Assembly (NCBI RefSeq): GCF_000018605.1
Contig: NC_010003.1
Location: 1,774,501-1,838,500 of the forward strand
Length of the DNA: 64,000 bases
Origin: Petrotoga mobilis SJ95
Lineage (GTDB): Bacteria > Thermotogota > Thermotogae > Petrotogales > Petrotogaceae
Direction of reading: 5' to 3'
The notes under the pieces are model-generated. The model was not told where the DNA came from, did no database searches, and saw only the letters and a program-made list of their open reading frames with translations. This document shows, piece after piece, positions 1 to 64,000 of the stretch. How positions within the stretch are numbered: the first letter of the stretch is position 1; every line of letters starts with the position of its first letter. A program made the position numbers and the translations under genes.

Positions 1-225
1 GATAGAAACAACGTATTCGTTTTTTAATTTTAAGGCTTTTTGATAAAGCGTATAGTTATCGCTTGAATCAAAAACCGCCTGAGTTTTACCGTATCTATCT
101 CTTATCAAAACAAAGATAATTCCTCCTAAATCACGAATCCTATCTATCCAGCCGTTTAAAATAACGATCTTATCTATATCGTTTTCGTTTAATTCTCCAC
201 AAGTGTGAGTTCTTTTTTGGAACAA
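1..225 (-). CDS. aspS: Aspartyl-tRNA synthetase, N-terminal part (cut by window edge)
   Basis: Charges tRNA-Asp with aspartate in the cytoplasm. Only the first 75 codons are inside the window. They encode the N-terminal OB-fold that binds the anticodon, with the bacterial AspRS segments RTHTCGEL, GWIDRIRDLGG and RDRYGKTQAVFD all readable, followed by an NEYVVSI strand. The start is a TTG at 223-225, preceded on the minus strand by a GGAGGTG Shine-Dalgarno (complement of 232-238) at about 8 nt. The gene continues leftwards beyond position 1, so length and catalytic domain cannot be judged. A possible extended -10 (complement of 255-260, TAAAAT preceded by TGG) lies just upstream. Confidence 0.9.
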   Translation of the reverse strand, partial: MFQKRTHTCGELNENDIDKIVILNGWIDRIRDLGGIIFVLIRDRYGKTQAVFDSSDNYTLYQKALKLKNEYVVSI

Positions 226-280
226 AAATAACACCTCCAATATTTTTTCATCTTATTTTACCATAAAAATTTTAAAAAGA

Positions 281-300
281 CTCGTGTTTTCAAACACGAG
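281..300 (-). terminator. Hairpin upstream of aspS, possible terminator
   Basis: A perfect 9-bp inverted repeat (CTCGTGTTT / AAACACGAG, loop TC). On the minus strand it is followed by a T-rich stretch, so it could end a leftward transcript and insulate the aspS promoter. No minus-strand gene lies immediately upstream, so its role is uncertain. Confidence 0.4.
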
Positions 301-380
301 ATTAATAAAGATATGATATCATTTGTTTGCAGTATTGTGCAAGCGAAGATCTTTTATAAGAAGAGATTTTTGTTTTCAGG

Positions 381-556
381 GAGTTTGAGGGGGGTTACCC
401 CCAATCACAGAATTGTGTGATTCAGAATTTTAAGATTTAGAGAAGTTTCTTGTTTGTTGGGGAGTTTGAGGGGGGTTACCCCCAATCACAGAATTGTGTG
501 ATTCAGAATTTTAAGATTTAGAGAAGTTTCTTGTTTGTTGGGGAGTTTGAGGGGGG
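381..556. repeat. 81-bp tandem repeat, two full copies plus partial third
   Basis: The unit starting GAGTTTGAGGGGGG occurs at 381, 462 and 543, an exact 81-bp period. The two full copies are nearly identical. The third ends after about 14 bases and then closes into a hairpin. Each full unit contains an inverted repeat AATCACA/TGTGATT (403-422 in copy 1) and a GGGGGG-TTA-CCCCC run, which is unusual in AT-rich DNA. No ORF crosses it. It lies in a gene-poor stretch next to an IS605-type element. Confidence 0.85.
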
Positions 557-569
557 TCACCCCCTCAAA
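546..569. repeat. GC-rich palindromic hairpin ending the tandem repeat
   Basis: TTTGAGGGGG and CCCCCTCAAA form a perfect 10-bp stem around GTCA. Similar G/C-run hairpins sit elsewhere in the window (36284-36310, 40245-40263, 44029-44048), so this may belong to a family of intergenic palindromes. No T-tract follows, so it is not a typical terminator. Confidence 0.6.
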
Positions 570-630
570 GATTCGAATTATGATCTAACCAATCTTTTTC
601 AAGGACATCTAATATAATCAAATGAGGAAA

Positions 631-659
631 TTAGATTAATTCGTTGTGTATGGTATAAT
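631..659 (+). promoter_or_regulatory. Promoter-like sequence with no obvious downstream gene
   Basis: TTAGAT (631-636), a 17-bp spacer and TATAAT (654-659) preceded by TGG, which gives an extended -10. The -10 sits in an imperfect palindrome (GTGTAT...ATACAC). A transcript would run into the gene-free region with small hairpins at about 716-734. It could drive a small RNA, or be chance in AT-rich DNA. Confidence 0.4.
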
Positions 660-1047
660 TATATTATACACATTATACCCACTTCAGAAGTAGATAAAAG
701 CGATGATTAATGAAAGGGGACACCCCGAAACGGGTTCAAGGAAAACAAGGCAAGAAGAAAAAGAAATAAAATATTAGATAATTATCCAAAATGCTCTTTG
801 AAAATCGAGATAATTCTTAAAAAAATTGAAAAGTAATTATAATCGAGGCATTTTTTGGGAAAAATAGAGATGAAAGAAGTACAGTTAATGAATAACCGTT
901 CATTTGGGAAGTATTGAAAAAGATTTAAACCTTCTTAAAGAAACAAGCTAAGAAGTTAAATCCACTAAGATCCAAATACTTAACAACCTTTTCCATAAGG
1001 ACGAAAGAATAATTCTTGTTATTGACAGAAGCAGGTGAAACCATCGG

Positions 1048-1154
1048 TGTTTCGCAACGGTCGTTGAATTAGGAAGCTCTCCTCATTAGAGTTGAGTAGT
1101 TCACCATCTTTTGTGGTAAAATAAAATCGATATCAGCAAAAATACTTAAAATTC
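1048..1154 (+). repeat. Orphan IS605-type right-end copy plus flank (direct repeat 1)
   Basis: TGTTTCGCAACGGTCG, then a GAATTAGGAAGCTCTCC segment, then GTTGAGTAGTTCAC ending at 1104. This nearly matches the right end downstream of tnpB (3931-4010). The similarity continues for about 50 bp past the end (1105-1154 versus 4011-4060, roughly 44 of 50 positions by eye). The second copy has an extra 24-bp insertion. The pair therefore forms direct repeats around the nuclease-tnpB cassette. Confidence 0.75.
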
Positions 1155-1358
1155 TTGTTTTCCACTTTAAAAATAAGTTTTTGATTTTACAAGGTTTACT
1201 TGGACACGGCTATCCTTCATCATAGATAGCTGCCGGAAGGACAAAGGCACTGTTGTAAAATAGAGCGATGTTTTTGTATTAACTGAAATTACCAAAATCA
1301 ATTCTATGATGTAAATTAGATTGTATTAGAAATCAAGAAACAAAGGAGATGATAGAAC

Positions 1359-2396
1359 ATGAAAATGTTTACCATTGATAAAAATGGAAACTTAATTCTA
1401 TATAAAGAACAACTTTACAAAGATTCCAATTTAGAAAAAGATTTAGAAGTTTTGCTTGAAAATAGTCCTGAATACTTTTTTGAAGAAAGCAATGTTCTTA
1501 TAATTGGTCGTCAGGTTATTACCAATTTAAATAGTATTATAGATTTGTTAGGTATTGATAAAAATGGGAATACCGTGGTGATTGAGTTAAAAAGGGACAA
1601 AACACCGCGGGAGACAATTGCTCAGCTATTAGAATACGCTTCCTTTATTGAGAACTTAGATTATTCACAGTTAAATGAAATTTATCGAGACTATTCTGGT
1701 GAAGAAATTAGTTTAGAAGATTATCACCGAGCGTATTTCCAAAACGAAACAGATGAAAAAGTTTCATTTAATAAATCAACAAAATTAGTAATAGTTGCTC
1801 AGGAAATTTCAAAAGAAATTCGGCAAACCGCCTTATTTTTAAGAAAAAAAGGTATTGATATTTATTGTATGGAGTTTAAGTATTTCGAGACCGAGTTTGG
1901 AGAAAGGATAATCTCAAGCGATATTGTTGTTGGTCAAGAAGAATTTATACGTCAAAAAATTTATTCCTCCTCACTTCCAAAGGTTAATAAGCAAAAATTC
2001 TTAAATTTATTGGATAATAACGGAACGGAAGTCTTTCAGAAGATATTTGAATTCGCAGAACAAAAAGGCTTAATGATCAGATGGGGGTCCAAGGGTTTTT
2101 CTTTAAATGTTGAATTGACGAGTGGTTCTGTTGGTCTATTTTACGGGTTCCCCCCCAGTTCTGCATTCAATCAGAGTATTTATACGGTATTTGGAGATAT
2201 TACAAAAAAGGTTAACCATCCGGAAAATATTATTACATCTTACAAAAAAAGTCTTGAAAACCTCGGTTACTTTCAAGATGCAAAATCAAATCTAAAATGG
2301 GTGATCGATAAGGCCTATTCAGTAGACGAAGTCAATCAGTTTCTTGACATTATAGAGCAGGTAATTTCAGAGATAAAGAAAGAAGGTTTGAAATAA
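1359..2396 (+). CDS. NucS/DUF91-like PD-(D/E)XK nuclease-family protein
   Basis: A 345-residue protein whose first 100 residues carry a PD-(D/E)XK pattern as in the DUF91/NucS C-terminal domain: D62 (or D67), then E76-L-K78 in VVIELKRD, then Q89 and Y93 in QLLEY. NucS-type enzymes cut DNA at mismatches or flaps; the substrate of this stand-alone relative is unknown. The rest (from about residue 130) contains a predicted alpha/beta portion and a C-terminal region I do not recognise. Start ATG 1359 has AAGGAG at 1343-1348. It stands alone upstream of tnpB, inside the stretch bracketed by the direct repeats, and so could be cargo. A defence role is possible but not shown. Confidence 0.65.
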   Translation: MKMFTIDKNGNLILYKEQLYKDSNLEKDLEVLLENSPEYFFEESNVLIIGRQVITNLNSIIDLLGIDKNGNTVVIELKRDKTPRETIAQLLEYASFIENLDYSQLNEIYRDYSGEEISLEDYHRAYFQNETDEKVSFNKSTKLVIVAQEISKEIRQTALFLRKKGIDIYCMEFKYFETEFGERIISSDIVVGQEEFIRQKIYSSSLPKVNKQKFLNLLDNNGTEVFQKIFEFAEQKGLMIRWGSKGFSLNVELTSGSVGLFYGFPPSSAFNQSIYTVFGDITKKVNHPENIITSYKKSLENLGYFQDAKSNLKWVIDKAYSVDEVNQFLDIIEQVISEIKKEGLK

Positions 2397-2678
2397 AAGG
2401 GTACTGATCAAATAACATAATATATACTTTTATACTTTGCCCCGCAATAGGTATATGCCCCATGGACATTTTCTTTGATAAGATCGTATATGGTGAAAAA
2501 GTTATACGCATTCGGACTTTGGCGAATAAAAGATCTTTACTTCAAAAAATAGGTAAAAACTGTAACAAGGGTTACTCTTGAGGTAAATGTATAATATTTA
2601 AGGTATTAAAAGTTAGTTACAATGCGTGTTTTAAAGTTTCTAAAAGGACTAAATACACATTATATCAGGAGAATTAAA
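2397..2678. other. Spacer between nuclease and tnpB, presumed IS left end
   Basis: No gene is seen. GTAAC-AAGG-GTTAC (2562-2575) is a small hairpin of the kind found near IS200/IS605 left ends. A TATAAT-like box follows at about 2590. The exact left boundary cannot be placed from sequence alone. Confidence 0.35.
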
Positions 2679-3812
2679 ATGCTAATAACATACAGGTTTA
2701 GGTTGTACCCAACTAACGAACAAATACATAAACTTAACGAACACTTTGGACATGCTAGGTTTGTATACAACCTTTTCTTAGAATTTGCTAACAATGCATA
2801 TAAGAATACTAAAACGTTAACTAATTACTATATGTGGTGTAAAGTATTAGCAACTCTTAAAAAAACCGAGAAATATCAATGGCTAAACGATGCCAATTCT
2901 CAATCTTTACAACAGTCCATAAAGAACTTAGAAACTGGATTCAAACGTTTCTTCAAGAAACAAAGTAAATACCCCAAATTTAAGAAAAAATCAAGTAGAC
3001 AATCTTTTAGAGTTCCTCAACATATACAACTGTATGAAAATGAAAATAACGATAAATACGGTATTCTATTTGTACCAAAGTTTAAAGAAGGTATAAAAGT
3101 AAGAGTACATAGAAAAATAGATCCAAATGCAAAGATAAAAAATTGTACTTTCATTAAAACTTCAACAGGTAAGTACTTTGTGTCTATAACCTTTGAAGTC
3201 GAAGGTTCTTACCTTGAAAGAGATATAGACTACGAAAACGCAATCGGTATGGATATGGGACTTAAAGATTTTGTTGTATTATCCGATGGAACGAAGTATC
3301 CAGCTCTTAAAGTATTGTCTAAGTACGAAAGGAAACTAAAACATGCATATAAAAAGTTTTCAAGTAAAGAAAAAGGGTCAAAGAATTGGGACAAAGCAAA
3401 ATTAGAAGTTGCTAGAATACATGAGAAAATAAAAAATACACGAGAGGATTTTCTGCATAAACTAACAAAAGAAATCAGTGAGAACCAAGCTGATCTCTTT
3501 GTTGTAGAAACTCTCAATATAAGAGGCATGTTAAAGAATCACCACTTAGCTAAAAGTATCTCAGATTCAGGATGGTATCAATTCAAAACGTTCCTAAAAT
3601 ACAAAGCAGAGAGATTAGGTAAAAAGGTAATCGAAATAGGAATGTTTGAACCTTCGTCTAAGACTTGTAGTGTATGTGGGTATAAGAATGAAGGTTTAAA
3701 ACTTTCTGATAGAGAATGGGTATGTCCTGAATGTGGAACTAAACATGATAGAGATATAAATGCTGCTGTTAACATTAGGCAGTTTGGGTTAAAACAGGCA
3801 TTCGTTATATAG
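2679..3812 (+). CDS. tnpB: IS605-type TnpB, RNA-guided nuclease (OrfB family)
   Basis: TnpB proteins are omega-RNA-guided DNA nucleases carried by IS200/IS605 elements, and are the ancestors of Cas12. This 377-residue copy looks intact. The RuvC acidic triad is readable as D192 (GMDMG), E277 (VVETLNIRGM) and D359 (HDRDINAAVNI). A zinc finger C330-x2-C333...C349-x2-C352 sits between the last two. The N-terminal OrfB helix-turn-helix/RuvC-precursor region starts MLITYRFRLYP. ATG 2679 is preferred over an in-frame ATG 57 nt upstream because AGGAG lies 8-10 nt before it. No tnpA transposase lies nearby, so this is a tnpB-only element that would need a TnpA in trans to move. Confidence 0.93.
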   Translation: MLITYRFRLYPTNEQIHKLNEHFGHARFVYNLFLEFANNAYKNTKTLTNYYMWCKVLATLKKTEKYQWLNDANSQSLQQSIKNLETGFKRFFKKQSKYPKFKKKSSRQSFRVPQHIQLYENENNDKYGILFVPKFKEGIKVRVHRKIDPNAKIKNCTFIKTSTGKYFVSITFEVEGSYLERDIDYENAIGMDMGLKDFVVLSDGTKYPALKVLSKYERKLKHAYKKFSSKEKGSKNWDKAKLEVARIHEKIKNTREDFLHKLTKEISENQADLFVVETLNIRGMLKNHHLAKSISDSGWYQFKTFLKYKAERLGKKVIEIGMFEPSSKTCSVCGYKNEGLKLSDREWVCPECGTKHDRDINAAVNIRQFGLKQAFVI

Positions 3813-4010
3813 CCCTACGGCAGATAAGGAAACAGCTAGTCACTGTATAAACAGACTCTACCCCAGGAACTGGGGGATGTTAAGCCTTTGGAGACTGTGT
3901 AAGTCGAGCACCCTTAGATTCATTCTAGGATGTTTCGCAACGGTCGATGAATTAGGAAGCTCTCCTCAAGAGGTAGAAGCCTTTCTCCTCGTTAGAGTTG
4001 AGTAGTTCAC
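3813..4010 (+). ncRNA. Presumed omega RNA and right end of the tnpB element
   Basis: Downstream of TnpB genes the element right end encodes the omega RNA scaffold, and the guide follows its 3' end. Here the segment has a CCCCAG-GAA-CTGGGG hairpin (3861-3875), a second imperfect hairpin around CTTAGATTCATTCTAGG, then TGTTTCGCAACGGTCG and a terminal GTTGAGTAGTTCAC ending at 4010, the kind of terminus seen in this IS family. If this is the end, the guide would be read from about 4011 onward, that is, into the leader of the SLH gene. The exact RNA ends are inferred. Confidence 0.6.
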
Positions 4011-4061
4011 CACTTTTTGTGATAAAATAAAATCGATAGCAGTAAAAAAACTTAAAATACT
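3931..4061 (+). repeat. Right-end copy plus flank (direct repeat 2)
   Basis: Second copy of the 1048-1154 repeat. It contains a 24-bp internal insertion that duplicates a GAAGC...CTCCTC block, and it runs into the promoter region of the SLH gene. Confidence 0.75.
3998..4028 (+). promoter_or_regulatory. Possible promoter of the SLH gene
   Basis: TTGAGT (3998-4003) and TAAAAT (4023-4028) are 19 bp apart. The same pair exists in the upstream repeat copy. The -35 would lie inside the IS right end, so the element may contribute the promoter. Confidence 0.35.
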
Positions 4062-4082
4062 AAAATTCAGGAGGTGTGTGTA

Positions 4083-5075
4083 GTGAAAAAGGCAGGTATT
4101 TTGTTTTTATTTTTGTTTTTGGCTTTAGGAGTATTTTCACAGTCTTTTAAGGATGTTCCCATCAATCATTGGGCATATGATGCAGTTGAAAGGCTTTCTG
4201 GTATTGGCATTATTGAAGGATACCCCGATGGTACTTTTAAAGGATTAGAAAACATGAACAGGTATCAACTGACTGTTGCTTTGTCCAGAACGATTGATTA
4301 CGTAGAACAAAGTATGATTGAGCCTTTAGCCCAAAATTTGGCGAATTTGGAAAGGACTGTAAGTAGTTTATCTGTTCCGCAAGGAGTTTCTTCAGCGGAA
4401 TTACAGCAACTTCAAACAAAATTAAACTCTCTTACAAGTGATCTTTCTACTCTTCAGGGTTCCGTTTCGAGGTTGGATAGTTCTGTCAAGGAACTTCAGA
4501 ATTCTTATGAGTTGCTTGGTTATGCCACCACGAAGATAGACGAATTAGAGAGAAAGGTCAACGCCATATCAGTGCCCGCGGTAAGCGAAACTGACATCAG
4601 AAACTTAAATACCAGAGTTACCAATCTGGAAAACACCGTTGGAAGTCTGAATAGTAATTATCAGAATCTTTCTCAAACAGTATCTAATTCCAATCAAGAA
4701 ATACAGTCGTTAAAAAATTCAGTAGCTAGTATTCAAAACTCTTTTTCTAGTGTAAACCAAGATTTGGACAGATTGAATGCTTTAACGGCTAACTTGAATT
4801 CGAAGATAGATTCTAAAGTTGATAAAACTGAGTTTACTTCGTTAAAAAACACTACTGACGAATTAAGTGTTCAATTAAGTAATAATACCCAATCTGTTTC
4901 TGAATTGTCCCAAAACTTACAAGCCGTTCAAAGTAGTGTTGATCAGCTCTCTCAAGAGGTCACTGATGTAAAACAAATAGCTGAAGGTGCCGGTGGAGGA
5001 GTAAACTTCTTAGATATCATTATCTCAGTGGTAATTTCTGCAGGTTTATCCTTTGCTATAATGAACTTGCTATAA
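4083..5075 (+). CDS. SLH-domain coiled-coil envelope protein (Omp-alpha type)
   Basis: A 330-residue exported protein. A signal peptide (KKAGILFLFLFLALGVFS) is followed by one S-layer homology domain (about residues 20-70, FKDVPINHWAYDAVERL...GYPDGTF). A long heptad-rich coiled coil (about 80-300) comes next, then a C-terminal membrane helix (FLDIIISVVISAGLSFAIMN). This is the architecture of Thermotoga Omp-alpha, which spans the wide periplasm between peptidoglycan and the outer toga. The SLH domain binds wall polymer and the C-terminal helix sits in the outer membrane. Start: the GTG at 4083 is preferred over the GTG at 4074 because AGGAGGTG (4069-4076) would overlap the latter. A strong terminator follows directly. 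Confidence 0.85.
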   Translation: MKKAGILFLFLFLALGVFSQSFKDVPINHWAYDAVERLSGIGIIEGYPDGTFKGLENMNRYQLTVALSRTIDYVEQSMIEPLAQNLANLERTVSSLSVPQGVSSAELQQLQTKLNSLTSDLSTLQGSVSRLDSSVKELQNSYELLGYATTKIDELERKVNAISVPAVSETDIRNLNTRVTNLENTVGSLNSNYQNLSQTVSNSNQEIQSLKNSVASIQNSFSSVNQDLDRLNALTANLNSKIDSKVDKTEFTSLKNTTDELSVQLSNNTQSVSELSQNLQAVQSSVDQLSQEVTDVKQIAEGAGGGVNFLDIIISVVISAGLSFAIMNLL

Positions 5076-5112
5076 AAAAATATCGCTGGTTTTTTCGACC
5101 AGCGATATTTTT
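5076..5112. terminator. Bidirectional rho-independent terminator
   Basis: A perfect 15-bp stem AAAAATATCGCTGGT / ACCAGCGATATTTTT with a 7-nt loop. It has A and T tracts on both sides and serves the SLH gene and the convergent PhoU-like gene. Confidence 0.92.
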
Positions 5113-5764
5113 ATTTAATGTTCCTTTTTAAGACTATAATTTCTAATTTATCAGAAGCATCTTCGGCCCTGTCTGCTATATCTCCTATCTGTAGAAAAAG
5201 ATCTTTCAACTGCAATTTTTCCGATAATTCAAGGCTATCTATTTCAAACAATCTTCGTATTAAATCCTTCTCTAAGATATCTTCTTCATGTTCCTGTAAT
5301 TCAACTTTTTGAATATACTCACTACTTTTTTCTATATTTTCGAATACGTTTTCTATAGACTTTTTCAAGGATTTATAAGTTTTCTTTACCAATCGACTTT
5401 GTTCTAAAAAATCTGGTTTAAAATTCTCGGGTATTTTTGGTTTTTGAAAAATTAAGATTTCTGAAACCGTTTGTGTTTTATTCATAACCTTATCAACCGC
5501 TTCTATTAATTCTAAAAGTTCTCCTCTAAAATTTGGCAAAAAAGCTCCTTGATACATTTCGCTTTCCGTTTTTCTTCTTAAAGAATCAGCTTCGCTTTCT
5601 ATATTAGATATTTGTTTTGATAAATCAACAGATTTTTCCATATCGTTTGTTACATACAATTCTACTAATTCTGTGAGTAAGTTTACCCCTTCTTCTACTT
5701 TTTCTAAATGTTTAGAAAAAAGTTTTATTACTTTCTCTTCCTTTTTTCCAAAAAAAAGCTTCAT
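5111..5764 (-). CDS. PhoU-like DUF47 family protein
   Basis: A 217-residue all-helical protein of the DUF47/PhoU-like family (TIGR00153 type), opening MKLFFGKKEEKVIKLF. Its C-terminal half has the family's D-x-x-D metal-binding region (IGDIADRAEDASDKLE). Such proteins usually accompany PitA-type phosphate permeases and modulate them. No permease gene is next to it here, so the partner is unknown. ATG 5764 is chosen because GAGGGGG lies 7 nt upstream; an in-frame GTG at 5779 would overlap that site. It is the last gene of a run downstream of ileS (77-nt gap). Confidence 0.8.
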   Translation of the reverse strand: MKLFFGKKEEKVIKLFSKHLEKVEEGVNLLTELVELYVTNDMEKSVDLSKQISNIESEADSLRRKTESEMYQGAFLPNFRGELLELIEAVDKVMNKTQTVSEILIFQKPKIPENFKPDFLEQSRLVKKTYKSLKKSIENVFENIEKSSEYIQKVELQEHEEDILEKDLIRRLFEIDSLELSEKLQLKDLFLQIGDIADRAEDASDKLEIIVLKRNIK

Positions 5765-5841
5765 TATGTACCCCCTCACATACCTTTAGAATTAATAAAA
5801 CTGTTTTTTGTGTTCTTTTGCTATACAGCCCATCCTAGAGT

Positions 5842-8601
5842 TTACGCATTTATTTCCTCTTTTAATACTCTTGCACATCTTGGACAAACGCCCGGAAAGT
5901 CAGGGTCATTGTCCGTATTAGGATCTACTTTCCAACATCTTTCGCATTTTTCCCCTTCTGCTTTGGTAACTTTAATTGTTGCGTATCGACCTTCAAATCC
6001 TTCATCTACATTACCAAATTCAAATTGAGATACTATAAATAGATCAGCAATCCAGTTGTTATCGTATTGAGATAGAATTTGCTTTAATGTATCATCTTTT
6101 AGGTTGAGGATAATTTTAGCATCCAGAGAGTTTCCTAAAAATTTTTCTTTTCTTTTCTCTTCAAGGGCTTTTAAAACATCCTCTCTCAAAGCAAAAATTT
6201 TATTCCACTTTTCTTCTAATTCTTCGCTAAGGTAATTCTCTTTATATTCAGGCCATAGTTCAGCGAATATGGTTTCATATTTGTTTGAGTAATTGAGATG
6301 CTCGTAAACTTCTTCCGCAGTAAAAGGCAATATGGGTGAAATCATCTTATTTAAAGCTATAGCGGTTTCATATAAAACTGTTTGAGCGGATCTCCTGAGT
6401 TTAGATTTTTTTCCTTCTACGTATATTCTATCTTTTATTATATCCAAGTAAGTAGAACTCATATCTATTGTACAAAAATTGTTTATAAGATAGTGTACTT
6501 TGTAAAATTCGTAGTTGTCATAAGCTTTGGTGACATTTTTTATCAAATTATGTAACTTCATCAATGCCCATTGGTCTATTTCTAACATTTCTTCATAAGC
6601 CACAGAATCTTCATCAGGGTCAAAATCATTTATATTGCCCAGCAAAAATCTTATAGTATTTCTAAGTTTGCGGTAGGTTTCAACCTGTTGTTCCAAAATA
6701 TTGTAAGATATTTTAATATCCATTCTGTAATCTGCTGATGCAACCCATAACCTTAATATGTCTGCTCCATATTTGTTGATAATGTCTTTTGGGTTGACTA
6801 CATTTCCCAAGGATTTAGACATCTTCTTTCCTTCTTCGTCTTTTATAAAGCCATGAGTCAAAACGGATTCATAAGGGGCAATTCCGTGTTTTGCAACAGA
6901 TAAGAATATAGAACTTTGGAACCACCCTCGATGTTGATCGCTTCCTTCAAGATATAAATCTACAGGGAATTTTTTTAATTCTTCACGGGAATTTGCAACT
7001 GCTTCGAAAGATGATCCAGAATCGATCCAAACGTCTAAAATATCTTCTTCCTTTTTGAACTCTGAACCACCACATTTAGGGCACCTGTAATCATTTGGTA
7101 GAAGTTCTTTCGCTTCTTTTTCAAACCAAGCATTACTCCCTTCTTTTTCTATAATTTCTATAACGTGGTCTATAATTTTGGTATCCAAAATTGTTTCTCC
7201 ACAATTCTCACATTTAATAGCTGGTATTGGGATTCCCCAGGCACGCTGTCTTGAAATTACCCAGTCAGGTCTCTCTCTCACCATAGAGGATATTCTATTT
7301 TCTCCCCACTTGGGTATCCAATTTACTTTTTTTATTTCTTCCAACACCTTTTCACGGTAGTTGTTTTTTTCAAGATCTATAAACCATTGAGGAGTGGCTC
7401 TAAAGATAACAGGATTTTTACAACGCCAACAATGTGGATAGGAGTGGGTTATCTTTCCTGATTGAACGAGAAATCCGTTTTCTTTTAAATCTTTTATGAT
7501 TTCTTTGTTTGCTTCCCAAATTTTCATTCCTTTATACTTTCCAGCTTCGTCGGTGAAATATCCTTGACTATCTACCGGAGATATTACCTGAAGGTTGTAC
7601 TTTGTACCTGTTATATAATCTTCCATACCGTGTCCTGGGGCAGTGTGAACACATCCGGTACCTTCGTCCAAAGTAACGTAATCTGCAAGTACTAAAAGGC
7701 TTTCTCTGTCGACAAAAGGATGTCTAGCTTTTTCCCCTTCTAACGTTAATCCTTTAAATGTATCGATTATTTTATAATCATCTATTCCGGCCTCTTTCAA
7801 AGTTTTATCAACTAATTCTTTAGCCATTATCCAATATTCGTTACCAATTTCCACTTTGGCATAATCAAAATTAGGATGAACAGCAATAGCTACGTTCGCT
7901 GGTAAAGTCCAAGGTGTTGTTGTCCATATGATCACGTATGTATTGTTTTCTCCAACTAGAGGGAACTTTACATAAATTGAATCTGATGTATGATCATGGT
8001 ATTCAACTTCAGCTTCTGCTAAAGCTGTTTGACATTCTGTACACCAATATATAGGTTTTGTTCCTCTATAAATATTGCCGGATTCAACTATAGAACGAAG
8101 AATTTCTAAAACTTTGGCTTCATATTCTGGTTTCAAAGTTAAATATGGTTTATCCCAAAAACCAATTACCCCCAACCTTTTAAAGCTTTCTCTTTGAATG
8201 TCTACGTATTTCATAGCGTAATCTTCACATAGTTTTCTTATTTCTAATTTACTCAAGGCATTAGCCTTTTCTCCAAGCTTGGTAGTAACGTTATGCTCAA
8301 TTGGAAGACCATGTGTATCCCATCCAGGAACATAAGGCGCATCATAACCTCTCAATGTTTTATATTTTAAAACGATGTCTTTTAAAACCTTATTGAGAGC
8401 CGTCCCCATATGAATGTCTCCATTCGCATAAGGTGGGCCATCATGTAAAACAAACTTTGTTCCCCCAATTCTTATGTTCCTAAGATAGTAAGCAATATTT
8501 ATATCTTCCCATTTTTGAAGAATTTGAGGCTCTTTTTCTTTTAGGTTTGCCTTCATCTTGAATGATGTCTTTGGAAGATTGATTGTGTCTTTGTAATCCA
8601 A
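5842..8601 (-). CDS. ileS: Isoleucyl-tRNA synthetase
   Basis: A 919-residue class I synthetase that charges tRNA-Ile. The HIGH-type signature reads [11 protein letters not shown] (the last His of the motif is Thr), and the KMSKS loop reads KKMSKSLGN. The editing (CP1) domain lies between them, with [10 protein letters not shown] and [14 protein letters not shown]. The C-terminus has a zinc-ribbon CERCW...CPRC. A second zinc-binding pair, CENCG...CPKCG, lies in the central region. TTG 8601 is preferred because CGGAGGTG lies 6-7 nt before it; the in-frame GTG nine bases upstream is part of that site. No T-box is seen upstream. It sits 22 nt behind the response-regulator gene. Confidence 0.96.
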
Positions 8602-8623
8602 AACCTGCACCTCCGATAAAATA

Positions 8624-8983
8624 TTATTGAATTTTTAAAAGATTTTCTATTGTATCCTTTATTTCTGTTAAATCCATTGATTTTACAACATAAGCATCTG
8701 CAGCCCATGATGCCATCTCACTTTTATAATGTGAGTAAGCTGTGAGAAATATTATTTTTTTGTTTGGATACCTTTTTCTAATTTCACTTGCGAGTTCTAA
8801 ACCATTTACATCTGGCATTTCGATATCAGTGCATATGATATCTATATCTTTATCATTTTCTAATGTTTCCAAAGCATCTTTTGCATTGCTTGCCGCAGTA
8901 ACCTCGTAACCAGCTTCTTCCAGTTCTTCTTTTATTAAAGTTCTTATGTTCTCTTCATCATCTACTATTAGTACTTTCGACAA
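8624..8983 (-). CDS. Stand-alone CheY-like response regulator
   Basis: A 119-residue single receiver domain with no output domain. The acidic pocket D8/D9, phospho-acceptor D53 (CTDIEMPD), T81 (FLTAYS) and K101 are all present, so it should be phosphorylatable. It lies 21 nt downstream of the histidine kinase gene and is presumably its partner. Having no DNA-binding domain, it would act by protein contact or pass phosphate onward. Start TTG 8983 with AGGAGGGG 6-7 nt upstream. It is followed closely by ileS. Confidence 0.9.
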
Positions 8984-9004
8984 CTTAACCCCTCCTAAAA
9001 AGTA

Positions 9005-11761
9005 TTATTTCTCACCTGTTGGAATTTCAAATCTGAAAGAAGTTCCAGTATCGTCAGATTTTACCAAATAAATTTTACCTTTGTGTTCTTCTTCGATTAT
9101 TTTTTTACAAATAGCTAAACCCAATCCTGTACCGTTACTTTTTGTAGTAAGAAAAGGGGTGAATAATTTTTCTTTAATTTCCTGGGGAATAGAGGGTCCA
9201 TCGTTGGTTATTTCAAAAAAAACTTTATTTTCAGCAGTAAACCCCACTTTTATATCAATTTTTCCATTGTTATTGACACTCTCTAAAGCGTTTTTTATTA
9301 AATTCATCAATACCTGTTTTATTTTATCTTTATCTACTTTTATTAAGATCTCTTCTTTTAACCAATCAGTGTTCACCATAACGTGTTTTTGTTGTATAAA
9401 ATCTTCGTACATCAATATTATTCCGCGTATGATTTCTATTAAATTGACTTCTTCAATCTGGTTAATTTTACCTCCTCTAGAATATTCTAGTATCTCATTT
9501 ACTATATGTTCGAGCCTTGAAAGCTCTTCTTTAATAATTTGGGTGTATTTTTGAATATCATCCATTTCGTTCATTTTAGCTATCCTGTTTAAAAAGCCGC
9601 CGATAATAGTAATAGGATTTCTCACTTCATGAGCTATTCTAGCAGTCATTTCTCCCATGGCAGCAAGTCTTTCACGCTTTTCCATTTCTTTTTGAAGGTT
9701 GTATAGCTCGGTTACATCATCAAAAACAATTATAACGCCTTCTATCACTCCTAATTCTTCGTTTCTCAAAGGGGATAGCTGAATATCAAAAATTTTCTTG
9801 GTATCGGAAAGTTTTACTTCATAATTCTTTAATTTGATATTATTTTTGGTTTCATAAATAACTTTAATTTTTTCAATTATTTCTTCCCCTATTGTATCTG
9901 TTATATCTTGGATAGCTGTTCCGATCATGGTCTCTCTTGGCCTGGAGAAAAAATTTTCTGCCTTTCTGTTCCATTCGTTTATCTTTCCATTTCTATCAAC
10001 AACAACCACCGCAACAGCCAGGTTTTGTAATATATTGTCTTTGAATCTTCTATAGTAATCCATCAAATCTTTTTGCTCTTCTAATCGCAATGTTTTTTCT
10101 TTTAATTCTTGATAATTTTCTATCATTTCTAAAGCTAATCCCATATTATCTTTAAATAATTTTACAATTTCAGTTTCAATGTTGGTGATGGGTTTTTTAT
10201 TTATTTTGTTATCAACTATTACTACTCCTTTAGTTTCAGTCATTCCTGCGACTGGGAAAATAAGAAACTCATTAATTTTAACTATATCGTATATATCCTC
10301 TAAATCTTCCCATTTAATTTCCAACATTTGAGGAACGATATGTAAAACCTGTTTTTTTTCAACGACTCGTTCTAAAATAGGATGCCCTTTATATGCTAAA
10401 ACTTTATTTTGTAAACTGAGGATTAGTTTATTATTGGTGGGTATTTTTATGGCCTCCTCTTTTAGGTACTGAACGACGTTTCCGTATTTTAAAGCCCTAA
10501 TGTTTGCGTCTTTCCAGATTTCGGTAGCGTCTTCTTCTGTATCAGGACCAACCCATATTTTTGGAACAAGGAATCCCCGAACCTTGTCCTTTTCTAAATA
10601 AAGAGCTCTGTTGAACTTGAGACCTCTCCCAGAAGTTAAGCCTAAAAGCATTATTTTTATTGCCAAATTTTTATCGTAAACAGATCTCACAGCTTGGGAT
10701 ATCTTATCCAATGCATTTAGCATATCTAAGTGTTCTTTTTGTTTTTCAATAAGCTGTTCATAATTCATTTTCAATTCAGTCAATTTACTGACTTCATTTT
10801 GAAGTTTGTTGTATAAATTTATTCTATGAATAGAAAAAGCTAATCTTTTGGCGGTGTCCGAAAAAACGTGGAAATCTGCATCATCAAAATTTTTGTAAGT
10901 TCTAAATGAGTATTCTTCTTCTCTGTTATAAACACTTAAAACGCCATAAACTTCATCATTTTGTTCTATAACAGAATAAATAGAAGATTTGAGATCTATA
11001 TTAAAAGGAATAAAATAATTTTGAAAGTTTTCTCGTCCCACTAGCATATAACTCGATCTTTCTTTTATTGCTTTACCTTCGAGGGTATTTTCTATAGGGA
11101 TAGTTCTAGTTATGATTGTGCTTTCATCTATTCCTAAAAAGTATTTGATTTCGAGAGTATCACCTTGAAGTTTCCAGAATGCTATGCTTTCTGCATGTAG
11201 AGAATCTTTTAGGAGTTTTAATACATTATTGACTATTATATCTTTTTCGGTAATTTCTTCTATAATGTCGGTGAGCTTTTCCATTAAAATTACCTTGTCT
11301 TGCAAATCCCTAATTCTCAATTTTTCTATAATCAAATTAATCAATACGGAATAATAAAAAAAATGTTGGTCGAAAGTATTTTTATCAATTTGATTGTCAA
11401 ATAATCCGACGGCGCCAATTAAGCCTTCTTCGGAAAATATCGGATACAAAAATAACTCTCTTATATCGTTTGCAGTAGAACTTACTTGTGAAATATCATC
11501 TTTTAGATTCACAGGTACGATCTCATTTGAAAAAATTTTGTTTTTTAGATCTTCGTCTCCGCGTAGGTATATTTTAATATTTTCAAACTTATCTATTGTA
11601 GAAGCTAAAGCTTTAAAAACCTCTCTGCTTGATTGATAAATAAACATAATGTTGTCTTTCTCCATTGATTCTTTCAATTGGGAAGATACTTCTTTAAAAG
11701 TTGATTTTAATACATTTTGAGGTTTATCATTGTATATAATATTTAAAATTTTGCTTACCAT
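9005..11761 (-). CDS. Cytosolic GAF/PAS sensor histidine kinase
   Basis: About 918 residues with no membrane segment, so it senses an intracellular signal. Tandem GAF-like regions fill roughly residues 20-570 with coiled-coil linkers. A PAS domain (AVVVVDRNGKINEWNRKAE) lies near 585-700. HisKA follows, with the phospho-accepting His in RIAHEVRNP (about residue 711), then HATPase with the N-box NLIKNALES, DGPS and GTGLGL. ATG 11761 is preferred: a TATAAT at 11799-11804 (complement) would place the RNA start close to the alternative ATG at 11794, and GGAG precedes 11761. The signal is unknown. Confidence 0.88.
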   Translation of the reverse strand: MVSKILNIIYNDKPQNVLKSTFKEVSSQLKESMEKDNIMFIYQSSREVFKALASTIDKFENIKIYLRGDEDLKNKIFSNEIVPVNLKDDISQVSSTANDIRELFLYPIFSEEGLIGAVGLFDNQIDKNTFDQHFFYYSVLINLIIEKLRIRDLQDKVILMEKLTDIIEEITEKDIIVNNVLKLLKDSLHAESIAFWKLQGDTLEIKYFLGIDESTIITRTIPIENTLEGKAIKERSSYMLVGRENFQNYFIPFNIDLKSSIYSVIEQNDEVYGVLSVYNREEEYSFRTYKNFDDADFHVFSDTAKRLAFSIHRINLYNKLQNEVSKLTELKMNYEQLIEKQKEHLDMLNALDKISQAVRSVYDKNLAIKIMLLGLTSGRGLKFNRALYLEKDKVRGFLVPKIWVGPDTEEDATEIWKDANIRALKYGNVVQYLKEEAIKIPTNNKLILSLQNKVLAYKGHPILERVVEKKQVLHIVPQMLEIKWEDLEDIYDIVKINEFLIFPVAGMTETKGVVIVDNKINKKPITNIETEIVKLFKDNMGLALEMIENYQELKEKTLRLEEQKDLMDYYRRFKDNILQNLAVAVVVVDRNGKINEWNRKAENFFSRPRETMIGTAIQDITDTIGEEIIEKIKVIYETKNNIKLKNYEVKLSDTKKIFDIQLSPLRNEELGVIEGVIIVFDDVTELYNLQKEMEKRERLAAMGEMTARIAHEVRNPITIIGGFLNRIAKMNEMDDIQKYTQIIKEELSRLEHIVNEILEYSRGGKINQIEEVNLIEIIRGIILMYEDFIQQKHVMVNTDWLKEEILIKVDKDKIKQVLMNLIKNALESVNNNGKIDIKVGFTAENKVFFEITNDGPSIPQEIKEKLFTPFLTTKSNGTGLGLAICKKIIEEEHKGKIYLVKSDDTGTSFRFEIPTGEK

Positions 11762-11798
11762 ATGCTCCACACTCCGATATTTTGTCTTTTTCATTCTA

Positions 11799-11804
11799 AT
11801 TATA
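11799..11804 (-). promoter_or_regulatory. -10 box of the kinase-regulator-ileS operon
   Basis: TATAAT on the minus strand, 38 nt upstream of the preferred start. No clear -35 was found. Confidence 0.4.
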
Positions 11805-11939
11805 ACACTAAATTGCTTAAAAATGGGATAAAAAATACTGTAAATTCACCAATTGAATGAAATTTTCTAATGACAAGTTGGATATATTGGGCGGTTTTAT
11901 AAAAGAAAATGAATTAAAACAGAAATTTAAAAATTTTTC

Positions 11940-11968
11940 TTGACATTTTACATTGAAAAGGATATAAT
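11940..11968 (+). promoter_or_regulatory. Consensus sigma-70-type promoter of clpC
   Basis: TTGACA (11940-11945), 17-bp spacer, TATAAT (11963-11968), a perfect match to the vegetative consensus. The leader of about 90 nt has a small TCCCT-GAA-AGGGA hairpin before the Shine-Dalgarno site. No CIRCE or CtsR-like operator was recognised. Confidence 0.88.
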
Positions 11969-12064
11969 GAAAATAGAATTAGCAAATAAAAGTAACGAGT
12001 GATAAAATACTTTATTACGTAGAAAAAAACTCCCTGAAAGGGATCTATGGATGGAGGTGACTTA

Positions 12065-14527
12065 ATGAGATTCAATCCGAATGATTTTACTGAAAAATCT
12101 TTAAAAGCATTTCAAGAAGCTCAAAATGTTCTAGGTTATTCAGGAGGTAATATTCTCAAACCTGAGCATTTGTTGTTAGCAATTTTAAATGTTGAAGATG
12201 AAAATGTGGGGAAAATTTTTCAAGGTACCAATACTAATTCTATAAAAAGCAAACTTGAAGAAGCTTTATCCGAAGAAATGGGAGTTTATTACTCAATGTC
12301 CTATGGTAGTGCACAAGGTATTTATCTATCAACTAGTTTAGCAAATGCTTTACAAATAGCTAAATCAGAATCCGACAGGATGGGTTTTAAAAAAATTCCT
12401 TTACTAGCCTTATTGTTAGGGATTTTAAAGGAAGGTACATCTTACGCTTCCAAACTTCTGTCTGCTTATACTACGGAAGCTTTAATTAGAGAACGGCTAC
12501 AAGAGATGTTAGAAAACGGAGACGAAGAAATAGAATCAGGTATGGGAGATCCTTTGAAAAAATTTACTGTTGATTTAACCAAAGAGGCAAAGAAAGGAAA
12601 GCTTACGCCTGTGATAGGAAGAGAAAAAGAAATAAATAGAATGATTGAAATATTATCAAGAAAGTCTAAAAATAATCCAGTATTAGTTGGCGACGCTGGA
12701 GTTGGGAAAACAGCCGTAGTAGAAGGTTTAGCGCAGTTGATAGTAGATGAAAATCCTCCTTCTTATTTGAAAAATAAGAAAATTTTACAATTAGACATGG
12801 CCGCCTTGTTGGCAGGTTCTAAATTTAGAGGTGAATTTGAAGAAAGGCTTAAATCAGTTATCGATACTGTAAAAGAAAAGAGCGACGAAATTATTCTTTT
12901 TATCGATGAACTTCACAATATAATAGGGGCTGGAGTGGCTGAAGGAAATGCAATGGATGCCGCAAATATTTTGAAGCCAGCTTTAGCTAGAGGTGAAATA
13001 AAGGTTATTGGAGCAACAACCTATGAAGAATATAAAAAATACATTGAAAAGGACAAAGCATTAGCGAGAAGGTTTCAACCGGTGTATGTACAAGAACCTA
13101 CCCCTGAGCAGGCTATTGAAATACTTAAGGGTATAAAAGAAACTTACGAAAAACATCATAAGGTCGAAATATTGAATGAAGCTTTAATCGCAGCAGTTAA
13201 TCTTTCTCATAGATATATTAACGACAGATTCTTACCCGATAAAGCCATAGATTTGATAGATGAAGCTTGTGCCAGAGTGAAGTTGAGAAACTCAGCCAAA
13301 CCAGAGAAAATTAGAGAATTGGAAAAGAAATTGTCAAAATTAGAAGAAGAGATTAATAAACTAACTTTAGAGGAAAAATATGAAGAAGCCTCCAAAAAAA
13401 AGGCAGAGTATTTTGACCTTCAAAAGGAATTAGAACAAGCACAAAAAGCTGCTAAACGAGTACAAAGCGAAATAAGCAATGTTGTAGATGAAGACATAAT
13501 AGCCTCTTTGGTACAAGAATGGACTGGAATCCCTGTTACACGAATGGTTGAAGATGAAAAGAAAAAACTTGCCAACCTTGAAAACGAAATACACAAAAGA
13601 CTCGTTGACCAAGATGAAGCGGTTAACACTGTTGCAGATCATATTAAAAAGGCCAGAGCGGGATTGAAAGATCCTAAGAAACCAGTTGGTTCATTCTTGT
13701 TCCTTGGTCCAACTGGAGTAGGAAAGACTGAACTAGCAAAAACATTAGCCGAGATATTATTTGGTACTGAAGACGCACTCGTGAGAATAGATATGAGTGA
13801 ATACATGGAAAAATTCAACGTTTCTAGGTTAGTAGGTGCAGCACCAGGTTACGTAGGTTTCGAACAAGGTGGACAACTAACAGAAATGATCAGAAGGCGA
13901 CCCTATTCCGTTGTATTATTCGATGAAGTTGAAAAAGCTCATCCCGATGTATTCAACATATTGTTACAGATCTTAGACGATGGTAGGTTAACAGATTCTC
14001 AAGGTAGGACCGTCAATTTCAGTAATACCATCATAATACTAACTTCCAACTTAGGTTCAGAGTTACTAAATAAAACCAAGAAAAGTGTTGGTTTTGTTGG
14101 AGAAACAGAAGAAGAATCTTATGAAAACACAAAAAATGAAATTATGAGCCAAGTAAAATTGGCATTTAGACCTGAGTTTATTAACAGGCTCGACGATATT
14201 ATAGTTTTCAAACCCTTGGGTATCTCCCAGATAAAGAGAATAGTCGATATAATGATTTCAAGGTTAGAAGAGAGATTGAAGGAGAAACATATTAGTATTC
14301 AAATAACAGAAGCAGCGAAGGACGTTATAGCAAAAGAAGGATTTGATCCAGTTTATGGGGCTAGACCGTTGAGAAGAGTCATAGAAAGAAAAATAGAGTC
14401 TCCTTTGGCAACTATGATCATTGAAGATACTATAAAAGAAGGAGATACGGTTATAGTTGACTCAAAAGATGGTGAAAATTTAGAAATAAGAAAATCTGGA
14501 GGAGAATTATTAAAAAAGCGGGATTAA
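12065..14527 (+). CDS. clpC: ClpC-type AAA+ unfoldase
   Basis: An 820-residue Hsp100 protein with two AAA+ modules. An N-domain with PEHLLLAIL leads into D1, with Walker A GDAGVGKT (209-216) and Walker B LFIDELHNI. A short middle domain with a UVR-like segment (EEKYEEASKKKAEY) follows. D2 has Walker A GPTGVGKT (548-555) and VVLFDEVEKAH. The short middle domain and the VGF tripeptide (675-677), the loop that docks on ClpP, mark it as ClpC rather than ClpB. It would feed unfolded proteins to ClpP. ATG 12065 has GGAGGTGA 5-7 nt upstream; an in-frame ATG at 12047 lies upstream of that site and is not used. It is monocistronic, with its own promoter and terminator. Confidence 0.9.
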   Translation: MRFNPNDFTEKSLKAFQEAQNVLGYSGGNILKPEHLLLAILNVEDENVGKIFQGTNTNSIKSKLEEALSEEMGVYYSMSYGSAQGIYLSTSLANALQIAKSESDRMGFKKIPLLALLLGILKEGTSYASKLLSAYTTEALIRERLQEMLENGDEEIESGMGDPLKKFTVDLTKEAKKGKLTPVIGREKEINRMIEILSRKSKNNPVLVGDAGVGKTAVVEGLAQLIVDENPPSYLKNKKILQLDMAALLAGSKFRGEFEERLKSVIDTVKEKSDEIILFIDELHNIIGAGVAEGNAMDAANILKPALARGEIKVIGATTYEEYKKYIEKDKALARRFQPVYVQEPTPEQAIEILKGIKETYEKHHKVEILNEALIAAVNLSHRYINDRFLPDKAIDLIDEACARVKLRNSAKPEKIRELEKKLSKLEEEINKLTLEEKYEEASKKKAEYFDLQKELEQAQKAAKRVQSEISNVVDEDIIASLVQEWTGIPVTRMVEDEKKKLANLENEIHKRLVDQDEAVNTVADHIKKARAGLKDPKKPVGSFLFLGPTGVGKTELAKTLAEILFGTEDALVRIDMSEYMEKFNVSRLVGAAPGYVGFEQGGQLTEMIRRRPYSVVLFDEVEKAHPDVFNILLQILDDGRLTDSQGRTVNFSNTIIILTSNLGSELLNKTKKSVGFVGETEEESYENTKNEIMSQVKLAFRPEFINRLDDIIVFKPLGISQIKRIVDIMISRLEERLKEKHISIQITEAAKDVIAKEGFDPVYGARPLRRVIERKIESPLATMIIEDTIKEGDTVIVDSKDGENLEIRKSGGELLKKRD

Positions 14528-14540
14528 CATCCCGCTTTTT
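14513..14540. terminator. Bidirectional terminator between clpC and rub
   Basis: A 12-bp stem AAAAAGCGGGAT / ATCCCGCTTTTT around a 4-nt loop that contains the clpC stop codon. It serves clpC and the convergent rbr-sor-rub operon. Confidence 0.93.
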
Positions 14541-14703
14541 ATTCTTCAAGTAATTCAAAGTCTTCTTTAGCTGCACCACAAACTGGGCAAGTCCAATCAT
14601 CGGGCAAATCTTCAAAAGAGGTTCCTGGTTCTATATCGTTATCAGGATCTCCTGCTTCTGGATCGTAAATATATCCACAAATCATACACCTGTATTTTTT
14701 CAT
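14539..14703 (-). CDS. rub: Rubredoxin
   Basis: A 54-residue small iron-sulfur electron carrier, short enough to be missed by gene callers. It begins [18 protein letters not shown] and ends with [18 protein letters not shown]. The two CxxCG motifs bind a single Fe, and the segment with GD...IEPGT is typical. It is the last gene of the rbr-sor-rub operon and would pass electrons to superoxide reductase and rubrerythrin. Shine-Dalgarno AGGAG lies about 10 nt before the ATG. The stop overlaps the terminator stem shared with clpC. Confidence 0.95.
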
Positions 14704-14736
14704 TTTTTATCAGCTCCTATTTAGTATTTTCAAAAA

Positions 14737-15090
14737 TCATCCTACAGAAACTTTTTTAGTGTTTTCCCAAAGTCCATGAATATTGCAATGAGAGAGGGCG
14801 ATCAACGTTCCTGATTTGGTTAACTTAATTTTTGCTTTTACGTGAGGTTCCCCCACCACAGGTCCAAAAATATATCTGCCAACATGTACGGTATTTGGAT
14901 CATCATCATATTGTATAAAAAGATCTATCCATTCAATATGGTGTTCTACTGTGTTCGGATGTTTAATCTCTTTACCTATCTGTACATCTACTTCAAACTC
15001 TTCGTTAGGTTCCACTTTGTCTGGACAATCGATTGTAGGGACATGTTTTTCATTTTTGAAATCATTAATCTTGATAACATCACCTAACAC
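14737..15090 (-). CDS. sor: Superoxide reductase (neelaredoxin type)
   Basis: A 117-residue class II superoxide reductase, which reduces superoxide to peroxide without releasing O2. The Fe(His)4Cys ligands are visible as the His of EKHVP, the His residues of VEHHIEWI, and the Cys and His of CNIHGLW. There is no N-terminal desulforedoxin domain, as in Thermotoga and Pyrococcus enzymes. GTG start at 15090 with GGAGATG about 9 nt upstream. It lies between rubrerythrin and rubredoxin, its likely reductant. Confidence 0.93.
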   Translation of the reverse strand: MLGDVIKINDFKNEKHVPTIDCPDKVEPNEEFEVDVQIGKEIKHPNTVEHHIEWIDLFIQYDDDPNTVHVGRYIFGPVVGEPHVKAKIKLTKSGTLIALSHCNIHGLWENTKKVSVG

Positions 15091-15121
15091 AAAGAATCAT
15101 CTCCTTTCTTAAAAAATCTAG

Positions 15122-15631
15122 TTAGAATTCTACAAATTTGCTTCTCGGAGCTCCGCAAACAGGACATTTTTCTGGTGCTTCTCCTTCTACAGTATAACCA
15201 CAGACATCACATATGAAGATTTTACCAACTTCAACATCTTTACCCTGGTCTGCAACCTTTTTTGCGTTCTTGTACCACTCTGCGTGTATTTTCTCTGCTT
15301 CCAAAGCAAAATAGGTGGTTCTTACCGCTTCATTTTCTTCTTGAAAGTTAGCTGCATTGTTGTACACTGGATACATTTCTTCAATTTCAAAGGTTTCTCC
15401 GTCTATACATTGTTGGAGGTTATCTTGAGTTGATCCAATATAACCCAAGGCTCTGTAATGATTCCTTGCATGAACAAACTCAGCATGGGCAATAGCTTTC
15501 CACATTCTTGCAAGGTTTTTTAACCCTTTTTCTTCCGCTTCAGTAGAGAAAATCAAATACTTCATATGTGCCTTGGATTCACCACAAAATGCATCCTCTA
15601 AAAACTGTCTTGTCATTTCTCTTTCTACCAA
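15122..15631 (-). CDS. rbr: Rubrerythrin
   Basis: A 169-residue peroxide reductase. The ferritin-like di-iron domain (ExxH patterns AEFVHARNH and [10 protein letters not shown], with E-S-K-A-H-M-K-Y at the start) is followed by a C-terminal rubredoxin domain, [10 protein letters not shown]...CPVCGAP. It removes the peroxide made by superoxide reductase. First gene of the rbr-sor-rub operon. The start is a TTG at 15631 with AGGGGGT about 9 nt upstream; an ATG five codons on is an alternative with weaker support. Confidence 0.95.
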
Positions 15632-15768
15632 AGTTATCTACCCCCTTATTTAAACTTATTATCGTCTTTCAAAATTCTTAAATGTTTTAAAGGCGCAATC
15701 TAAAGTAAAGTATAACATGAAAGTTTTAAAAAAAGATTAAAAAAATAACATAATTTTGAAATAAAAGA

Positions 15769-17583
15769 TCAATTCTTATTGGATAAGCTTTCTTTAAGTG
15801 AAGAAATAAACCTATCCACCTCTTTTATGTTCTGTAGGATTTCTTTTATATTATTTACAAACGTTTTGACGGAGCTAGATATTTCTTCAGCGGTAGCCGA
15901 ACCTTCTTCGGATATAGCTAGTAAGTTTTGGGTGTTTTTAGTTAAATCTTCTAGTTTGACCCCTTCACTGCTTAATTCGTTTAATATTTCGTGTATCTCT
16001 TTAGAGATATTTTTTATATTAGTTGCAGATTCTTTATTATTTAGAGAGCTAATTCTTAGATTGTTAGCTCCTTCTCTCATTGCCTTAAACTCTTTTTCCA
16101 CAGTTTCTGTTAATAGCTGAATACCTGAAGATATTCTACTAAGTATATTATCAATCTGTGAAGCGGCTATTTTGCTTTCCTCTGCTAATTTTCTTATTTC
16201 ATCAGCTACCACCGCAAATCCTCTGCCAGCTTCTCCTGCTCTTGAAGCTTCAATTGCCGCGTTTAAGGCTAACAAATTAGTTTGATCAGCAATACCCTTT
16301 ACCGTGTCAACAACCTTAAGAATTTCTTTAGTATCCTCTTCTAACTTATCACTTTCTTTCACTAAATTATTGAATCTTTCGCTCATATTTTCTATTTCTT
16401 TTGAGGATGCTTCTACTTTTGAAGAGGAATCATTGATTCTTTTGACAGCATTTTCCAAAGAGTCTACCATCTGATCTTCTCTAGATATGATACTTTGTAT
16501 TGTATTTACATTTACTTCAACTACATTTGATATTGATTCGGCATCTTGAGCGATCTGTTCCGAACTTATAGCCACCTGTTCAACTAGTTCTCCTATTGAG
16601 TCACTTATTTCCTTCATTTCTTCAGCTCTTTCGCCAACTTTTTCAGTAAAGGTTTCTATTTCTTCTATATCTCCAGTTAATTGAATAAAAATACCATTAA
16701 AATTGCTTCTCAAATTATCAATTTCTAAAGAATGCTTTTCAAGCATTTTTTCTCCCTTTAAAAGTACGGGTTTATCATATTCGAGGTTATTTAAATTTTG
16801 CAACCCTTCTGAAGAAGAAGAAAATAACCTTTTGAAATAATTACCCATCGAAAGAATAAACGCTCCAGATAAGATACCTGTAATTAAAAATGTATACCAA
16901 TGGTTTCCTAAAATCCAAGTAAAAAGCCAAGATAATAAAAAGACAATGATTATTGTATAAAAAGTTAGAGAAGTGAAAAACATTTTCATTAATGATAAGC
17001 TCATAGCTGTGAAAAACCTTGCCTTCTTGATTTTTGCGTATGGTTTCTCGCTTTTTAATTTTATTTTTAGAAAACTTCCCTGATCAGTGTTTCCTTGATC
17101 AATAATCTCATATTCAATTTTTTCACCAAAAACCTCGGCGGAACCTTCCAACAATCCTAAGAAATAGTATCTCATATCTCTGAAAGAACGATAGGTAATG
17201 TAGGCTGAGTTGCTATCTATGATTTCAAATTCAATCGCGGGAGGTTTGGCTCCTTTTATTCTCCTTGTCAACGATTTATGAACGTCATTCATGGTTGATA
17301 AAAATGACAGAAGTCCCTTTTTTCTGAAAAAATTAGGGTAATATTTTTTGAACGTATAAATGTTTTTTTTCCCTAATTCTTTCATGAGCTCTTCTTTTGA
17401 TTTATTAGTTGTTTTACTCATTAAATCAAGAAGTTTAAAAACTTTTGAATCTTCCAAATCTTCGAAAGGAGAGAAGTGTTTATCTTTTGGAATTCCTATT
17501 TCGGTTAAAAGCTGATTAACATAATCTTCTCCATATGTATTTTTCCAAGTTTCCATCCAAGTTTCTACGATCATTCCCTTCAT
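15769..17583 (-). CDS. H-NOX heme sensor fused to methyl-accepting chemotaxis protein
   Basis: A 604-residue gas-sensing chemoreceptor. Residues 1-185 form an H-NOX (HNOB) heme domain with proximal ligand H102, the YxSxR heme-propionate motif Y131/S133/R135 and P115. The distal-pocket trio W9, N74 and Y140 is also present. All have the same numbers as in Thermoanaerobacter Tar4 H-NOX, where Y140 hydrogen-bonds bound O2. Two membrane helices (about 205-250) anchor it. A cytoplasmic MCP signalling domain follows, with the hairpin tip around [23 protein letters not shown] 17583 has AGGAGGG 6 nt upstream. It is probably an oxygen (or NO) sensor feeding CheA/CheW. It is monocistronic and next to the oxygen-defence operon. 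Confidence 0.93.
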
Positions 17584-17683
17584 CAAATTCCCTCCTAAGT
17601 GTAGTAGTTATAGCAACTTTAAGAATTCTAAACCAAGCTTTAGCAGCCCGAACAATAAAAAATCTTTATCTTTTTGTCCTTAA

Positions 17684-17692
17684 ATTATACCA
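17684..17692 (-). promoter_or_regulatory. Extended -10 promoter of the H-NOX-MCP gene
   Basis: TGGTATAAT on the minus strand, 100 nt upstream of the start. The -35 is weak. The rest of the 17584-17895 spacer holds no gene that I can see. Confidence 0.45.
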
Positions 17693-17818
17693 TATTTTTT
17701 CTGGTTATTTAATTATTAAAAATACAGGGCAAATAATTTGTATATTTAGAAAATGCCTAAATAGACTAATTGATTGGTTAATAAGTTTGAGAAAGCTTAT
17801 TTATTGCACGAAAGGCCT

Positions 17819-17845
17819 TTGAAATCTGCAAAATTGTGATATAAT
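17819..17845 (+). promoter_or_regulatory. Promoter of the 17896 gene
   Basis: TTGAAA (17819-17824), 15-bp spacer, TATAAT (17840-17845) preceded by TGA, giving an extended -10. Confidence 0.55.
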
Positions 17846-17895
17846 AATTAAAATGATATAAAAATCTCTTTTTCCAAAGGAGGTACGCAAAAAGG

Positions 17896-18204
17896 ATGGC
17901 TAAGAATAATGTTGAAGATTTAGAGAATAGAATAAAACTATTAGAAGAACAAAATAAAGAAAATAGGGAAACTTTGGACGACCTGCTTTTTCAAAATTCA
18001 AAGATGAAAGAAAAATTAAATAAAATATGGCGTAATCTGAAGATCATGTTTTGGTTATTTTTTGGTTTAGTTGCATGTTTAATATTAATTTTTACCACTA
18101 CCCCACCCGTGGTAATCGGTTTATGGATCATCTTTGGAGCTATTTTATTTACTGTATTAATTTTTTATTATTACTTTAAATTTGCTTATAATAAATTTGA
18201 ATAA
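17896..18204 (+). CDS. Small coiled-coil membrane protein, unknown function
   Basis: A 102-residue protein I do not recognise. Residues 5-45 are a charged coiled coil (LENRIKLLEEQNKENRE), followed by two membrane helices (about 47-67 and 71-95). The ATG has AAGGAGGT upstream, and the next gene (HD protein) starts 12 nt downstream, so the two are probably co-transcribed. A scaffold or sensor role for the coiled coil is only a guess. Confidence 0.75.
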   Translation: MAKNNVEDLENRIKLLEEQNKENRETLDDLLFQNSKMKEKLNKIWRNLKIMFWLFFGLVACLILIFTTTPPVVIGLWIIFGAILFTVLIFYYYFKFAYNKFE

Positions 18205-18216
18205 GGAGTGATTTTT

Positions 18217-18762
18217 TTGACTAAAGAAGAAGCCCTTGAGTTACTAAAGCAAAACTTAAAAACGGATAATTTGTTCACTCATTCCCTTGCCGTTGGAGCT
18301 ATTATGAAAGAGTTAGCAATACATCTAAACAAAGATGAGCAAAAATGGGAAATCACCGGTTTACTACACGACTTGGATTACGAAGAAACCAAAGATGATC
18401 CAGCTAATCATGCGTTAAAAACTGTTGAAATGCTTGGAGACAAGGTCGATCAAGATGTAAAAGACGCTATATTGGCGCATAACGAAAAAAAAGCGTTGGA
18501 AAAAGATATTGAGATAGCCTTATATGCTGCAGATCAACTTTCTGGGCTTATTGTTGCCTCTGTCTTAGTAAGGCCAAGCAAAGATATAGCTGAATTATCA
18601 GTTAAATCATTAAAAAAAAAGTTCAAAGACAATGCTTTTGCTAGAGGAGCGGACAGAGAAAAAATAAAAGAAATAACCAAACTGAACATCGAATTAGACG
18701 ATTTCTTCAAAATAGCCATAGATGGTATGGTTCGAATAAAAGACGAATTGAACTTAGTTTGA
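18217..18762 (+). CDS. HD-superfamily hydrolase (HDIG type)
   Basis: A 181-residue protein of the HD metal-dependent phosphohydrolase superfamily. The HD pattern is seen as H in FTHSLAVGA, HD in GLLHDLDYEE, H in NHALKTVEML, and a later D in YAADQLSGL. This layout resembles HDIG-domain proteins that cleave nucleotides or cyclic nucleotides, but the substrate cannot be told. TTG 18217 is preferred since AAGGAG (18203-18208) overlaps the alternative GTG at 18208. It follows the 17896 gene closely. Confidence 0.82.
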   Translation: MTKEEALELLKQNLKTDNLFTHSLAVGAIMKELAIHLNKDEQKWEITGLLHDLDYEETKDDPANHALKTVEMLGDKVDQDVKDAILAHNEKKALEKDIEIALYAADQLSGLIVASVLVRPSKDIAELSVKSLKKKFKDNAFARGADREKIKEITKLNIELDDFFKIAIDGMVRIKDELNLV

Positions 18763-18770
18763 TAAACACT

Positions 18771-19010
18771 TTAATCATTTTCATTATTTTTATTCTTTAC
18801 ATCTTTTGACTCATTTTGAAGTTCAGCGATTCTTAGGTTCATCAAAGTGAAAAAAGAAATTGAAACAACACCAAATGTGGCAAAAATCCAAGTTACTAGA
18901 GAAAACCAAAAAAGTTTTGTGAACCAAAAATAGAATATTAAAAGAACTCCAACAGAAATAGAGAAATAATAGATAAGAAACTTTATGATTCGTTTTTTGT
19001 TGTAGCTCAT
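18771..19010 (-). CDS. Small membrane protein, unknown function
   Basis: A 79-residue protein with two membrane helices (about 12-32 and 36-58) and a hydrophilic, Asn/Glu/Lys-rich C-terminal tail. I do not recognise the family. ATG 19010 has GGGAGGT 7 nt upstream; a longer in-frame GTG start at 19025 would swallow that site. It is divergent from the LigT-like gene with only 32 nt between starts, so one of the two promoters must lie within the neighbouring gene. Confidence 0.65.
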   Translation of the reverse strand: MSYNKKRIIKFLIYYFSISVGVLLIFYFWFTKLFWFSLVTWIFATFGVVSISFFTLMNLRIAELQNESKDVKNKNNEND

Positions 19011-19042
19011 TTTTAAACCTCCCACTAAAAAAGGTGATAATC

Positions 19043-19603
19043 GTGCAAGCTCTTTTGACTATTCTACCTCAACCTTTTTACAATAAAATAACAAAACTTT
19101 GGAATGAATTAGAAAAGAATTTTGGCGTTAATTGGGTAAAAAACAACGTACCTTTTCCCCATATAACTTGGAGTGTTGCTGAGAATTATAAAGTTAACGA
19201 TTTAAATAAGTTACTCAAAAAGGCAACCAAAGAATTGGATTCATTAACCATAAAAACGGAAGGTGTAGCCTTATTTACCGGCAAAAAATTAACCTTGTAC
19301 ATCCCTGTAAAACCGACAAAAGAAATTTTGAACTTTCACGAATACCTTTGGAATTTGGTCAATGTAAATGACTCAAAGCTTAATGAATATTACTCTCCTG
19401 ATAATTGGTTTCCACATATAACTTTAGCGGTAGAAGATATTAATAAAGAGAACATTGGACAGATTACCAGTTATTTGTCTGATAAAAAGTTAAAGTATCA
19501 AATAAAGTTGGAATCTCTTTCCCTTGTTCATAGAGAGTTGGGGAAAGAGGTTGAAATTGATCAAACTTTTGGAATACCAAAAAAGAGAAAAAGGAAACAG
19601 TGA
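19043..19603 (+). CDS. LigT/2H phosphoesterase (2'-5' RNA ligase family)
   Basis: A 186-residue 2H-superfamily protein. The two signature motifs are H-I-T-W in PFPHITWSV (about residue 40) and H-I-T-L in WFPHITLAV (about 130), placed symmetrically as in the bilobal 2H fold. Bacterial members act on 2',3'-cyclic phosphates or 2'-5' bonds in RNA; the physiological substrate is unknown. Start GTG 19043, with AAGGTG (19031-19036) about 6 nt upstream. Confidence 0.82.
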   Translation: MQALLTILPQPFYNKITKLWNELEKNFGVNWVKNNVPFPHITWSVAENYKVNDLNKLLKKATKELDSLTIKTEGVALFTGKKLTLYIPVKPTKEILNFHEYLWNLVNVNDSKLNEYYSPDNWFPHITLAVEDINKENIGQITSYLSDKKLKYQIKLESLSLVHRELGKEVEIDQTFGIPKKRKRKQ

Positions 19604-19605
19604 AA

Positions 19606-20442
19606 TTATTTATTGTTTCTACCGAACCTCTCGATAATTACAATTACTATGGCTCCAATTAAACCAAATATTAAAAAACTAACAAAGTTATCTATTCTTG
19701 AAATGGGAGCCCTCAATCCTCCAACCATTAGTCCCATCAAAAAAAACATTGTCGTGAGGTAAAAATTGTCCAACACCCATTTCAATAGTCTACTCATAGA
19801 AGCCAATCCCAGTACAACACCCAAAACAAAGGTTATCAGTACAGGGAAATTAAAATCATTAACTGCTTTTACAATGAATGAATATTGATTCAAAAGTAAT
19901 AGGACGTATGCACCGGAAATGCCCGGTAGGATCATAGCAGAGATAGCCAAAAATCCAGAAGAAAAGATTATTAAAAAATCGTGTTGTTCTAATAAAAACT
20001 GTGCCCCTGAAATATAGAAGGCAACTAAAAAACCAATAGCGGTTGAAATAAAAAAAGAAACGTATTTAGATTTTTGCGTATTTTTGAAATCAGGATTTTT
20101 AAATATATCTGAGCCTAAAAAAAAGATACTCCCGATAATTAAACCTGAAAAGAATGAAAAGACACTTGTTTGGTAGTTAGTTATTAAAAAGTCTATAAGT
20201 CCCAAGGTTGAGAACATTCCAAGAAAAACACCTATGTACAACAATATCAAAAATCTAAGTTCCCGACTTTTCGTTAAAGTTTTGAAATTGAATAAATTAG
20301 AAAAAACAAAAGACCATGCAGATATGAAACTCTCATAAATGCCTAGTATCAAAGCTATCGTAGCGCCTGAAACTCCCGGGATAGAATCAGAAATACCCAT
20401 GAAAATACCATACAACGGAATTAACAGATTTTTTTTCTTCAT
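19606..20442 (-). CDS. DUF368 membrane protein, probable polyprenyl-phosphate transporter
   Basis: A 278-residue polytopic protein of the DUF368 family. The two family repeats are visible: GISDSIPGVSGATIALILG near the N-terminus and SAMILPGISGAYVLLLLNQY near residue 180. Members (PopT) have been implicated in recycling undecaprenyl phosphate across the membrane, which would fit the many wall-synthesis genes in this window. ATG 20442 with GGAGG 5 nt upstream. The PHP gene upstream ends in a terminator, so this gene probably has its own promoter. The transport role is transferred from the family, not shown here. Confidence 0.85.
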   Translation of the reverse strand: MKKKNLLIPLYGIFMGISDSIPGVSGATIALILGIYESFISAWSFVFSNLFNFKTLTKSRELRFLILLYIGVFLGMFSTLGLIDFLITNYQTSVFSFFSGLIIGSIFFLGSDIFKNPDFKNTQKSKYVSFFISTAIGFLVAFYISGAQFLLEQHDFLIIFSSGFLAISAMILPGISGAYVLLLLNQYSFIVKAVNDFNFPVLITFVLGVVLGLASMSRLLKWVLDNFYLTTMFFLMGLMVGGLRAPISRIDNFVSFLIFGLIGAIVIVIIERFGRNNK

Positions 20443-20472
20443 AAAAACCTCCATTAAATATATTTCTTTTAT

Positions 20473-20497
20473 AAAAAAACCCCGCATAAAGCGGGAT
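20473..20497 (-). terminator. Rho-independent terminator after the PHP gene
   Basis: On the minus strand CCCGC-TTTAT-GCGGG is followed by a run of seven T. It ends the long minus-strand operon that includes alr, topA and ddl. Confidence 0.85.
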
Positions 20498-20554
20498 AAG
20501 TTGGGGATTTTATTGGGGGTTATTGTTTTCTAAATCTATTATATGCAAAGAATC

Positions 20555-21382
20555 TTAAAGCATCCTTAAAATATTTAAAAATGGTTCTAATTCTTCTTTG
20601 CTGATGTTAATCCCCATTTCTATCCCTGCTTTGTTTGTTCCATGATAATCCGAACCAGCGGTTATAAACAAATCATACTTTTTGGCAAGTGCTTTATACT
20701 TTTCGTTCATTTCTTTGGTGTGCGAGGAGTAATAAGCTTCTATGCCATCTAACCCATAATCTACTAACTCTCTGATCAGATTGGCTAGATTTTGTTCATC
20801 GAGTTTTGTTTGATAAGGGTGTGCCAAAACAACTACACCACCCGCTTCCTTAATTAACAATATTGCATCTTTTGGATTCAACCTTTTTTTATCTAAGTAA
20901 AGAGGAGCTCCTTTCTTTAAATACTTATCGAAAGCCTCTTGTTTGTTGCTTACATAATTTTTCTTCACCATTAAAGAAGCAAAATGGGGCCTACCAATCA
21001 ATTCTCCACCTGCTTCTTTTTTTAGTTCTTCAAGGGTAATTTGAAAACCAAGTTTTTGCATGTTTTCGATCATTAAAACGTTTCTTTTTTTTCTGAACTC
21101 TTGAAGCTCTTCTAAAACCTTATTTAGTCTTTCGTTATTGCTATCAAAACCGTATCCTAATAGGTGTAGAGTGGTTGGGAATTCTGCACTTATCTCTACT
21201 CCAGGAACAAATTTTAATTTTTTTAAATCTTTAAAATTTTCTAAAGATTTTACTCCATCAAGGGTATCGTGATCGGTGATAGATAGATATTCTATATTTT
21301 TTTCTAAAGCCAGATTCAATAATTCATTAGGAGTGTTACTTCCGTCTGATCCTGTAGAATGAGTATGAAAATCTACTTTCAC
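20555..21382 (-). CDS. PHP-domain phosphoesterase (YciV/TrpH/RNase AM-like)
   Basis: A 275-residue polymerase-and-histidinol-phosphatase fold enzyme. Metal ligands are H6 and H8 (DFHTHS), D37/H38 (ITDHD), E in GVEISAE, H in LAHPYQ, and D/H in GSDYHG. Relatives include Chromobacterium 3',5'-nucleotide bisphosphatase and E. coli RNase AM, which trims RNA 5' ends. A role in nucleotide or RNA turnover is likely, and it shares an operon with yhaM, another RNase. Last gene before the operon terminator. Confidence 0.87.
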   Translation of the reverse strand: MKVDFHTHSTGSDGSNTPNELLNLALEKNIEYLSITDHDTLDGVKSLENFKDLKKLKFVPGVEISAEFPTTLHLLGYGFDSNNERLNKVLEELQEFRKKRNVLMIENMQKLGFQITLEELKKEAGGELIGRPHFASLMVKKNYVSNKQEAFDKYLKKGAPLYLDKKRLNPKDAILLIKEAGGVVVLAHPYQTKLDEQNLANLIRELVDYGLDGIEAYYSSHTKEMNEKYKALAKKYDLFITAGSDYHGTNKAGIEMGINISKEELEPFLNILRML

Positions 21383-21425
21383 ATTTTCCCTCCAGTTTTA
21401 ATTAGTATTACAACGCTCCTTTTAC

Positions 21426-21695
21426 TTATTTTTTCCAAAGAACTTTATTTTTTTCATCGTCGTATATTTCTTCAACGTCTTCGGGTATATCGATTTCTTC
21501 TATATATTTGGATATAGTTTCTTTGATCAAATCTTCCGGTAAAGAAGTGATGAGCCATAAGTCGCTTAACCAAACTTTGTTGTTTTCTCTAAGCGGTGCT
21601 TTATAAATAGCACTTTCTACTGCTTTTGCAAAGGTAGATAAAGGAACTTCCTTTATAAAACCTTTACCTGAATTTTCTCCGTAAATGTTGTTCAT
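21426..21695 (-). CDS. Conserved-looking hypothetical protein, 89 residues
   Basis: A small soluble acidic protein, MNNIYGENSGKGFIKEVPLS..., with no motif or membrane segment that I recognise. It ends in a charged helix (DVEEIYDDEKNKVLWKK). Shine-Dalgarno AGGAGG lies upstream of the ATG. It sits in the minus-strand operon between the Nudix and PHP genes. Function unknown. Confidence 0.65.
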   Translation of the reverse strand: MNNIYGENSGKGFIKEVPLSTFAKAVESAIYKAPLRENNKVWLSDLWLITSLPEDLIKETISKYIEEIDIPEDVEEIYDDEKNKVLWKK

Positions 21696-21723
21696 AAAAT
21701 AAATTTAGACCTCCTTTATATTC

Positions 21724-21766
21724 GCTTCAGCTGAGACCCTCTGTCCCTTAAGGGTAGTTGGCTGCA
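21724..21766 (-). repeat. Imperfect inverted repeat between Nudix and hypothetical genes
   Basis: A CCCTTAAGGG palindrome (21745-21754) lies within a larger imperfect inverted repeat whose outer arms are CAGC...GCTG. It could be an internal processing or pausing hairpin; no T-tract is present. Confidence 0.35.
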
Positions 21767-21785
21767 CCCATTTAAGGAAGGGAAC

Positions 21786-22370
21786 TTACAAGTTATTTAA
21801 AGCAATTTTTGTCCAACCTTCAAAATTCACATCTTTTAAATTTACGATTTCTTCTTTTTTCATCCAAGTGCTCTCAAAGTTATCTTCTTCTTTAATCTTA
21901 GCAGAATCGATGAATCCGACGAAAAGAACACCTAAATGAACTTTGGATACATCTTCATCGTTATCATTGATTATTCCTTTGTAAACATATTTATATGAAT
22001 TGGTAATCCATAATTCTTCGTTAATTTCTCGATCCATCCCGTTGAAAAAAGTTTGTTCCATAGTAATACCATTATCTCCTTTGTTTATGTGACCCCCTAT
22101 CCCTATCGATATTTTGTTATGAAGTCTTTTTTCTCCTTGATTTTGTGTCCTTTTTAAAACTAAAATCTCGTCTTGGAAGTTTCTGAACACAACATAAGGT
22201 ATGATTTGTTTGTAATTATAATCGTTTTCGAGTGCATTTCTTTCATAGAAATTACCACTTTCTAATATTTCCACAAAATCGCTGAATTTTATTTTAAAAA
22301 AATTGTCATTGTTCGAAGATATTTTTTCGTCCATTTTTTTTGTGGGAATAGCTAAAATTTGTTCACTCAT
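21786..22370 (-). CDS. Nudix hydrolase-like protein
   Basis: A 194-residue protein with a Nudix fold. [10 protein letters not shown] introduces the domain, and REINEELWI provides the REUxEE core of the Nudix box. The box is slightly non-canonical: the usual Gly after EE is Trp. A 50-residue N-terminal extension precedes the domain. Nudix enzymes cleave nucleoside diphosphate derivatives; the substrate here is unknown. The start overlaps the hslV stop by 4 nt (ATGA), so translation is probably coupled. Confidence 0.78.
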
Positions 22371-22900
22371 TCTATAATCTCCATGGTGATATTATCGTTC
22401 GTATAAATACAAATTTCACCAGCAATTTTTATTGCTTTTTGAGCGATTTCTTCAGCATCTAAGTCTGTGTTTCTCAATAGAGCCATTGCTGCAGCATAAG
22501 CATAAGGTCCACCGGAGCCAATTGCGATTGCATCTTCTTGTGGTTCCATTACTTCGCCATTGCCTGAAATTAGAAAGATATTTTCTTTGTCGGCGACTAA
22601 TAATAATGCTTCAAGTCTTCTAAGTGCTTTGTCCATACGCCATTCTTTGGTCAGTTCCACAGCTGCTTTCATAAGATTGCCATGTGAAGACTTATACTTT
22701 CCTTCAAATCTTTCATACAAAGCCAAGGCATCGGCTACGGATCCAGCGAAACCTGATATTACTTTTCCTTCGCCTAATCTTCGCACTTTTTTGGCGTTAC
22801 CTTTAAAGATTGTTTCTCCCATTGTTACCTGTCCATCACCACATATTACAGTTTTTCCGTTTCTTTTTACTCCTAATATTGTTGTCCCATGAAAATCCAT
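22367..22900 (-). CDS. hslV: HslV peptidase subunit of the HslUV protease
   Basis: A 177-residue proteasome-like peptidase. After removal of MDFHG the catalytic N-terminal threonine is exposed ([21 protein letters not shown]). Family segments [16 protein letters not shown] and [13 protein letters not shown] are present. HslV needs the HslU AAA+ unfoldase, whose gene commonly follows hslV but is absent here: a Nudix gene overlaps the hslV stop instead. Shine-Dalgarno AAGGAGG precedes the ATG. Confidence 0.95.
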
Positions 22901-22995
22901 AAATTATTTTTCCTCCTTGCAGTCACATTTTTGTGTTTTTTATAGCGCCCCTTCTCCCCGCTCCCCACCCATAAGGAAAAGAGCTTTTTACTCTT

Positions 22996-23892
22996 TCACC
23001 CTGCAACCCGCGCAACATGGTTTTTAATTATTATATTTATTAACTCATCAAAGCTAATTCCAGCAGCTAGTGCGGATGTAGGAAGATCACTTAATTCTGT
23101 TAAACCAGGCACAGTATTTATTTCCAAAACGTAAACTTCATCGTCTTTTAAGATGGCGTCGATCCGAAACATGTCTTTAAAAGTGAGTGTTTGCATAACG
23201 TGATTCCCTATTTCATTTATTTTTTGTATGATTTTTTCGGGTGAATTAAGCTGTGGCTTGAGTTCCGTTAACCCGTTAGTATATTTTGCTTCATAGTCAT
23301 AGAATTCTTTTTTTGGAATAATTTCAAGAATTGGTAGTAATATGAACTCTTCATTTTTCTGAATATAAGATATCGTTATTTCCCGGCCTTTTATATATTC
23401 TTGAACCAGAACTTCCTGAAATTCTTTCAAATCTTTTTCTAAATAGAATTTGTATTCATTTTCGTTGTGAATGATGTATACTCCTTTACTCGATCCACTT
23501 TTTCTAGGTTTGATGATGAAAGGGTATTCAAAGGGCGGTAATATCAATTTGTTGGTTAGGGTTGTCTGAGGCATTTGTATATAATTTTTAAATAGAGAGT
23601 AGAATATAAATTTATCGTATGTGGCTATACATGTTTCAGGGTTTGAACATGTGTAGTCTATTCCTAAGATTTCTAATAAGGAAGGTAATCTTCCGTCTTC
23701 TCCGTAATCTCCATGTACCACGTTGAAGGCGAATTTATAATTTTGAATTTTATTTATAAAATCATCATCTATTAAATCTAAGATTACTGGTTTATAACCT
23801 AAATTACTTATAGAATTAAAAACATTTTTTGCGCTTGTTAAGGAAATTTCTCTCTCTTTAGATTTCCCACCTGTAATGATTGGGATGTACAT
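22996..23892 (-). CDS. ddl: D-alanine--D-alanine ligase
   Basis: A 298-residue ATP-grasp ligase that joins two D-Ala for peptidoglycan. Motifs seen: GGKSKEREISL at the N-terminus, VVHGDYGEDGRLPSLLE, KPRKSGSSKGV (ATP binding), and the C-terminal metal-binding VLEINTVPGLTE with LPTSA. It is encoded in the same minus-strand operon as alr, which supplies D-Ala. The roughly 95-nt gap before hslV is G/C-rich and has a small AAAGAG/CTCTTT hairpin. Confidence 0.94.
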   Translation of the reverse strand: MYIPIITGGKSKEREISLTSAKNVFNSISNLGYKPVILDLIDDDFINKIQNYKFAFNVVHGDYGEDGRLPSLLEILGIDYTCSNPETCIATYDKFIFYSLFKNYIQMPQTTLTNKLILPPFEYPFIIKPRKSGSSKGVYIIHNENEYKFYLEKDLKEFQEVLVQEYIKGREITISYIQKNEEFILLPILEIIPKKEFYDYEAKYTNGLTELKPQLNSPEKIIQKINEIGNHVMQTLTFKDMFRIDAILKDDEVYVLEINTVPGLTELSDLPTSALAAGISFDELINIIIKNHVARVAG

Positions 23893-23921
23893 CGTTTTTT
23901 CTCCTTTTTTACTTTGTCTGT

Positions 23922-26210
23922 TTATTTTGTTAGTTGTTTGATTTCTTCAATGTCAAAGTATGCTTTGTCTTTTTCACGGTATAATTTTTCTTTTCCTTTT
24001 GAGGTTTTGTAAAAAAGGGTTTCTCCACAGTTGGGGCAACTGTATTCTGAAGGCTCATTCCAATACATGGTACTACAAGAATTACATTTGAAATAAGTTT
24101 TTCCTTTTTTGCTTTTTAATTTTACGATGTCACCTCCACAGTTGGGACATTTCCCTCGCGCTTTCACATTCCGAGTGTATTTACATTCTGGGTAATTACT
24201 GCATGCAATAAATTCTCCGAATTTCCCGTGTTTCAATATGAGATCTCCACCGCAAATGGGGCATTTTTCATCTATTTTATTCTCTTCTTTGTCTATTTTT
24301 AAAGTTTCTTGTAGATATTCTTTTATGTATAATTTCTCCTTAATTGTTACTCCAAATGATTCCGCTGGGATTTTCTGAGTTTCCTTGCATTCTTCACAAG
24401 ATAAATATAGACCATATCTCCCAAAATTTAATTTCATATTTTTCCCACATTTTTCACAAGGGACATCACTTTCGTAGTGTAAAATTTCTTTTTTATTTTT
24501 GATGTTGTTAGATGCAGTCGAAAGGAATGTCTCAAACTCTTTGTAAAACTGCTCTAGAACGACTTTACTTTTGTTTTTTCCGTCTTCTATCTTATCAAGG
24601 TCTTCTTCCATGTTCGCAGTGAATTTTACGTCGACTATTTCTGGGAAATATGTTTCCAAAAAGTCAGTTACTACAAAACCAGTAGTTGTAGGCCTCAAGG
24701 TACTTTTTGCTATTTTGGATACGTATTTCCGCTGCAAAAGTGTGGATATTATGGTTGCGTATGTTGATGGCCTTCCAATACCTTTAGATTCTAATTCTTT
24801 TATCAATGTTGCCTCCGTATATCTATTTGGAGGATTAGTCTCTTTTTCTTCGAATTTTAATTGGTCATATGTGATCTTATCATTTTTACCTATTTCAAAA
24901 TTAACTTCTTTATTGTTAGGATTCCAGAATTTCTCAAATCCATCAAAGATACATTTTTTGGACGTTATTTCAAATGCGTATTTGTTGGTGTTGTCTTCAA
25001 TAGTGTATGTTTTTTCTAAATATCTTGATGGAGCTGATTGAGAGGCCATGAATCTATTCCAAATAAGGGTGTACAATTTCAAATGGTCTGATGAAATTAA
25101 CCTTTTTGCATTGTTGACATCCATGTTGATGTCTGTAGGCCTTATAGCCTCGTGAGCATCTTGAACATTGGATTTTTTGTTTTTTGATAAGTAATGTCCA
25201 ACGTAATCTTTTCCATAATTTTTTTCCAAATAGTTAATAGCAGCCTGTTGAGCTTCATTTGAAACTCGTGTAGAATCAGTTCTCATATAAGTAATAAACG
25301 CAATACTTCCTTCAGAGGTTTCCACACCTTCATACAACTCTTGAGCGATTTTCATTACTTTAGATGAAGCCCAGTTAAAAGTCGAAACCGCTGCTTGTTG
25401 TAGCGTACTTGTAATGAATGGTAATGGGGGTTTTCTTATTGATTCTTTTTCTTCTACGTTCACCAGTTTAAAATCCTTGTCTTTCAAATATTCGAAGATC
25501 TGGTCTTTTTTTATTTTTGTTATGCTTTCGGGTTTTATTTTTTTACCGTCTTCTTTTGTTAAAGGTATATTTTGACCTTTGTACTCAAGATAGATATTGA
25601 AGTATTTTTTTGGTTTGAAGATAAAAATTTTTCTTTCTTTATCCACTATCAATTTCAATGCTGCAGATTGAACCCTTCCCGCGCTTGTTTTGTAATCTTT
25701 TAATACTTTCCAAACCAAAGGTGAAATTTTATATCCTACCAATCGGTCCAAGATTCTCCTAGCTATTTGAGCATCTACTTTTTTTAAGTCTAAACTTTGA
25801 GGATTACTTATTGAATTTTTTATTGCATTTTTTGTTATTTCTGAGAATATAATTCGATTTTTCTCTTTTGGATCAAGATCTAAAATCTGAGAAAGATGCC
25901 ATGCTATAGCTTCTCCCTCTCTGTCCATATCCGATGCTAGTAATACTTTTCTCCCTTTTGTTTCTTTCTTGATTTCTTGTATAACCTTTTCTTTACCGGG
26001 AATCACTTGAAAGATAGGTTCAAAGTCGTGTTCGATATCAACTCCAAACTCTTTTTTAGGTAAGTCGCGTATATGACCTTTTGAAGCTATTACTTTGTAT
26101 TCCTTTCCTAAATATCTTTCTATTGTTTTTGCTTTTGACGGGGATTCTACTATTACTACGTATTTACTTTCTTCACTATTTCCTTTGGATTTAGTGCTTT
26201 TTTTGGGCAT
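23922..26210 (-). CDS. topA: DNA topoisomerase I
   Basis: A 762-residue type IA topoisomerase that relaxes negative supercoils. The TOPRIM domain opens VIVESPSKAKTIERYLG, with the DMDREGEAIAW acidic motif. The active-site tyrosine is in FITYMRTDSTRVS. GIGRPSTYA and the NPPNRYTEATLIKELE segment are typical. The C-terminus has four zinc-ribbon modules (CEKCG, CPICG, CPNCG, CPNCG), the first three with a matching second cysteine pair. It lies 18 nt downstream of yhaM. Confidence 0.96.
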   Translation of the reverse strand: MPKKSTKSKGNSEESKYVVIVESPSKAKTIERYLGKEYKVIASKGHIRDLPKKEFGVDIEHDFEPIFQVIPGKEKVIQEIKKETKGRKVLLASDMDREGEAIAWHLSQILDLDPKEKNRIIFSEITKNAIKNSISNPQSLDLKKVDAQIARRILDRLVGYKISPLVWKVLKDYKTSAGRVQSAALKLIVDKERKIFIFKPKKYFNIYLEYKGQNIPLTKEDGKKIKPESITKIKKDQIFEYLKDKDFKLVNVEEKESIRKPPLPFITSTLQQAAVSTFNWASSKVMKIAQELYEGVETSEGSIAFITYMRTDSTRVSNEAQQAAINYLEKNYGKDYVGHYLSKNKKSNVQDAHEAIRPTDINMDVNNAKRLISSDHLKLYTLIWNRFMASQSAPSRYLEKTYTIEDNTNKYAFEITSKKCIFDGFEKFWNPNNKEVNFEIGKNDKITYDQLKFEEKETNPPNRYTEATLIKELESKGIGRPSTYATIISTLLQRKYVSKIAKSTLRPTTTGFVVTDFLETYFPEIVDVKFTANMEEDLDKIEDGKNKSKVVLEQFYKEFETFLSTASNNIKNKKEILHYESDVPCEKCGKNMKLNFGRYGLYLSCEECKETQKIPAESFGVTIKEKLYIKEYLQETLKIDKEENKIDEKCPICGGDLILKHGKFGEFIACSNYPECKYTRNVKARGKCPNCGGDIVKLKSKKGKTYFKCNSCSTMYWNEPSEYSCPNCGETLFYKTSKGKEKLYREKDKAYFDIEEIKQLTK

Positions 26211-26228
26211 TAATTGAATTACCTCCCG

Positions 26229-27287
26229 CTAGTATTTTTCTATTTTTATCTTACGTGCCAGCCTTTTATCGTATTCACTCCAACTTTGATCTTTATTTAT
26301 TTGTAAGGTATTTCTAATATTGTCTTTAACTTGAGCGATTTTGGAGTCGACATTATCACTTAAACCAATTATGAATGATTCGATGGTTTTTGGGACTACA
26401 GGACTTCCATATTCTATTTCTCCATGATGGGAGAGGATGATGTGTATTATATGGTTAAGATCTGATTCTTTTATTTTTGGATTTATTTTTTTTGACTCTT
26501 CGTACACTATTTTTGTTCCCAGATGTATGTGTCCAATTAATTCACCTAGTTCAGTTTTTTCTATTCCACTGGGTTTTATAACGTATTCTTCTATTTTCCC
26601 TATATCGTGCAACAGTGATCCAGCTATTATAATATCTTTATTGATGCATATCTCATTATCTTCGTTATAAAGATCATACAATCTTAAAGATAGTTCAGTA
26701 ACCATTACAGTATGTTCCAATAAACCTCCAGGATAGGCATGATGTACTTCCACTGCAGCTGGAGAAAAAAGAAAGGATTCTCTTAATTTTGAATTAACCA
26801 AAAAGATCTGTTTCAATAAAGATCTGATACCTTCATTTTCAACGGCTTGTATGTATTGTTCGAGTTTAGTTGTTAACTTTGATAGATCATTATTAGAAAA
26901 TAGCAAGTACTTTTCGGGGTTGATATTCGTTATGTTGATCTTTTGCACTGAATTGGTCTCGTTACTAATATTGATTTGAAGCCTATTTTCAAAGTAAACT
27001 ATTTTCCCCTTTACTTTTATAACGTCTCCAATTTGAATCTTGTTATTGTTTGCTTCTGCGTTATACCAATCGATAGCTCTAATGGACTGACTTTTATCGG
27101 CAATTGTAAACAATAAAAACGTTTTGTCATTTTTTGTTTTTTGAAGCTTTTTGCTCACAACTTTACCTTCTACTTCTGCGTCTTCAGTGGGTTTTAAATC
27201 AGATATTAAAGTAATATTTTCTACAGCTGCCTTTGGTTGAAACGGATTATCTTTTATTATATCTCCCAAAGAATATTCTTCATTCAA
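26229..27287 (-). CDS. yhaM: YhaM-type 3'-5' exoribonuclease (OB-fold plus HD domain)
   Basis: A 352-residue protein with an N-terminal OB-fold (about 35-125) and an HD phosphohydrolase domain. The HD residues are visible: H in LLEHTVMVTE, HD in GSLLHDIGKIEEY, H in IGHIHLG, HH in LSHHGEIEYGS, and D in LSDNVDSK. This order matches YhaM, a 3'-5' exonuclease of RNA turnover. It overlaps the alr stop by 8 nt, so the two are likely translationally coupled. Confidence 0.87.
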   Translation of the reverse strand: MNEEYSLGDIIKDNPFQPKAAVENITLISDLKPTEDAEVEGKVVSKKLQKTKNDKTFLLFTIADKSQSIRAIDWYNAEANNNKIQIGDVIKVKGKIVYFENRLQINISNETNSVQKINITNINPEKYLLFSNNDLSKLTTKLEQYIQAVENEGIRSLLKQIFLVNSKLRESFLFSPAAVEVHHAYPGGLLEHTVMVTELSLRLYDLYNEDNEICINKDIIIAGSLLHDIGKIEEYVIKPSGIEKTELGELIGHIHLGTKIVYEESKKINPKIKESDLNHIIHIILSHHGEIEYGSPVVPKTIESFIIGLSDNVDSKIAQVKDNIRNTLQINKDQSWSEYDKRLARKIKIEKY

Positions 27288-28404
27288 AATATTTTCCTCC
27301 CTTAATGTAAATCCGCCGAACCCTTTGAGCTATTCTTGAGGTTACTTCATAGTTTATAGTAGAAGCGTTTTCAGCTACTTCTTCTGCGGTTATTTGATCG
27401 TATTTTTGCCTCCCAATGATTACAACTTCATCACCTAGTGATACATTATTATCAGTAACGTCCACAACTATTTGATCCATAGATACCCTTCCTAATATTT
27501 TAGATCGCTTTCCGTTAATTAAAACTTCTCCTTTGTTGGAAAGGGCTCTAAAATAACCATCTGCATACCCTATAGGAACAATAGCGGTTTTCATCCTTTT
27601 TTGCACTTCGTAAGTTCGTCCATAACCGATAGTATCATTCGGTTGAAGGTTTTGAATGTTCGCGACAATGCTTTTTAGTTCCAAAATAGGTTTTAATTGA
27701 TCTATTTTATAAGTTGTAGATGGTTGTAAGCCATAAGTGGCAATGCCTGGCCTCACATAATCTAAAGCGAATTCTGGGAAAAAAAGGGCAGCAGCACTAT
27801 TAGAAATATGTTTTTTTTCAACATCTATGCCTGAACCAATTATATAATCCAATAACCCCTTATATTTTTCAAATTGAACTCTGGTAAAATCATCTTTTTC
27901 ATCTGCATTGGCAAAATGAGAATAAACGCCTTCTATTTGAATGTTTCTATCTTTGATCAACTTTATTAATTGAGGTAATTTTTCCTCTTTTATGCCAATT
28001 CTGTTGATTCCAGTATCCACGTTGATATGGAACTTAAATTTATCAACATCTTTTCCTAGTATATCACATACTTTTTCTAAAAATGTAGAAGAAGTAATTG
28101 TTGGCCTTAAAAAATGAGCGAATTCCAATAATTCTTTAAAATCATCTGGGCTAAAGTAATTAAAGATTAAAATTGGGAGGTGTATCCCCCGGTTTAAGAT
28201 TTCTAAAGCTTCTTCCAAATAAGCAACAGCCAACATACTATAACCTTCTTTAAATACTTGCATTGCCAAAGGCAACATACCATGTCCATAAGCGTTTGCT
28301 TTTAAAACTGGTATGATATGCGCTTTTGTTTGATTTTGTATATAATTTAAATTTTCTAAGTATTTATCAATATTTATATATGCTGCCGTTTCTCTACCCT
28401 TCAA
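27280..28404 (-). CDS. alr: Alanine racemase
   Basis: A 374-residue PLP enzyme that makes D-alanine for the cell wall. The PLP lysine is K35 in PVLKANAYGHG. RPGIATYG, TIGYGRTYE and VSMDQIVVDVT are the family landmarks, the tyrosine of GYGRTY being the second catalytic base. It overlaps the upstream membrane-protein gene by 11 nt and yhaM by 8 nt, so it sits in a tight operon with ddl further down. Confidence 0.95.
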   Translation of the reverse strand: MKGRETAAYINIDKYLENLNYIQNQTKAHIIPVLKANAYGHGMLPLAMQVFKEGYSMLAVAYLEEALEILNRGIHLPILIFNYFSPDDFKELLEFAHFLRPTITSSTFLEKVCDILGKDVDKFKFHINVDTGINRIGIKEEKLPQLIKLIKDRNIQIEGVYSHFANADEKDDFTRVQFEKYKGLLDYIIGSGIDVEKKHISNSAAALFFPEFALDYVRPGIATYGLQPSTTYKIDQLKPILELKSIVANIQNLQPNDTIGYGRTYEVQKRMKTAIVPIGYADGYFRALSNKGEVLINGKRSKILGRVSMDQIVVDVTDNNVSLGDEVVIIGRQKYDQITAEEVAENASTINYEVTSRIAQRVRRIYIKGGKYFE

Positions 28405-28843
28405 GTTTATCCCCTTTTAAAATAGAAATGAGTTTATCTCGTTCTTTTATATACTTAGGCAAAATAATTGTTTTATCTTTTAAAATTATTATTATTTTTC
28501 TGGAAGTTATAACCGTTTCTTTTATGGAGGATTTACTGAAATGTTCATATTTTTCTGAAAATACGGAGGTGATAACGTAAAAGGTTTTGTTATTTTGATC
28601 ATAAATAATAGGATATCGCATGAATTTTCTAATGGAATAAAATAAAAGTGTAACTATTATTCCAAGAAATATATAAGCAATAATACCTTTCGGATAAAGA
28701 CTGTACACATAATTACCCAATATGAATAAAAATAAAACAAAAATTAGAGGTAGCAGGTAGAGAATTTTTGAATATCTAAATTTATAAAGAATTTTTAAAC
28801 CCCTCTTTTGTCTAATTGGTTTTTTAGAATCGACAATTAACAT
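28394..28843 (-). CDS. Membrane protein with PH-like C-terminal domain, unknown function
   Basis: A 149-residue protein with two adjacent membrane helices (about 28-46 and 54-72). A cytosolic beta-rich domain follows (IIYDQNNKTFYVITS...IIIILKDKTIILPKYI) that looks like a bacterial PH or YcxB-type fold. I do not recognise the family with certainty. It is the first gene of the operon running through alr, yhaM, topA and ddl, and overlaps alr by 11 nt. Confidence 0.7.
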   Translation of the reverse strand: MLIVDSKKPIRQKRGLKILYKFRYSKILYLLPLIFVLFLFILGNYVYSLYPKGIIAYIFLGIIVTLLFYSIRKFMRYPIIYDQNNKTFYVITSVFSEKYEHFSKSSIKETVITSRKIIIILKDKTIILPKYIKERDKLISILKGDKLEG

Positions 28844-28863
28844 TATACAATAATTTTAAATAG

Positions 28864-28896
28864 TTGGCAAAAGTTTTCTTCTTTTTATTATATAAT
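28864..28896 (+). promoter_or_regulatory. Promoter region of the nitrilase gene
   Basis: TTGGCA (28864-28869), then TATTAT (16-bp spacing) or TATAAT (28891-28896, 21-bp spacing). The first gives better geometry. Confidence 0.45.
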
Positions 28897-28942
28897 GTGC
28901 ATTGGAGTAGAGTAAATGGGTGAGTGAAGAGGAGGTTGAAAA

Positions 28943-29743
28943 ATGTTTAAAGTTAGCGTAGTTCAATTCAAACCAGAACTATTTGAGATCGAGAAAAATG
29001 TAAATAAGGTAATGAAGATTATCGAAGGAGTCGATAGCAATTTTATAGTCTTTCCAGAATTAGCTTTTACCGGTTATGCTTTTTCCTCTAAAAAAGAAGT
29101 AGAAGAAACTTACGAGTCGCCTTTAGATGGGATCGGATACGCCTTTAAAACTTTTAAGGAATTTTCTAAAGATACTGGTGTAAGTGTAGTATATGGTTTT
29201 AACGAGAAGTATGAAGGTAAGTATTATAATTCATCAATTTTGATCAAAAGTGATGGGACATATAAAATATATAGAAAGACTCACTTGTTTTTCAGAGAGA
29301 AACTGTTTTTTACCCCGGGGGACACGGGTTTTTGGGTGGATAATATTAACGGAATAAATGTTGGAGTTGCCATCTGTTTTGATTGGTACTTTCCGGAATC
29401 CTTTAGAACATTGGCTTTATTAGGTGCAGATTTAATTTTGCATCCAGCCAATTTAGTCTTACCATATTGTCAAGAAGCCAATAAAATTAGATCTTTAGAA
29501 AACAAGATTTATATTGCCACATCAAATATTTGGGGAACCCAGATCAACGGTGAAATAGAGTATTCTTTCACGGGTAAAAGTCAAGTGACTTCACCTGATG
29601 GAGAGGTGCTTTTTAGATTACCAGAGCAAGGTGATTTTATTCAAACAGCAGAAATAGATGAAAGGAAATCTCAAAATAAACGTATTAATGAATACAACGA
29701 TCTCTTCCAAGATCGAAAACCAAAATATTATTTTCACTCTTAG
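28943..29743 (+). CDS. Carbon-nitrogen hydrolase (nitrilase superfamily)
   Basis: A 266-residue amidase-like enzyme with the Glu-Lys-Cys triad: E39 (FPELAFTGY), K113 (YRKTHLFF) and C146 (VAICFDWYFPE). It acts on amides or related C-N bonds in the cytoplasm. The GD-x-G-F-WVDNINGINVGV segment is close to omega-amidase and N-carbamoyl-amidase types, but the substrate cannot be assigned. GAGGAGG precedes the ATG. Single-gene unit ending in a small hairpin. Confidence 0.87.
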   Translation: MFKVSVVQFKPELFEIEKNVNKVMKIIEGVDSNFIVFPELAFTGYAFSSKKEVEETYESPLDGIGYAFKTFKEFSKDTGVSVVYGFNEKYEGKYYNSSILIKSDGTYKIYRKTHLFFREKLFFTPGDTGFWVDNINGINVGVAICFDWYFPESFRTLALLGADLILHPANLVLPYCQEANKIRSLENKIYIATSNIWGTQINGEIEYSFTGKSQVTSPDGEVLFRLPEQGDFIQTAEIDERKSQNKRINEYNDLFQDRKPKYYFHS

Positions 29744-29765
29744 ATTAAGAGTGATATAATTTTTG
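29735..29765 (+). terminator. Weak terminator after the nitrilase gene
   Basis: CACTCTTA-GAT-TAAGAGTG (29735-29753, 8 bp), with the stop codon inside, followed by ATATAATTTTT. Confidence 0.55.
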
Positions 29766-29841
29766 ATTGCGTTTAAATTTAGCTAGCTTATAAGCACTTT
29801 ATCATAGATATTATATGTATTCTCTTAACTTAATAAATCAC

Positions 29842-29870
29842 TTGAAAAAAACGATTGTTTGAATTATAAT
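29842..29870 (+). promoter_or_regulatory. Promoter of dnaK
   Basis: TTGAAA (29842-29847), 17-bp spacer, TATAAT (29865-29870). No CIRCE operator was found between it and the gene. Confidence 0.75.
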
Positions 29871-29935
29871 AGTACTAGAGTCAAATAACAAATACACATT
29901 TAGAAATAAAAAAGTTTTAGTGAGGGGGTATTTTC

Positions 29936-31738
29936 ATGAGTACAAAAGAATATGTTGTAGGTATAGACTTAGGTACCACTTATTCAGCTATCGCTTGGGT
30001 AAAACCCGATGGTAACCCTGAAGTAATACCCAATGCGGAAGGTAAAAGGACCACACCTTCTATTGTTTCTTTTACTAAAGATGGTCAGATATTAGTAGGT
30101 GAACCAGCTAAAAGGCAAGTTATTTTAAATTCCGATAGAACTGTTCGCTCCATAAAAAGGTACATGGGAAGTGACTACACAGTAAGAATCGATGATAAGG
30201 TGTATACACCTCAACAGATTAGTGCGTTCATACTTAAAAAGCTGGTTAAAGATGCAGAAGAATATTTAGGAGGAAAGATCAAAAAGGCCGTTATTACTGT
30301 TCCTGCTTATTTCAACGATGCTCAAAGGCAAGCTACCAAAGAAGCAGGGGAAATTGCAGGATTAGAGGTTCTAAGAATAATAAACGAACCAACAGCGGCT
30401 TCAATAGCTTTTGGTCTCGATCGATCAAAAGAAGAGAGAAAAATAGTTGTATATGATCTTGGTGGTGGAACATTTGATGTTTCCATTTTAGATATAGGAG
30501 AAGATATCATAGAGGTTATCGCTACTTCGGGGAACAATCATCTAGGTGGAGACGATTTTGATCAAAGAATAATCGACTGGTTAGCTGATGAATTTATGAA
30601 AGAGTATAAGGTTGATTTAAGAAAAGATAAGCAAGCACTTCAAAGATTGAAAGAAGCAGCTGAATCTGCTAAGATAGAATTATCAAGTAAATTGGAAACG
30701 GATATAAATTTACCTTTCATTACGGTTGTGGATGGTCAACCTGTTCACTTAGAAAAGAAACTAACACGAACTAAATTAGAAGAACTCATTGGAGACTTAA
30801 TAGAATCAACAAGAGTGCCCATTGAGAACGCAATGCGGGATGCTAAACTTTCCCCACAAGACATAAGCGACGTTTTACTTGTAGGTGGTTCAACGAGGAT
30901 ACCAGCAGTTCAAAAATTGGTTAAAGATTATTTTGGAAAAGATCCTTCTAAGAATGTTAACCCAGACGAAGCAGTAGCAGTTGGAGCAAGTGTTCAAGCT
31001 TCTATAATGGTAGGAGAAACAGAAAGAGATTTAGTTTTAGTAGATGTTACTCCTTTATCCTTAGGTGTTGAAGTTAAAGGAGGTTTAATGGAAGTTATTA
31101 TACCAAGAAACAACAAAATCCCTGTGAAAAAATCTAAAGTTTTTACGACCTCTGTTGATGGACAAACGGAAGTTGAAGTAAGAGTTTACCAGGGAGAAAG
31201 ACCTTTGGCACGAGATAATTTTTTCTTAGGGAGTTTTACATTAACAGGTATTCCCCCTGCACCAAGAGGAGTTCCTCAAATAGAAGTTACTTTTGACATT
31301 GATTCTAATGGAATAGTAAGTGTATCCGCAAAGGATCTAGGAACTCAAAGGCAGCAATCTATGGTTGTAACTGGAAGACACAAGCTCGACAAAGACCAAA
31401 TAGATAGGATGATGAAAGAAGCAAGAGAGTATGAGGAACAAGACAAAAAGGTAAAAGAAAAGGTTGAGTTGAGAAACCAAGCAGATGATTTAATCTATCA
31501 AACAGAAAAATTATTACGTGAAAATGGAGATAAAATACCCGATAATTTAAAAATCAACATTGAAGAAAAAACAAAAGAATTAAAGCAAGCTTTAGAGGAA
31601 GATAACGTCGGTAAAATTAAGATAGTTAAAGACGAATTACAACAAGAGATTATGAAGGTAGGTCAATATATTTATCAAAATCAAAACCCAGGAGCAACTG
31701 CAGGAGCAACAACTCCAGTAGACGATCCAGAAAATTAA
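29936..31738 (+). CDS. dnaK: Hsp70 chaperone DnaK
   Basis: A 600-residue Hsp70. The ATPase domain has [30 protein letters not shown] and [13 protein letters not shown]. The substrate-binding domain starts near 375 ([14 protein letters not shown]) and is followed by a helical lid and a short Gly/Ala/Thr/Pro tail ending DDPEN rather than EEVD. It folds and protects cytosolic proteins with DnaJ and GrpE, neither of which is adjacent. Shine-Dalgarno GAGGGGG lies 8 nt before the ATG. Own promoter and terminator. Confidence 0.97.
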
Positions 31739-31740
31739 AA

Positions 31741-31774
31741 ATTCAGGAGGCTTTTAAGCCTCCTGAATTTTTTT
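31741..31774 (+). terminator. Rho-independent terminator after dnaK
   Basis: ATTCAGGAGGC / GCCTCCTGAAT (11-bp stem, loop TTTTAA), followed by a run of T. Confidence 0.95.
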
Positions 31775-31839
31775 GAACTTACCTTTGGATAACCCCACAT
31801 CTATTAGTCGTATAAAGTAAAGTCCTATTCATCCACATT

Positions 31840-31867
31840 TTGTATATAAGCTTAACTGTGGTATAAT
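31840..31867 (+). promoter_or_regulatory. Promoter of the GNAT gene
   Basis: TTGTAT (31840-31845), 16-bp spacer, TATAAT (31862-31867). It overlaps an in-frame ATG at 31866 and so rules that codon out as the start. Confidence 0.65.
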
Positions 31868-31889
31868 GTATTTTGGAGGTGGATACAAA

Positions 31890-32372
31890 ATGCAAAAGAC
31901 TTTTAATTTCGATTCATTCAACTTATCATTGAAAGAACTGGACTCAAAGGAAGATCTATTAGATGACGATTTTGAGTTCACCAAATTAGAAATAGCAGAG
32001 TTCTTAAAAGAGAATTTGGGAAGGTATGGTGATCCTCTAGAAGATATTATTAATTCCATCGATTACGCCTTTTCTAAAGATAAAGGAAAAGGTGGGTTTG
32101 TTTTGGTACTCTATAATGCCGAGCGCATCACGGGTTCTGTTGTTGTTAACGACACGGGTATGGAAGGATATATCCCTGAGCATGTCCTTGTCTACATAGC
32201 TGTTGATAAAGATTGTAGAGGTAAGGGGATTGGTAGTAACCTTTTAAAAGAAACAATTAGTCGATGTAACGGGGATATATCTTTGCATGTGGAGTACGAT
32301 AACCCGGCAAGAAAATTGTACGAAAAGCTTGGTTTCAAATCAAAATATGCAGAGATGAGATATAAGTCATAA
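31890..32372 (+). CDS. GNAT-family N-acetyltransferase
   Basis: A 160-residue acetyl-CoA-dependent transferase. Beta-strand HVLVYIAVDKDCRGKGIGSNLL contains the acetyl-CoA-binding R/Q-x-x-G-x-G/A motif (RGKGIG), and the C-terminal NPARKLYEKLGFK is typical. The acceptor is unknown. ATG 31890 has GGAGGTGG 8 nt upstream. Confidence 0.87.
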   Translation: MQKTFNFDSFNLSLKELDSKEDLLDDDFEFTKLEIAEFLKENLGRYGDPLEDIINSIDYAFSKDKGKGGFVLVLYNAERITGSVVVNDTGMEGYIPEHVLVYIAVDKDCRGKGIGSNLLKETISRCNGDISLHVEYDNPARKLYEKLGFKSKYAEMRYKS

Positions 32373-32390
32373 TCTCCAGTACCAAACAAA

Positions 32391-32417
32391 AAAAGGCAAC
32401 CAAAACGGCTGCCTTTT
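32391..32417 (+). terminator. Terminator after the GNAT gene
   Basis: AAAAGGCA / TGCCTTTT stem with an inner CC/GG extension, ending in a short T run. It faces the convergent tRNA cluster and may serve both. Confidence 0.7.
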
Positions 32418-32450
32418 CAATATATGTAACATGCTACTAAAAAAATATTA

Positions 32451-32526
<76 letters not shown>

Positions 32527-32537
32527 ATCCATAAACA

Positions 32538-32612
32538 TGGTGGGCGCTGCAGGATTTGAACCTGCGACCTTCTGCTTGTAAGGCAGACGCTCTCCCGCTG
32601 AGCTAAACACCC
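32538..32612 (-). tRNA. tRNA-Val (TAC)
   Basis: A 75-nt cloverleaf. The acceptor GGGTGTT pairs with AGCGCCC (two G-U pairs), CCA is encoded, and the anticodon loop CTTACAA gives TAC. Confidence 0.96.
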
Positions 32613-32624
32613 TTCTTAATATGA

Positions 32625-32700
32625 TGGCGCCCCCAACCAGATTCGAACTGGTGCCTTTGGCGTGAAAGGCCAATGTCCTGGGCCGCTAGACGATGGGGGC
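32625..32700 (-). tRNA. tRNA-Glu (TTC)
   Basis: A 76-nt cloverleaf with acceptor GCCCCC/GGGGGC and encoded CCA. The anticodon stem TTGGC/GCCAA encloses CTTTCAC, giving TTC. First tRNA of the operon. Confidence 0.96.
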
Positions 32701-32719
32701 ATTATCTCAAACCTGAAAT

Positions 32720-32748
32720 ATATTATCATAAAAATTATGAGATGTCAA
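32720..32748 (-). promoter_or_regulatory. Promoter of the tRNA-Glu-Val-Phe operon
   Basis: On the minus strand TTGACA (32743-32748), 17-bp spacer, TAATAT (32720-32725), 20 nt before tRNA-Glu. The -35 and part of the spacer overlap the last codons of murC. Confidence 0.85.
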
Positions 32749-34093
32749 GGTTTTTTTTGTTTTTTGATAATTTTTTTGCTATGTCAGTTATGTCTCCTGC
32801 ACCAACAAAGAGTAATACAGCATTTTTTTCTTGTAAAAGATCTGATATGATTTCGTCTTCCGAATTATAATATTTGGAAAAAGTAGCTTGTGAATTAAGA
32901 GCTTCTACAACCTTTTTTTCATCTACACCATTTATGGGTTCTTCAAAGGCCGAATAAATTCTGTAAACTAATACCTCATCCGAATATTTTAGGACATCAA
33001 TAAAGTCGTTTATGTGGAAGTAAAGGCGGGTGTACCTGTGCGGTTGAAATATGGTTATTATTTTTCTTTTTGGGAAATACTCTTTTGTTGCTTTTATAGT
33101 TTCTAAGATTTCGTCAGGTGTATGGGCATAATCGTCTATTATTGATAGATTATCTTTATCGTAAAGTATATTGAATCTTCGTCCAACCGAATTATATCTA
33201 TGAAAGGTTTCTTTTATTGTGCTAAACTCAATCCCTAATTCTAAAGAAAGTGCGGTTGAAGCCAGTGCATCATAAGCGTAGTGTAATCCTGGAAGATTTA
33301 AAGTGATATCTCCGATGTATGTGTTTTTGTGATAGATCTCAAACACTTGATATCCGTTATATTGATGTCTGTTTTTTATAATATAATCAGCCTTTTCAGA
33401 TTGCCCAAAGTATAATACTTTCTTTTCGTTCAAATGCCATTTGTTGAGATGAACGTCATCTCCATTTAATATAACCAGCTCTTTCGTGTTTTTTGCAAAT
33501 TTATATAAAGAACTTTCCAACTTTTCAAATTCGTTGTTGTAGTGCTCAAGATGATCTGGTCTCAAATTATTTATGATAGAAAAATTAGTTTCTGTTTTTT
33601 CGATAAAACCATCACTTTCGTCGACTTCTGCTATTACTATTCCATTTCCAAATCTAAAGTTGCCATCTTCTAGTGAATCATGTATTCCACCTAAAAAAAC
33701 TGTCGGATCTTTACCAGCGTTTTTGAATATTTGAGAGACCATAGCGGTAGTGGTGGTTTTTCCATCTGTTCCTGTTATACCTATTGAGGTATGCTCTTGT
33801 AATATTGAATTCAGTAGTTGCATTCTACTAATAATAGCTATCTTTCTATTTTTTGCTTCTATCAGCTCTGGATTGGTATCTTTTATTGCGGTTGTTTTTA
33901 TTAAAAAATCGATATCAGGAAGATTTGAGTCCTGATTTAATTTAACTTTTATTCCTTTTTTTATTAAGTATTCCACTCTTTCGTTCATTTCGTTGTTTGA
34001 TCCAAGCACACTCGTTATACCATGTTTATAAGCAAGGTACAAGGCTAAGGAACTCATGCCTATTCCACCAATTCCTGAAAAGTAGTACTTCAT
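32735..34093 (-). CDS. murC: UDP-N-acetylmuramate--L-alanine ligase
   Basis: A 452-residue Mur ligase adding L-Ala to UDP-MurNAc. The N-terminal Rossmann segment is YYFSGIGGIGMSSLA. The P-loop is GITGTDGKTTTTAM (Asp replaces the more usual Asn/His-type residue), and EVDESDGFIE and DDYAHTPDEI are present. ATG 34093 has AAGGAGG upstream. Last gene of the ftsW-murG-murC run. Its 3' end contains the promoter for the tRNA operon. Confidence 0.94.
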   Translation of the reverse strand: MKYYFSGIGGIGMSSLALYLAYKHGITSVLGSNNEMNERVEYLIKKGIKVKLNQDSNLPDIDFLIKTTAIKDTNPELIEAKNRKIAIISRMQLLNSILQEHTSIGITGTDGKTTTTAMVSQIFKNAGKDPTVFLGGIHDSLEDGNFRFGNGIVIAEVDESDGFIEKTETNFSIINNLRPDHLEHYNNEFEKLESSLYKFAKNTKELVILNGDDVHLNKWHLNEKKVLYFGQSEKADYIIKNRHQYNGYQVFEIYHKNTYIGDITLNLPGLHYAYDALASTALSLELGIEFSTIKETFHRYNSVGRRFNILYDKDNLSIIDDYAHTPDEILETIKATKEYFPKRKIITIFQPHRYTRLYFHINDFIDVLKYSDEVLVYRIYSAFEEPINGVDEKKVVEALNSQATFSKYYNSEDEIISDLLQEKNAVLLFVGAGDITDIAKKLSKNKKNLDIS

Positions 34094-34137
34094 AGATACC
34101 TCCTTACGAAAATACAAAGATTTCAGATCTCTGCACA

Positions 34138-35193
34138 TTATAAAATCTCATCGATATTATTAATTATATTTTCTGTTGCTTTATTTATCTTAGGTGTGTA
34201 TATAAATTCTGTATTTTTTGGTTGAATATGATTTAAAAAGTTGATAAATTCATCAGTTTCCACTTTTTCTTCATCGATAACAGCAATTTTTCCCTCCTTC
34301 TTAAGAGAAAGAGCATTTTTTAATTGATGATTTTCTGCTGAACCTTTCCATGGGATCAAGATACCAGAAAGATCATAAAACTGAATTTCGGCGAGTGTTG
34401 TTGCTCCAGCCCTTGATACTACCCCATCTGATACAGCCATCAATTCATATAAATTTTCTATATATTCAAAAGTAAAAACGTTGGGAAATTGTTTGAACTT
34501 TTCTTGATTTTTCGTTATATGTATGTAATTGTTAATTTTTTCTTTTTCGTATACTTTGTACATTAATTCATCTATTTCGTTTGAACCCAGGCTTCCGCCA
34601 AAGACTAATATACATCTTTTGTTTAGATCCTTTATCCCAAAATTACGTAAGTAAGTTCTGGGGATTTCTTTTTCAGGCGTTCTTACAGGATTGCCTGTAA
34701 AAATAAATTTATCATTCAATTTGGTTTCTTCGTAACTTACAAAAACCTTTTTTGCCCATCTAGATAGTACTTTATTGGATATTCCAAGTGTTGAATTTTG
34801 TTCATGTAGATAAAATGGAATATTTTGTTTTTTTAAAGCTAAACCGACGGGAACAGTTACGTATCCACCAGTGAGAAATCCAAAAACAGGTTTGAATTCT
34901 TTTATTATTTTTTCAACTTTACGCGTATCACTTAAAACTTCAAAGGCTCTGTTTATATTTTTAACGTTGTATAATGGCCTTTCTAGACCTTTGGTATTTA
35001 GAGAAATTAACTTTGCTTTTGGAAAGTCGGTAGGCAACTTTTTTTCTTCAATTCTTCCTTTTGTAGTAAAATATATTACCTCTAACTTATTATAATATTT
35101 ATTTAAATATTTTAAAACAGAGAGAGCAGGGTAGTAATGCCCTCCTGTACCACCACCGGAAAAAACAACTTTTAACTCTTTATTATTCTTCAT
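34138..35193 (-). CDS. murG: MurG, lipid II-forming GlcNAc transferase
   Basis: A 351-residue GT28 glycosyltransferase that converts lipid I to lipid II on the inner membrane face. The N-terminal loop FSGGGTGGHYYPAL, the HEQNSTLG motif and the C-terminal donor-binding SRAGATTLAEIQ are all visible. It overlaps the ftsW stop by 11 nt, so translation is probably coupled. murC follows after 44 nt. Confidence 0.95.
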   Translation of the reverse strand: MKNNKELKVVFSGGGTGGHYYPALSVLKYLNKYYNKLEVIYFTTKGRIEEKKLPTDFPKAKLISLNTKGLERPLYNVKNINRAFEVLSDTRKVEKIIKEFKPVFGFLTGGYVTVPVGLALKKQNIPFYLHEQNSTLGISNKVLSRWAKKVFVSYEETKLNDKFIFTGNPVRTPEKEIPRTYLRNFGIKDLNKRCILVFGGSLGSNEIDELMYKVYEKEKINNYIHITKNQEKFKQFPNVFTFEYIENLYELMAVSDGVVSRAGATTLAEIQFYDLSGILIPWKGSAENHQLKNALSLKKEGKIAVIDEEKVETDEFINFLNHIQPKNTEFIYTPKINKATENIINNIDEIL

Positions 35194-36283
35194 CTGAACT
35201 TGCCAACTCCGAATTATGATATATCAATCCTAGTCCCCACCCTATAGATGTTAATGTAACTATCATAGAAGAATTTCCATAACTTACCATTGGAAGCGTT
35301 ACCCCTGTAACTGGCATCCATGGTACTCCCAATCCGACCAAGGTGTTTATGACAACTTGAATGAAGATCCAAGAAGCTGTAGCTCCACAGAATATAAAAG
35401 TACCGTGATCTTTAGTAAGATAAGCTAAATACACAAGCTCATGAGACAGAAAAAAGAAAAGAGTTAGAACCATTACTATCCCTAATTTTCCCCATTCTTC
35501 TCCTATAACGGATATGATAAAATCACTGTAAGATTCAGGTACATAGTATTTAAATTCACCGGCAAAAGGTCCTGTACCAATCAACCCACCATTTGTAATG
35601 GCATCTCTCGAACGTTGACTCTGAAAATCGTCGGAACTTGTCAATCTTGAAATTTGATAGGTCTGGAGAAAATTATCCTTAAAGATAAAAAGAACAGAGA
35701 TGATAATCAAGGTAAAAATAAAGAAGAACAACATAACCTTTTTATCTCTTATTCCTAAAAAAATCGTTATTAAGGTTAACATTGTAATTATAAGGGAAGA
35801 GCTGAGATCTGGTTCCAAAAAGATTAAGAATATGCTAAATCCACATACTAAAATGGGGAAAATTACATTTATTAGTAGATTCTTTTTATTTTGTATTTGG
35901 GTGTAATAAAAAGCTAAGAAAGCAGGAATAATGAGTTTTGCAAGCTCTGATGGTTGAAATTGGAAAGGACCAATATTCAGCCACCTTTTCACACCTGCGA
36001 TAGGTTGAGTGAATAAAACTATAATTAAAATGAGATTTAAAAATACAAAAAGAGCTATCATGATATGCTTGTTTTTTGTAAAAGTATCACTGAACATAAA
36101 AGCAATTACGGCACCTAAAAAGCCGAGAATTAAGGCGATTATATATGTTTGAAATTTTTGATCGGGGTTTATCTCTTTGATGTCACTGATTGCAAAGAGA
36201 GAACTGTAGATGAATAGAACACCTACGAATAGAGTGATACCTAATATTATTAAGTAAAAGATGAAATTGTGTTTTATCACCAT
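35183..36283 (-). CDS. ftsW: SEDS-family septal glycosyltransferase FtsW
   Basis: A 366-residue, roughly ten-helix membrane protein of the SEDS family, which polymerises lipid II. Family landmarks are GVKRWLNIGPFQFQPSELAKL, EPDLSSSLI, EEWGKLG and GVTLPMVSYGNSSM. Its position directly before murG and murC argues for FtsW over RodA. ATG 36283 is chosen, but no clean Shine-Dalgarno precedes it. The upstream bases form a GGGGG-TGCT-CCCCC hairpin, so the start is uncertain; an in-frame TTG at 36304 is the alternative. Confidence 0.88.
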   Translation of the reverse strand: MVIKHNFIFYLIILGITLFVGVLFIYSSLFAISDIKEINPDQKFQTYIIALILGFLGAVIAFMFSDTFTKNKHIMIALFVFLNLILIIVLFTQPIAGVKRWLNIGPFQFQPSELAKLIIPAFLAFYYTQIQNKKNLLINVIFPILVCGFSIFLIFLEPDLSSSLIITMLTLITIFLGIRDKKVMLFFFIFTLIIISVLFIFKDNFLQTYQISRLTSSDDFQSQRSRDAITNGGLIGTGPFAGEFKYYVPESYSDFIISVIGEEWGKLGIVMVLTLFFFLSHELVYLAYLTKDHGTFIFCGATASWIFIQVVINTLVGLGVPWMPVTGVTLPMVSYGNSSMIVTLTSIGWGLGLIYHNSELASSDEE

Positions 36284-36315
36284 ACGTTGGGGGAGCACCC
36301 CCAAACCCCCCTTTC
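36284..36315. repeat. G/C-run hairpin in front of ftsW
   Basis: On the minus strand GGGGGG-TTT-GGGGG-TGCT-CCCCC, resembling the G/C-run motif of the 381-569 repeat. It overlaps the place where the ftsW ribosome-binding site should be. Confidence 0.5.
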
Positions 36316-36341
36316 AAATTCTAATTTCGAGATTTTGTCTT

Positions 36342-37991
36342 TCACATGCTTTCAGGAGCATTTACACCCAAAATAGACAAACCTCTTGCTATGACTATTT
36401 TTGTTGCGTGACAAAGATTTAACCTACCTTGAATAAGCTCATAATTTTCTGCATTGAGAACAGATAAGTTATTGTAAAAATGATGGAATCTTGATGCTAC
36501 TCTTTCCAAATATTGGGTGAGTAAGTTAGGTTTGTTTTGAATTACAGCTTTGGTTAATACATTTGTAAATAAGGATAACTCTCTCATCAATAATTTTTCT
36601 TCGTCTTCTTTTAGATTTTCTAAACCTAAAAATAATTCGTAATTTATCCCTCTTTTTTGAGCTTCTTTAAATATGCTGCATATTCTTGCATGAGCATATT
36701 GAACGTAGTAAACGGGATTTTCATTGGATTTTTTTATAGCCAGATCGATATCAAAGTTCAATGTTGTATCAGGATCAACCATAGCAAAGAAGTACCTAAC
36801 AGCATCTTTTCCAACATTTTGTATAAGATCGTCAAGAGTGAAGAATTCCCCACTTCTTGTTGACATCTTTATAATTTCTTCGCCTTTTTTTACATTTACA
36901 AATTGGTGCAAAATTATTTTTAAAAAATTTTCTGGTAATCCTAAAGCTTTTGCTGAAGCCATCATTCTAGGTATGTGACCATGATGGTCAGAACCCATTA
37001 TATCAATCACAGTGTCGAAACCCCTTAGGTACTTGTAATAATGGTAAGCAATGTCATCACAAAAGTATGTTGGCATCGAATCTTTAGATCTTATCAATAC
37101 CTTGTCGTTTTCATCTATCAAATCAGATACTTTAAACCATAACGCATCATCTTTTTCATACACGTAGCCTTTAGATTTTAAATCGTTCAAGGTTTTTTCT
37201 ACCATTTTATTTTTAAATAATAATTGTTCACTGAAGATTACATCGAAGTTTACGTTTATTTTTTCAAGCGTTTCCAACATGTTTTTTAGCATATCTTCAA
37301 GAACTTCTTTTCTGAATATATCCTCGGTTTCTTCATCCCATTTGTCTTTAAACTTTTCTCCATATTTGTTCAATACTTTTTTTGCAGTATCTACTAGATA
37401 CTCTCCTCTGTAACCATCTTCGGGTATTTCATATTTTGAACCAAGAATTTCGTTGTATCTTACCCATAGGGAGTAGGAGAGAAGTTTTATTTGTCTACCT
37501 GCATCGTTTAGATACATCTCTCTTTGAACTACGTATCCAGCTTGTTCATAGATATTTGCCAAAACATCTCCCATAACAGCTTGTCGACCGTGAGCAACAG
37601 TGATGGGACCGGTGGGATTAATGCTTGCAAATTCAAACTGTATATTCGCACCTTTCCCTATGTCAAATTTCCCGTAGGTTTTTGGATTGCTCAAAATTTT
37701 AGAACATATCCTTTGATATATTTGGGGAGAAACAAAAAAATTTAAAAAACCATTTGCATTATCAACTTTTTCGAAAAAAGAAGATTTAACTAGTTCTTCT
37801 TTTAAAATTTGAGCAATTTCTTGAGGTGATTTTCTTAACCTTTTTGTTAATAAGAATGCTACGTTGGAAGAAAAATCTCCCATATCGTCTTTAGGAGGTG
37901 TTTCGATGGTAAAATTGAGTTCCATCTCAGAAACACCTATATCTGACAAGGCTATATTGATCTGGTTTTTTATAAGATCTATTATTTCCAT
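36342..37991 (-). CDS. argS: Arginyl-tRNA synthetase
   Basis: A 549-residue class Ia synthetase. The HIGH-type motif is in ASINPTGPITVAHGRQAVMGD, and the Add-1-like N-domain opens at residue 1. DRGSDHHG-like IMGSDHHGHIPRM and a KMSTRSGEF segment stand for KMSKS. The C-terminal DALR anticodon-binding domain has YVQYAHARICSI. Shine-Dalgarno AGGAGG lies upstream, inside a 22-codon upstream ORF (37992-38060). Confidence 0.95.
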   Translation of the reverse strand: MEIIDLIKNQINIALSDIGVSEMELNFTIETPPKDDMGDFSSNVAFLLTKRLRKSPQEIAQILKEELVKSSFFEKVDNANGFLNFFVSPQIYQRICSKILSNPKTYGKFDIGKGANIQFEFASINPTGPITVAHGRQAVMGDVLANIYEQAGYVVQREMYLNDAGRQIKLLSYSLWVRYNEILGSKYEIPEDGYRGEYLVDTAKKVLNKYGEKFKDKWDEETEDIFRKEVLEDMLKNMLETLEKINVNFDVIFSEQLLFKNKMVEKTLNDLKSKGYVYEKDDALWFKVSDLIDENDKVLIRSKDSMPTYFCDDIAYHYYKYLRGFDTVIDIMGSDHHGHIPRMMASAKALGLPENFLKIILHQFVNVKKGEEIIKMSTRSGEFFTLDDLIQNVGKDAVRYFFAMVDPDTTLNFDIDLAIKKSNENPVYYVQYAHARICSIFKEAQKRGINYELFLGLENLKEDEEKLLMRELSLFTNVLTKAVIQNKPNLLTQYLERVASRFHHFYNNLSVLNAENYELIQGRLNLCHATKIVIARGLSILGVNAPESM

Positions 37992-38060
37992 TTATTTGTT
38001 TCCTCCTGTCTTTTCGTTTATTACCGGCTTTAATAACTCTAAAAAGGCTTTAACGGCCAT
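37992..38060 (-). CDS. Possible short ORF leading into argS
   Basis: ATG at 38058-38060, 22 codons, stop directly abutting the argS ATG. It covers the argS Shine-Dalgarno site. A weak AAAGTGA lies just upstream of its start. It contains no arginine codon, so an Arg-sensing leader is unlikely; translational coupling is possible. It could be chance. Confidence 0.25.
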   Translation of the reverse strand: MAVKAFLELLKPVINEKTGGNK

Positions 38061-38093
38061 TCACTTTACAATCACTCAGCTTTTATTACATTT

Positions 38094-38774
38094 CTAAATT
38101 CGATTCCTAGCATAAGTGAGGGTTCCAGGAATCTTGATTTTCTTTTCAATAAATCTGAATATTTCTCCAAAAATTGTGACCAACACAAAATATATGATAG
38201 CAGCAAATAGGTAAACTTGAAAGAATTCAAAGTTACGACTCGCTACAAACTTAGCTTGAGCCATTATTTCTGGCGCTCCAACGATATAAGAGAGAGAGGA
38301 ATACTTCAATAGGTATATAAATTCATTTGTCCAAGAAGGGATAAACCTTCTTAACGCTTGGGGTAATATGATCAATCTGATAGCTTGCCATTTTTTCATT
38401 CCTATTGATAAAGCTGCTTGCATTTGACCCGAACTTATCGATTGAATGGCACCTCTTAGATATTCGGCCTGATAAGCGGCAGAATTTAAAGAAAAAGCCA
38501 TTATTGAGGCTAATATTGGAGAAAGCCTAATTCCAATAACAGGTAAACTATAATATAGAATGAAAAGTTGAACAAGTAATGGTGTCCCCCTTATTATCTC
38601 GATAAAAACATAGCTTATATAATAGAATAATTTATTTCCATACGTTTTAGAAACTGCAAGTAAAACGCCCAAAAAGAATCCTATGACTATAGAAATTAAA
38701 GTTAAAAAAAGTGTAACCCATATACCTTCCACCATATAAACCCAGGAACTTCCAACGATTTCAAAAAAGCTCAT
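38094..38774 (-). CDS. Polar amino acid ABC transporter, permease
   Basis: A 226-residue inner-membrane permease of the His/Glu/Gln type, with the EAA loop signature in [27 protein letters not shown] and about five helices. It pairs with the second permease (39542-40213) to form the channel. Its start overlaps the ATPase stop by 4 nt. Last gene of the binding protein-permease-ATPase-permease operon. Substrate class from family; the exact amino acid is unknown. Confidence 0.92.
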
Positions 38775-39538
38775 GTATTTTCATCCTTTCCGTACAACTG
38801 CGATAATTTATTCAAAAACTCCTTAGTTCTATCTTTTTGAGGATTTTTGAACATCAATTCTGGGGGACCTTTTTCAACAATCACGCCTTTTTCCATAAAT
38901 ATGATCTCATCTGCAACAGCCCTTGCAAATCCCATTTCATGTGTAACACACACCATAGTCATGCCACTTTTTGCAAGATCAATCATGACGTTCAGAACCT
39001 CTCCTATTAGCTCTGGATCCAAAGCAGAAGTTGGCTCATCAAACAGAATTAATTTGGGATTCATAGCTAGAGATCTAGCGATAGCGACTCTTTGCTTTTG
39101 CCCACCGGAAAGCTGAGCAGGATAAAGGTCTGATTTATCCTTCAATCCAACTCGTTCTAATTCTTTTAATGCAATTTCCGTTGCTTGAGATTTTTCAATC
39201 TTTTTCACTTTAGTCAAACCAATTCTAACGTTTTCAAGCACAGTTAAGTGATCAAATAAGTTAAAGTGCTGAAATACAAAACCTATTTCCTGCCTAATTT
39301 TGTGAATATTCTTTGAAGATAATACTTCATCTCCTTCGAGATATATTCTTCCTGAATCAGGTTCTACCAGTCTATTTATACACATTAAAAGGGTACTCTT
39401 TCCTGTTCCACTCGGACCTATTATTACCTTTGTTTCTCCTCTTTTAACTTCAAATGTTATTCCTTTGAGTATTTCTGCTCCATTATAACTCTTATGAAGA
39501 TCTTCCACTTTTAATATTATATCTTTCTCTTCTTTCAT
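38771..39538 (-). CDS. Polar amino acid ABC transporter, ATPase (GlnQ type)
   Basis: A 255-residue ATPase driving uptake. Walker [12 protein letters not shown]-loop [17 protein letters not shown], signature [12 protein letters not shown], Walker [15 protein letters not shown] and switch His in VTHEMGFA are intact. The [14 protein letters not shown] segment is typical of GlnQ/HisP. It lies 3 nt downstream of the first permease and overlaps the second by 4 nt. Confidence 0.94.
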
Positions 39539-39541
39539 TTA

Positions 39542-40213
39542 TTAAACGCTCCTTGTTTCGTATCCTGGGATAGTAAGCTTTTTTTCGATCATGCCAAATC
39601 CCCTACTTAAACTAAAAGTTAGGACAAAGTAGATAGCTCCACAAATTAGATAAACTATCAAAGGTCTATTAGTTACAGATATAATATAAGTGCCTTGCCT
39701 AAGTAATTCAACCACACCTAAGGCATAAGCAACTGATGTATCTTTTAGGACTACTGATGCCTCATTGATCCAACCTGATAAGGCGATTCTTATTGCCTGG
39801 GGGAAGATAATGTAGATGAAAGTCTGGATTTTGTTCATTCCAATTGAATAAGCAGCATCTAGTTGCCCCTTTGATATGGATGAAATTGCACCTCTAAAAA
39901 TTTGTGATTGATAAGCTGAGCTTATCAAACCTAATCCAATTATTGATGCAATCAAGGGATCTAATCTTATTCCGATGGCTGGTAAACCGTAAAAAATTAA
40001 AAAAAGAACAACTATCAAAGGGATACTTCTAAAAACTCGTTCGTAGATTAAAAAAATTAACTGTAAGAATTTGTTACCATACAATTGACCAAAAGAAATT
40101 ATAACTCCAACAACAAATCCTAAGATCAAACTAAAAAAGGTTAATTCAAGTGTCACAAGTGTTCCTTTTAATAAATAGGGTAATGAATTTATAATCACTT
40201 GAATGTCTTCCAA
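39542..40213 (-). CDS. Polar amino acid ABC transporter, permease
   Basis: A 223-residue permease, homologous in layout to the 38094 gene, with EAA loop AAYSIGMNKIQTFIYIIFPQAIRIAL. TTG start at 40213 with AAGGAAGGATGA upstream. It follows the binding-protein gene after an intergenic hairpin. Confidence 0.91.
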   Translation of the reverse strand: MEDIQVIINSLPYLLKGTLVTLELTFFSLILGFVVGVIISFGQLYGNKFLQLIFLIYERVFRSIPLIVVLFLIFYGLPAIGIRLDPLIASIIGLGLISSAYQSQIFRGAISSISKGQLDAAYSIGMNKIQTFIYIIFPQAIRIALSGWINEASVVLKDTSVAYALGVVELLRQGTYIISVTNRPLIVYLICGAIYFVLTFSLSRGFGMIEKKLTIPGYETRSV

Positions 40214-40244
40214 GTATCATCCTTCCTTTTTAATTTAAATATAA

Positions 40245-40263
40245 AAGGGGGTGAAGCCCCCTT
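40245..40263 (-). terminator. Intercistronic hairpin after the binding-protein gene
   Basis: AAGGGGG-CTTCA-CCCCCTT on the minus strand, followed by TTATA. It probably acts as a partial terminator or RNA-stabilising hairpin that keeps binding-protein mRNA above permease mRNA. Confidence 0.7.
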
Positions 40264-40290
40264 ATGTTTTTCTTTTAGAAAATTAGAACA

Positions 40291-41022
40291 TCACTTAAAA
40301 TACTTTTCTATTAGATCATCCATTTTTCCAGACTCTTGTAACTTTGTTATACCTTCGTTCAACATATTCAATAAATCCTCATTGCCTGGTGCAACAGCCA
40401 TACCATAATTTTCGTTAGTCTTAATGATTCCTACAATCTCCACGGGATCTGTCTTTGTGAATCTTTCAGCCACAGGATTATCGAGCACTATCACATCGAT
40501 ATTTTTGTTAACTAAGTCACGAACAGCAAAGTTGAATGTGTCGTACCTGATTAGATTAGTTTTTGGCAAGAAACCAGCGTCTATTAAATTTTCTGTTACC
40601 CAAAGATCGCCCGTAGTACCCGTTTGAACTCCGATTTTTGGCTTCCTAAGAAGAATGGTTAGATTGGTATCTTCACCTTTTCTTACCATAATACTTTGAT
40701 CAGCACTATAATATGGGATTGTAAAATCGACTACTTTCTCTCTTTCTTCAGTTATAGTCATTCCAGCGACAATAATATCTATATTTCCGGTCATTAAAGA
40801 AGGTATGAGAGAGTCAAAGCTAATATCTCTTATTTCAACGTCAAATCCATACATTTTTCCGATTTCCCTTATTAAATCCATATCAAATCCGACAAACTCT
40901 CCACCTTCAACGTACTCAAAAGGTGGGAAAGATGCTTCTGTACCGACAACATAAGTAACTGAGAAAGCTGAAAACACAAAAGAAATCAAGATCGCAGAAA
41001 CTAAAAAGGCTTTTTTCAACAT
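40291..41022 (-). CDS. Amino acid ABC transporter, periplasmic binding protein
   Basis: A 243-residue SBP_bac_3 family protein. A signal peptide (MLKKAFLVSAILISFVFSAFS) is followed by the mature start VTYVVGTEASFPPFEYVEGG. FVGFDMDLIREIG, AGMTITEEREKVVDFTIPY and the lobe-2 GVQTGTTGD loop match lysine/arginine/glutamine binders. No lipobox is seen. ATG 41022 is preferred, as AGGAGGTG would be too close to the ATG at 41028. First gene of the operon. Confidence 0.93.
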   Translation of the reverse strand: MLKKAFLVSAILISFVFSAFSVTYVVGTEASFPPFEYVEGGEFVGFDMDLIREIGKMYGFDVEIRDISFDSLIPSLMTGNIDIIVAGMTITEEREKVVDFTIPYYSADQSIMVRKGEDTNLTILLRKPKIGVQTGTTGDLWVTENLIDAGFLPKTNLIRYDTFNFAVRDLVNKNIDVIVLDNPVAERFTKTDPVEIVGIIKTNENYGMAVAPGNEDLLNMLNEGITKLQESGKMDDLIEKYFK

Positions 41023-41128
41023 GTTCATACACCTCCTATCGGATTATCTACTTTTTTACTTACTTACAAAACATTAAAACCTTTGATTCCACGTTTTAAC
41101 TGTTAAACAGATTTTCTCAATATCAATC

Positions 41129-41175
41129 TATTTAAAGAATGATTGTTTGAACATATTATAACATAATATATGTTT
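41129..41175 (-). promoter_or_regulatory. Promoter/operator-like region of the amino acid transporter
   Basis: On the minus strand TGTTATAAT forms an extended -10, flanked by inverted AACATAT / ATATGTT arms that could be a repressor site. No -35 consensus was found. The regulator is unknown. Confidence 0.4.
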
Positions 41176-41198
41176 GAATGAAAGAGGTCATTTTTAAT

Positions 41199-41227
41199 TT
41201 GACAAATATTTTTTTTTATAGTATAAT
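41199..41227 (+). promoter_or_regulatory. Consensus promoter of the asnA leader
   Basis: TTGACA (41199-41204), 17-bp spacer, TATAAT (41222-41227). It predicts a transcript start near 41234 and a leader of about 240 nt before asnA. Confidence 0.9.
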
Positions 41228-41279
41228 TAACTAAATTTGAAAATCTATTAAGATATTAATTAAATTTGTTTAGGAGAAA

Positions 41280-41357
41280 ATGGCTATGAAAATATTAAAA
41301 TTATTATCAAGTTCTAATAAAGTAAATAATAATAATAACAATATACAGCGTCGGTGA
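41280..41357 (+). CDS. Asn-rich leader peptide of the asnA attenuator
   Basis: A 25-codon ORF, Shine-Dalgarno TAGGAG 5-6 nt before the ATG. It reads MAMKILKLLSSSNKV, then six consecutive Asn codons (AAT AAT AAT AAT AAC AAT, 41325-41342), then IQRR and stop TGA (41355-41357). A seventh Asn codon is at 41316. A second ATG at 41286 is an alternative start. It lies between a consensus promoter and a terminator upstream of asparagine synthetase, and its last codons form one arm of the competing RNA hairpins. Its role would be to report Asn-tRNA supply by ribosome stalling, as TrpL does for Trp. Confidence 0.87.
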   Translation: MAMKILKLLSSSNKVNNNNNNIQRR

Positions 41358-41418
41358 TTACGCTGGACATTGTTATTTTGAAAATTACCGACGCAGAAAA
41401 AATAGCGTCGGTTTTTTT
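41346..41418 (+). promoter_or_regulatory. Attenuator: protector, antiterminator and terminator hairpins
   Basis: Three mutually exclusive structures are readable. The protector is CAGCGT (41346-41351) with ACGCTG (41360-41365). The antiterminator is GCGTCGGTGATT (41348-41359) with AATTACCGACGC (41383-41394), 12 bp including one G-U. The terminator is ACCGACGC (41387-41394) with GCGTCGGT (41405-41412), 8 bp followed by seven T. The word GCGTCGGT occurs twice, once in the leader-peptide end and once in the terminator, so both compete for the same partner. A ribosome at the stop codon would cover the first copy and allow termination; stalling at the Asn codons would free it. Confidence 0.88.
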
Positions 41419-41430
41419 ATTTGTATTTTA

Positions 41431-41450
41431 AAAGACGATATACCGTCTTT
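41431..41450 (+). promoter_or_regulatory. Hairpin just before the asnA ribosome-binding site
   Basis: AAAGACG-ATATAC-CGTCTTT, 7-bp stem ending 14 nt before the GGAGGG Shine-Dalgarno. Its role is unknown; possibly RNA stability or separation of leader and gene. Confidence 0.45.
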
Positions 41451-41475
41451 AAAAAACACTACAGGAGGGAAAATT

Positions 41476-42435
41476 ATGGCAGAAGTAGAGAAGCAGGATA
41501 GAAGAGTGGATTCTGTGGAGCTAGTAAAAACTTATTTGGAGGACGAGACTTACAGTGACGCGCTTTTAGTTCAATCAGAGATACTGAGATTATCGAGGGA
41601 ATTTCTTGCAGAGAAGGGTTTTGTTGAAATTCTACCAGTGATTGTCTCTACGATCACCGATCCTTTAAATCACGACGTTTTTGAAGCACAAATTGATTAT
41701 TACGGTAACAAATATTACGTTACTAAATCTATGATTCTGCAAAAACAAGTTAGTGTTTTGATTCATGATAAGATATTTTCCTTTTCGCCAAATTTAAGGT
41801 TGGAAACAGCAGAAAAATATTCTTCTGGTAGACACTTGATTGATTTTGTTCAACTAGATATAGAAGCTAAAGAAACTAAAAGAGAAGAGATTATGGATTT
41901 GATGGAAGATTTAATAATTTATGTACTAAAAGGTATCTTGACGAAATATTCTGGTATAATAGAAAAGTATCACCCAAATTTGACTGTTCCTAAAAAGCCT
42001 TTTCAAAAGATAAGCGTAAAAAAGGCAAAAGAGCTTTACGGTGATGATTATGAAAAGATTTTATCTGAACGAGCTGAAGGGCCTGTGTGGTTAATTGATA
42101 TTCCGCTCTTGAACAGGGAGTTTTATGATAAACAAGATATGGATAATCCTGATGTATTGTTGGATTTTGACCTGATATATCCTGAGGGTCATGGGGAAGG
42201 CATATCTGGTGGCGAAAGAGAACACGAGTATGAGCAAATAGTGAAAAGAATCAAATTGAAAGGTAACGGGCTGGAAAGCTATGAAGATTATTTAAAATTG
42301 GCAAAAGAAGGGTTATTAAAACACTCAGCAGGATGTGGTATAGGTATAGAAAGATTCACTAAATACATATTAGATTTGGATCATGTTGAAAAAAGTAGAT
42401 TGTTTGCTAAAGCACCTGGAAAGTATACCATTTAG
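41476..42435 (+). CDS. asnA: Asparagine synthetase A, archaeal (AsnRS-related) type
   Basis: A 319-residue class II synthetase-fold enzyme that makes asparagine from aspartate, ammonia and ATP. It resembles the archaeal AS-AR of Pyrococcus, an aspartyl/asparaginyl-tRNA synthetase catalytic core lacking the anticodon-binding domain, rather than E. coli AsnA. Shared landmarks are ITDPL, KSMILQKQ, FSFSPNLRLE (motif 2 Arg R108), SSGRHLIDFVQLDIE, SGGEREHEYEQI and motif 3 GIGIERF (R293). ATG 41476 with GGAGGG upstream. It is preceded by an Asn leader-peptide attenuator, which supports Asn synthesis as its real job. A hairpin terminator follows. Confidence 0.88.
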   Translation: MAEVEKQDRRVDSVELVKTYLEDETYSDALLVQSEILRLSREFLAEKGFVEILPVIVSTITDPLNHDVFEAQIDYYGNKYYVTKSMILQKQVSVLIHDKIFSFSPNLRLETAEKYSSGRHLIDFVQLDIEAKETKREEIMDLMEDLIIYVLKGILTKYSGIIEKYHPNLTVPKKPFQKISVKKAKELYGDDYEKILSERAEGPVWLIDIPLLNREFYDKQDMDNPDVLLDFDLIYPEGHGEGISGGEREHEYEQIVKRIKLKGNGLESYEDYLKLAKEGLLKHSAGCGIGIERFTKYILDLDHVEKSRLFAKAPGKYTI

Positions 42436-42475
42436 TTGTGTTGATTAAAAAACCTAGAAAATGTAACTCAAAGCA

Positions 42476-42513
42476 AGAGACGTAAATGTTGAACGTCTCT
42501 GCTTTTCCTTTCA
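42476..42513 (+). terminator. Terminator after asnA
   Basis: AGAGACGT (42476-42483) and ACGTCTCT (42493-42500) around a 9-nt loop, followed by GCTTTTCCTTT. Confidence 0.7.
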
Positions 42514-42547
42514 TAAAAATTAACTTATTTTTCACTGGAGGTATCTC

Positions 42548-44017
42548 ATGAATATTAAAAGGGCAATTATTTCAGTTTATGACAAAACTAATTTAGAGGA
42601 TTTAGCTAGTTTCTTATATCGCAATGGTGTCGAAATTATATGTACAGAAGGAACAAATAAATATTTACAAGAAAAGGGAATCCCTACTGTAAAAATGGCT
42701 GATTATATTGGATTTCCTGAAATTTTAGGAGGTCGTGTTAAAAGCATAGATCCAAAATTAGCCGGTGGCATTTTAGCCAAGTCTAACGATAAAAAGCATG
42801 AAGAAGATATGATTAATTACAATATAAAAAGGATAGATATGGTTGTGGGTAATTTTCCTACTTTTGAGGAAATTGCCAAAAAAACAAAGAATGAGGAAAC
42901 ACTTTTAGAAAATATCGATATTGGAGGCTATTCTCTTCTTAGAGCAGCAGCAAAAAACTATAAGGATGTTGTAGCATTGGCAGATCCAAAAGATTATCAA
43001 ACAGTTATTGATAATTTAGAGGATTGTGGCGATGTCCCCTTACAGTTAAGAAGAAAGTTGGCATTGAAAGTTTTCTTTTCTACTTCTAAGTACGATGCAA
43101 GTATTCATAAAATTTTTTCAGAACTATTTGCAGCTGAAAAGTTTGACCATGAATTTTTTGAAATATTGGGGAACTTAAGATATGGTTCTAATCCAATGCA
43201 AGAAGCGATTCTAATGAAATTTTTAGAAAAAGATACTTTTATCAACTATTTAGAAAATTTGACCTTTCACAAAAAACCTACTTTAAGGATGTTAAAAGAC
43301 ATAAAATTACTTTTTCATTTGGCGAGTTTGACAAACAATGAATTTTTGGGTTTTGCGAAAAAAGGAATTTTCGTATTTGGTTATTGTGCTCCTACTCAAG
43401 AAGAGAAAAAACAATTCATTAGAATTATTAAAGAACTTAAAGGTGGGATAGTTTATAGTGACGATCCAAATATAATTTTTGAACTGAAAGATTCAAAACA
43501 TGACGGAATGATGACTTCTTATAATCTTGAACAAAAAGAAGAGATAATTTCTTTTAAACCCATGGTTTTTAAGGTTAATAAGAAAGTTCTGAAACAAGAA
43601 GAAGAATATATTGTGGATAGTGATCTGGTCGTAAAGCAAAATTTCCAAGAGATTTCCTTGGATTTGTCTCCTTCAGAACAATTAGGATTTGAGGTCGCTA
43701 AAATTCATAAATCTGATACCGCTGTGTATGTTAAAAATAATCTCATTTGTTCTGGTAATCAATCTTGTTTGAACAGAGAAATCGCACTAAATGCACTCGA
43801 AAACACTTTGGAAAAGTTTGAAGTTCTTCCGAAGGAAGGGACAATTATATTTGATTCTCCTATAAATTCAGAGAAGATAACCGATATAATATTAAATTGG
43901 CAGGTTGAAAAGGTAATTGTTCCTCCAACCTTACCGGGATACGAAAAATATTTAAACGATTTAGAAGAAAAAGGAGTTACTTTGTTGGTAACACAGGGAA
44001 GGTATCATAGATATTAA
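42548..44017 (+). CDS. PurH-like protein with eroded catalytic motifs
   Basis: A 489-residue protein with the layout of PurH (IMP cyclohydrolase then AICAR formyltransferase): GGRVKSIDPKLAGGIL, NIDIGGYSLLRAAAKN, LRYGSNPMQ. In the cyclohydrolase part K65, D124 and K136 are kept, but the NLYPF tyrosine is missing (N102-F-P-T-F) and the TLHP His is Asp. In the transferase part the catalytic KHxxPCG reads FGYCAPTQ (277-284), and the FPFPD segment reads FDSPIN. Formyl transfer should therefore be lost and cyclisation is doubtful. It may be repurposed, perhaps as an AICAR/IMP-binding or structural protein. Expressed after asnA, possibly from its own promoter. Confidence 0.75.
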   Translation: MNIKRAIISVYDKTNLEDLASFLYRNGVEIICTEGTNKYLQEKGIPTVKMADYIGFPEILGGRVKSIDPKLAGGILAKSNDKKHEEDMINYNIKRIDMVVGNFPTFEEIAKKTKNEETLLENIDIGGYSLLRAAAKNYKDVVALADPKDYQTVIDNLEDCGDVPLQLRRKLALKVFFSTSKYDASIHKIFSELFAAEKFDHEFFEILGNLRYGSNPMQEAILMKFLEKDTFINYLENLTFHKKPTLRMLKDIKLLFHLASLTNNEFLGFAKKGIFVFGYCAPTQEEKKQFIRIIKELKGGIVYSDDPNIIFELKDSKHDGMMTSYNLEQKEEIISFKPMVFKVNKKVLKQEEEYIVDSDLVVKQNFQEISLDLSPSEQLGFEVAKIHKSDTAVYVKNNLICSGNQSCLNREIALNALENTLEKFEVLPKEGTIIFDSPINSEKITDIILNWQVEKVIVPPTLPGYEKYLNDLEEKGVTLLVTQGRYHRY

Positions 44018-44028
44018 TGTTCATTAAG

Positions 44029-44048
44029 GGGCAAGCCCCTTAAGAACC
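44029..44048 (+). terminator. G/C-rich hairpin after the PurH-like gene
   Basis: TTAAGGGGC-AA-GCCCCTTAA, a near-perfect 9-bp stem with no T-tract afterwards. It resembles the other intergenic G/C hairpins of the window. Confidence 0.5.
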
Positions 44049-44157
44049 CCAAAATCGCGTAACATCATTTGCAAAGCAAATGAGATTAGGAAAGTTATTC
44101 AAAAACATTACAAAAGAGACCATTTTGCACAGTTCAGCAAAAGGGGAGTGATAATAA

Positions 44158-45171
44158 ATTTCTTTACCTTTAGTCTCGGTAATATTAGTTTGCAGAAATG
44201 AAGAAAAAACGATCAAAAAAGTGTTAAATTCTTTAAGCAATCAGACAAGAAAGCCGGATGAAATAATTGTCGTTGATGGTCAGTCGACAGATAACACCGT
44301 TAGTATAATAGAGAAACTCGCTGAAAAAAGTAATAATATAAAAATCATTACGAATGAAAAAAAATTTACCCCCCACGGTTTAAATTTAGGGATCAAAAAT
44401 AGTAAGGGGGATTTTGTTTTTATAGCTGGTTCTCATACAGAATTTGATGAAAAATATGTGGAATATAGTGTTGAATTTTTGATGAAACACCCAGAAGCGA
44501 GTGCTGTAGGAGGAGTGTCTTTGGCCACCCCTGCTAACGATAAAAGTTGTTTACAAAAATCGATGGCTTTTTCGTATTCTTCCCCCTTCGGTACTGCATC
44601 CCGCCATAGACATCAAGTGAAAGAACCACAAGAAGTTGATACCGTAGCATATGCATGTTATAGAAGAGAAGTTTTTGATAAAGTAGGGTATTTTAATGAA
44701 AAACTTTTAAGGAATCAAGATATCGAGTTTAATTATAGGATGAGAAAAAAGGGTTTAAAAATCTTTTTATTACCAATTACAAATAATTATTATGTTCCAA
44801 ATGGGTTGTGGGATTTTATGAAAAAGAATTTTTCAAATGGTTTTTGGAATTATATAACTCTAAAAATATCTCCTTATGGTATTTCCCTTAGACATTTCAT
44901 TCCTTTTATTTTTATAATGTATCTTCTTCTCTTATTCATATTTTTAGTCCTCTCAAAAAATGCCGTTTTTAATATTATTTTAGCTATTCCGTTTTTCATA
45001 TATTTGTTTATAGACACATTATTTTCATTAAAGTATGCTATAAAAGAGAAAAATATTTTATTGTTTTTTTGTAGTTTTTTTGTGTTTTTACTTTTGCATA
45101 TTTCATATGGTTCAGGAACATTTTGGAGTATACTTAAATCAATCCTTTTTACTAGGAGAAAGAAATCCTAA
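44158..45171 (+). CDS. Family 2 glycosyltransferase with C-terminal membrane helices
   Basis: A 337-residue GT2 enzyme. The nucleotide-binding start is PLVSVILVCRNEEKTIKKVL, then VVDGQSTDNT, SHTEFDE and LRNQDIEFNYRM (acid-base region). Three to four helices at 235-320 anchor it. No ATG/GTG/TTG exists in frame between the upstream TAA (44155) and a GTG at 44221; that GTG would delete the first beta strand and the RNEE motif. ATT 44158 is preceded by GGGGAG about 8 nt upstream and is the best start. It overlaps nothing and is followed 28 nt later by a WecA/TagO-type gene, which suggests cell-surface glycan synthesis. Confidence 0.8.
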   Translation: MSLPLVSVILVCRNEEKTIKKVLNSLSNQTRKPDEIIVVDGQSTDNTVSIIEKLAEKSNNIKIITNEKKFTPHGLNLGIKNSKGDFVFIAGSHTEFDEKYVEYSVEFLMKHPEASAVGGVSLATPANDKSCLQKSMAFSYSSPFGTASRHRHQVKEPQEVDTVAYACYRREVFDKVGYFNEKLLRNQDIEFNYRMRKKGLKIFLLPITNNYYVPNGLWDFMKKNFSNGFWNYITLKISPYGISLRHFIPFIFIMYLLLLFIFLVLSKNAVFNIILAIPFFIYLFIDTLFSLKYAIKEKNILLFFCSFFVFLLLHISYGSGTFWSILKSILFTRRKKS

Positions 45172-45199
45172 ATTTTTTAAAAATGCGGGTGAATATAAT

Positions 45200-46117
45200 T
45201 TGTTAGCTATAAAATTAATAAGTTCTTTTGTTTTATCTGTTATTCTAGTTCCCATTATGATAAGAATCGCAAACAAATATAATATCGTTGATAAACCCGA
45301 CAATAAGTTGAAAGTTCATAAGTCTCCCATTCCTTATTTGGGTGGTGTAGCTGTTTTTCTTTCAATATTACCTTTTTATTACAATGACATAGGTTTTATA
45401 ATTCCTGCTAGTATATTGACTTTTATTGGTCTTTACGATGATATTAAGAGTGTTTCTCCTTATATTAGATTATTTGCAGAGTTTATTGTCGTCTCAATGG
45501 CAATATATTTTGTAGGAGGAATTATTGAACCTTTTCAGTTTTTTATTTTGGTATTAACCGGTATAGCTTTAGTTAACGGAGTAAATATGGTTGATGGGAT
45601 GGATGGAGTCTGCGCTGGAACGGCAATAGTGAGTTTGTTATTTTTTTCCTTGATATCCAAAAATTATGAACTTTTGATCTTTGCCTTCGCAATTTTGGGG
45701 TTTCTATTATACAATTTGCCACCAGCGAAAATATTTCTTGGTGATGCGGGTTCTTATCTTTTAGGTTTTACTTTATTTTATTCCTTTTCTTTCCTATCTG
45801 GAAGATCTGGTAGAGGAGGTTATTTCATCTCACTAATTATCACAGGGTTTTATTTTACTGATCTGGTTTATGCTGTGATAAGACGTTTACTCAGCAAAAG
45901 ATCTCCTTTTTTAGGGGATAAAGAGCATATATATGATAAAATTAGAAAAAAATATAAAATAAAACCATTGTTTGTTGCATTAGTTACATATAGTATTTCT
46001 GTTTTTTTTGGGTTGATAGGATTAATTACTTGGGATTTTCAAATAATTGGTGTTATAATTGTATTGATGTTATTTATTTTTCTAGGTTATCATTTTAAAT
46101 TGTACAAATATGAGTAA
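45200..46117 (+). CDS. Undecaprenyl-phosphate sugar-1-phosphate transferase (WecA/TagO type)
   Basis: A 305-residue, roughly ten-helix enzyme of the MraY/WecA/TagO family that starts lipid-linked glycan synthesis by moving a HexNAc-phosphate to the lipid carrier. Motifs: DKPDNKLKVHKSPIPYLGG, FIGLYDDIKSVSP (DD metal site), VNGVNMVDGMDGVCAG, FLGDAGSYLLG, and a His-loop KEHIYDKIRKK. TTG 45200 with GGGTGA 6-8 nt upstream is preferred; the frame is open further left over the glycosyltransferase gene. The two genes probably act in one surface-polysaccharide pathway. Confidence 0.87.
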   Translation: MLAIKLISSFVLSVILVPIMIRIANKYNIVDKPDNKLKVHKSPIPYLGGVAVFLSILPFYYNDIGFIIPASILTFIGLYDDIKSVSPYIRLFAEFIVVSMAIYFVGGIIEPFQFFILVLTGIALVNGVNMVDGMDGVCAGTAIVSLLFFSLISKNYELLIFAFAILGFLLYNLPPAKIFLGDAGSYLLGFTLFYSFSFLSGRSGRGGYFISLIITGFYFTDLVYAVIRRLLSKRSPFLGDKEHIYDKIRKKYKIKPLFVALVTYSISVFFGLIGLITWDFQIIGVIIVLMLFIFLGYHFKLYKYE

Positions 46118-46174
46118 TTGAAGGATTAATTTTATTAAAAAATTTTTAAAGTTTTACGTAAAAGAGGTGCTGTG

Positions 46175-47479
46175 ATGATAATTTTAAAAGGTAATTATGG
46201 TGATTATATGAAACTTCGGCCTGTATCAGTTAAAAAAATTTTCTTAGACGAGTCAATGTTGAAAAACAACAAAGATCCTGATATTTACGAGAAGTATATC
46301 TATGAAGTAGAAGGAAGGTTTGGAAATTACAAATGGTTTAATAACGAATTTAATTTGGATGAAAAAGGGAATGGTAAATTGGAAAAACTTACCTTTGATA
46401 TAGAATATATCCCTTTGATATTGACGATCTTAAGAATTAATGCTTTTTTTAAGTCAAAAAAGAAAAATATGATCTCTGTGCTTGCTTCTGATCATGAAAA
46501 CCAAACTTCAGAGATAATTGCAGAAGAATCATTTATTTATTCTTTGAATGAAAGTAGTAGTTTGTATTTTTTGTTTTTAAGAAAAATAGGTAAAGGTTTA
46601 GTCGAGCATCACCTAATTTTTACTAACAACTATGGAGATCATTACGATATGTATATTGAAAGTGATCGCAAGAGCATAGAAAGTTTTTATAGAAATCTGC
46701 TGAACGAAACAAATAATTTTCGAGTTGCGATACTTCCAAATATTGCTCAGAAAATCTCTCCATTTTACGAAAAAATAATCGAGAAAATATCGATTGTTAA
46801 TTACGAAAATATTTACAATACCACCGATGACTTTTTTACAATGTATAATCTAAATCCAAAAGAATTTCTGAAAAATTCTGAACCACGCCTTGAATTAGAG
46901 AGGTATACCAATTATTTGTTTAATACGAAAAATGGGGAAGAAGAGGATTATTCTTTCGATGACGATATAGACGACGTCGATATTGATTTTACCATAAAGA
47001 ATATGGAAGATATAGAAGACGAGCTAAAAGATATGGCAGATTTGCATCACAATGATCAATTTTTAGGAAACTCTTATTACTATAATGAATCGTATGATTT
47101 GTTCATTGAAATGGAAGAAGAGTTTATGGATTTTATGGATCATATAATTTTTGATGAAAATTTAAAAAAGCAAGATAAAGAATACTATTTAGAAAAAATA
47201 AAAAAAATGATCAACGAAGTTTCCTTAATATTCCAAGATTTAAAAGAAAAGAAAGAGTTTGAAAGAGAGCTTTTATTAGATATGGTAAACGCTTATGGAA
47301 TTGAAAATATAACCAATAAGAAAGATCTAATTTCAGAAATTTTTGAAGAAATAGATATGACTACCGATCTGAATGAAATATATGAAATCTCAGAAGATAA
47401 GATTCTGAACGATTATAAAAATTGGTATAAAGATCTAATATTTAAGAAAGGTAAAAGCATGAAAGAAGTCACTAACTAA
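46175..47479 (+). CDS. Acidic hypothetical protein
   Basis: A 434-residue soluble protein I do not recognise. The first 200 residues look alpha/beta (WFNNEFNLDE, LILTILRINAFF). Residues 260-290 are very acidic (EEEDYSFDDDIDDVDID), and the C-terminal third is helical and highly charged. No signal peptide, membrane segment or catalytic motif is evident. ATG 46175 with AGAGGTG 5-6 nt upstream. It follows the glycan genes by 57 nt and may share their transcript. Function unknown. Confidence 0.7.
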   Translation: MIILKGNYGDYMKLRPVSVKKIFLDESMLKNNKDPDIYEKYIYEVEGRFGNYKWFNNEFNLDEKGNGKLEKLTFDIEYIPLILTILRINAFFKSKKKNMISVLASDHENQTSEIIAEESFIYSLNESSSLYFLFLRKIGKGLVEHHLIFTNNYGDHYDMYIESDRKSIESFYRNLLNETNNFRVAILPNIAQKISPFYEKIIEKISIVNYENIYNTTDDFFTMYNLNPKEFLKNSEPRLELERYTNYLFNTKNGEEEDYSFDDDIDDVDIDFTIKNMEDIEDELKDMADLHHNDQFLGNSYYYNESYDLFIEMEEEFMDFMDHIIFDENLKKQDKEYYLEKIKKMINEVSLIFQDLKEKKEFERELLLDMVNAYGIENITNKKDLISEIFEEIDMTTDLNEIYEISEDKILNDYKNWYKDLIFKKGKSMKEVTN

Positions 47480-47492
47480 TATCTAAAGCAAG

Positions 47493-47531
47493 TATAATTC
47501 CCCTTTGGAGAGTCACCAAAGGGGAATTATA
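47493..47531. repeat. Perfect 16-bp inverted repeat between convergent genes
   Basis: TATAATTCCCCTTTGG and its exact complement around the 7-nt loop AGAGTCA. There is no T-tract on either side, so it may end transcription only weakly or serve as a protein- or RNA-processing site. It separates the acidic protein gene from the aldo/keto reductase pair. Confidence 0.8.
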
Positions 47532-47586
47532 CTAAAGCTTCGAAATCCCAAAGAAAGTTGAATTATCGATCTCTGGAAAGATAGTT

Positions 47587-48699
47587 TTAGTATATTTCTC
47601 CCTTTCCAAGCTTGTAGTCTACCAATTTCAATTTTCTTATTATGGGTATATCGTAAGGACATCTTTCTTCACATATCCCGCATTCTGTACAATCTTTGAA
47701 GGTCTTATTGAGTTTGGAATAAGCCATTTTAGCTTCGTTTTGGTTTCCAAACCAGAATGCCAATCTTTCTCTCAGTGCATAATCTGGAGCCTCGTGGGGT
47801 TGATAATCCCTTATTTGTCTATCGTACCATCCCTCGTATTCAAACACTTTCATGATTTCTATATCTTCTGGACAAGGTAAACATTTTCCACATTGTCTAC
47901 AGACATAATTTCCAAGTTCTGGGGCACGATAATATAAGTTTTCTACAGATTTTTTAGGTAATGGTTTAAAGTTTTCGGCTATCTGAATATCTCTTCTTAG
48001 CATGTCTTCGGAGTTCGCTCCTACAACCATTACATCTAAATCTTGAGTCAAAGCATAGTTTAATGCATCGTAAGTAGACCTGTAGAGATAACCATCTGCA
48101 AAAGCTTTCATTCCGACAATTCCCATGTTTTTAGACCTTGCAAAAGGAATGACTTCTTGATAAGTGCTCGGGAAATTAAATATATCCAAGTAGTTAAAAC
48201 CTGTCATCACAACATCCAAGTCTATTGTTTTTATAAGTTTAAGCGCATAGTCCCCCAAACCATGGAAAGATACCCCTAACGCTCTTATAATCCCATCTTT
48301 TTTAGCTTGAAATAGATAATCTAAGGCCGACTCTTTTTTCAATAAAGCATCAACATCATCCTGAGTGGTAACATGGTGAAGAAACAAAATATCTAAATAA
48401 TCTGTATTCAAGTTCTTTAAGGTTCTTTCTACAAAATGTTGAGCAGTTCTCTTATCTCGAGCGTGGCATTTGCTAGCAAGAATTATTTGATCCCTTCTAT
48501 CTTTCAAAGCGTATGAAATTTTCTTTTCCGATTCACCATCTCCGTATTCGGCAGCGGTCTCAATGTAATTACCACCTGAAATTAGGTAAATATCCATTAG
48601 CTTTGAAACATCATCCTTTGAAATTTCTAACATATGAAACCCACCTAATCCTAAAAGTGAAACCTCAAACCCAGTTTTACCAAGGATTTTTTTATCCAT
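47587..48699 (-). CDS. Ferredoxin-type aldo/keto reductase
   Basis: A 370-residue NADPH-dependent oxidoreductase: an AKR TIM barrel (KILGKTGFEVSLLGLGG; catalytic Tyr in ETAAEYGDGE; Lys and His in LASKCH and LFLHHV) with a C-terminal ferredoxin-like region. That region contains CRQCGKCLPCPEDI and CTECGICEERCPYDIP, able to hold two [4Fe-4S] clusters. Physiological substrate unknown. ATG 48699 with AGAGGTGAT upstream. It lies 24 nt behind a paralogue, so the pair is one transcript. Confidence 0.89.
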   Translation of the reverse strand: MDKKILGKTGFEVSLLGLGGFHMLEISKDDVSKLMDIYLISGGNYIETAAEYGDGESEKKISYALKDRRDQIILASKCHARDKRTAQHFVERTLKNLNTDYLDILFLHHVTTQDDVDALLKKESALDYLFQAKKDGIIRALGVSFHGLGDYALKLIKTIDLDVVMTGFNYLDIFNFPSTYQEVIPFARSKNMGIVGMKAFADGYLYRSTYDALNYALTQDLDVMVVGANSEDMLRRDIQIAENFKPLPKKSVENLYYRAPELGNYVCRQCGKCLPCPEDIEIMKVFEYEGWYDRQIRDYQPHEAPDYALRERLAFWFGNQNEAKMAYSKLNKTFKDCTECGICEERCPYDIPIIRKLKLVDYKLGKGEIY

Positions 48700-48723
48700 A
48701 AAGATCACCTCTATAATTTTGGA

Positions 48724-49857
48724 TCATGCTAATTCATTTTTGACTTGTTTTAACAACGATCTTATAGGTAAATGTTGTGGACATTCTGCTTCACAATCCC
48801 CGCATTCCTCACAAATAGAGGCATCTATGCCTTGTTTGATCAAAGTTTGATATCTTTCTTTTGCCTCTATTAAGTTATCAAAAATGTAGCCTTCATTATA
48901 AATACTAAAAATTGTAGGAATAGGTATACCGTTTTTACAAGGTACACAATAATTACATCCCGTACAATCTATCTTAGATTTACTCTTGTAAATATTTCTG
49001 ACTTGTTCAATTGCTTTTAATTCTTTTTCACTTAAGGAATTTTGATCTGAGTCATCTGCTGTTTTAATATTTTCTATCACCTGTTCCATTGTGGACATTC
49101 CGCTCAGAACGGTAGTTACCTCAGGATGGTTCCATACCCATCTTAACGCCCAATAAGCTGGTGACTTGGTATTATCTAAATTACTAAAGATATCGAGAGC
49201 TTCTTTAGGTAATTTGTTAGCCAATTTACCCCCTCTAATTGGCTCCATAATAATCACCGCTAGACCTTTTCTGTTTGCATACTTTAATCCTGCGATTCCT
49301 GCTTGAAAATGTGTATCAAGATAATTGTATTGAATTTGACAAAAATCCCAGTTGTAAGAATCAACGATCGTTTTAAAGGTTTTGAAGTCATCGTGAAAAG
49401 AAAATCCGGCAAACTTTATCTTGCCTTTACTTTTTGCTTCATCCAGAAAATTCAAAACTTCTAGATTATAAATTTTATTCCATCTTTCTTTATCCAAAGA
49501 GTGTAACAGATACATATCTATATATTCTGTATCAAGTTTTTTTAGTTGTTCATCTAAATATTTTTCAAAATCTTGGTATTTATTTGCCAACCAAACAGGA
49601 TTTTTGGTGGCTAAGTAGACTTTTTCCCTGTAACCATTTTTTAAGGCCCTACCTACAAATAATTCACTATTTCCTTGGTGGTAAGGATACGCTGTATCAA
49701 CATAATTCACTCCGTTATCAATAGCGTATCTCAGCATATTCGTTGCCTTTTCTTCATCAATTTTAGAAGGATCTTTATTCAAAACAGGCAATCTCATACA
49801 CCCAAAACCCAAGGCCGAAAGTTCTACATCGTACTTACCAAATTTTCTATATTTCAA
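48724..49857 (-). CDS. Ferredoxin-type aldo/keto reductase, paralogue
   Basis: A 377-residue AKR with the same layout: YRKFGKYDVELSALGFGCMRLP, catalytic Tyr in DTAYPYHQGNSE, LATKNP and YLLHSL. Its C-terminal Fe-S motifs are CTGCNYCVPCKNGIPIP and CEECGDCEAECPQHLPIR. TTG start at 49857 with GGGGGTG 5-6 nt upstream. It is probably an ancient tandem duplication of its neighbour; whether the two form a heteromer or work on different substrates cannot be told. Confidence 0.89.
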   Translation of the reverse strand: MKYRKFGKYDVELSALGFGCMRLPVLNKDPSKIDEEKATNMLRYAIDNGVNYVDTAYPYHQGNSELFVGRALKNGYREKVYLATKNPVWLANKYQDFEKYLDEQLKKLDTEYIDMYLLHSLDKERWNKIYNLEVLNFLDEAKSKGKIKFAGFSFHDDFKTFKTIVDSYNWDFCQIQYNYLDTHFQAGIAGLKYANRKGLAVIIMEPIRGGKLANKLPKEALDIFSNLDNTKSPAYWALRWVWNHPEVTTVLSGMSTMEQVIENIKTADDSDQNSLSEKELKAIEQVRNIYKSKSKIDCTGCNYCVPCKNGIPIPTIFSIYNEGYIFDNLIEAKERYQTLIKQGIDASICEECGDCEAECPQHLPIRSLLKQVKNELA

Positions 49858-49992
49858 AAGAGCACCCCCAGTATATTATTATGATAAGTTGACTTTTAGA
49901 TTAGTTCGATAAATAAACTTATTCTACTTTTATTATACCAAAAAAATAATAAAAACTCTTTTTATATAAAGTAGAAACAGTAAATTTTTTTA

Positions 49993-50001
49993 TGTTATAA
50001 T
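49993..50001 (+). promoter_or_regulatory. Extended -10 promoter of the oadB-ferredoxin-korA operon
   Basis: TGTTATAAT (49993-50001), 60 nt before the start codon. The -35 is weak (TAGAAA at 18 bp). Confidence 0.55.
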
Positions 50002-50059
50002 AAAATACTGTAGAAGTGATTGAAAAAAATTTCACACTTATCTCCTAGGAGGTTTTTAA

Positions 50060-51196
50060 ATGCTAGCGGAAGGCATACTCGACTTTTTTTCAAGTACTGG
50101 ATTTATCAATCTTTCTTGGCCTCAAGTTTTCATGATACTTCTTGGATTGATTATTATCTATTTTGCTATATCAAAACACGCAGAACCGCTTCTTTTAATT
50201 CCATTGGGCTTTGGTATGGTTATAGCTAACATTCCCCCAGAATTAACAGGTATTCTCATGCCTCCTCAGAATGGCCAACCAGGCGGATTGTTGTGGTATA
50301 TAAAATTGGGATTAGATACTGGAATCTATCCACCATTGATTTTTTTGGGTATTGGAGCATTAACTGATTTTTCTTACTTGATTGCTAATCCAAAATTGAT
50401 ACTCCTGGGGGGAGCTGCTCAGGTAGGCATTTTTATTAGTTTTATATTGGCGAGTTTTTTAGGGTTTGACCTTCATCCTGCAGCCGCGATAGGTCTTATT
50501 GGAGGTGCTGATGGTCCAACTTCTATCTACATAGCTTCTAAATTTTCTCCGGATTTATTACCTGTTATAGCAGTTGCAGCCTATTCTTATATTTCACTTA
50601 TTCCTGTGCTTCAACCTTTTGTTTCAAAGTTACTTACCTCCAAAAGAGAAAGAAAAATACGTATGAGAAGGTTAAGGGAAGTTTCTAAAAAAGAAAGAAT
50701 TATTTTTCCTATAATAACAACTGTTGTAGTTTCTTTAATGGTTCCCCAGGCTCTACCTTTAGTAGGAATGCTTATGTTGGGAAACTTGTTAAAAGAATCT
50801 GGAGTAACTGGTAGATTAGCTGAAGCGGCCTCACGTTATGTTTTGGATACAGTGACAATACTTTTAATGCTATCGGTAGGAGTTTCTGCCACGGCTGATA
50901 TATTTTTATCTTGGATAGCCTTAAAAATTATATTGTTAGGGGCAGTTGCATTTATAATTGCATTGGCAAGTGGAATAGGATTTGCAAAATTGATGAATTT
51001 GTTTGCAAAAGAAAAAATTAATCCATTGATTGGTGCAGCAGGTGTTTCGGCGGTACCTGATTCAGCTCGTGTAGCCCAACATATTGCTCAAGAGACTGAT
51101 CCAGGTAATTTTATTTTAATGCATGCAATGGGGCCAAATGTTGCCGGAGTAATAGGTTCGGCAATAGCTGCTGGTCTATTTTTAAGTATACTATAA
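50060..51196 (+). CDS. Na+-pumping decarboxylase beta subunit (OadB family)
   Basis: A 378-residue polytopic membrane protein. In oxaloacetate, methylmalonyl-CoA and glutaconyl-CoA decarboxylases this subunit couples decarboxylation of carboxy-biotin to Na+ export. The conserved Na+/carboxybiotin region GLIGGADGPTSIYIASKFSP (with the key Asp) and the C-terminal AAGVSAVPDSARVAQ ... AMGPNVAGVIGSAIAAG are intact. No alpha, gamma or biotin-carrier gene is adjacent. ATG 50060 with TAGGAGG upstream. First gene of a run with ferredoxin and KorA-like genes. Confidence 0.93.
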   Translation: MLAEGILDFFSSTGFINLSWPQVFMILLGLIIIYFAISKHAEPLLLIPLGFGMVIANIPPELTGILMPPQNGQPGGLLWYIKLGLDTGIYPPLIFLGIGALTDFSYLIANPKLILLGGAAQVGIFISFILASFLGFDLHPAAAIGLIGGADGPTSIYIASKFSPDLLPVIAVAAYSYISLIPVLQPFVSKLLTSKRERKIRMRRLREVSKKERIIFPIITTVVVSLMVPQALPLVGMLMLGNLLKESGVTGRLAEAASRYVLDTVTILLMLSVGVSATADIFLSWIALKIILLGAVAFIIALASGIGFAKLMNLFAKEKINPLIGAAGVSAVPDSARVAQHIAQETDPGNFILMHAMGPNVAGVIGSAIAAGLFLSIL

Positions 51197-51249
51197 TATA
51201 GACATTTTGATAAAAAAAGGGTTATCAAACAAATGGGAGGAATAATCAA

Positions 51250-51462
51250 ATGCAAACTACTAAAAAACATTTTAAAGTGATAATTAATTACAATTATTGT
51301 AAAAAATGTGGTATCTGTTCTTGGATTTGTCCCGTAAATGCTATAATAGAAGAAGAATTTGGTAAACCTGTTGTTCCAGATCCAGAAAAATGTACTGGAT
51401 GTTTGCAATGTGAACGAATGTGTCCAGATTTTGCGATAAGTATAAAACAAATAGAGCAATAA
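51250..51462 (+). CDS. 2[4Fe-4S] ferredoxin, KorD-like subunit
   Basis: A 70-residue ferredoxin with two clusters: CKKCGICSWICPVNAI and CTGCLQCERMCPDFAI. Its position directly before a KorA-type gene suggests it is the delta subunit of a 2-oxoacid:ferredoxin oxidoreductase rather than a free carrier. GGAGG precedes the ATG. Confidence 0.9.
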   Translation: MQTTKKHFKVIINYNYCKKCGICSWICPVNAIIEEEFGKPVVPDPEKCTGCLQCERMCPDFAISIKQIEQ

Positions 51463-51499
51463 AATAAAAAGGACGCGCTTCTTAAAAGAGGTGAACTTG

Positions 51500-52657
51500 A
51501 TGGGGAAAATGCTTTTTTTACAAGGTAACGAAGCTGTTGGAATGGCTGCTATAAAGGCTGGATGTCGGTTTTTTGCGGGTTATCCGATTACACCATCAAC
51601 TGAAATCGCCGAATATCTGTCTAGAGAATTGCCAAAGGTTGGAGGTACTTTTATACAGATGGAGGACGAGCTTGGAAGTGCGGCTGCCATAATAGGCGCC
51701 TCTCTTGCAGGTGTAAAATCAATGACGGCAACTAGTGGTCCCGGTTTTTCCCTTATGCAAGAGGCTTTAGGATACGCCATTATGACAGAGGTACCTTGTG
51801 TGTTTGTTGATGTTATGAGAGGTGGTCCAAGCACAGGACTTCCTACCAAACCTTCACAGGGAGATATAATGCAGATAAGGTGGGGAACTCATGGAGATCA
51901 CCAAATTATTGCAATATATCCTTCTACAGTGGAAGAAGTTTACACATATACTGTCACAGCTTTCAATTATGCAGAAAAATATAGAACACCGGTTATTTTG
52001 GTCTTGGATGAGACTTTGGCTCACATGAGAGAAAACGTGTATTTTGATTACGAGAAAGAGAATCCTCAAATTGTTGAAAGATTAAAGGAAGTAGATTTAG
52101 GTGAGGAAGAATTGTTTTTACCTTTTGATATAGATGAGCAATTTGCAGTAAATCCGCTAGTTGAAATGGGGAAGTCAAGATTTCATGTTTCTGGCCTTGT
52201 TCATGATGAAAGTGGTTTTCCGATAAGGGATCCAAGCACAATATCAAAAGTTATTGAACATTTAGACTCAAAAATTAGATTATCAGCAGAGGAGATTTCT
52301 ATCTATAGTGAGTACATGCTTCAAGATGCCGATATAGTAGTAGTTGCATATGGTAGTGTAGCCCGAAGTGCTTTGAAGGCAGTTAAACAAGCGAGATCAG
52401 ACAAAATTCCTGTAGGCTTTTTTAAGCCTATCACTGTTTGGCCCATGCCAACCTCACGACTTAAACTAATATTTAAAAATGCTCAAAGTATAATCGTTCC
52501 AGAGATGAATACAGGGCAGTATGCTAAAGAGATGTCTCGGTTGAATAAATTGAACAGACATGTAGAATCTTTAACAAAAACTAATGGTGAGTTGATTACA
52601 CCAGATGAAATATTAGACGTAATTATGAAAATGTGGGTGCAGATTACGGAGATGTGA
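51500..52657 (+). CDS. 2-oxoacid:ferredoxin oxidoreductase alpha subunit (KorA type)
   Basis: A 385-residue protein with the KorA/PorA domain I and II layout: LQGNEAVGMAAIKAGCRFFAGYPITPSTE, EDELGSAAAIIGASLAG, TSGPGFSLMQEALG, RGGPSTGLPTKPSQGD. It normally pairs with a TPP-binding beta subunit (KorB) and often gamma, but neither follows here: a diguanylate cyclase gene starts 5 nt downstream. ATG 51500 with AGAGGTG 6 nt upstream is preferred over a GTG at 51491. Either KorB is elsewhere, or the complex is unusual. Confidence 0.9.
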   Translation: MGKMLFLQGNEAVGMAAIKAGCRFFAGYPITPSTEIAEYLSRELPKVGGTFIQMEDELGSAAAIIGASLAGVKSMTATSGPGFSLMQEALGYAIMTEVPCVFVDVMRGGPSTGLPTKPSQGDIMQIRWGTHGDHQIIAIYPSTVEEVYTYTVTAFNYAEKYRTPVILVLDETLAHMRENVYFDYEKENPQIVERLKEVDLGEEELFLPFDIDEQFAVNPLVEMGKSRFHVSGLVHDESGFPIRDPSTISKVIEHLDSKIRLSAEEISIYSEYMLQDADIVVVAYGSVARSALKAVKQARSDKIPVGFFKPITVWPMPTSRLKLIFKNAQSIIVPEMNTGQYAKEMSRLNKLNRHVESLTKTNGELITPDEILDVIMKMWVQITEM

Positions 52658-52662
52658 ATAGA

Positions 52663-54132
52663 ATGAATATAAAATTGCTTGAAAAGTATCAATCAAAAAT
52701 TAATTCAGCTTATGTAAACCCAGGTATTACACTTTTACTTGAAAACTTCACAAAAGAAGTTCTTTTTGATTTTGAAGTTACAGTTAAAATTCATTCAGAT
52801 CCACTTCAAGTACCTGATAATCTGTATAAATTAATAAAGATATTTAATTCATTCTCTATTTTCACGATAAAAAATATAGAAGAGACTAATTTACTAGAAG
52901 AACAAAAAGTTGAATTGAAAAGTTTTCAAATGGAGAATATCATTGAAATTAATTACGAAACACTCAAAAAAGAGGAAAGTATGGCTTTGTATGAGACAAT
53001 TAAAAATGCCTCTTCGTTAGTAGGATCAATGCTTACCGATATTCTACTCAACTCTTCAAAAATAGCCAATGTATTCAGGGCTTCAAGAATTATATTAGAA
53101 AAAGGGTATAAACCTGGAACTTCTATCGATGAAATGATATATATAACTATGACAGCGATAACAGGTGGCTTTGCAGGAGGATTTAACAGGGCTATCTTAT
53201 TTGTTGAAGACAGTGGTGATTTCAAGGTTCATAGAGTTATAGGACCTGAAAATGAAATGGAAGCCCACAAAACTTATGAAAAGTTTGAAACACTTGAAAC
53301 AAACATTGATTCATATTTGTCTCAATATGAGTTTGGAATGAGTTATTTTTCAAATTTAGAAAAAAGGATAAAAGGTATTATTATTAAAAAAGAATTGTTA
53401 ATAGATAATGATCTTTTTAAATACGCAGTTGAATCGCATAGCACTATTAAATTACCTGTAAGTCGATTGGAGGAAAAGATAGTAAATTTACTTGATTTAA
53501 GAGGAGAAATAGCTATTTCACCAATAGAAATAGAGGATGAAAAACTTGCGTTTTATCTTTGCGATAATAGATACAACGGAAAACCAATTACAGATGATCA
53601 AATCGAGATTCTAGATTATTATGCCAAAGAAAGTGGTGTGATGTGGCAAAACAAAATTTATCAGAGTTTATTAAAAAAAGATGCTCAGATAGATTCTCTT
53701 ACAGAGATTGGAAACAGAAGAAGTTACGAAAATTATATTTCTTCTATAAAATATCTAAAAAATCAGAAAATAGCCTTAGTTGTTCTTGATTTAGACAACT
53801 TCAAAAAGGTAAACGATACATATGGCCACGAAGAAGGAGACTCACTCTTAAAAAAATTTGCGCAACTATGTGTCGATAATTTGAGAAAAAAAGATAATAT
53901 ATTCAGATATGGAGGCGATGAATTCGTAATAATTTTAGGAGGAGTTAAAAAAGAAGAGGTTTATTCTATTTTGGAAAGAATAAACAGCAAGCTAAAACAA
54001 GAAACAAACGTTACTTTTTCAGCTGGAGTCGCCTACGGTGAAAGCCATGAAATAGATTCACTTTTCAATATAGCAGATGAAAATTTATACATTGCAAAAG
54101 GGCAAGGGAAAAATAATATTATCATCACTTGA
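52663..54132 (+). CDS. GAF-GGDEF diguanylate cyclase
   Basis: A 489-residue soluble protein. An N-terminal region of about 150 residues of unknown fold is followed by a GAF-like domain (about 150-330). The GGDEF domain has the intact catalytic loop GGDEF (417-421) in FRYGGDEFVIIL. Metal/substrate residues LDLDNFKKVNDTYGHEEGD are present. R408-K-K-D411, five residues before GGDEF, is a canonical inhibitory (I) site, so c-di-GMP should feedback-inhibit it. It is encoded 5 nt after the KorA gene, hinting that second-messenger output is tied to 2-oxoacid metabolism. ATG 52663 has GGAG upstream. Confidence 0.92.
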   Translation: MNIKLLEKYQSKINSAYVNPGITLLLENFTKEVLFDFEVTVKIHSDPLQVPDNLYKLIKIFNSFSIFTIKNIEETNLLEEQKVELKSFQMENIIEINYETLKKEESMALYETIKNASSLVGSMLTDILLNSSKIANVFRASRIILEKGYKPGTSIDEMIYITMTAITGGFAGGFNRAILFVEDSGDFKVHRVIGPENEMEAHKTYEKFETLETNIDSYLSQYEFGMSYFSNLEKRIKGIIIKKELLIDNDLFKYAVESHSTIKLPVSRLEEKIVNLLDLRGEIAISPIEIEDEKLAFYLCDNRYNGKPITDDQIEILDYYAKESGVMWQNKIYQSLLKKDAQIDSLTEIGNRRSYENYISSIKYLKNQKIALVVLDLDNFKKVNDTYGHEEGDSLLKKFAQLCVDNLRKKDNIFRYGGDEFVIILGGVKKEEVYSILERINSKLKQETNVTFSAGVAYGESHEIDSLFNIADENLYIAKGQGKNNIIIT

Positions 54133-54189
54133 AATTTTATGCTGTTGCCACGTATTTTAAAATGAAAATCTTATTTTTAAAAAACTTTT

Positions 54190-54957
54190 TTAACCTAAGG
54201 CTACATCGAGAACCAACATAAGCAAAAATCCAAAGATCAGTGAAAAAGTAGCGGTTCTTTCATACCCGTGAGAGTGGGTTTCTGGGATTATTTCGTCGCT
54301 AATAACATATAACATAGCCCCTCCCGCAAATGAAAGGAAAAATGGCAGAGCCGGAGCCATTAATACCACTAGAGATGCCCCGAGTAGGCCTCCTATAGGC
54401 TCAACTAATCCCGTCAAAAAACTCCAAAAGAAACTTTGTTTTCTTGAATAATTAGCTTTAATAAAGGAGAAAGCTGTTGCTGCACCTTCTGGAATATTTT
54501 GCAATCCTATAGCTACTGCTACAGTGATACCATTAGCGATCATGCCACCACCGAAACTCACTCCTACAGCCATCCCTTCTGGAAAGTTATGGAGGGCTAT
54601 TGCGATAACAAATAGCCATATCTTCTTTAAACGTGCTAGCTCAGGTCCTTCATGTCCTTTTAAGAAATGTTCGTGGGGGGAAAAAGTATCCATTAATTCA
54701 ATAGCAAGTGCGCCGAGAAAAATCCCTAAAATAGTTATTAAAATTCCACCTGTGTCTAAAGATGGAATTATAAGTGAAAAAACAGTTGCTGCAAGCATAA
54801 CACCAGCAGCAAATCCTAAAAACATATCTAAATTTTTTTCGGTTAACTCTTTTTTGAGAAACAATACTGGGATTGCGCCTAATGTAGTTGCCAAACCTGC
54901 AATTAGGCTGGCGAATGTTCCGAATGCCCATATTTGAGTGGCAGTTAATCCGTCCAT
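54190..54957 (-). CDS. ZIP-family metal transporter
   Basis: A 255-residue membrane protein with eight helices. The two metal-site helices are ALHNFPEGMAVGVSFG and GLQNIPEGAATAFSF, the signature of ZIP zinc/iron transporters. The His-containing loop SPHEHFLKGHEG is between helices 3 and 4. It moves divalent metal into the cytosol; specificity is unknown. Single gene, with its promoter in the 54958-55304 spacer. Confidence 0.93.
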   Translation of the reverse strand: MDGLTATQIWAFGTFASLIAGLATTLGAIPVLFLKKELTEKNLDMFLGFAAGVMLAATVFSLIIPSLDTGGILITILGIFLGALAIELMDTFSPHEHFLKGHEGPELARLKKIWLFVIAIALHNFPEGMAVGVSFGGGMIANGITVAVAIGLQNIPEGAATAFSFIKANYSRKQSFFWSFLTGLVEPIGGLLGASLVVLMAPALPFFLSFAGGAMLYVISDEIIPETHSHGYERTATFSLIFGFLLMLVLDVALG

Positions 54958-55304
54958 CTAAGTCCTCCTCGTGAGTATTATTTTTTAAATTGGAGCAAAA
55001 CAGAACTTCATAAATTTTTTAATACTTTCAAATATACTCTTTTCATACAACTACTGAGAATAATTATAATATCTCTGCTTTGTGTAAATATTACAATCAA
55101 TATAACTTTAAGTTAGAATTACGATTAGAACTTTTTTGTTTAATCTGATCTAATTTAATGATCTTTCGAGGTGAGTTGATTGGCGAATTGGGCCGATCTG
55201 TAAGAGATATTGACTAAATTATTAAATCTTTAAAAAGCACTTGATTTATGTTATAATAAAAAGAGTAATCGGCATATTAAAGAACATTTATTAGGAGGAA
55301 TTAC
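54958..55304. other. Intergenic region with divergent promoters
   Basis: A TATAAT on each strand can serve the ZIP gene (minus, around 55063-55070) and the 55305 gene (plus). A very short ORF with GAGGTGA and a TTG start (55180-55203, seven codons) is visible but lies upstream of the plus-strand promoter. It is probably meaningless. Confidence 0.45.
55229..55257 (+). promoter_or_regulatory. Promoter of the 55305-56710 gene pair
   Basis: TTTAAA (55229-55234), 17-bp spacer, TATAAT (55252-55257) preceded by TGT, an extended -10. Confidence 0.6.
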
Positions 55305-55919
55305 ATGGCTAACGATCAAAAACAAAAAAGGGGTAATAGCTTTAATTTCATAATCATAACATTAATTTTCTTCGCTGGGTTAGCTATCTTTCAATTTTTT
55401 ATGTACAGAAATTTACAGCCTCAGTTTCAAGTAATAACAAGAGATATTACCTTCACCATATACGACGATTTGTCGGTGGATTTCGCAACCAAAGTGGAAA
55501 TTCTAACAGAAAACGAGAGAGATTACAACACCTTGGTAGAAGGTTTTAACACTCCAGATGAAGAAAAACTTTCTCTTTTTCAACAATCTTTGGATAATTT
55601 AAAAGAACAAATTCCAAGAGATTTTGTGGTTTTATCTTATGAGTCAACTGTAAATTCTAATTCTCCTTTGATCTATGTAGATGAAACTGTAAAATTGGAA
55701 GGGTTGGTATACAGAAATAATAAAGGAAATATTGAATTTTCTCTTCCTGGGCAATTTTTAAGTGACCAAAATGAGCAAGTAACAGTGAATATTCATTATC
55801 CTTATGGGTGGGAAGTCTTAAGTGTAAATCCTACTCCCACTTATATAGAGCAGAACGTAATAGGCTACTCATATACTGGAGCATTTGGTTATCCTACGAT
55901 AGAATTCAAATCTGAATAA
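55305..55919 (+). CDS. Membrane-anchored extracytoplasmic protein, unknown function
   Basis: A 204-residue protein with one N-terminal membrane helix (about 13-31, FNFIIITLIFFAGLAIFQFF) after a basic cytosolic stretch. The remainder is a beta-rich periplasmic domain (VITRDITFTIYDDLSVDF, NGWEVLS-type strands). I do not recognise the family. AGGAGG precedes the ATG. It is followed 26 nt later by another membrane-anchored protein, so they may work together at the envelope. Confidence 0.72.
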   Translation: MANDQKQKRGNSFNFIIITLIFFAGLAIFQFFMYRNLQPQFQVITRDITFTIYDDLSVDFATKVEILTENERDYNTLVEGFNTPDEEKLSLFQQSLDNLKEQIPRDFVVLSYESTVNSNSPLIYVDETVKLEGLVYRNNKGNIEFSLPGQFLSDQNEQVTVNIHYPYGWEVLSVNPTPTYIEQNVIGYSYTGAFGYPTIEFKSE

Positions 55920-55945
55920 GCTATAGTAATAATGGGGGAGTTGTA

Positions 55946-56710
55946 ATGGTTATTTTGTATTTATTAGTTGTACTATCTCTTACAATATCAATTGTAAATA
56001 TCTTTCTTATGATCCGCTTAGGGCGTTTTTTACAAGAAAATAGCGAGACTGGTGAAAAATATGAAAATTTTGAGGAAGAAAAAAACCTCTATCTAGCAAG
56101 ATTCCAGAAGATAACGTCTACAAGGTTGAGAGCCTTGGATAATAAAATTGAATTGGTAGATCAACTCATGAAAGATTTAGATGATGCTTATGCTAAAACT
56201 TTTTCATTGTTGACAGATTTAGAAAGAAAATTAGATTCGTATAAGAGGCAGGAGTTAGAAAATAAGGTCCAACCTTCAAAAAGCTTAGAAGATCAAAAGA
56301 ATGATGAAGATCAAAAAGACATAGTTGACAAAGACGATAAGGTAAGGGTTTACGAGCTTTCACGAAAGCTGAATATGTCAAGCAAAGAGTTGGTTGATTT
56401 TATTAATACAAATACTGCTTTAGATGTTTCTAACCATTTGGTAAAGTTGTCACCGGAAGAAGAAAAGATGATAATTGAAAAAGTCAAAGGAGTCCCGACG
56501 GTATCTTCAAAGAACGAGAATAACCCTTCAAATGTTGATAAAGATAAAAATATAAATAAAGATAATAATAATTCTAAATACGACAAAACCAACAGAATTC
56601 TTGAACTATCTGAAAACGGCTACAGTCCTCAAGAAATAGCAAAGGAATTGAAAATCGGCGTAGGTGAAATAATGCTAGTTTTAAGTTTATTTAATAATCA
56701 GGAGAAATAA
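55946..56710 (+). CDS. Membrane-anchored protein with IF2_N-like and HTH-like modules
   Basis: A 254-residue protein: N-terminal membrane helix (1-23), coiled coil (about 30-100), a charged linker, then VRVYELSRKLNMSSKELVDFIN (about 132-185), which closely resembles the IF2_N module at the start of bacterial initiation factor 2. An Asn/Lys-rich linker follows, then a small helix-turn-helix-like end (LSENGYSPQEIAKELKIGVGE). The order is odd: IF2_N is normally a cytosolic translation module. The 3' end overlaps convergent prmC by 20 nt. Function unknown. Confidence 0.72.
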   Translation: MVILYLLVVLSLTISIVNIFLMIRLGRFLQENSETGEKYENFEEEKNLYLARFQKITSTRLRALDNKIELVDQLMKDLDDAYAKTFSLLTDLERKLDSYKRQELENKVQPSKSLEDQKNDEDQKDIVDKDDKVRVYELSRKLNMSSKELVDFINTNTALDVSNHLVKLSPEEEKMIIEKVKGVPTVSSKNENNPSNVDKDKNINKDNNNSKYDKTNRILELSENGYSPQEIAKELKIGVGEIMLVLSLFNNQEK

Positions 56711-57497
56711 AGATGAATCTTTCTTTCTTAAAAGAGTCAGGCAAAATTTGAACTTTTCCTAGCGCTGATAGAATTTCAGCGGTTTTTCTTACAGTAAATT
56801 CACTGGTTTCAAACAAAAGATATTTAGATTTTAAAAGATGAGAATAATTGGATATCTTTTTAAAAAAACTTTGACCATCGTATCCCCCGTCAAGGGAAAT
56901 TCTAGGCTCGTAACTTAAAAAACGATTTTTTTCTACGAAAGAAGTTTCAACGTATGGGGGATTCGAAATTATCAACTGTACTTCGTCAATCTCTTCCAAA
57001 AATGGATCTAAGCAATCACCAATTTTAAACCCAATATTGACACCTAATTTCTCAGCGTTGTATTGAGCTACTTTTATTGCATCTTCTGAAATATCAGAAG
57101 CCCGAACTTTAATTTTTGGTAATTGTTTTTTTATCGAGATTGCTATCACGCCAGAACCTGTCCCTATATCAATTACATTTTTTATATCTTTGTTTTTTAT
57201 AAGATTTATTGCTAATATTACTAAATCTTCAGTTTCTATCCTAGGTATTAGTACGTTTTCATTTACAAAAAACTCATTTCCTAAAAAAGAAACTTTTTTG
57301 GTAATGTATTCTATAGGATAACCTTCTTTAAGGTGTTTAACCAAAAAATAAAAAGTTTGTTCAGAAATTTCTACTTCCCAGTCTTTTAAATAAAACGATA
57401 TATCTTTATCTTCTATTTTTGATAATATTTTTAATATACGAAAGGGGGAGATTTTAAACTCCCCCTGAATTTTACCTACTAAATCGGTTATCTTCAT
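56691..57497 (-). CDS. prmC: Release factor glutamine methyltransferase PrmC (HemK)
   Basis: A 268-residue SAM-dependent methyltransferase that modifies the GGQ glutamine of release factors. An N-terminal helical domain recognises the factor. The SAM loop VIDIGTGSGVIAISIKK and the catalytic NPPY in LIISNPPYVETSF are intact. Shine-Dalgarno GAGGTAA precedes the ATG. It follows the DUF59 gene after 9 nt, and its 3' end overlaps the convergent gene by 20 nt. Confidence 0.93.
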   Translation of the reverse strand: MKITDLVGKIQGEFKISPFRILKILSKIEDKDISFYLKDWEVEISEQTFYFLVKHLKEGYPIEYITKKVSFLGNEFFVNENVLIPRIETEDLVILAINLIKNKDIKNVIDIGTGSGVIAISIKKQLPKIKVRASDISEDAIKVAQYNAEKLGVNIGFKIGDCLDPFLEEIDEVQLIISNPPYVETSFVEKNRFLSYEPRISLDGGYDGQSFFKKISNYSHLLKSKYLLFETSEFTVRKTAEILSALGKVQILPDSFKKERFIFISPDY

Positions 57498-57506
57498 TAT
57501 CTTACC

Positions 57507-57812
57507 TCAAATACCCAATAGATTTCTAACTTCTTCACTCGCCATCTGCGGATCCCAAGGGGGGTCAAATGTAAGTTCAATATCTACATCGTTGATTTGT
57601 TCTATTTCTTTTACCTTCTCTTTAGCATTTTCTATTATCAAACCAGCCAAAGGACACATCGGCGTGGTTAAAGTCATCAAAATGTGAACGTTATTGTTCT
57701 CATCTATATCAACTTTGTATATTAAACCTAGAGAAACAATATCGAAACCAATTTCCATATCATAAACCTCTTTCAGAGCATTTATGATTTTATCTTTTTC
57801 TATATCAGGCAT
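57507..57812 (-). CDS. DUF59/MIP18-family Fe-S assembly protein (SufT-like)
   Basis: A 101-residue protein of the MIP18/PaaD-like family, linked to iron-sulfur cluster maturation. It has IINALKEVYDMEIGFDIVSLGLIY and the conserved Cys in LTTPMCPLAGLI, with the C-terminal DPPWDPQMASEE. ATG 57812 with AGGAGGT about 7 nt upstream; an in-frame TTG at 57833 lies before that site and is rejected. Between the SurA-like gene and prmC. Confidence 0.88.
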   Translation of the reverse strand: MPDIEKDKIINALKEVYDMEIGFDIVSLGLIYKVDIDENNNVHILMTLTTPMCPLAGLIIENAKEKVKEIEQINDVDIELTFDPPWDPQMASEEVRNLLGI

Positions 57813-57829
57813 ATGTGTCAACCTCCTCT

Positions 57830-58837
57830 TCAAAACATGTCGGAATTGAGAATTATTGAAGATTCTTCTTGAAATTTTTGGAACTCGTTCGGTAAAACTT
57901 TATCAAAGTACTCTTGAGCTTTTTTGTCTTTTAAGTTAAAAATTATTTGGTCTTTCGCTTCATCAAAAGTCAATTTTTTTTCTGGATATTTTCGTTCTAT
58001 TTTTAAAAGGGCATAGGTACCGTTTTTAGCATCATACAAAAGAGGAGTTGTAATGAATCCTGGAGGATTGGCTTTTACAGTTTGCACTAATGAATTTGAA
58101 TCATCTTTAAGGTCTATTCTCATAGTAGTGGCTGAATCGGTTTGTTCAAATACTTCATCATATGTATAATAACCTTCAATAATACGATTGTACGTGTAAG
58201 AAGCATCTTCTGTGCTATTGAATATAATCAGCTTTATATCAGCTGCGGGATCGGATTTATAAATAGCTTGGTTACTTTGATATTCCACTGTCATTTCTTC
58301 TTCGGTTATTTCTGTTTCTTGAATAATTTTAGTATAAAGTGCAGAAATTGAATTGTTATATAGTGTTGAATAAAATGCATCCTCTATATAATTTGTTTTT
58401 GAAGTGTAACCGATTGCTAAAAGGTAATTGTCAATTTCTTCATCAGGTATGCCAACATCTTTAAAGGTTTTAGAGAAGTTTTCTTCAATTGTGCTCCAGA
58501 TTTCTTCTCGTTGTAAGTCTATGTTTTTTTGCTCAACAAACTGTATAAAAAGAACTTGATTGACGATCTTTAGAGCTTGATCCAGTAAATAAGTGTTCAT
58601 GAGTTCGACACCTGTAGCTGTTCTGGTTAAAACAGAATAAAACTCAGGGTAAGAATTATAGAGATCTGACAAAAGATATACTGTTTGAGATCTTGATATT
58701 AAAAGTTCTTCATTGAGAGTTTCATCGTTAACTTTTGCAAAGGTTGTTTGTTCCAAGGGTTGATAAATAATTTCAGGATAAAGAACGGTGGAAATAAGAA
58801 AAACAAAAAATAACAATAAAAGATTTTTTTCCCTCAA
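57830..58837 (-). CDS. Secreted SurA/PpiC-like foldase with weak parvulin domain
   Basis: A 335-residue exported protein with a signal peptide (KNLLLLFFVFLISTVLYPEI). A helical SurA_N-like region (LLDQALKIVNQVLFIQFVEQKNIDLQREE) is followed by a degenerate parvulin (PpiC) segment (VEYQSNQAIYKSDPAADIKLIIF ... GTYALLKIERKYPEKKLTFDEAKDQI). It probably acts as a periplasmic chaperone; isomerase activity is doubtful because the parvulin motif is poor. It is encoded just before the DUF59 gene. Confidence 0.77.
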   Translation of the reverse strand: MREKNLLLLFFVFLISTVLYPEIIYQPLEQTTFAKVNDETLNEELLISRSQTVYLLSDLYNSYPEFYSVLTRTATGVELMNTYLLDQALKIVNQVLFIQFVEQKNIDLQREEIWSTIEENFSKTFKDVGIPDEEIDNYLLAIGYTSKTNYIEDAFYSTLYNNSISALYTKIIQETEITEEEMTVEYQSNQAIYKSDPAADIKLIIFNSTEDASYTYNRIIEGYYTYDEVFEQTDSATTMRIDLKDDSNSLVQTVKANPPGFITTPLLYDAKNGTYALLKIERKYPEKKLTFDEAKDQIIFNLKDKKAQEYFDKVLPNEFQKFQEESSIILNSDMF

Positions 58838-58850
58838 TGTCTCTGCCTCC

Positions 58851-59477
58851 TCATAAAATTCCTTCTTCGATGAATCGCTTAATAGGATTAAATGTTTTTC
58901 TATGCTCTGATATTATACCATACTTTTTTATGCTTTCAATGTGTTTCCTGGTAGGATAGCCTTTATGGGTTATAAAGCCATAATTAGGATATAGTTCATG
59001 TAGTTGATTCATATATATATCTCTTTCGTATTTTGCTACAATAGATGCGGCTCCTATCAGAGGGGATGTTTGATCTCCTTTGACAATACAATCGTAGTTA
59101 TAATCAAGTTTGAAGAACTTTCCATCAATAATTACATAATAATCGTTGGCGTTTTCCTCTACGATTTTTTCTAATAACTTAATCATTGCTAGCTCAGTTG
59201 CCTTGAATATATTTATTTCATCTATCAATTGTGAAGTTGAAAAATTGCTATAATATTTAAAATTTCTCGTTATTTGAAAGTATCTTCTTTCCCTTTGTTT
59301 TGGAGATAGTGATTTTGAATCTTTTCCAATTTTTGCTAATAACTCACCCTCTTTTTTTGATTCTATAACGACAGCACCAACAAAAACAGGCCCAGCTAAT
59401 GGGCCTCTTCCAGCTTCATCTATTCCAATTATTTTTTTGTACTTATTTAAAAGAGTTATTTCAATATTTTCTTTCAT
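58851..59477 (-). CDS. rnhB: Ribonuclease HII
   Basis: A 208-residue enzyme that removes RNA from RNA-DNA hybrids. The type 2 signature GIDEAGRGPLAGPVFVGAVV carries the first two acidic residues, and VIIDGKFF and the C-terminal GYPTRKHIE are typical. ATG 59477 is preferred since AAAGGTGG overlaps an in-frame GTG at 59486. The genes around are unrelated in function. Confidence 0.95.
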   Translation of the reverse strand: MKENIEITLLNKYKKIIGIDEAGRGPLAGPVFVGAVVIESKKEGELLAKIGKDSKSLSPKQRERRYFQITRNFKYYSNFSTSQLIDEINIFKATELAMIKLLEKIVEENANDYYVIIDGKFFKLDYNYDCIVKGDQTSPLIGAASIVAKYERDIYMNQLHELYPNYGFITHKGYPTRKHIESIKKYGIISEHRKTFNPIKRFIEEGIL

Positions 59478-59502
59478 CTTAACCACCTTTGAAAATAACT
59501 AT

Positions 59503-60453
59503 TTACTCTTTTTCGTAAGGGACTCCGTCAGCTGCAGGTGCTCTTGTTCTTCCAACAAATCCTCCAACGACAATTATAGTCAAAACGAAAGGCAATAAAT
59601 TTAGTAAAGCTTTGATTTCTGAAGGGAGAACCATCAAAGTTTGAAGTTGAATGTTCATAGCTTCTGCAGCGCCGAAAAGCAAAGCTGCCCACATGGTCCC
59701 AATAGGATTCCAATTGCCTAATATCATAGCTGCCAAGGCAATGAATCCTTTGCCCGCAGGCATCTGTTCTTGAAACTGTCCTATATCACCTAGGGCTAGA
59801 TACATTCCTCCTAATGCAGCAAGAACTCCACTCATTAAAACTCCAAAGTATCTTATCGCTTTTACGTTTACACCTAGCGTATCAGCAGCCCTGGGATTTT
59901 CCCCTACGGATCGCATTCTTAAGCCTAAAGGAGTTTTGTAAAGTAAAAACCAAGATCCAATGATTACTACTATTGCAATGTAGAAGAAAGAACTGATCTC
60001 TCCAAAAATTTCTCCAATGAAAGGAATGTTTTGAATTGCCTCAATTTTTACCGTTGGGATTTTAGCAACAAAGTCTGTTTGACCTTCTTGTCCAAAAACA
60101 GGTTTCATCAAAAAGCCAGTGAATCCTTGAGCGATTAGAATCAAAGCTGTGGCAGAAACGATTTGATTTGCCGACCATTCTATAGAAACATAGGCATGTA
60201 AAAATGCCAAAAGTAAACCTCCGGCCATACCTAAAAGAAGTCCAATCCAAGGGTTTCCAGTAAGAAAAGTAACAGCCACACCGATGAAAGCACCTAATTT
60301 CATTATACCTTCCAAAGCGATATTTGTTACTCCAGTTATTTCACTGTACACTCCTCCAATTCCTGCAAAAATTAAAGGTAAGGCGGAAAGAATTGTTAAT
60401 TTATAAAATAAAGGTGAAGCAAAAGCGGTAAATATAGCTTCAAACCAATTCAT
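59503..60453 (-). CDS. BMP-family nucleoside ABC transporter, permease 2
   Basis: A 316-residue permease of the branched-chain/BMP family (YufQ/NupQ type). It has VYSEITGVTNIALEGIMKLGAFIGV and GLRMRSVGENPRAADTLGVNV, the coupling loop. It forms a heterodimer with the 60450 gene, with which it overlaps by 4 nt. The four-gene operon imports nucleosides in characterised relatives; the substrate here is inferred. Confidence 0.91.
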   Translation of the reverse strand: MNWFEAIFTAFASPLFYKLTILSALPLIFAGIGGVYSEITGVTNIALEGIMKLGAFIGVAVTFLTGNPWIGLLLGMAGGLLLAFLHAYVSIEWSANQIVSATALILIAQGFTGFLMKPVFGQEGQTDFVAKIPTVKIEAIQNIPFIGEIFGEISSFFYIAIVVIIGSWFLLYKTPLGLRMRSVGENPRAADTLGVNVKAIRYFGVLMSGVLAALGGMYLALGDIGQFQEQMPAGKGFIALAAMILGNWNPIGTMWAALLFGAAEAMNIQLQTLMVLPSEIKALLNLLPFVLTIIVVGGFVGRTRAPAADGVPYEKE

Positions 60454-61547
60454 TCATCTTCACCACCTTGAAGTGTATTAGGGGATTTTTTCTTTCCGAG
60501 CTGAGAAGCCTTTATGATCCAAGTTCGTATTATTCTATCCGCTGCGACAAAGTATATTATTATTCCTTGTATAACAACAATAATATCATCTGGTACACCT
60601 ATAGTTTGCATAGCATTTGAACCAGATCTTAGTGAGGAGATAAGAAAAGCTGCAAAAATAATACCTATAGGATTGTTTTGACCGATCAATGCAATAGTTA
60701 TTCCATCAAAACCTCTATCGCTTGTAAATGCACCAAAAATTCTATGATGAACGGACATAACTTCTAAAGCACCAGCTAAACCAGCTAACGCTCCTGAAAT
60801 AGCCATTGTAAGTACAATATTTTTACTTATTGATATTCCTCCATACTCTGCTGCATATGGATTGAATCCCACAGCTTTAACTTCATATCCAGTTGTTGTT
60901 CTTTCTAATATTATATAAATAACAATTGCCGCAACGATGGCTATTAAAATACTAGAAGGAATGGTAGATGCTTGGACTGTTAACAGTGGAGGAAGTTGAG
61001 CACTTTCTGCAATTTCAGGGGATTTTGGAACGCCTGCACCTACAGCAAATGGTCCGGCTACCAGATAATTGGTAATATGATAAGCTATCCAGTTCAACAT
61101 AATGGTAGTTATAACTTCGTGGGCACCTGTTTGAGCTTTAAGCCACCCTGCTATAGAGGCCCAAAAGGCTCCTCCAGCCATCCCTGCCAGAATAGTCAAA
61201 GGTATTGCTATAGCAGAAGGGACATTACCTAAGCTCAGTCCTACCGCTACCGCCATTATCCCACCCATAGCCATTTGACCTTCCGCACCTATATTGAAAA
61301 CTCCTGCTCTGAATCCAAATCCTACAGCCAAACCAGTTAGTAACAAACTTGTCATTTTTGTTATATTGTCCGCCCAGGAAAGCCTGCTACCAACTGCGCC
61401 TTTAATCATAGCTCCATAGGCTTTTAAGGGGTTTTGGCCTATGGCTAAAATTATAATTGCTGCAATTAAAAGTGAAACTACAACCGCTAAAAAAGGAACT
61501 AGAAAAGACATCCATCTTGATTTCATAAGTTTTGAGGAAGAAGTCAC
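60450..61547 (-). CDS. BMP-family nucleoside ABC transporter, permease 1
   Basis: A 365-residue permease (YufP/NupP type) with about ten helices. FRAGVFNIGAEGQMAMGG and EVKAVGFNPYAAEYGGIS are family landmarks. GTG start at 61547 with GGAGGCG upstream. It lies 18 nt after the ATPase gene. Confidence 0.91.
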   Translation of the reverse strand: MTSSSKLMKSRWMSFLVPFLAVVVSLLIAAIIILAIGQNPLKAYGAMIKGAVGSRLSWADNITKMTSLLLTGLAVGFGFRAGVFNIGAEGQMAMGGIMAVAVGLSLGNVPSAIAIPLTILAGMAGGAFWASIAGWLKAQTGAHEVITTIMLNWIAYHITNYLVAGPFAVGAGVPKSPEIAESAQLPPLLTVQASTIPSSILIAIVAAIVIYIILERTTTGYEVKAVGFNPYAAEYGGISISKNIVLTMAISGALAGLAGALEVMSVHHRIFGAFTSDRGFDGITIALIGQNNPIGIIFAAFLISSLRSGSNAMQTIGVPDDIIVVIQGIIIYFVAADRIIRTWIIKASQLGKKKSPNTLQGGEDE

Positions 61548-61565
61548 TTTATTAGCGCCTCCTAT

Positions 61566-63152
61566 TTATAGACTTTTAATTTCTCCAGCCTCTTCCATTA
61601 ATTTTACTTCATCTAAACTCTTTCCTGCCATCATTAAACCGATCTCTTCGATTGTTAATTGACCATTTTCAAATTCACCCATGGATTTTCCTTCATACAT
61701 AACCATTATTCTATCAGATAGAGACAAGATTTCGTCGAGTTCCATAGATATAAGTAAAATAGCAACTCCTTCTTGCCTCAAGTGTATCAATTCTTTGTGA
61801 ACATATTCTATTGCTCCCACGTCTAATCCTCTTGTTGGTTGAGAAACAACTATAAATGTTGGTGAAGTGCCAATTTCTCGCGCTATGATAACTTTTTGTT
61901 GGTTTCCACCAGACAAATTTCCTGTATATATATCAATCTCAGGTGGTCTAACGTCAAATTTTTCAATGAGATCTTTGGAGAAATCCCTTATACCATCAAA
62001 TTTTAGGAATCCTCTTTCTGAAAATTGTGGTTTGTCATGAGAACCTAAAATTAGATTAAAATAATTTGGGAATTCATGAACCATACCTCTTTTTTGTCTA
62101 TCTTCAGGTATGTGAGCTATGCCTAGCTCTCTTAATTCTTTCACAGATAAATTACTGACCTCTTTCCCTTGAAAATAGTACTTGCCTCTTTCTATTTTTC
62201 TGAGCCCAGTTAAGGCCTCGGCGAGTTCAGACTGTCCATTTCCTGCTACTCCTGCGATCCCTAGAATCTGGTTTTTTCTAACTTCAAAGGTAATACCTCT
62301 TACGGCATCTAACTTTCTATTGTCTTTTACCCATAAATTTTCAACTTTCACAAGTACTTCTCCTGGTTCTATACCTGGTCGATCTATACTTAGAACAACT
62401 TCTCTTCCAACCATCATATTAGCCAATTCTTTTTCGTTTGTCTCTGAAGTTTTAACGTTACCCGTAACCTTCCCAAGTCTCATAACGGTAATATTATCGC
62501 TTATCTCCAGCACTTCTTTCAATTTATGGCTAATGAAAATAATAGTCTTACCATCTTTTTTGAGACTTCTCAATATTTCAAAGAGCTCTTGAGTTTCTTG
62601 GGGGGTTAAAACTGCTGTTGGTTCGTCGAGAATTAAAATGTCCGCTCCACGATAAAGTGTTTTAATTATTTCGACTCTCTGTTGCATTCCTACAGGAATA
62701 TCTTCGATCTTTGCTTCTACATCTACTTTGAGTCCATACTTTCCTGACAATTCCTCAACATCTTTTTTGGCTTTTTTAAAATTAAAAATAACTCCCCTTG
62801 TGGGTTCGTTTCCTAAAACAACGTTTTCCGCAACTGATAAATTTTCAACCAGCATAAAATGTTGATGAACCATGCCTATACCATTGTCTATAGCATCAGA
62901 AGGGCCTTTGATATCAACTTTTTTTCCTTTTATGTAAATCTCGCCGCTTGTGGGTTGGTACAAACCATAGAGTTGATTCATCAAAGTGGTTTTTCCAGCG
63001 CCATTCTCACCGATTAGTGCATGAATCTCTCCTTTTTTTACTTTAAAGGTAACTTTATCATTTGCAACAACCCTGGGAAATATTTTAGTTATTTCATTCA
63101 TGTATACTGCATAGTCATTTAACTCTTCATGGATATTTTCTGTTTGAGGCAT
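61566..63152 (-). CDS. BMP-family nucleoside ABC transporter, dual ATPase
   Basis: A 528-residue protein with two fused nucleotide-binding domains (YufO/NupO type). NBD1 has GENGAGKTTLMNQL and LILDEPTAVLTPQE. NBD2 has a degenerate Walker A, GVAGNGQSELAEAL, and signature NLSGGNQQKVIIAREI, as usual in this family. ATG 63152 with AGGAGG 6 nt upstream. It drives nucleoside uptake. Confidence 0.94.
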   Translation of the reverse strand: MPQTENIHEELNDYAVYMNEITKIFPRVVANDKVTFKVKKGEIHALIGENGAGKTTLMNQLYGLYQPTSGEIYIKGKKVDIKGPSDAIDNGIGMVHQHFMLVENLSVAENVVLGNEPTRGVIFNFKKAKKDVEELSGKYGLKVDVEAKIEDIPVGMQQRVEIIKTLYRGADILILDEPTAVLTPQETQELFEILRSLKKDGKTIIFISHKLKEVLEISDNITVMRLGKVTGNVKTSETNEKELANMMVGREVVLSIDRPGIEPGEVLVKVENLWVKDNRKLDAVRGITFEVRKNQILGIAGVAGNGQSELAEALTGLRKIERGKYYFQGKEVSNLSVKELRELGIAHIPEDRQKRGMVHEFPNYFNLILGSHDKPQFSERGFLKFDGIRDFSKDLIEKFDVRPPEIDIYTGNLSGGNQQKVIIAREIGTSPTFIVVSQPTRGLDVGAIEYVHKELIHLRQEGVAILLISMELDEILSLSDRIMVMYEGKSMGEFENGQLTIEEIGLMMAGKSLDEVKLMEEAGEIKSL

Positions 63153-63217
63153 CTGCAACCTCCTTTCAACTTCAGGAATAAAAGTTTTAACAAACTTTGA
63201 TAAATAATCTACAAAAT

Positions 63218-63238
63218 AGGCGGGATTTTATCCCGCCT
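63218..63238 (-). terminator. Hairpin between binding-protein and ATPase genes
   Basis: AGGCGGGAT-AAA-ATCCCGCCT (9-bp stem) on the minus strand, followed by ATTTTG. Probably a partial terminator lowering the ATPase and permease level relative to the binding protein. Confidence 0.75.
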
Positions 63239-63261
63239 CATATTTGCAATAAATGAGTAAA

Positions 63262-64000
63262 TTAGAATGGAAAAACTATATTACTTGCATTAAAGGAACC
63301 TAATTCAGCTTCGCTTTGAGGGATATTGATTTTTCCTTCCTTGGCAAGTGATTGTAAATATGCCAATTCTGCTATTACTTCGTTTGGTATAAGTCCCTTG
63401 GTATATTTCATTGGAGATATTCCAACACCGTCATCGACTATACCTAAGTTGTTATGTCCAGATTGAAAATATCTTGCTGACAAAGCTGAGTTGATACCAT
63501 CAAAAGTTGCTACATCGATCTTTTTTGTGATACTAAGTAAAACATAACCAGGTGCCATATAATCTTGATCAACATCGACTCCTATTGCGAAGTAACCCTC
63601 ACCTTTTTCATAATATTTATCTATAACCTGTTGTAGAGGCGCATTTGCTGGTAAACCGTAGAAAGACATTCCTTTTTCTTTTGCAGCGTCGATGACACCA
63701 TTACCTGTTGCACCAGCGGCTGCGAAGACGATATCTGCGCCGTTGTCGTATTGAGAAAGGGTTAACTGTTTGCCCTTTGCCGGGTCTTCAAAACTGGCAG
63801 CGTACCCGATTAAAACTTGGACATTGGAACCATGGATTTGATTGTAGGCTTCAACTCCTGCTCTGTAACCTATTTCATATCTTTTGACCGGGGGTATTTC
63901 TATTCCACCAACGAAACCTATCTTACCTGTTTTGGTCATGGCAGCCGCTACGTATCCACCTAAGAAGCCTGCCTCATGTTCTTTGAAGGTGTAAAGGGCT
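63262..64000 (-). CDS. BMP-family substrate-binding lipoprotein, C-terminal part (cut by edge)
   Basis: Basic membrane protein (BMP/Med) family binding protein for nucleosides. The frame is open to position 64000 (ALYTFKEHEAGFLGGYVAAAM upstream of the first internal Met), so the N-terminus with signal peptide lies outside the window. Segments KIGFVGGIEIPPVKRYEIGYRAGVEA, DIVFAAAGATGNGVID and YFAIGVDVDQD are family hallmarks. First gene of the transporter operon. Confidence 0.93.
   Translation of the reverse strand, partial: ALYTFKEHEAGFLGGYVAAAMTKTGKIGFVGGIEIPPVKRYEIGYRAGVEAYNQIHGSNVQVLIGYAASFEDPAKGKQLTLSQYDNGADIVFAAAGATGNGVIDAAKEKGMSFYGLPANAPLQQVIDKYYEKGEGYFAIGVDVDQDYMAPGYVLLSITKKIDVATFDGINSALSARYFQSGHNNLGIVDDGVGISPMKYTKGLIPNEVIAELAYLQSLAKEGKINIPQSEAELGSFNASNIVFPF

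Follow-up and report, generated by a model that had tools for sequence, protein, structure and literature searches.

Leader peptides that control transcription by ribosome-mediated attenuation have been described for a limited number of amino acids and phyla. A 2013 survey lists the specificities His, Leu, Thr, Trp, Ile/Val and Phe (PMC3766115). According to a 2010 study, leader peptide systems were known just in Proteobacteria and Actinobacteria before the case that it reported from Firmicutes, and his leaders are found with hisS and hisZ in bacilli (PMC2965389). Leaders for Trp, Leu and Cys occur in Actinobacteria (PMC1262725), and a Cys upstream ORF precedes cysS in Rhodobacterales (PMC8632094). 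An earlier note on the DNA studied here remarked that no leader sensing Asn was known, and we found none described in the open-access literature; subscription journals lay mostly outside this search.

The asnA leader of Petrotoga mobilis SJ95 is very probably an attenuator of the classical kind, in which the translating ribosome reads the charging of tRNA(Asn) and thereby controls transcription. It was examined in a 64-kb stretch of genomic DNA, called the window below, and was compared with asnA upstream regions of other Thermotogota, other bacterial phyla and archaea.

Anatomy of the asnA leader

All elements of the leader lie on the forward strand of the window, and a sequence check reproduced every coordinate that the earlier note had assigned to them. 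The sigma-70-type promoter TTGACA-N17-TATAAT (41199..41227) has 12/12 consensus matches, and the same promoter is also present at the equivalent place in relatives, for example at loci L005-L008 and L014. A leader ORF encoding MAMKILKLLSSSNKVNNNNNNIQRR follows (41280..41357), with the Shine-Dalgarno sequence AGGAG at 41272..41276; most relatives have an SD-like motif 5' of the leader start as well. The ORF had been described as 25 codons long, counted from the ATG at 41280. While an ORF with a Shine-Dalgarno sequence is indeed present, the second ATG at 41286, giving 23 codons, is the likelier translation start, because it is located 9 nt after AGGAG, as against 3 nt for ATG 41280, and because the second start position is kept as ATG in close relatives. 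The first position is GTG in one close relative.

The putative sensor is a run of six consecutive Asn codons (AAT AAT AAT AAT AAC AAT, 41325..41342). This run is the only one of its kind in the window, and the number expected from shuffled sequences is 0. The TGA stop codon of the leader (41355-41357) is situated inside the antiterminator.

Three mutually overlapping structures can be formed by the RNA. In the MFE fold the 6-bp hairpin CAGCGT/ACGCTG (41346-41351/41360-41365) forms the inner part of a putative protector. The earlier note had given the protector as the hairpin at 41346-41365; the hairpin was recovered, but in the same fold the protector is longer and includes an outer (1:2) stem in which 41334-41342 pairs with 41369-41377. 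Since 41334-41342 consists of Asn codons, the regulatory codons belong to the 1:2 stem. The outer stem has 9/9 pairs in the window, and eight near relatives retain 7-9 of these pairs. The antiterminator, a 12-bp pairing of 41348-41359 with 41383-41394 (duplex -17.4 kcal/mol, z -6.7), is the MFE structure of a leader transcript that ends before the 3' arm of the terminator. The intrinsic terminator has the 8-bp stem ACCGACGC/GCGTCGGT (41387-41394/41405-41412) with a 10-nt loop and a T7 tract (41412-41418) located 57 nt upstream of asnA. Antiterminator and terminator, including the seven T, are thus present as first described. The fold of the complete window leader has an energy of -39.1 kcal/mol, compared to -25.5 in shuffles (z -4.2).

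A further small hairpin, AAAGACG-AUAUAC-CGUCUUU, occurs at 41431-41450, between the terminator and the asnA ribosome binding site, and a counterpart with an altered stem sequence forms in four congeners. This additional hairpin would fit a role of the RNA structures mainly in asnA translation or mRNA stability instead of transcription. The regulated hairpin, however, ends in T residues as intrinsic terminators typically do and leaves the asnA ribosome binding site uncovered, and we consider control mainly at these later levels highly improbable.

The controlled gene and its genomic context

The asnA gene (41476..42435, forward strand) encodes a 319-aa archaeal-type (AsnRS-like) asparagine synthetase. 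That the downstream gene makes asparagine, as the earlier note had it, is supported by a score of 455 bits against NF005054 (asparagine synthetase A; curated cut-off 309) and by the nearest PDB entries, 1nnh and 3p8t, both archaeal, AsnRS-related asparagine synthetase A. The protein aligns solely with the C-terminal part of AsnRS and is without the anticodon-binding domain. Enzymes of the archaeal-type family use ammonia as nitrogen donor.

The genome consists of one contig of 2,169,548 bases and contains one asnA copy and a gene for AsnRS, while a search for asnB gave no match above threshold. By sequence comparison, the asnA product is the sole asparagine synthetase found in this genome. With a sole Asn synthetase, and AsnRS charging tRNA(Asn) with free Asn, the level of charging would be a sensible signal.

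A polar amino acid ABC transporter (binding protein, permeases and ATPase) is encoded on the reverse strand at 38094-41028, divergent from asnA, and begins 171 nt from the asnA promoter. The gene at 42548-44017, 3' of asnA, matches PurH well under the curated cut-off and over the N-terminal half only; it probably encodes a diverged PurH-like protein.

Conservation in Thermotogota

The earlier note had proposed to look for a conserved Asn-codon run and covarying hairpins in related asnA leaders. Including the window, 47 Thermotogota asnA copies have readable upstream DNA. An ORF with Asn codons followed by a terminator is present in 47/47 of these regions, where three of the terminators have weak T tails and had to be assigned by hand. 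The lack of conservation in close relatives, one of the outcomes that by the earlier note would have refuted its proposal, was thus not observed. The leader ORFs have 17-36 codons, and runs of at least four Asn codons in a small ORF within 300 nt upstream occur at 33 loci, against 0.05 expected from dinucleotide shuffles. At seven of the 47 loci there are at most two consecutive Asn codons, which is a real weakness of the attenuator reading at those seven. Locus L010, considered as a leader-less exception, was rejected as such; its leader sits farther upstream behind inserted sequence. Upstream regions of asnB in Thermotogota contained no Asn leader in 15 readable loci.

Since the region is AT-rich and the Asn run looks like a triplet repeat, the leader might be regarded as a constitutive terminator preceded by a chance (AAT)n repeat. 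This explanation is refuted by the conservation of the codons at all 47 loci, across families of very different sequence. The codons are also mixed (AAC 50, AAT 171), no such run is expected by chance, and the antiterminator covaries as described below. The probability left for a chance repeat is practically nil.

Pairing and covariation of the competing stems

In 47/47 loci the 5' arm of the terminator has an alternative pairing partner, namely the end of the leader ORF. This antiterminator is the MFE structure of transcripts that end after the terminator 5' arm, again in 47/47 loci (mean z -3.64), and the pairing has p<=0.025 in 41/47. Duplex z values are mostly -4 to -7.5 in Petrotogaceae; outside this family a short downstream arm undervalued the pairing, which a longer segment corrected.

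Covariation was evaluated in an alignment of 19 Petrotogaceae leaders. For the antiterminator, 16 cells were changed on both sides compared to 5.0 in shuffles, with 0/500 shuffles as high, and the signal collapsed when the alignment was slid by one column. The terminator was paired in 97.9% of cells, with compensatory changes; here too 0/500 shuffles scored as high and the signal collapsed one column off. Such two-sided changes, lost on a one-column slide, indicate that the leader end and the terminator 5' arm change together. The covarying hairpins that the earlier note had hoped for are therefore seen in both stems, and its suggestion that leader end and terminator compete for one partner extends to the whole set of loci. 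The inner protector is paired in 85% of cells without compensatory change, and the outer protector stem is kept in nine close loci, with the window among them. In the other families the leader sequences are quite different, and a small hairpin with compensatory changes is found directly after the Asn codons.

Control of a terminator could also be exerted by a T-box or another riboswitch that binds tRNA or a metabolite directly, and T-boxes are known before asnS in a few Firmicutes (PMC2494555). However, no Rfam family, T-box included, matched the window region or 13 related loci, the T-box survey counted 0 T-boxes under Fusobacteria/Thermotogae (PMC2494555), and the leader is a translatable ORF, which argues against a riboswitch. 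We regard direct tRNA or metabolite binding as extremely unlikely.

Computed dependence of antiterminator pairing on ribosome position

The influence of a translating ribosome was modeled by placing its leading edge 13 nt beyond the first base of the A-site codon, using transcripts that end before the terminator 3' arm. This thermodynamic modeling, done at 37 °C although many of the source organisms are thermophiles, gave a mean antiterminator pairing of 0.83 when the ribosome occupied the start of the Asn run (maximum over its first five codons) and of 0.23 when it stood at the stop codon. In 47/47 loci, 13 nt or more separate the first codon of the run from the start of the antiterminator 5' arm. 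The earlier note had reasoned that a ribosome which finishes the peptide blocks antitermination and that one stalled at the first Asn codons leaves the arm free; the computed pairing agrees with this.

At equilibrium and with a complete terminator, the terminator is favored at almost every locus, also when the ribosome is stalled. Folding of this kind was thus uninformative as a switch test and was dropped, and the choice between the structures must be kinetic, made during transcription. An untranslated leader also antiterminates in the model that ends before the terminator 3' arm (mean 0.74), so that the contribution of the protector is a putative one. The protector and antiterminator of the window are nearly equal in energy (-15.0 vs -16.0).

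Proposed mechanism

Five features by which a ribosome-mediated attenuator is recognized are present at this locus: a leader ORF with ribosome binding site after a promoter, consecutive codons for the amino acid that asnA produces, a terminator, a competing antiterminator whose 5' arm is computed to be covered or free according to ribosome position, and conservation with covariation of the competing stems. From these observations we infer ribosome stalling, termination itself and the physiological signal as follows. With ample Asn-tRNA the ribosome would pass the six Asn codons, reach the TGA and cover the antiterminator 5' arm, so that the terminator forms and transcription ends near 41418. 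With too little Asn-tRNA, the ribosome would stall on the Asn run, thereby opening the 1:2 protector stem and freeing 41348-41359. While the terminator 3' arm is still to be transcribed, the latter segment could then pair with 41383-41394, which would prevent termination and allow transcription of asnA.

Further probable attenuators in Thermotogota

Two covariance models were built, model 1 from the Petrotogaceae leaders and model 2 from the leaders of other families. Model 1 detected another site in the P. mobilis genome (G000:C1:1972417-1972501; L166 / L181:3900-4088) and in four congeners. At this site five Asn codons are located at the 3' end of gltD, within the C-terminal tail of GltD, NNNNNKQRRLKTL. 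The tail consists of the Asn run and KQRRLKTL, and the match to the glutamate synthase small subunit model stops at residue 493/506. The same antiterminator and terminator come next, followed by amtB and a P-II gene (glnK). Within the family this amtB was found in five genomes, each of which has the arrangement. The GltD-tail site is possibly a new variant of the attenuator. With model 2, Asn leaders were found before the type I glutamine synthetase gene glnA in three Thermotogota genomes (L199, L200 and L201).

The two models also detected the same RNA layout with other codons. In family-mates of P. mobilis, a Thr-codon leader (TTTT) precedes thrS (L172/L182) and an Asp-codon leader (DDD) precedes a non-discriminating-type aspS (L173/L183); the Asp attenuator, too, may be undescribed. 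Elsewhere in Thermotogota, Met-codon leaders are found before metQ-like genes and a His-codon leader before a hisZ-like gene (L204, L205 and L207), the hisZ-like protein scoring far under the curated cut-off. The earlier note knew of no typical case in Thermotogota; judging by these Thr, Asp, Met and His examples, leader-peptide attenuators are not untypical of the phylum. At most of the amtB, glnA, thrS, aspS, metQ and hisZ-like sites, antiterminator pairing is computed while the ribosome occupies the run, and it decreases once the ribosome is at the stop codon.

Two more sites were noted. At L198 an Asn leader attenuator, DNNNNNRPGSVGYCFI, is located ~210 nt before the gene of a 589-aa protein without NCBIfam match, and at L171/L184 a leader with ICVMVIINSAGSRC and the same RNA layout precedes an ABC transporter ATPase.

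By itself, the terminator/antiterminator anatomy would suit any stalling signal, including general sensing of translation speed as in ermC or nascent-peptide arrest, with the Asn codons being incidental. The peptides 5' of the run, however, vary between genera, and the parts that recur are the Asn codons and codons constrained by the RNA. Furthermore, the codons follow the controlled gene, Asn with amtB and glnA, Thr with thrS, Asp with aspS, Met with metQ and His with the hisZ-like gene. This match of codon to gene is the strongest argument that the codons are read, and it makes a general stalling signal very unlikely.

Asn leaders in other phyla

Archaeal-type asnA genes from public genomes were also compared for leaders. 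No Asn-run leader was found before asnA in 31 archaeal loci. In bacteria, Asn leaders precede archaeal-type asnA in Caldisericota, Asn runs of at least three occur in 13/15 asnA loci of Aminicenantes/Acidobacteriota, and the asnA leaders of Bipolaricaulota have scattered Asn codons. Most Aminicenantes leaders end in NNN(N)VPF and the stop (L057, L062, L076, L086, L089, L092, L102, L108, L110 and others), with the stop codon in a hairpin such as GUCCCC-UUUUAA-GGGGAC and a pyrimidine-rich stretch behind it, which suggests a different architecture. Leaders of the Bipolaricaulota type are conserved as NNPFFxVHNPNASF or NNPSL...NAPxGANN before the stop (L079, L080, L081, L083, L084 and L088) and have a hairpin that lies at the stop codon or close to it. 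No intrinsic terminator was evident after the Aminicenantes or Bipolaricaulota asnA leaders examined. For mycobacterial cys leaders without terminators a Rho-dependent variant has been proposed (PMC1262725); that the Aminicenantes and Bipolaricaulota leaders would be Rho-dependent in the same way is only a guess.

Implications and comparison with known systems

The distribution of the leaders makes it probable that Thermotogota gauge their nitrogen status by tRNA(Asn) charging and control a small regulon accordingly. Its members would be asnA wherever a lineage has the gene, glnA in several lineages and, in the genus Petrotoga, amtB-glnK, for which the sensing codons would be those of a C-terminal tail added to GltD, encoded in the same operon, and not of a leader peptide. 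In at least three further phyla of bacteria, Asn leaders would likewise have emerged before archaeal-type asnA or spread to it; in two of these phyla no intrinsic terminator is evident. The regulon would tie the uptake of ammonia and the synthesis of glutamine to the supply of asparagine. The leaders would add asparagine to the amino acids read by ribosome-mediated attenuation and place this mode of control throughout a deep-branching, largely thermophilic phylum. T-boxes were not found in Thermotogota in the survey and the Rfam comparisons above, and leader peptides may be the main charging sensor of the phylum. The Asn, Thr, Asp, Met and His codons that occur naturally on comparable RNA scaffolds form an easily tested set of codon swaps.

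The mechanism itself is known; the asparagine specificity appears to be new, and attenuation in Thermotogota appears unreported in the open-access literature searched. As proposed for the asnA leader, T-boxes respond to tRNA charging and control a terminator before amino acid genes, but in a T-box the uncharged tRNA binds the RNA directly and there is no leader ORF, and the asnA region gave no T-box match. The leaders of bacilli, Actinobacteria and Rhodobacterales (PMC2965389, PMC1262725, PMC8632094) share with it the codon run, mostly the coupling to a terminator, and the control of aminoacyl-tRNA synthetase or biosynthetic genes. They concern other amino acids and phyla, and these papers mention no asparagine leader. 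The trp, his, thr, leu, ilv and phe leaders of Proteobacteria have in common with the asnA leader an ORF with codons for the product, the 2:3 and 3:4 stems, a 1:2 protector that is putative in asnA, and a biosynthetic gene downstream; the asnA leader differs in that it matches no Rfam leader family, belongs to Thermotogota and would sense asparagine.
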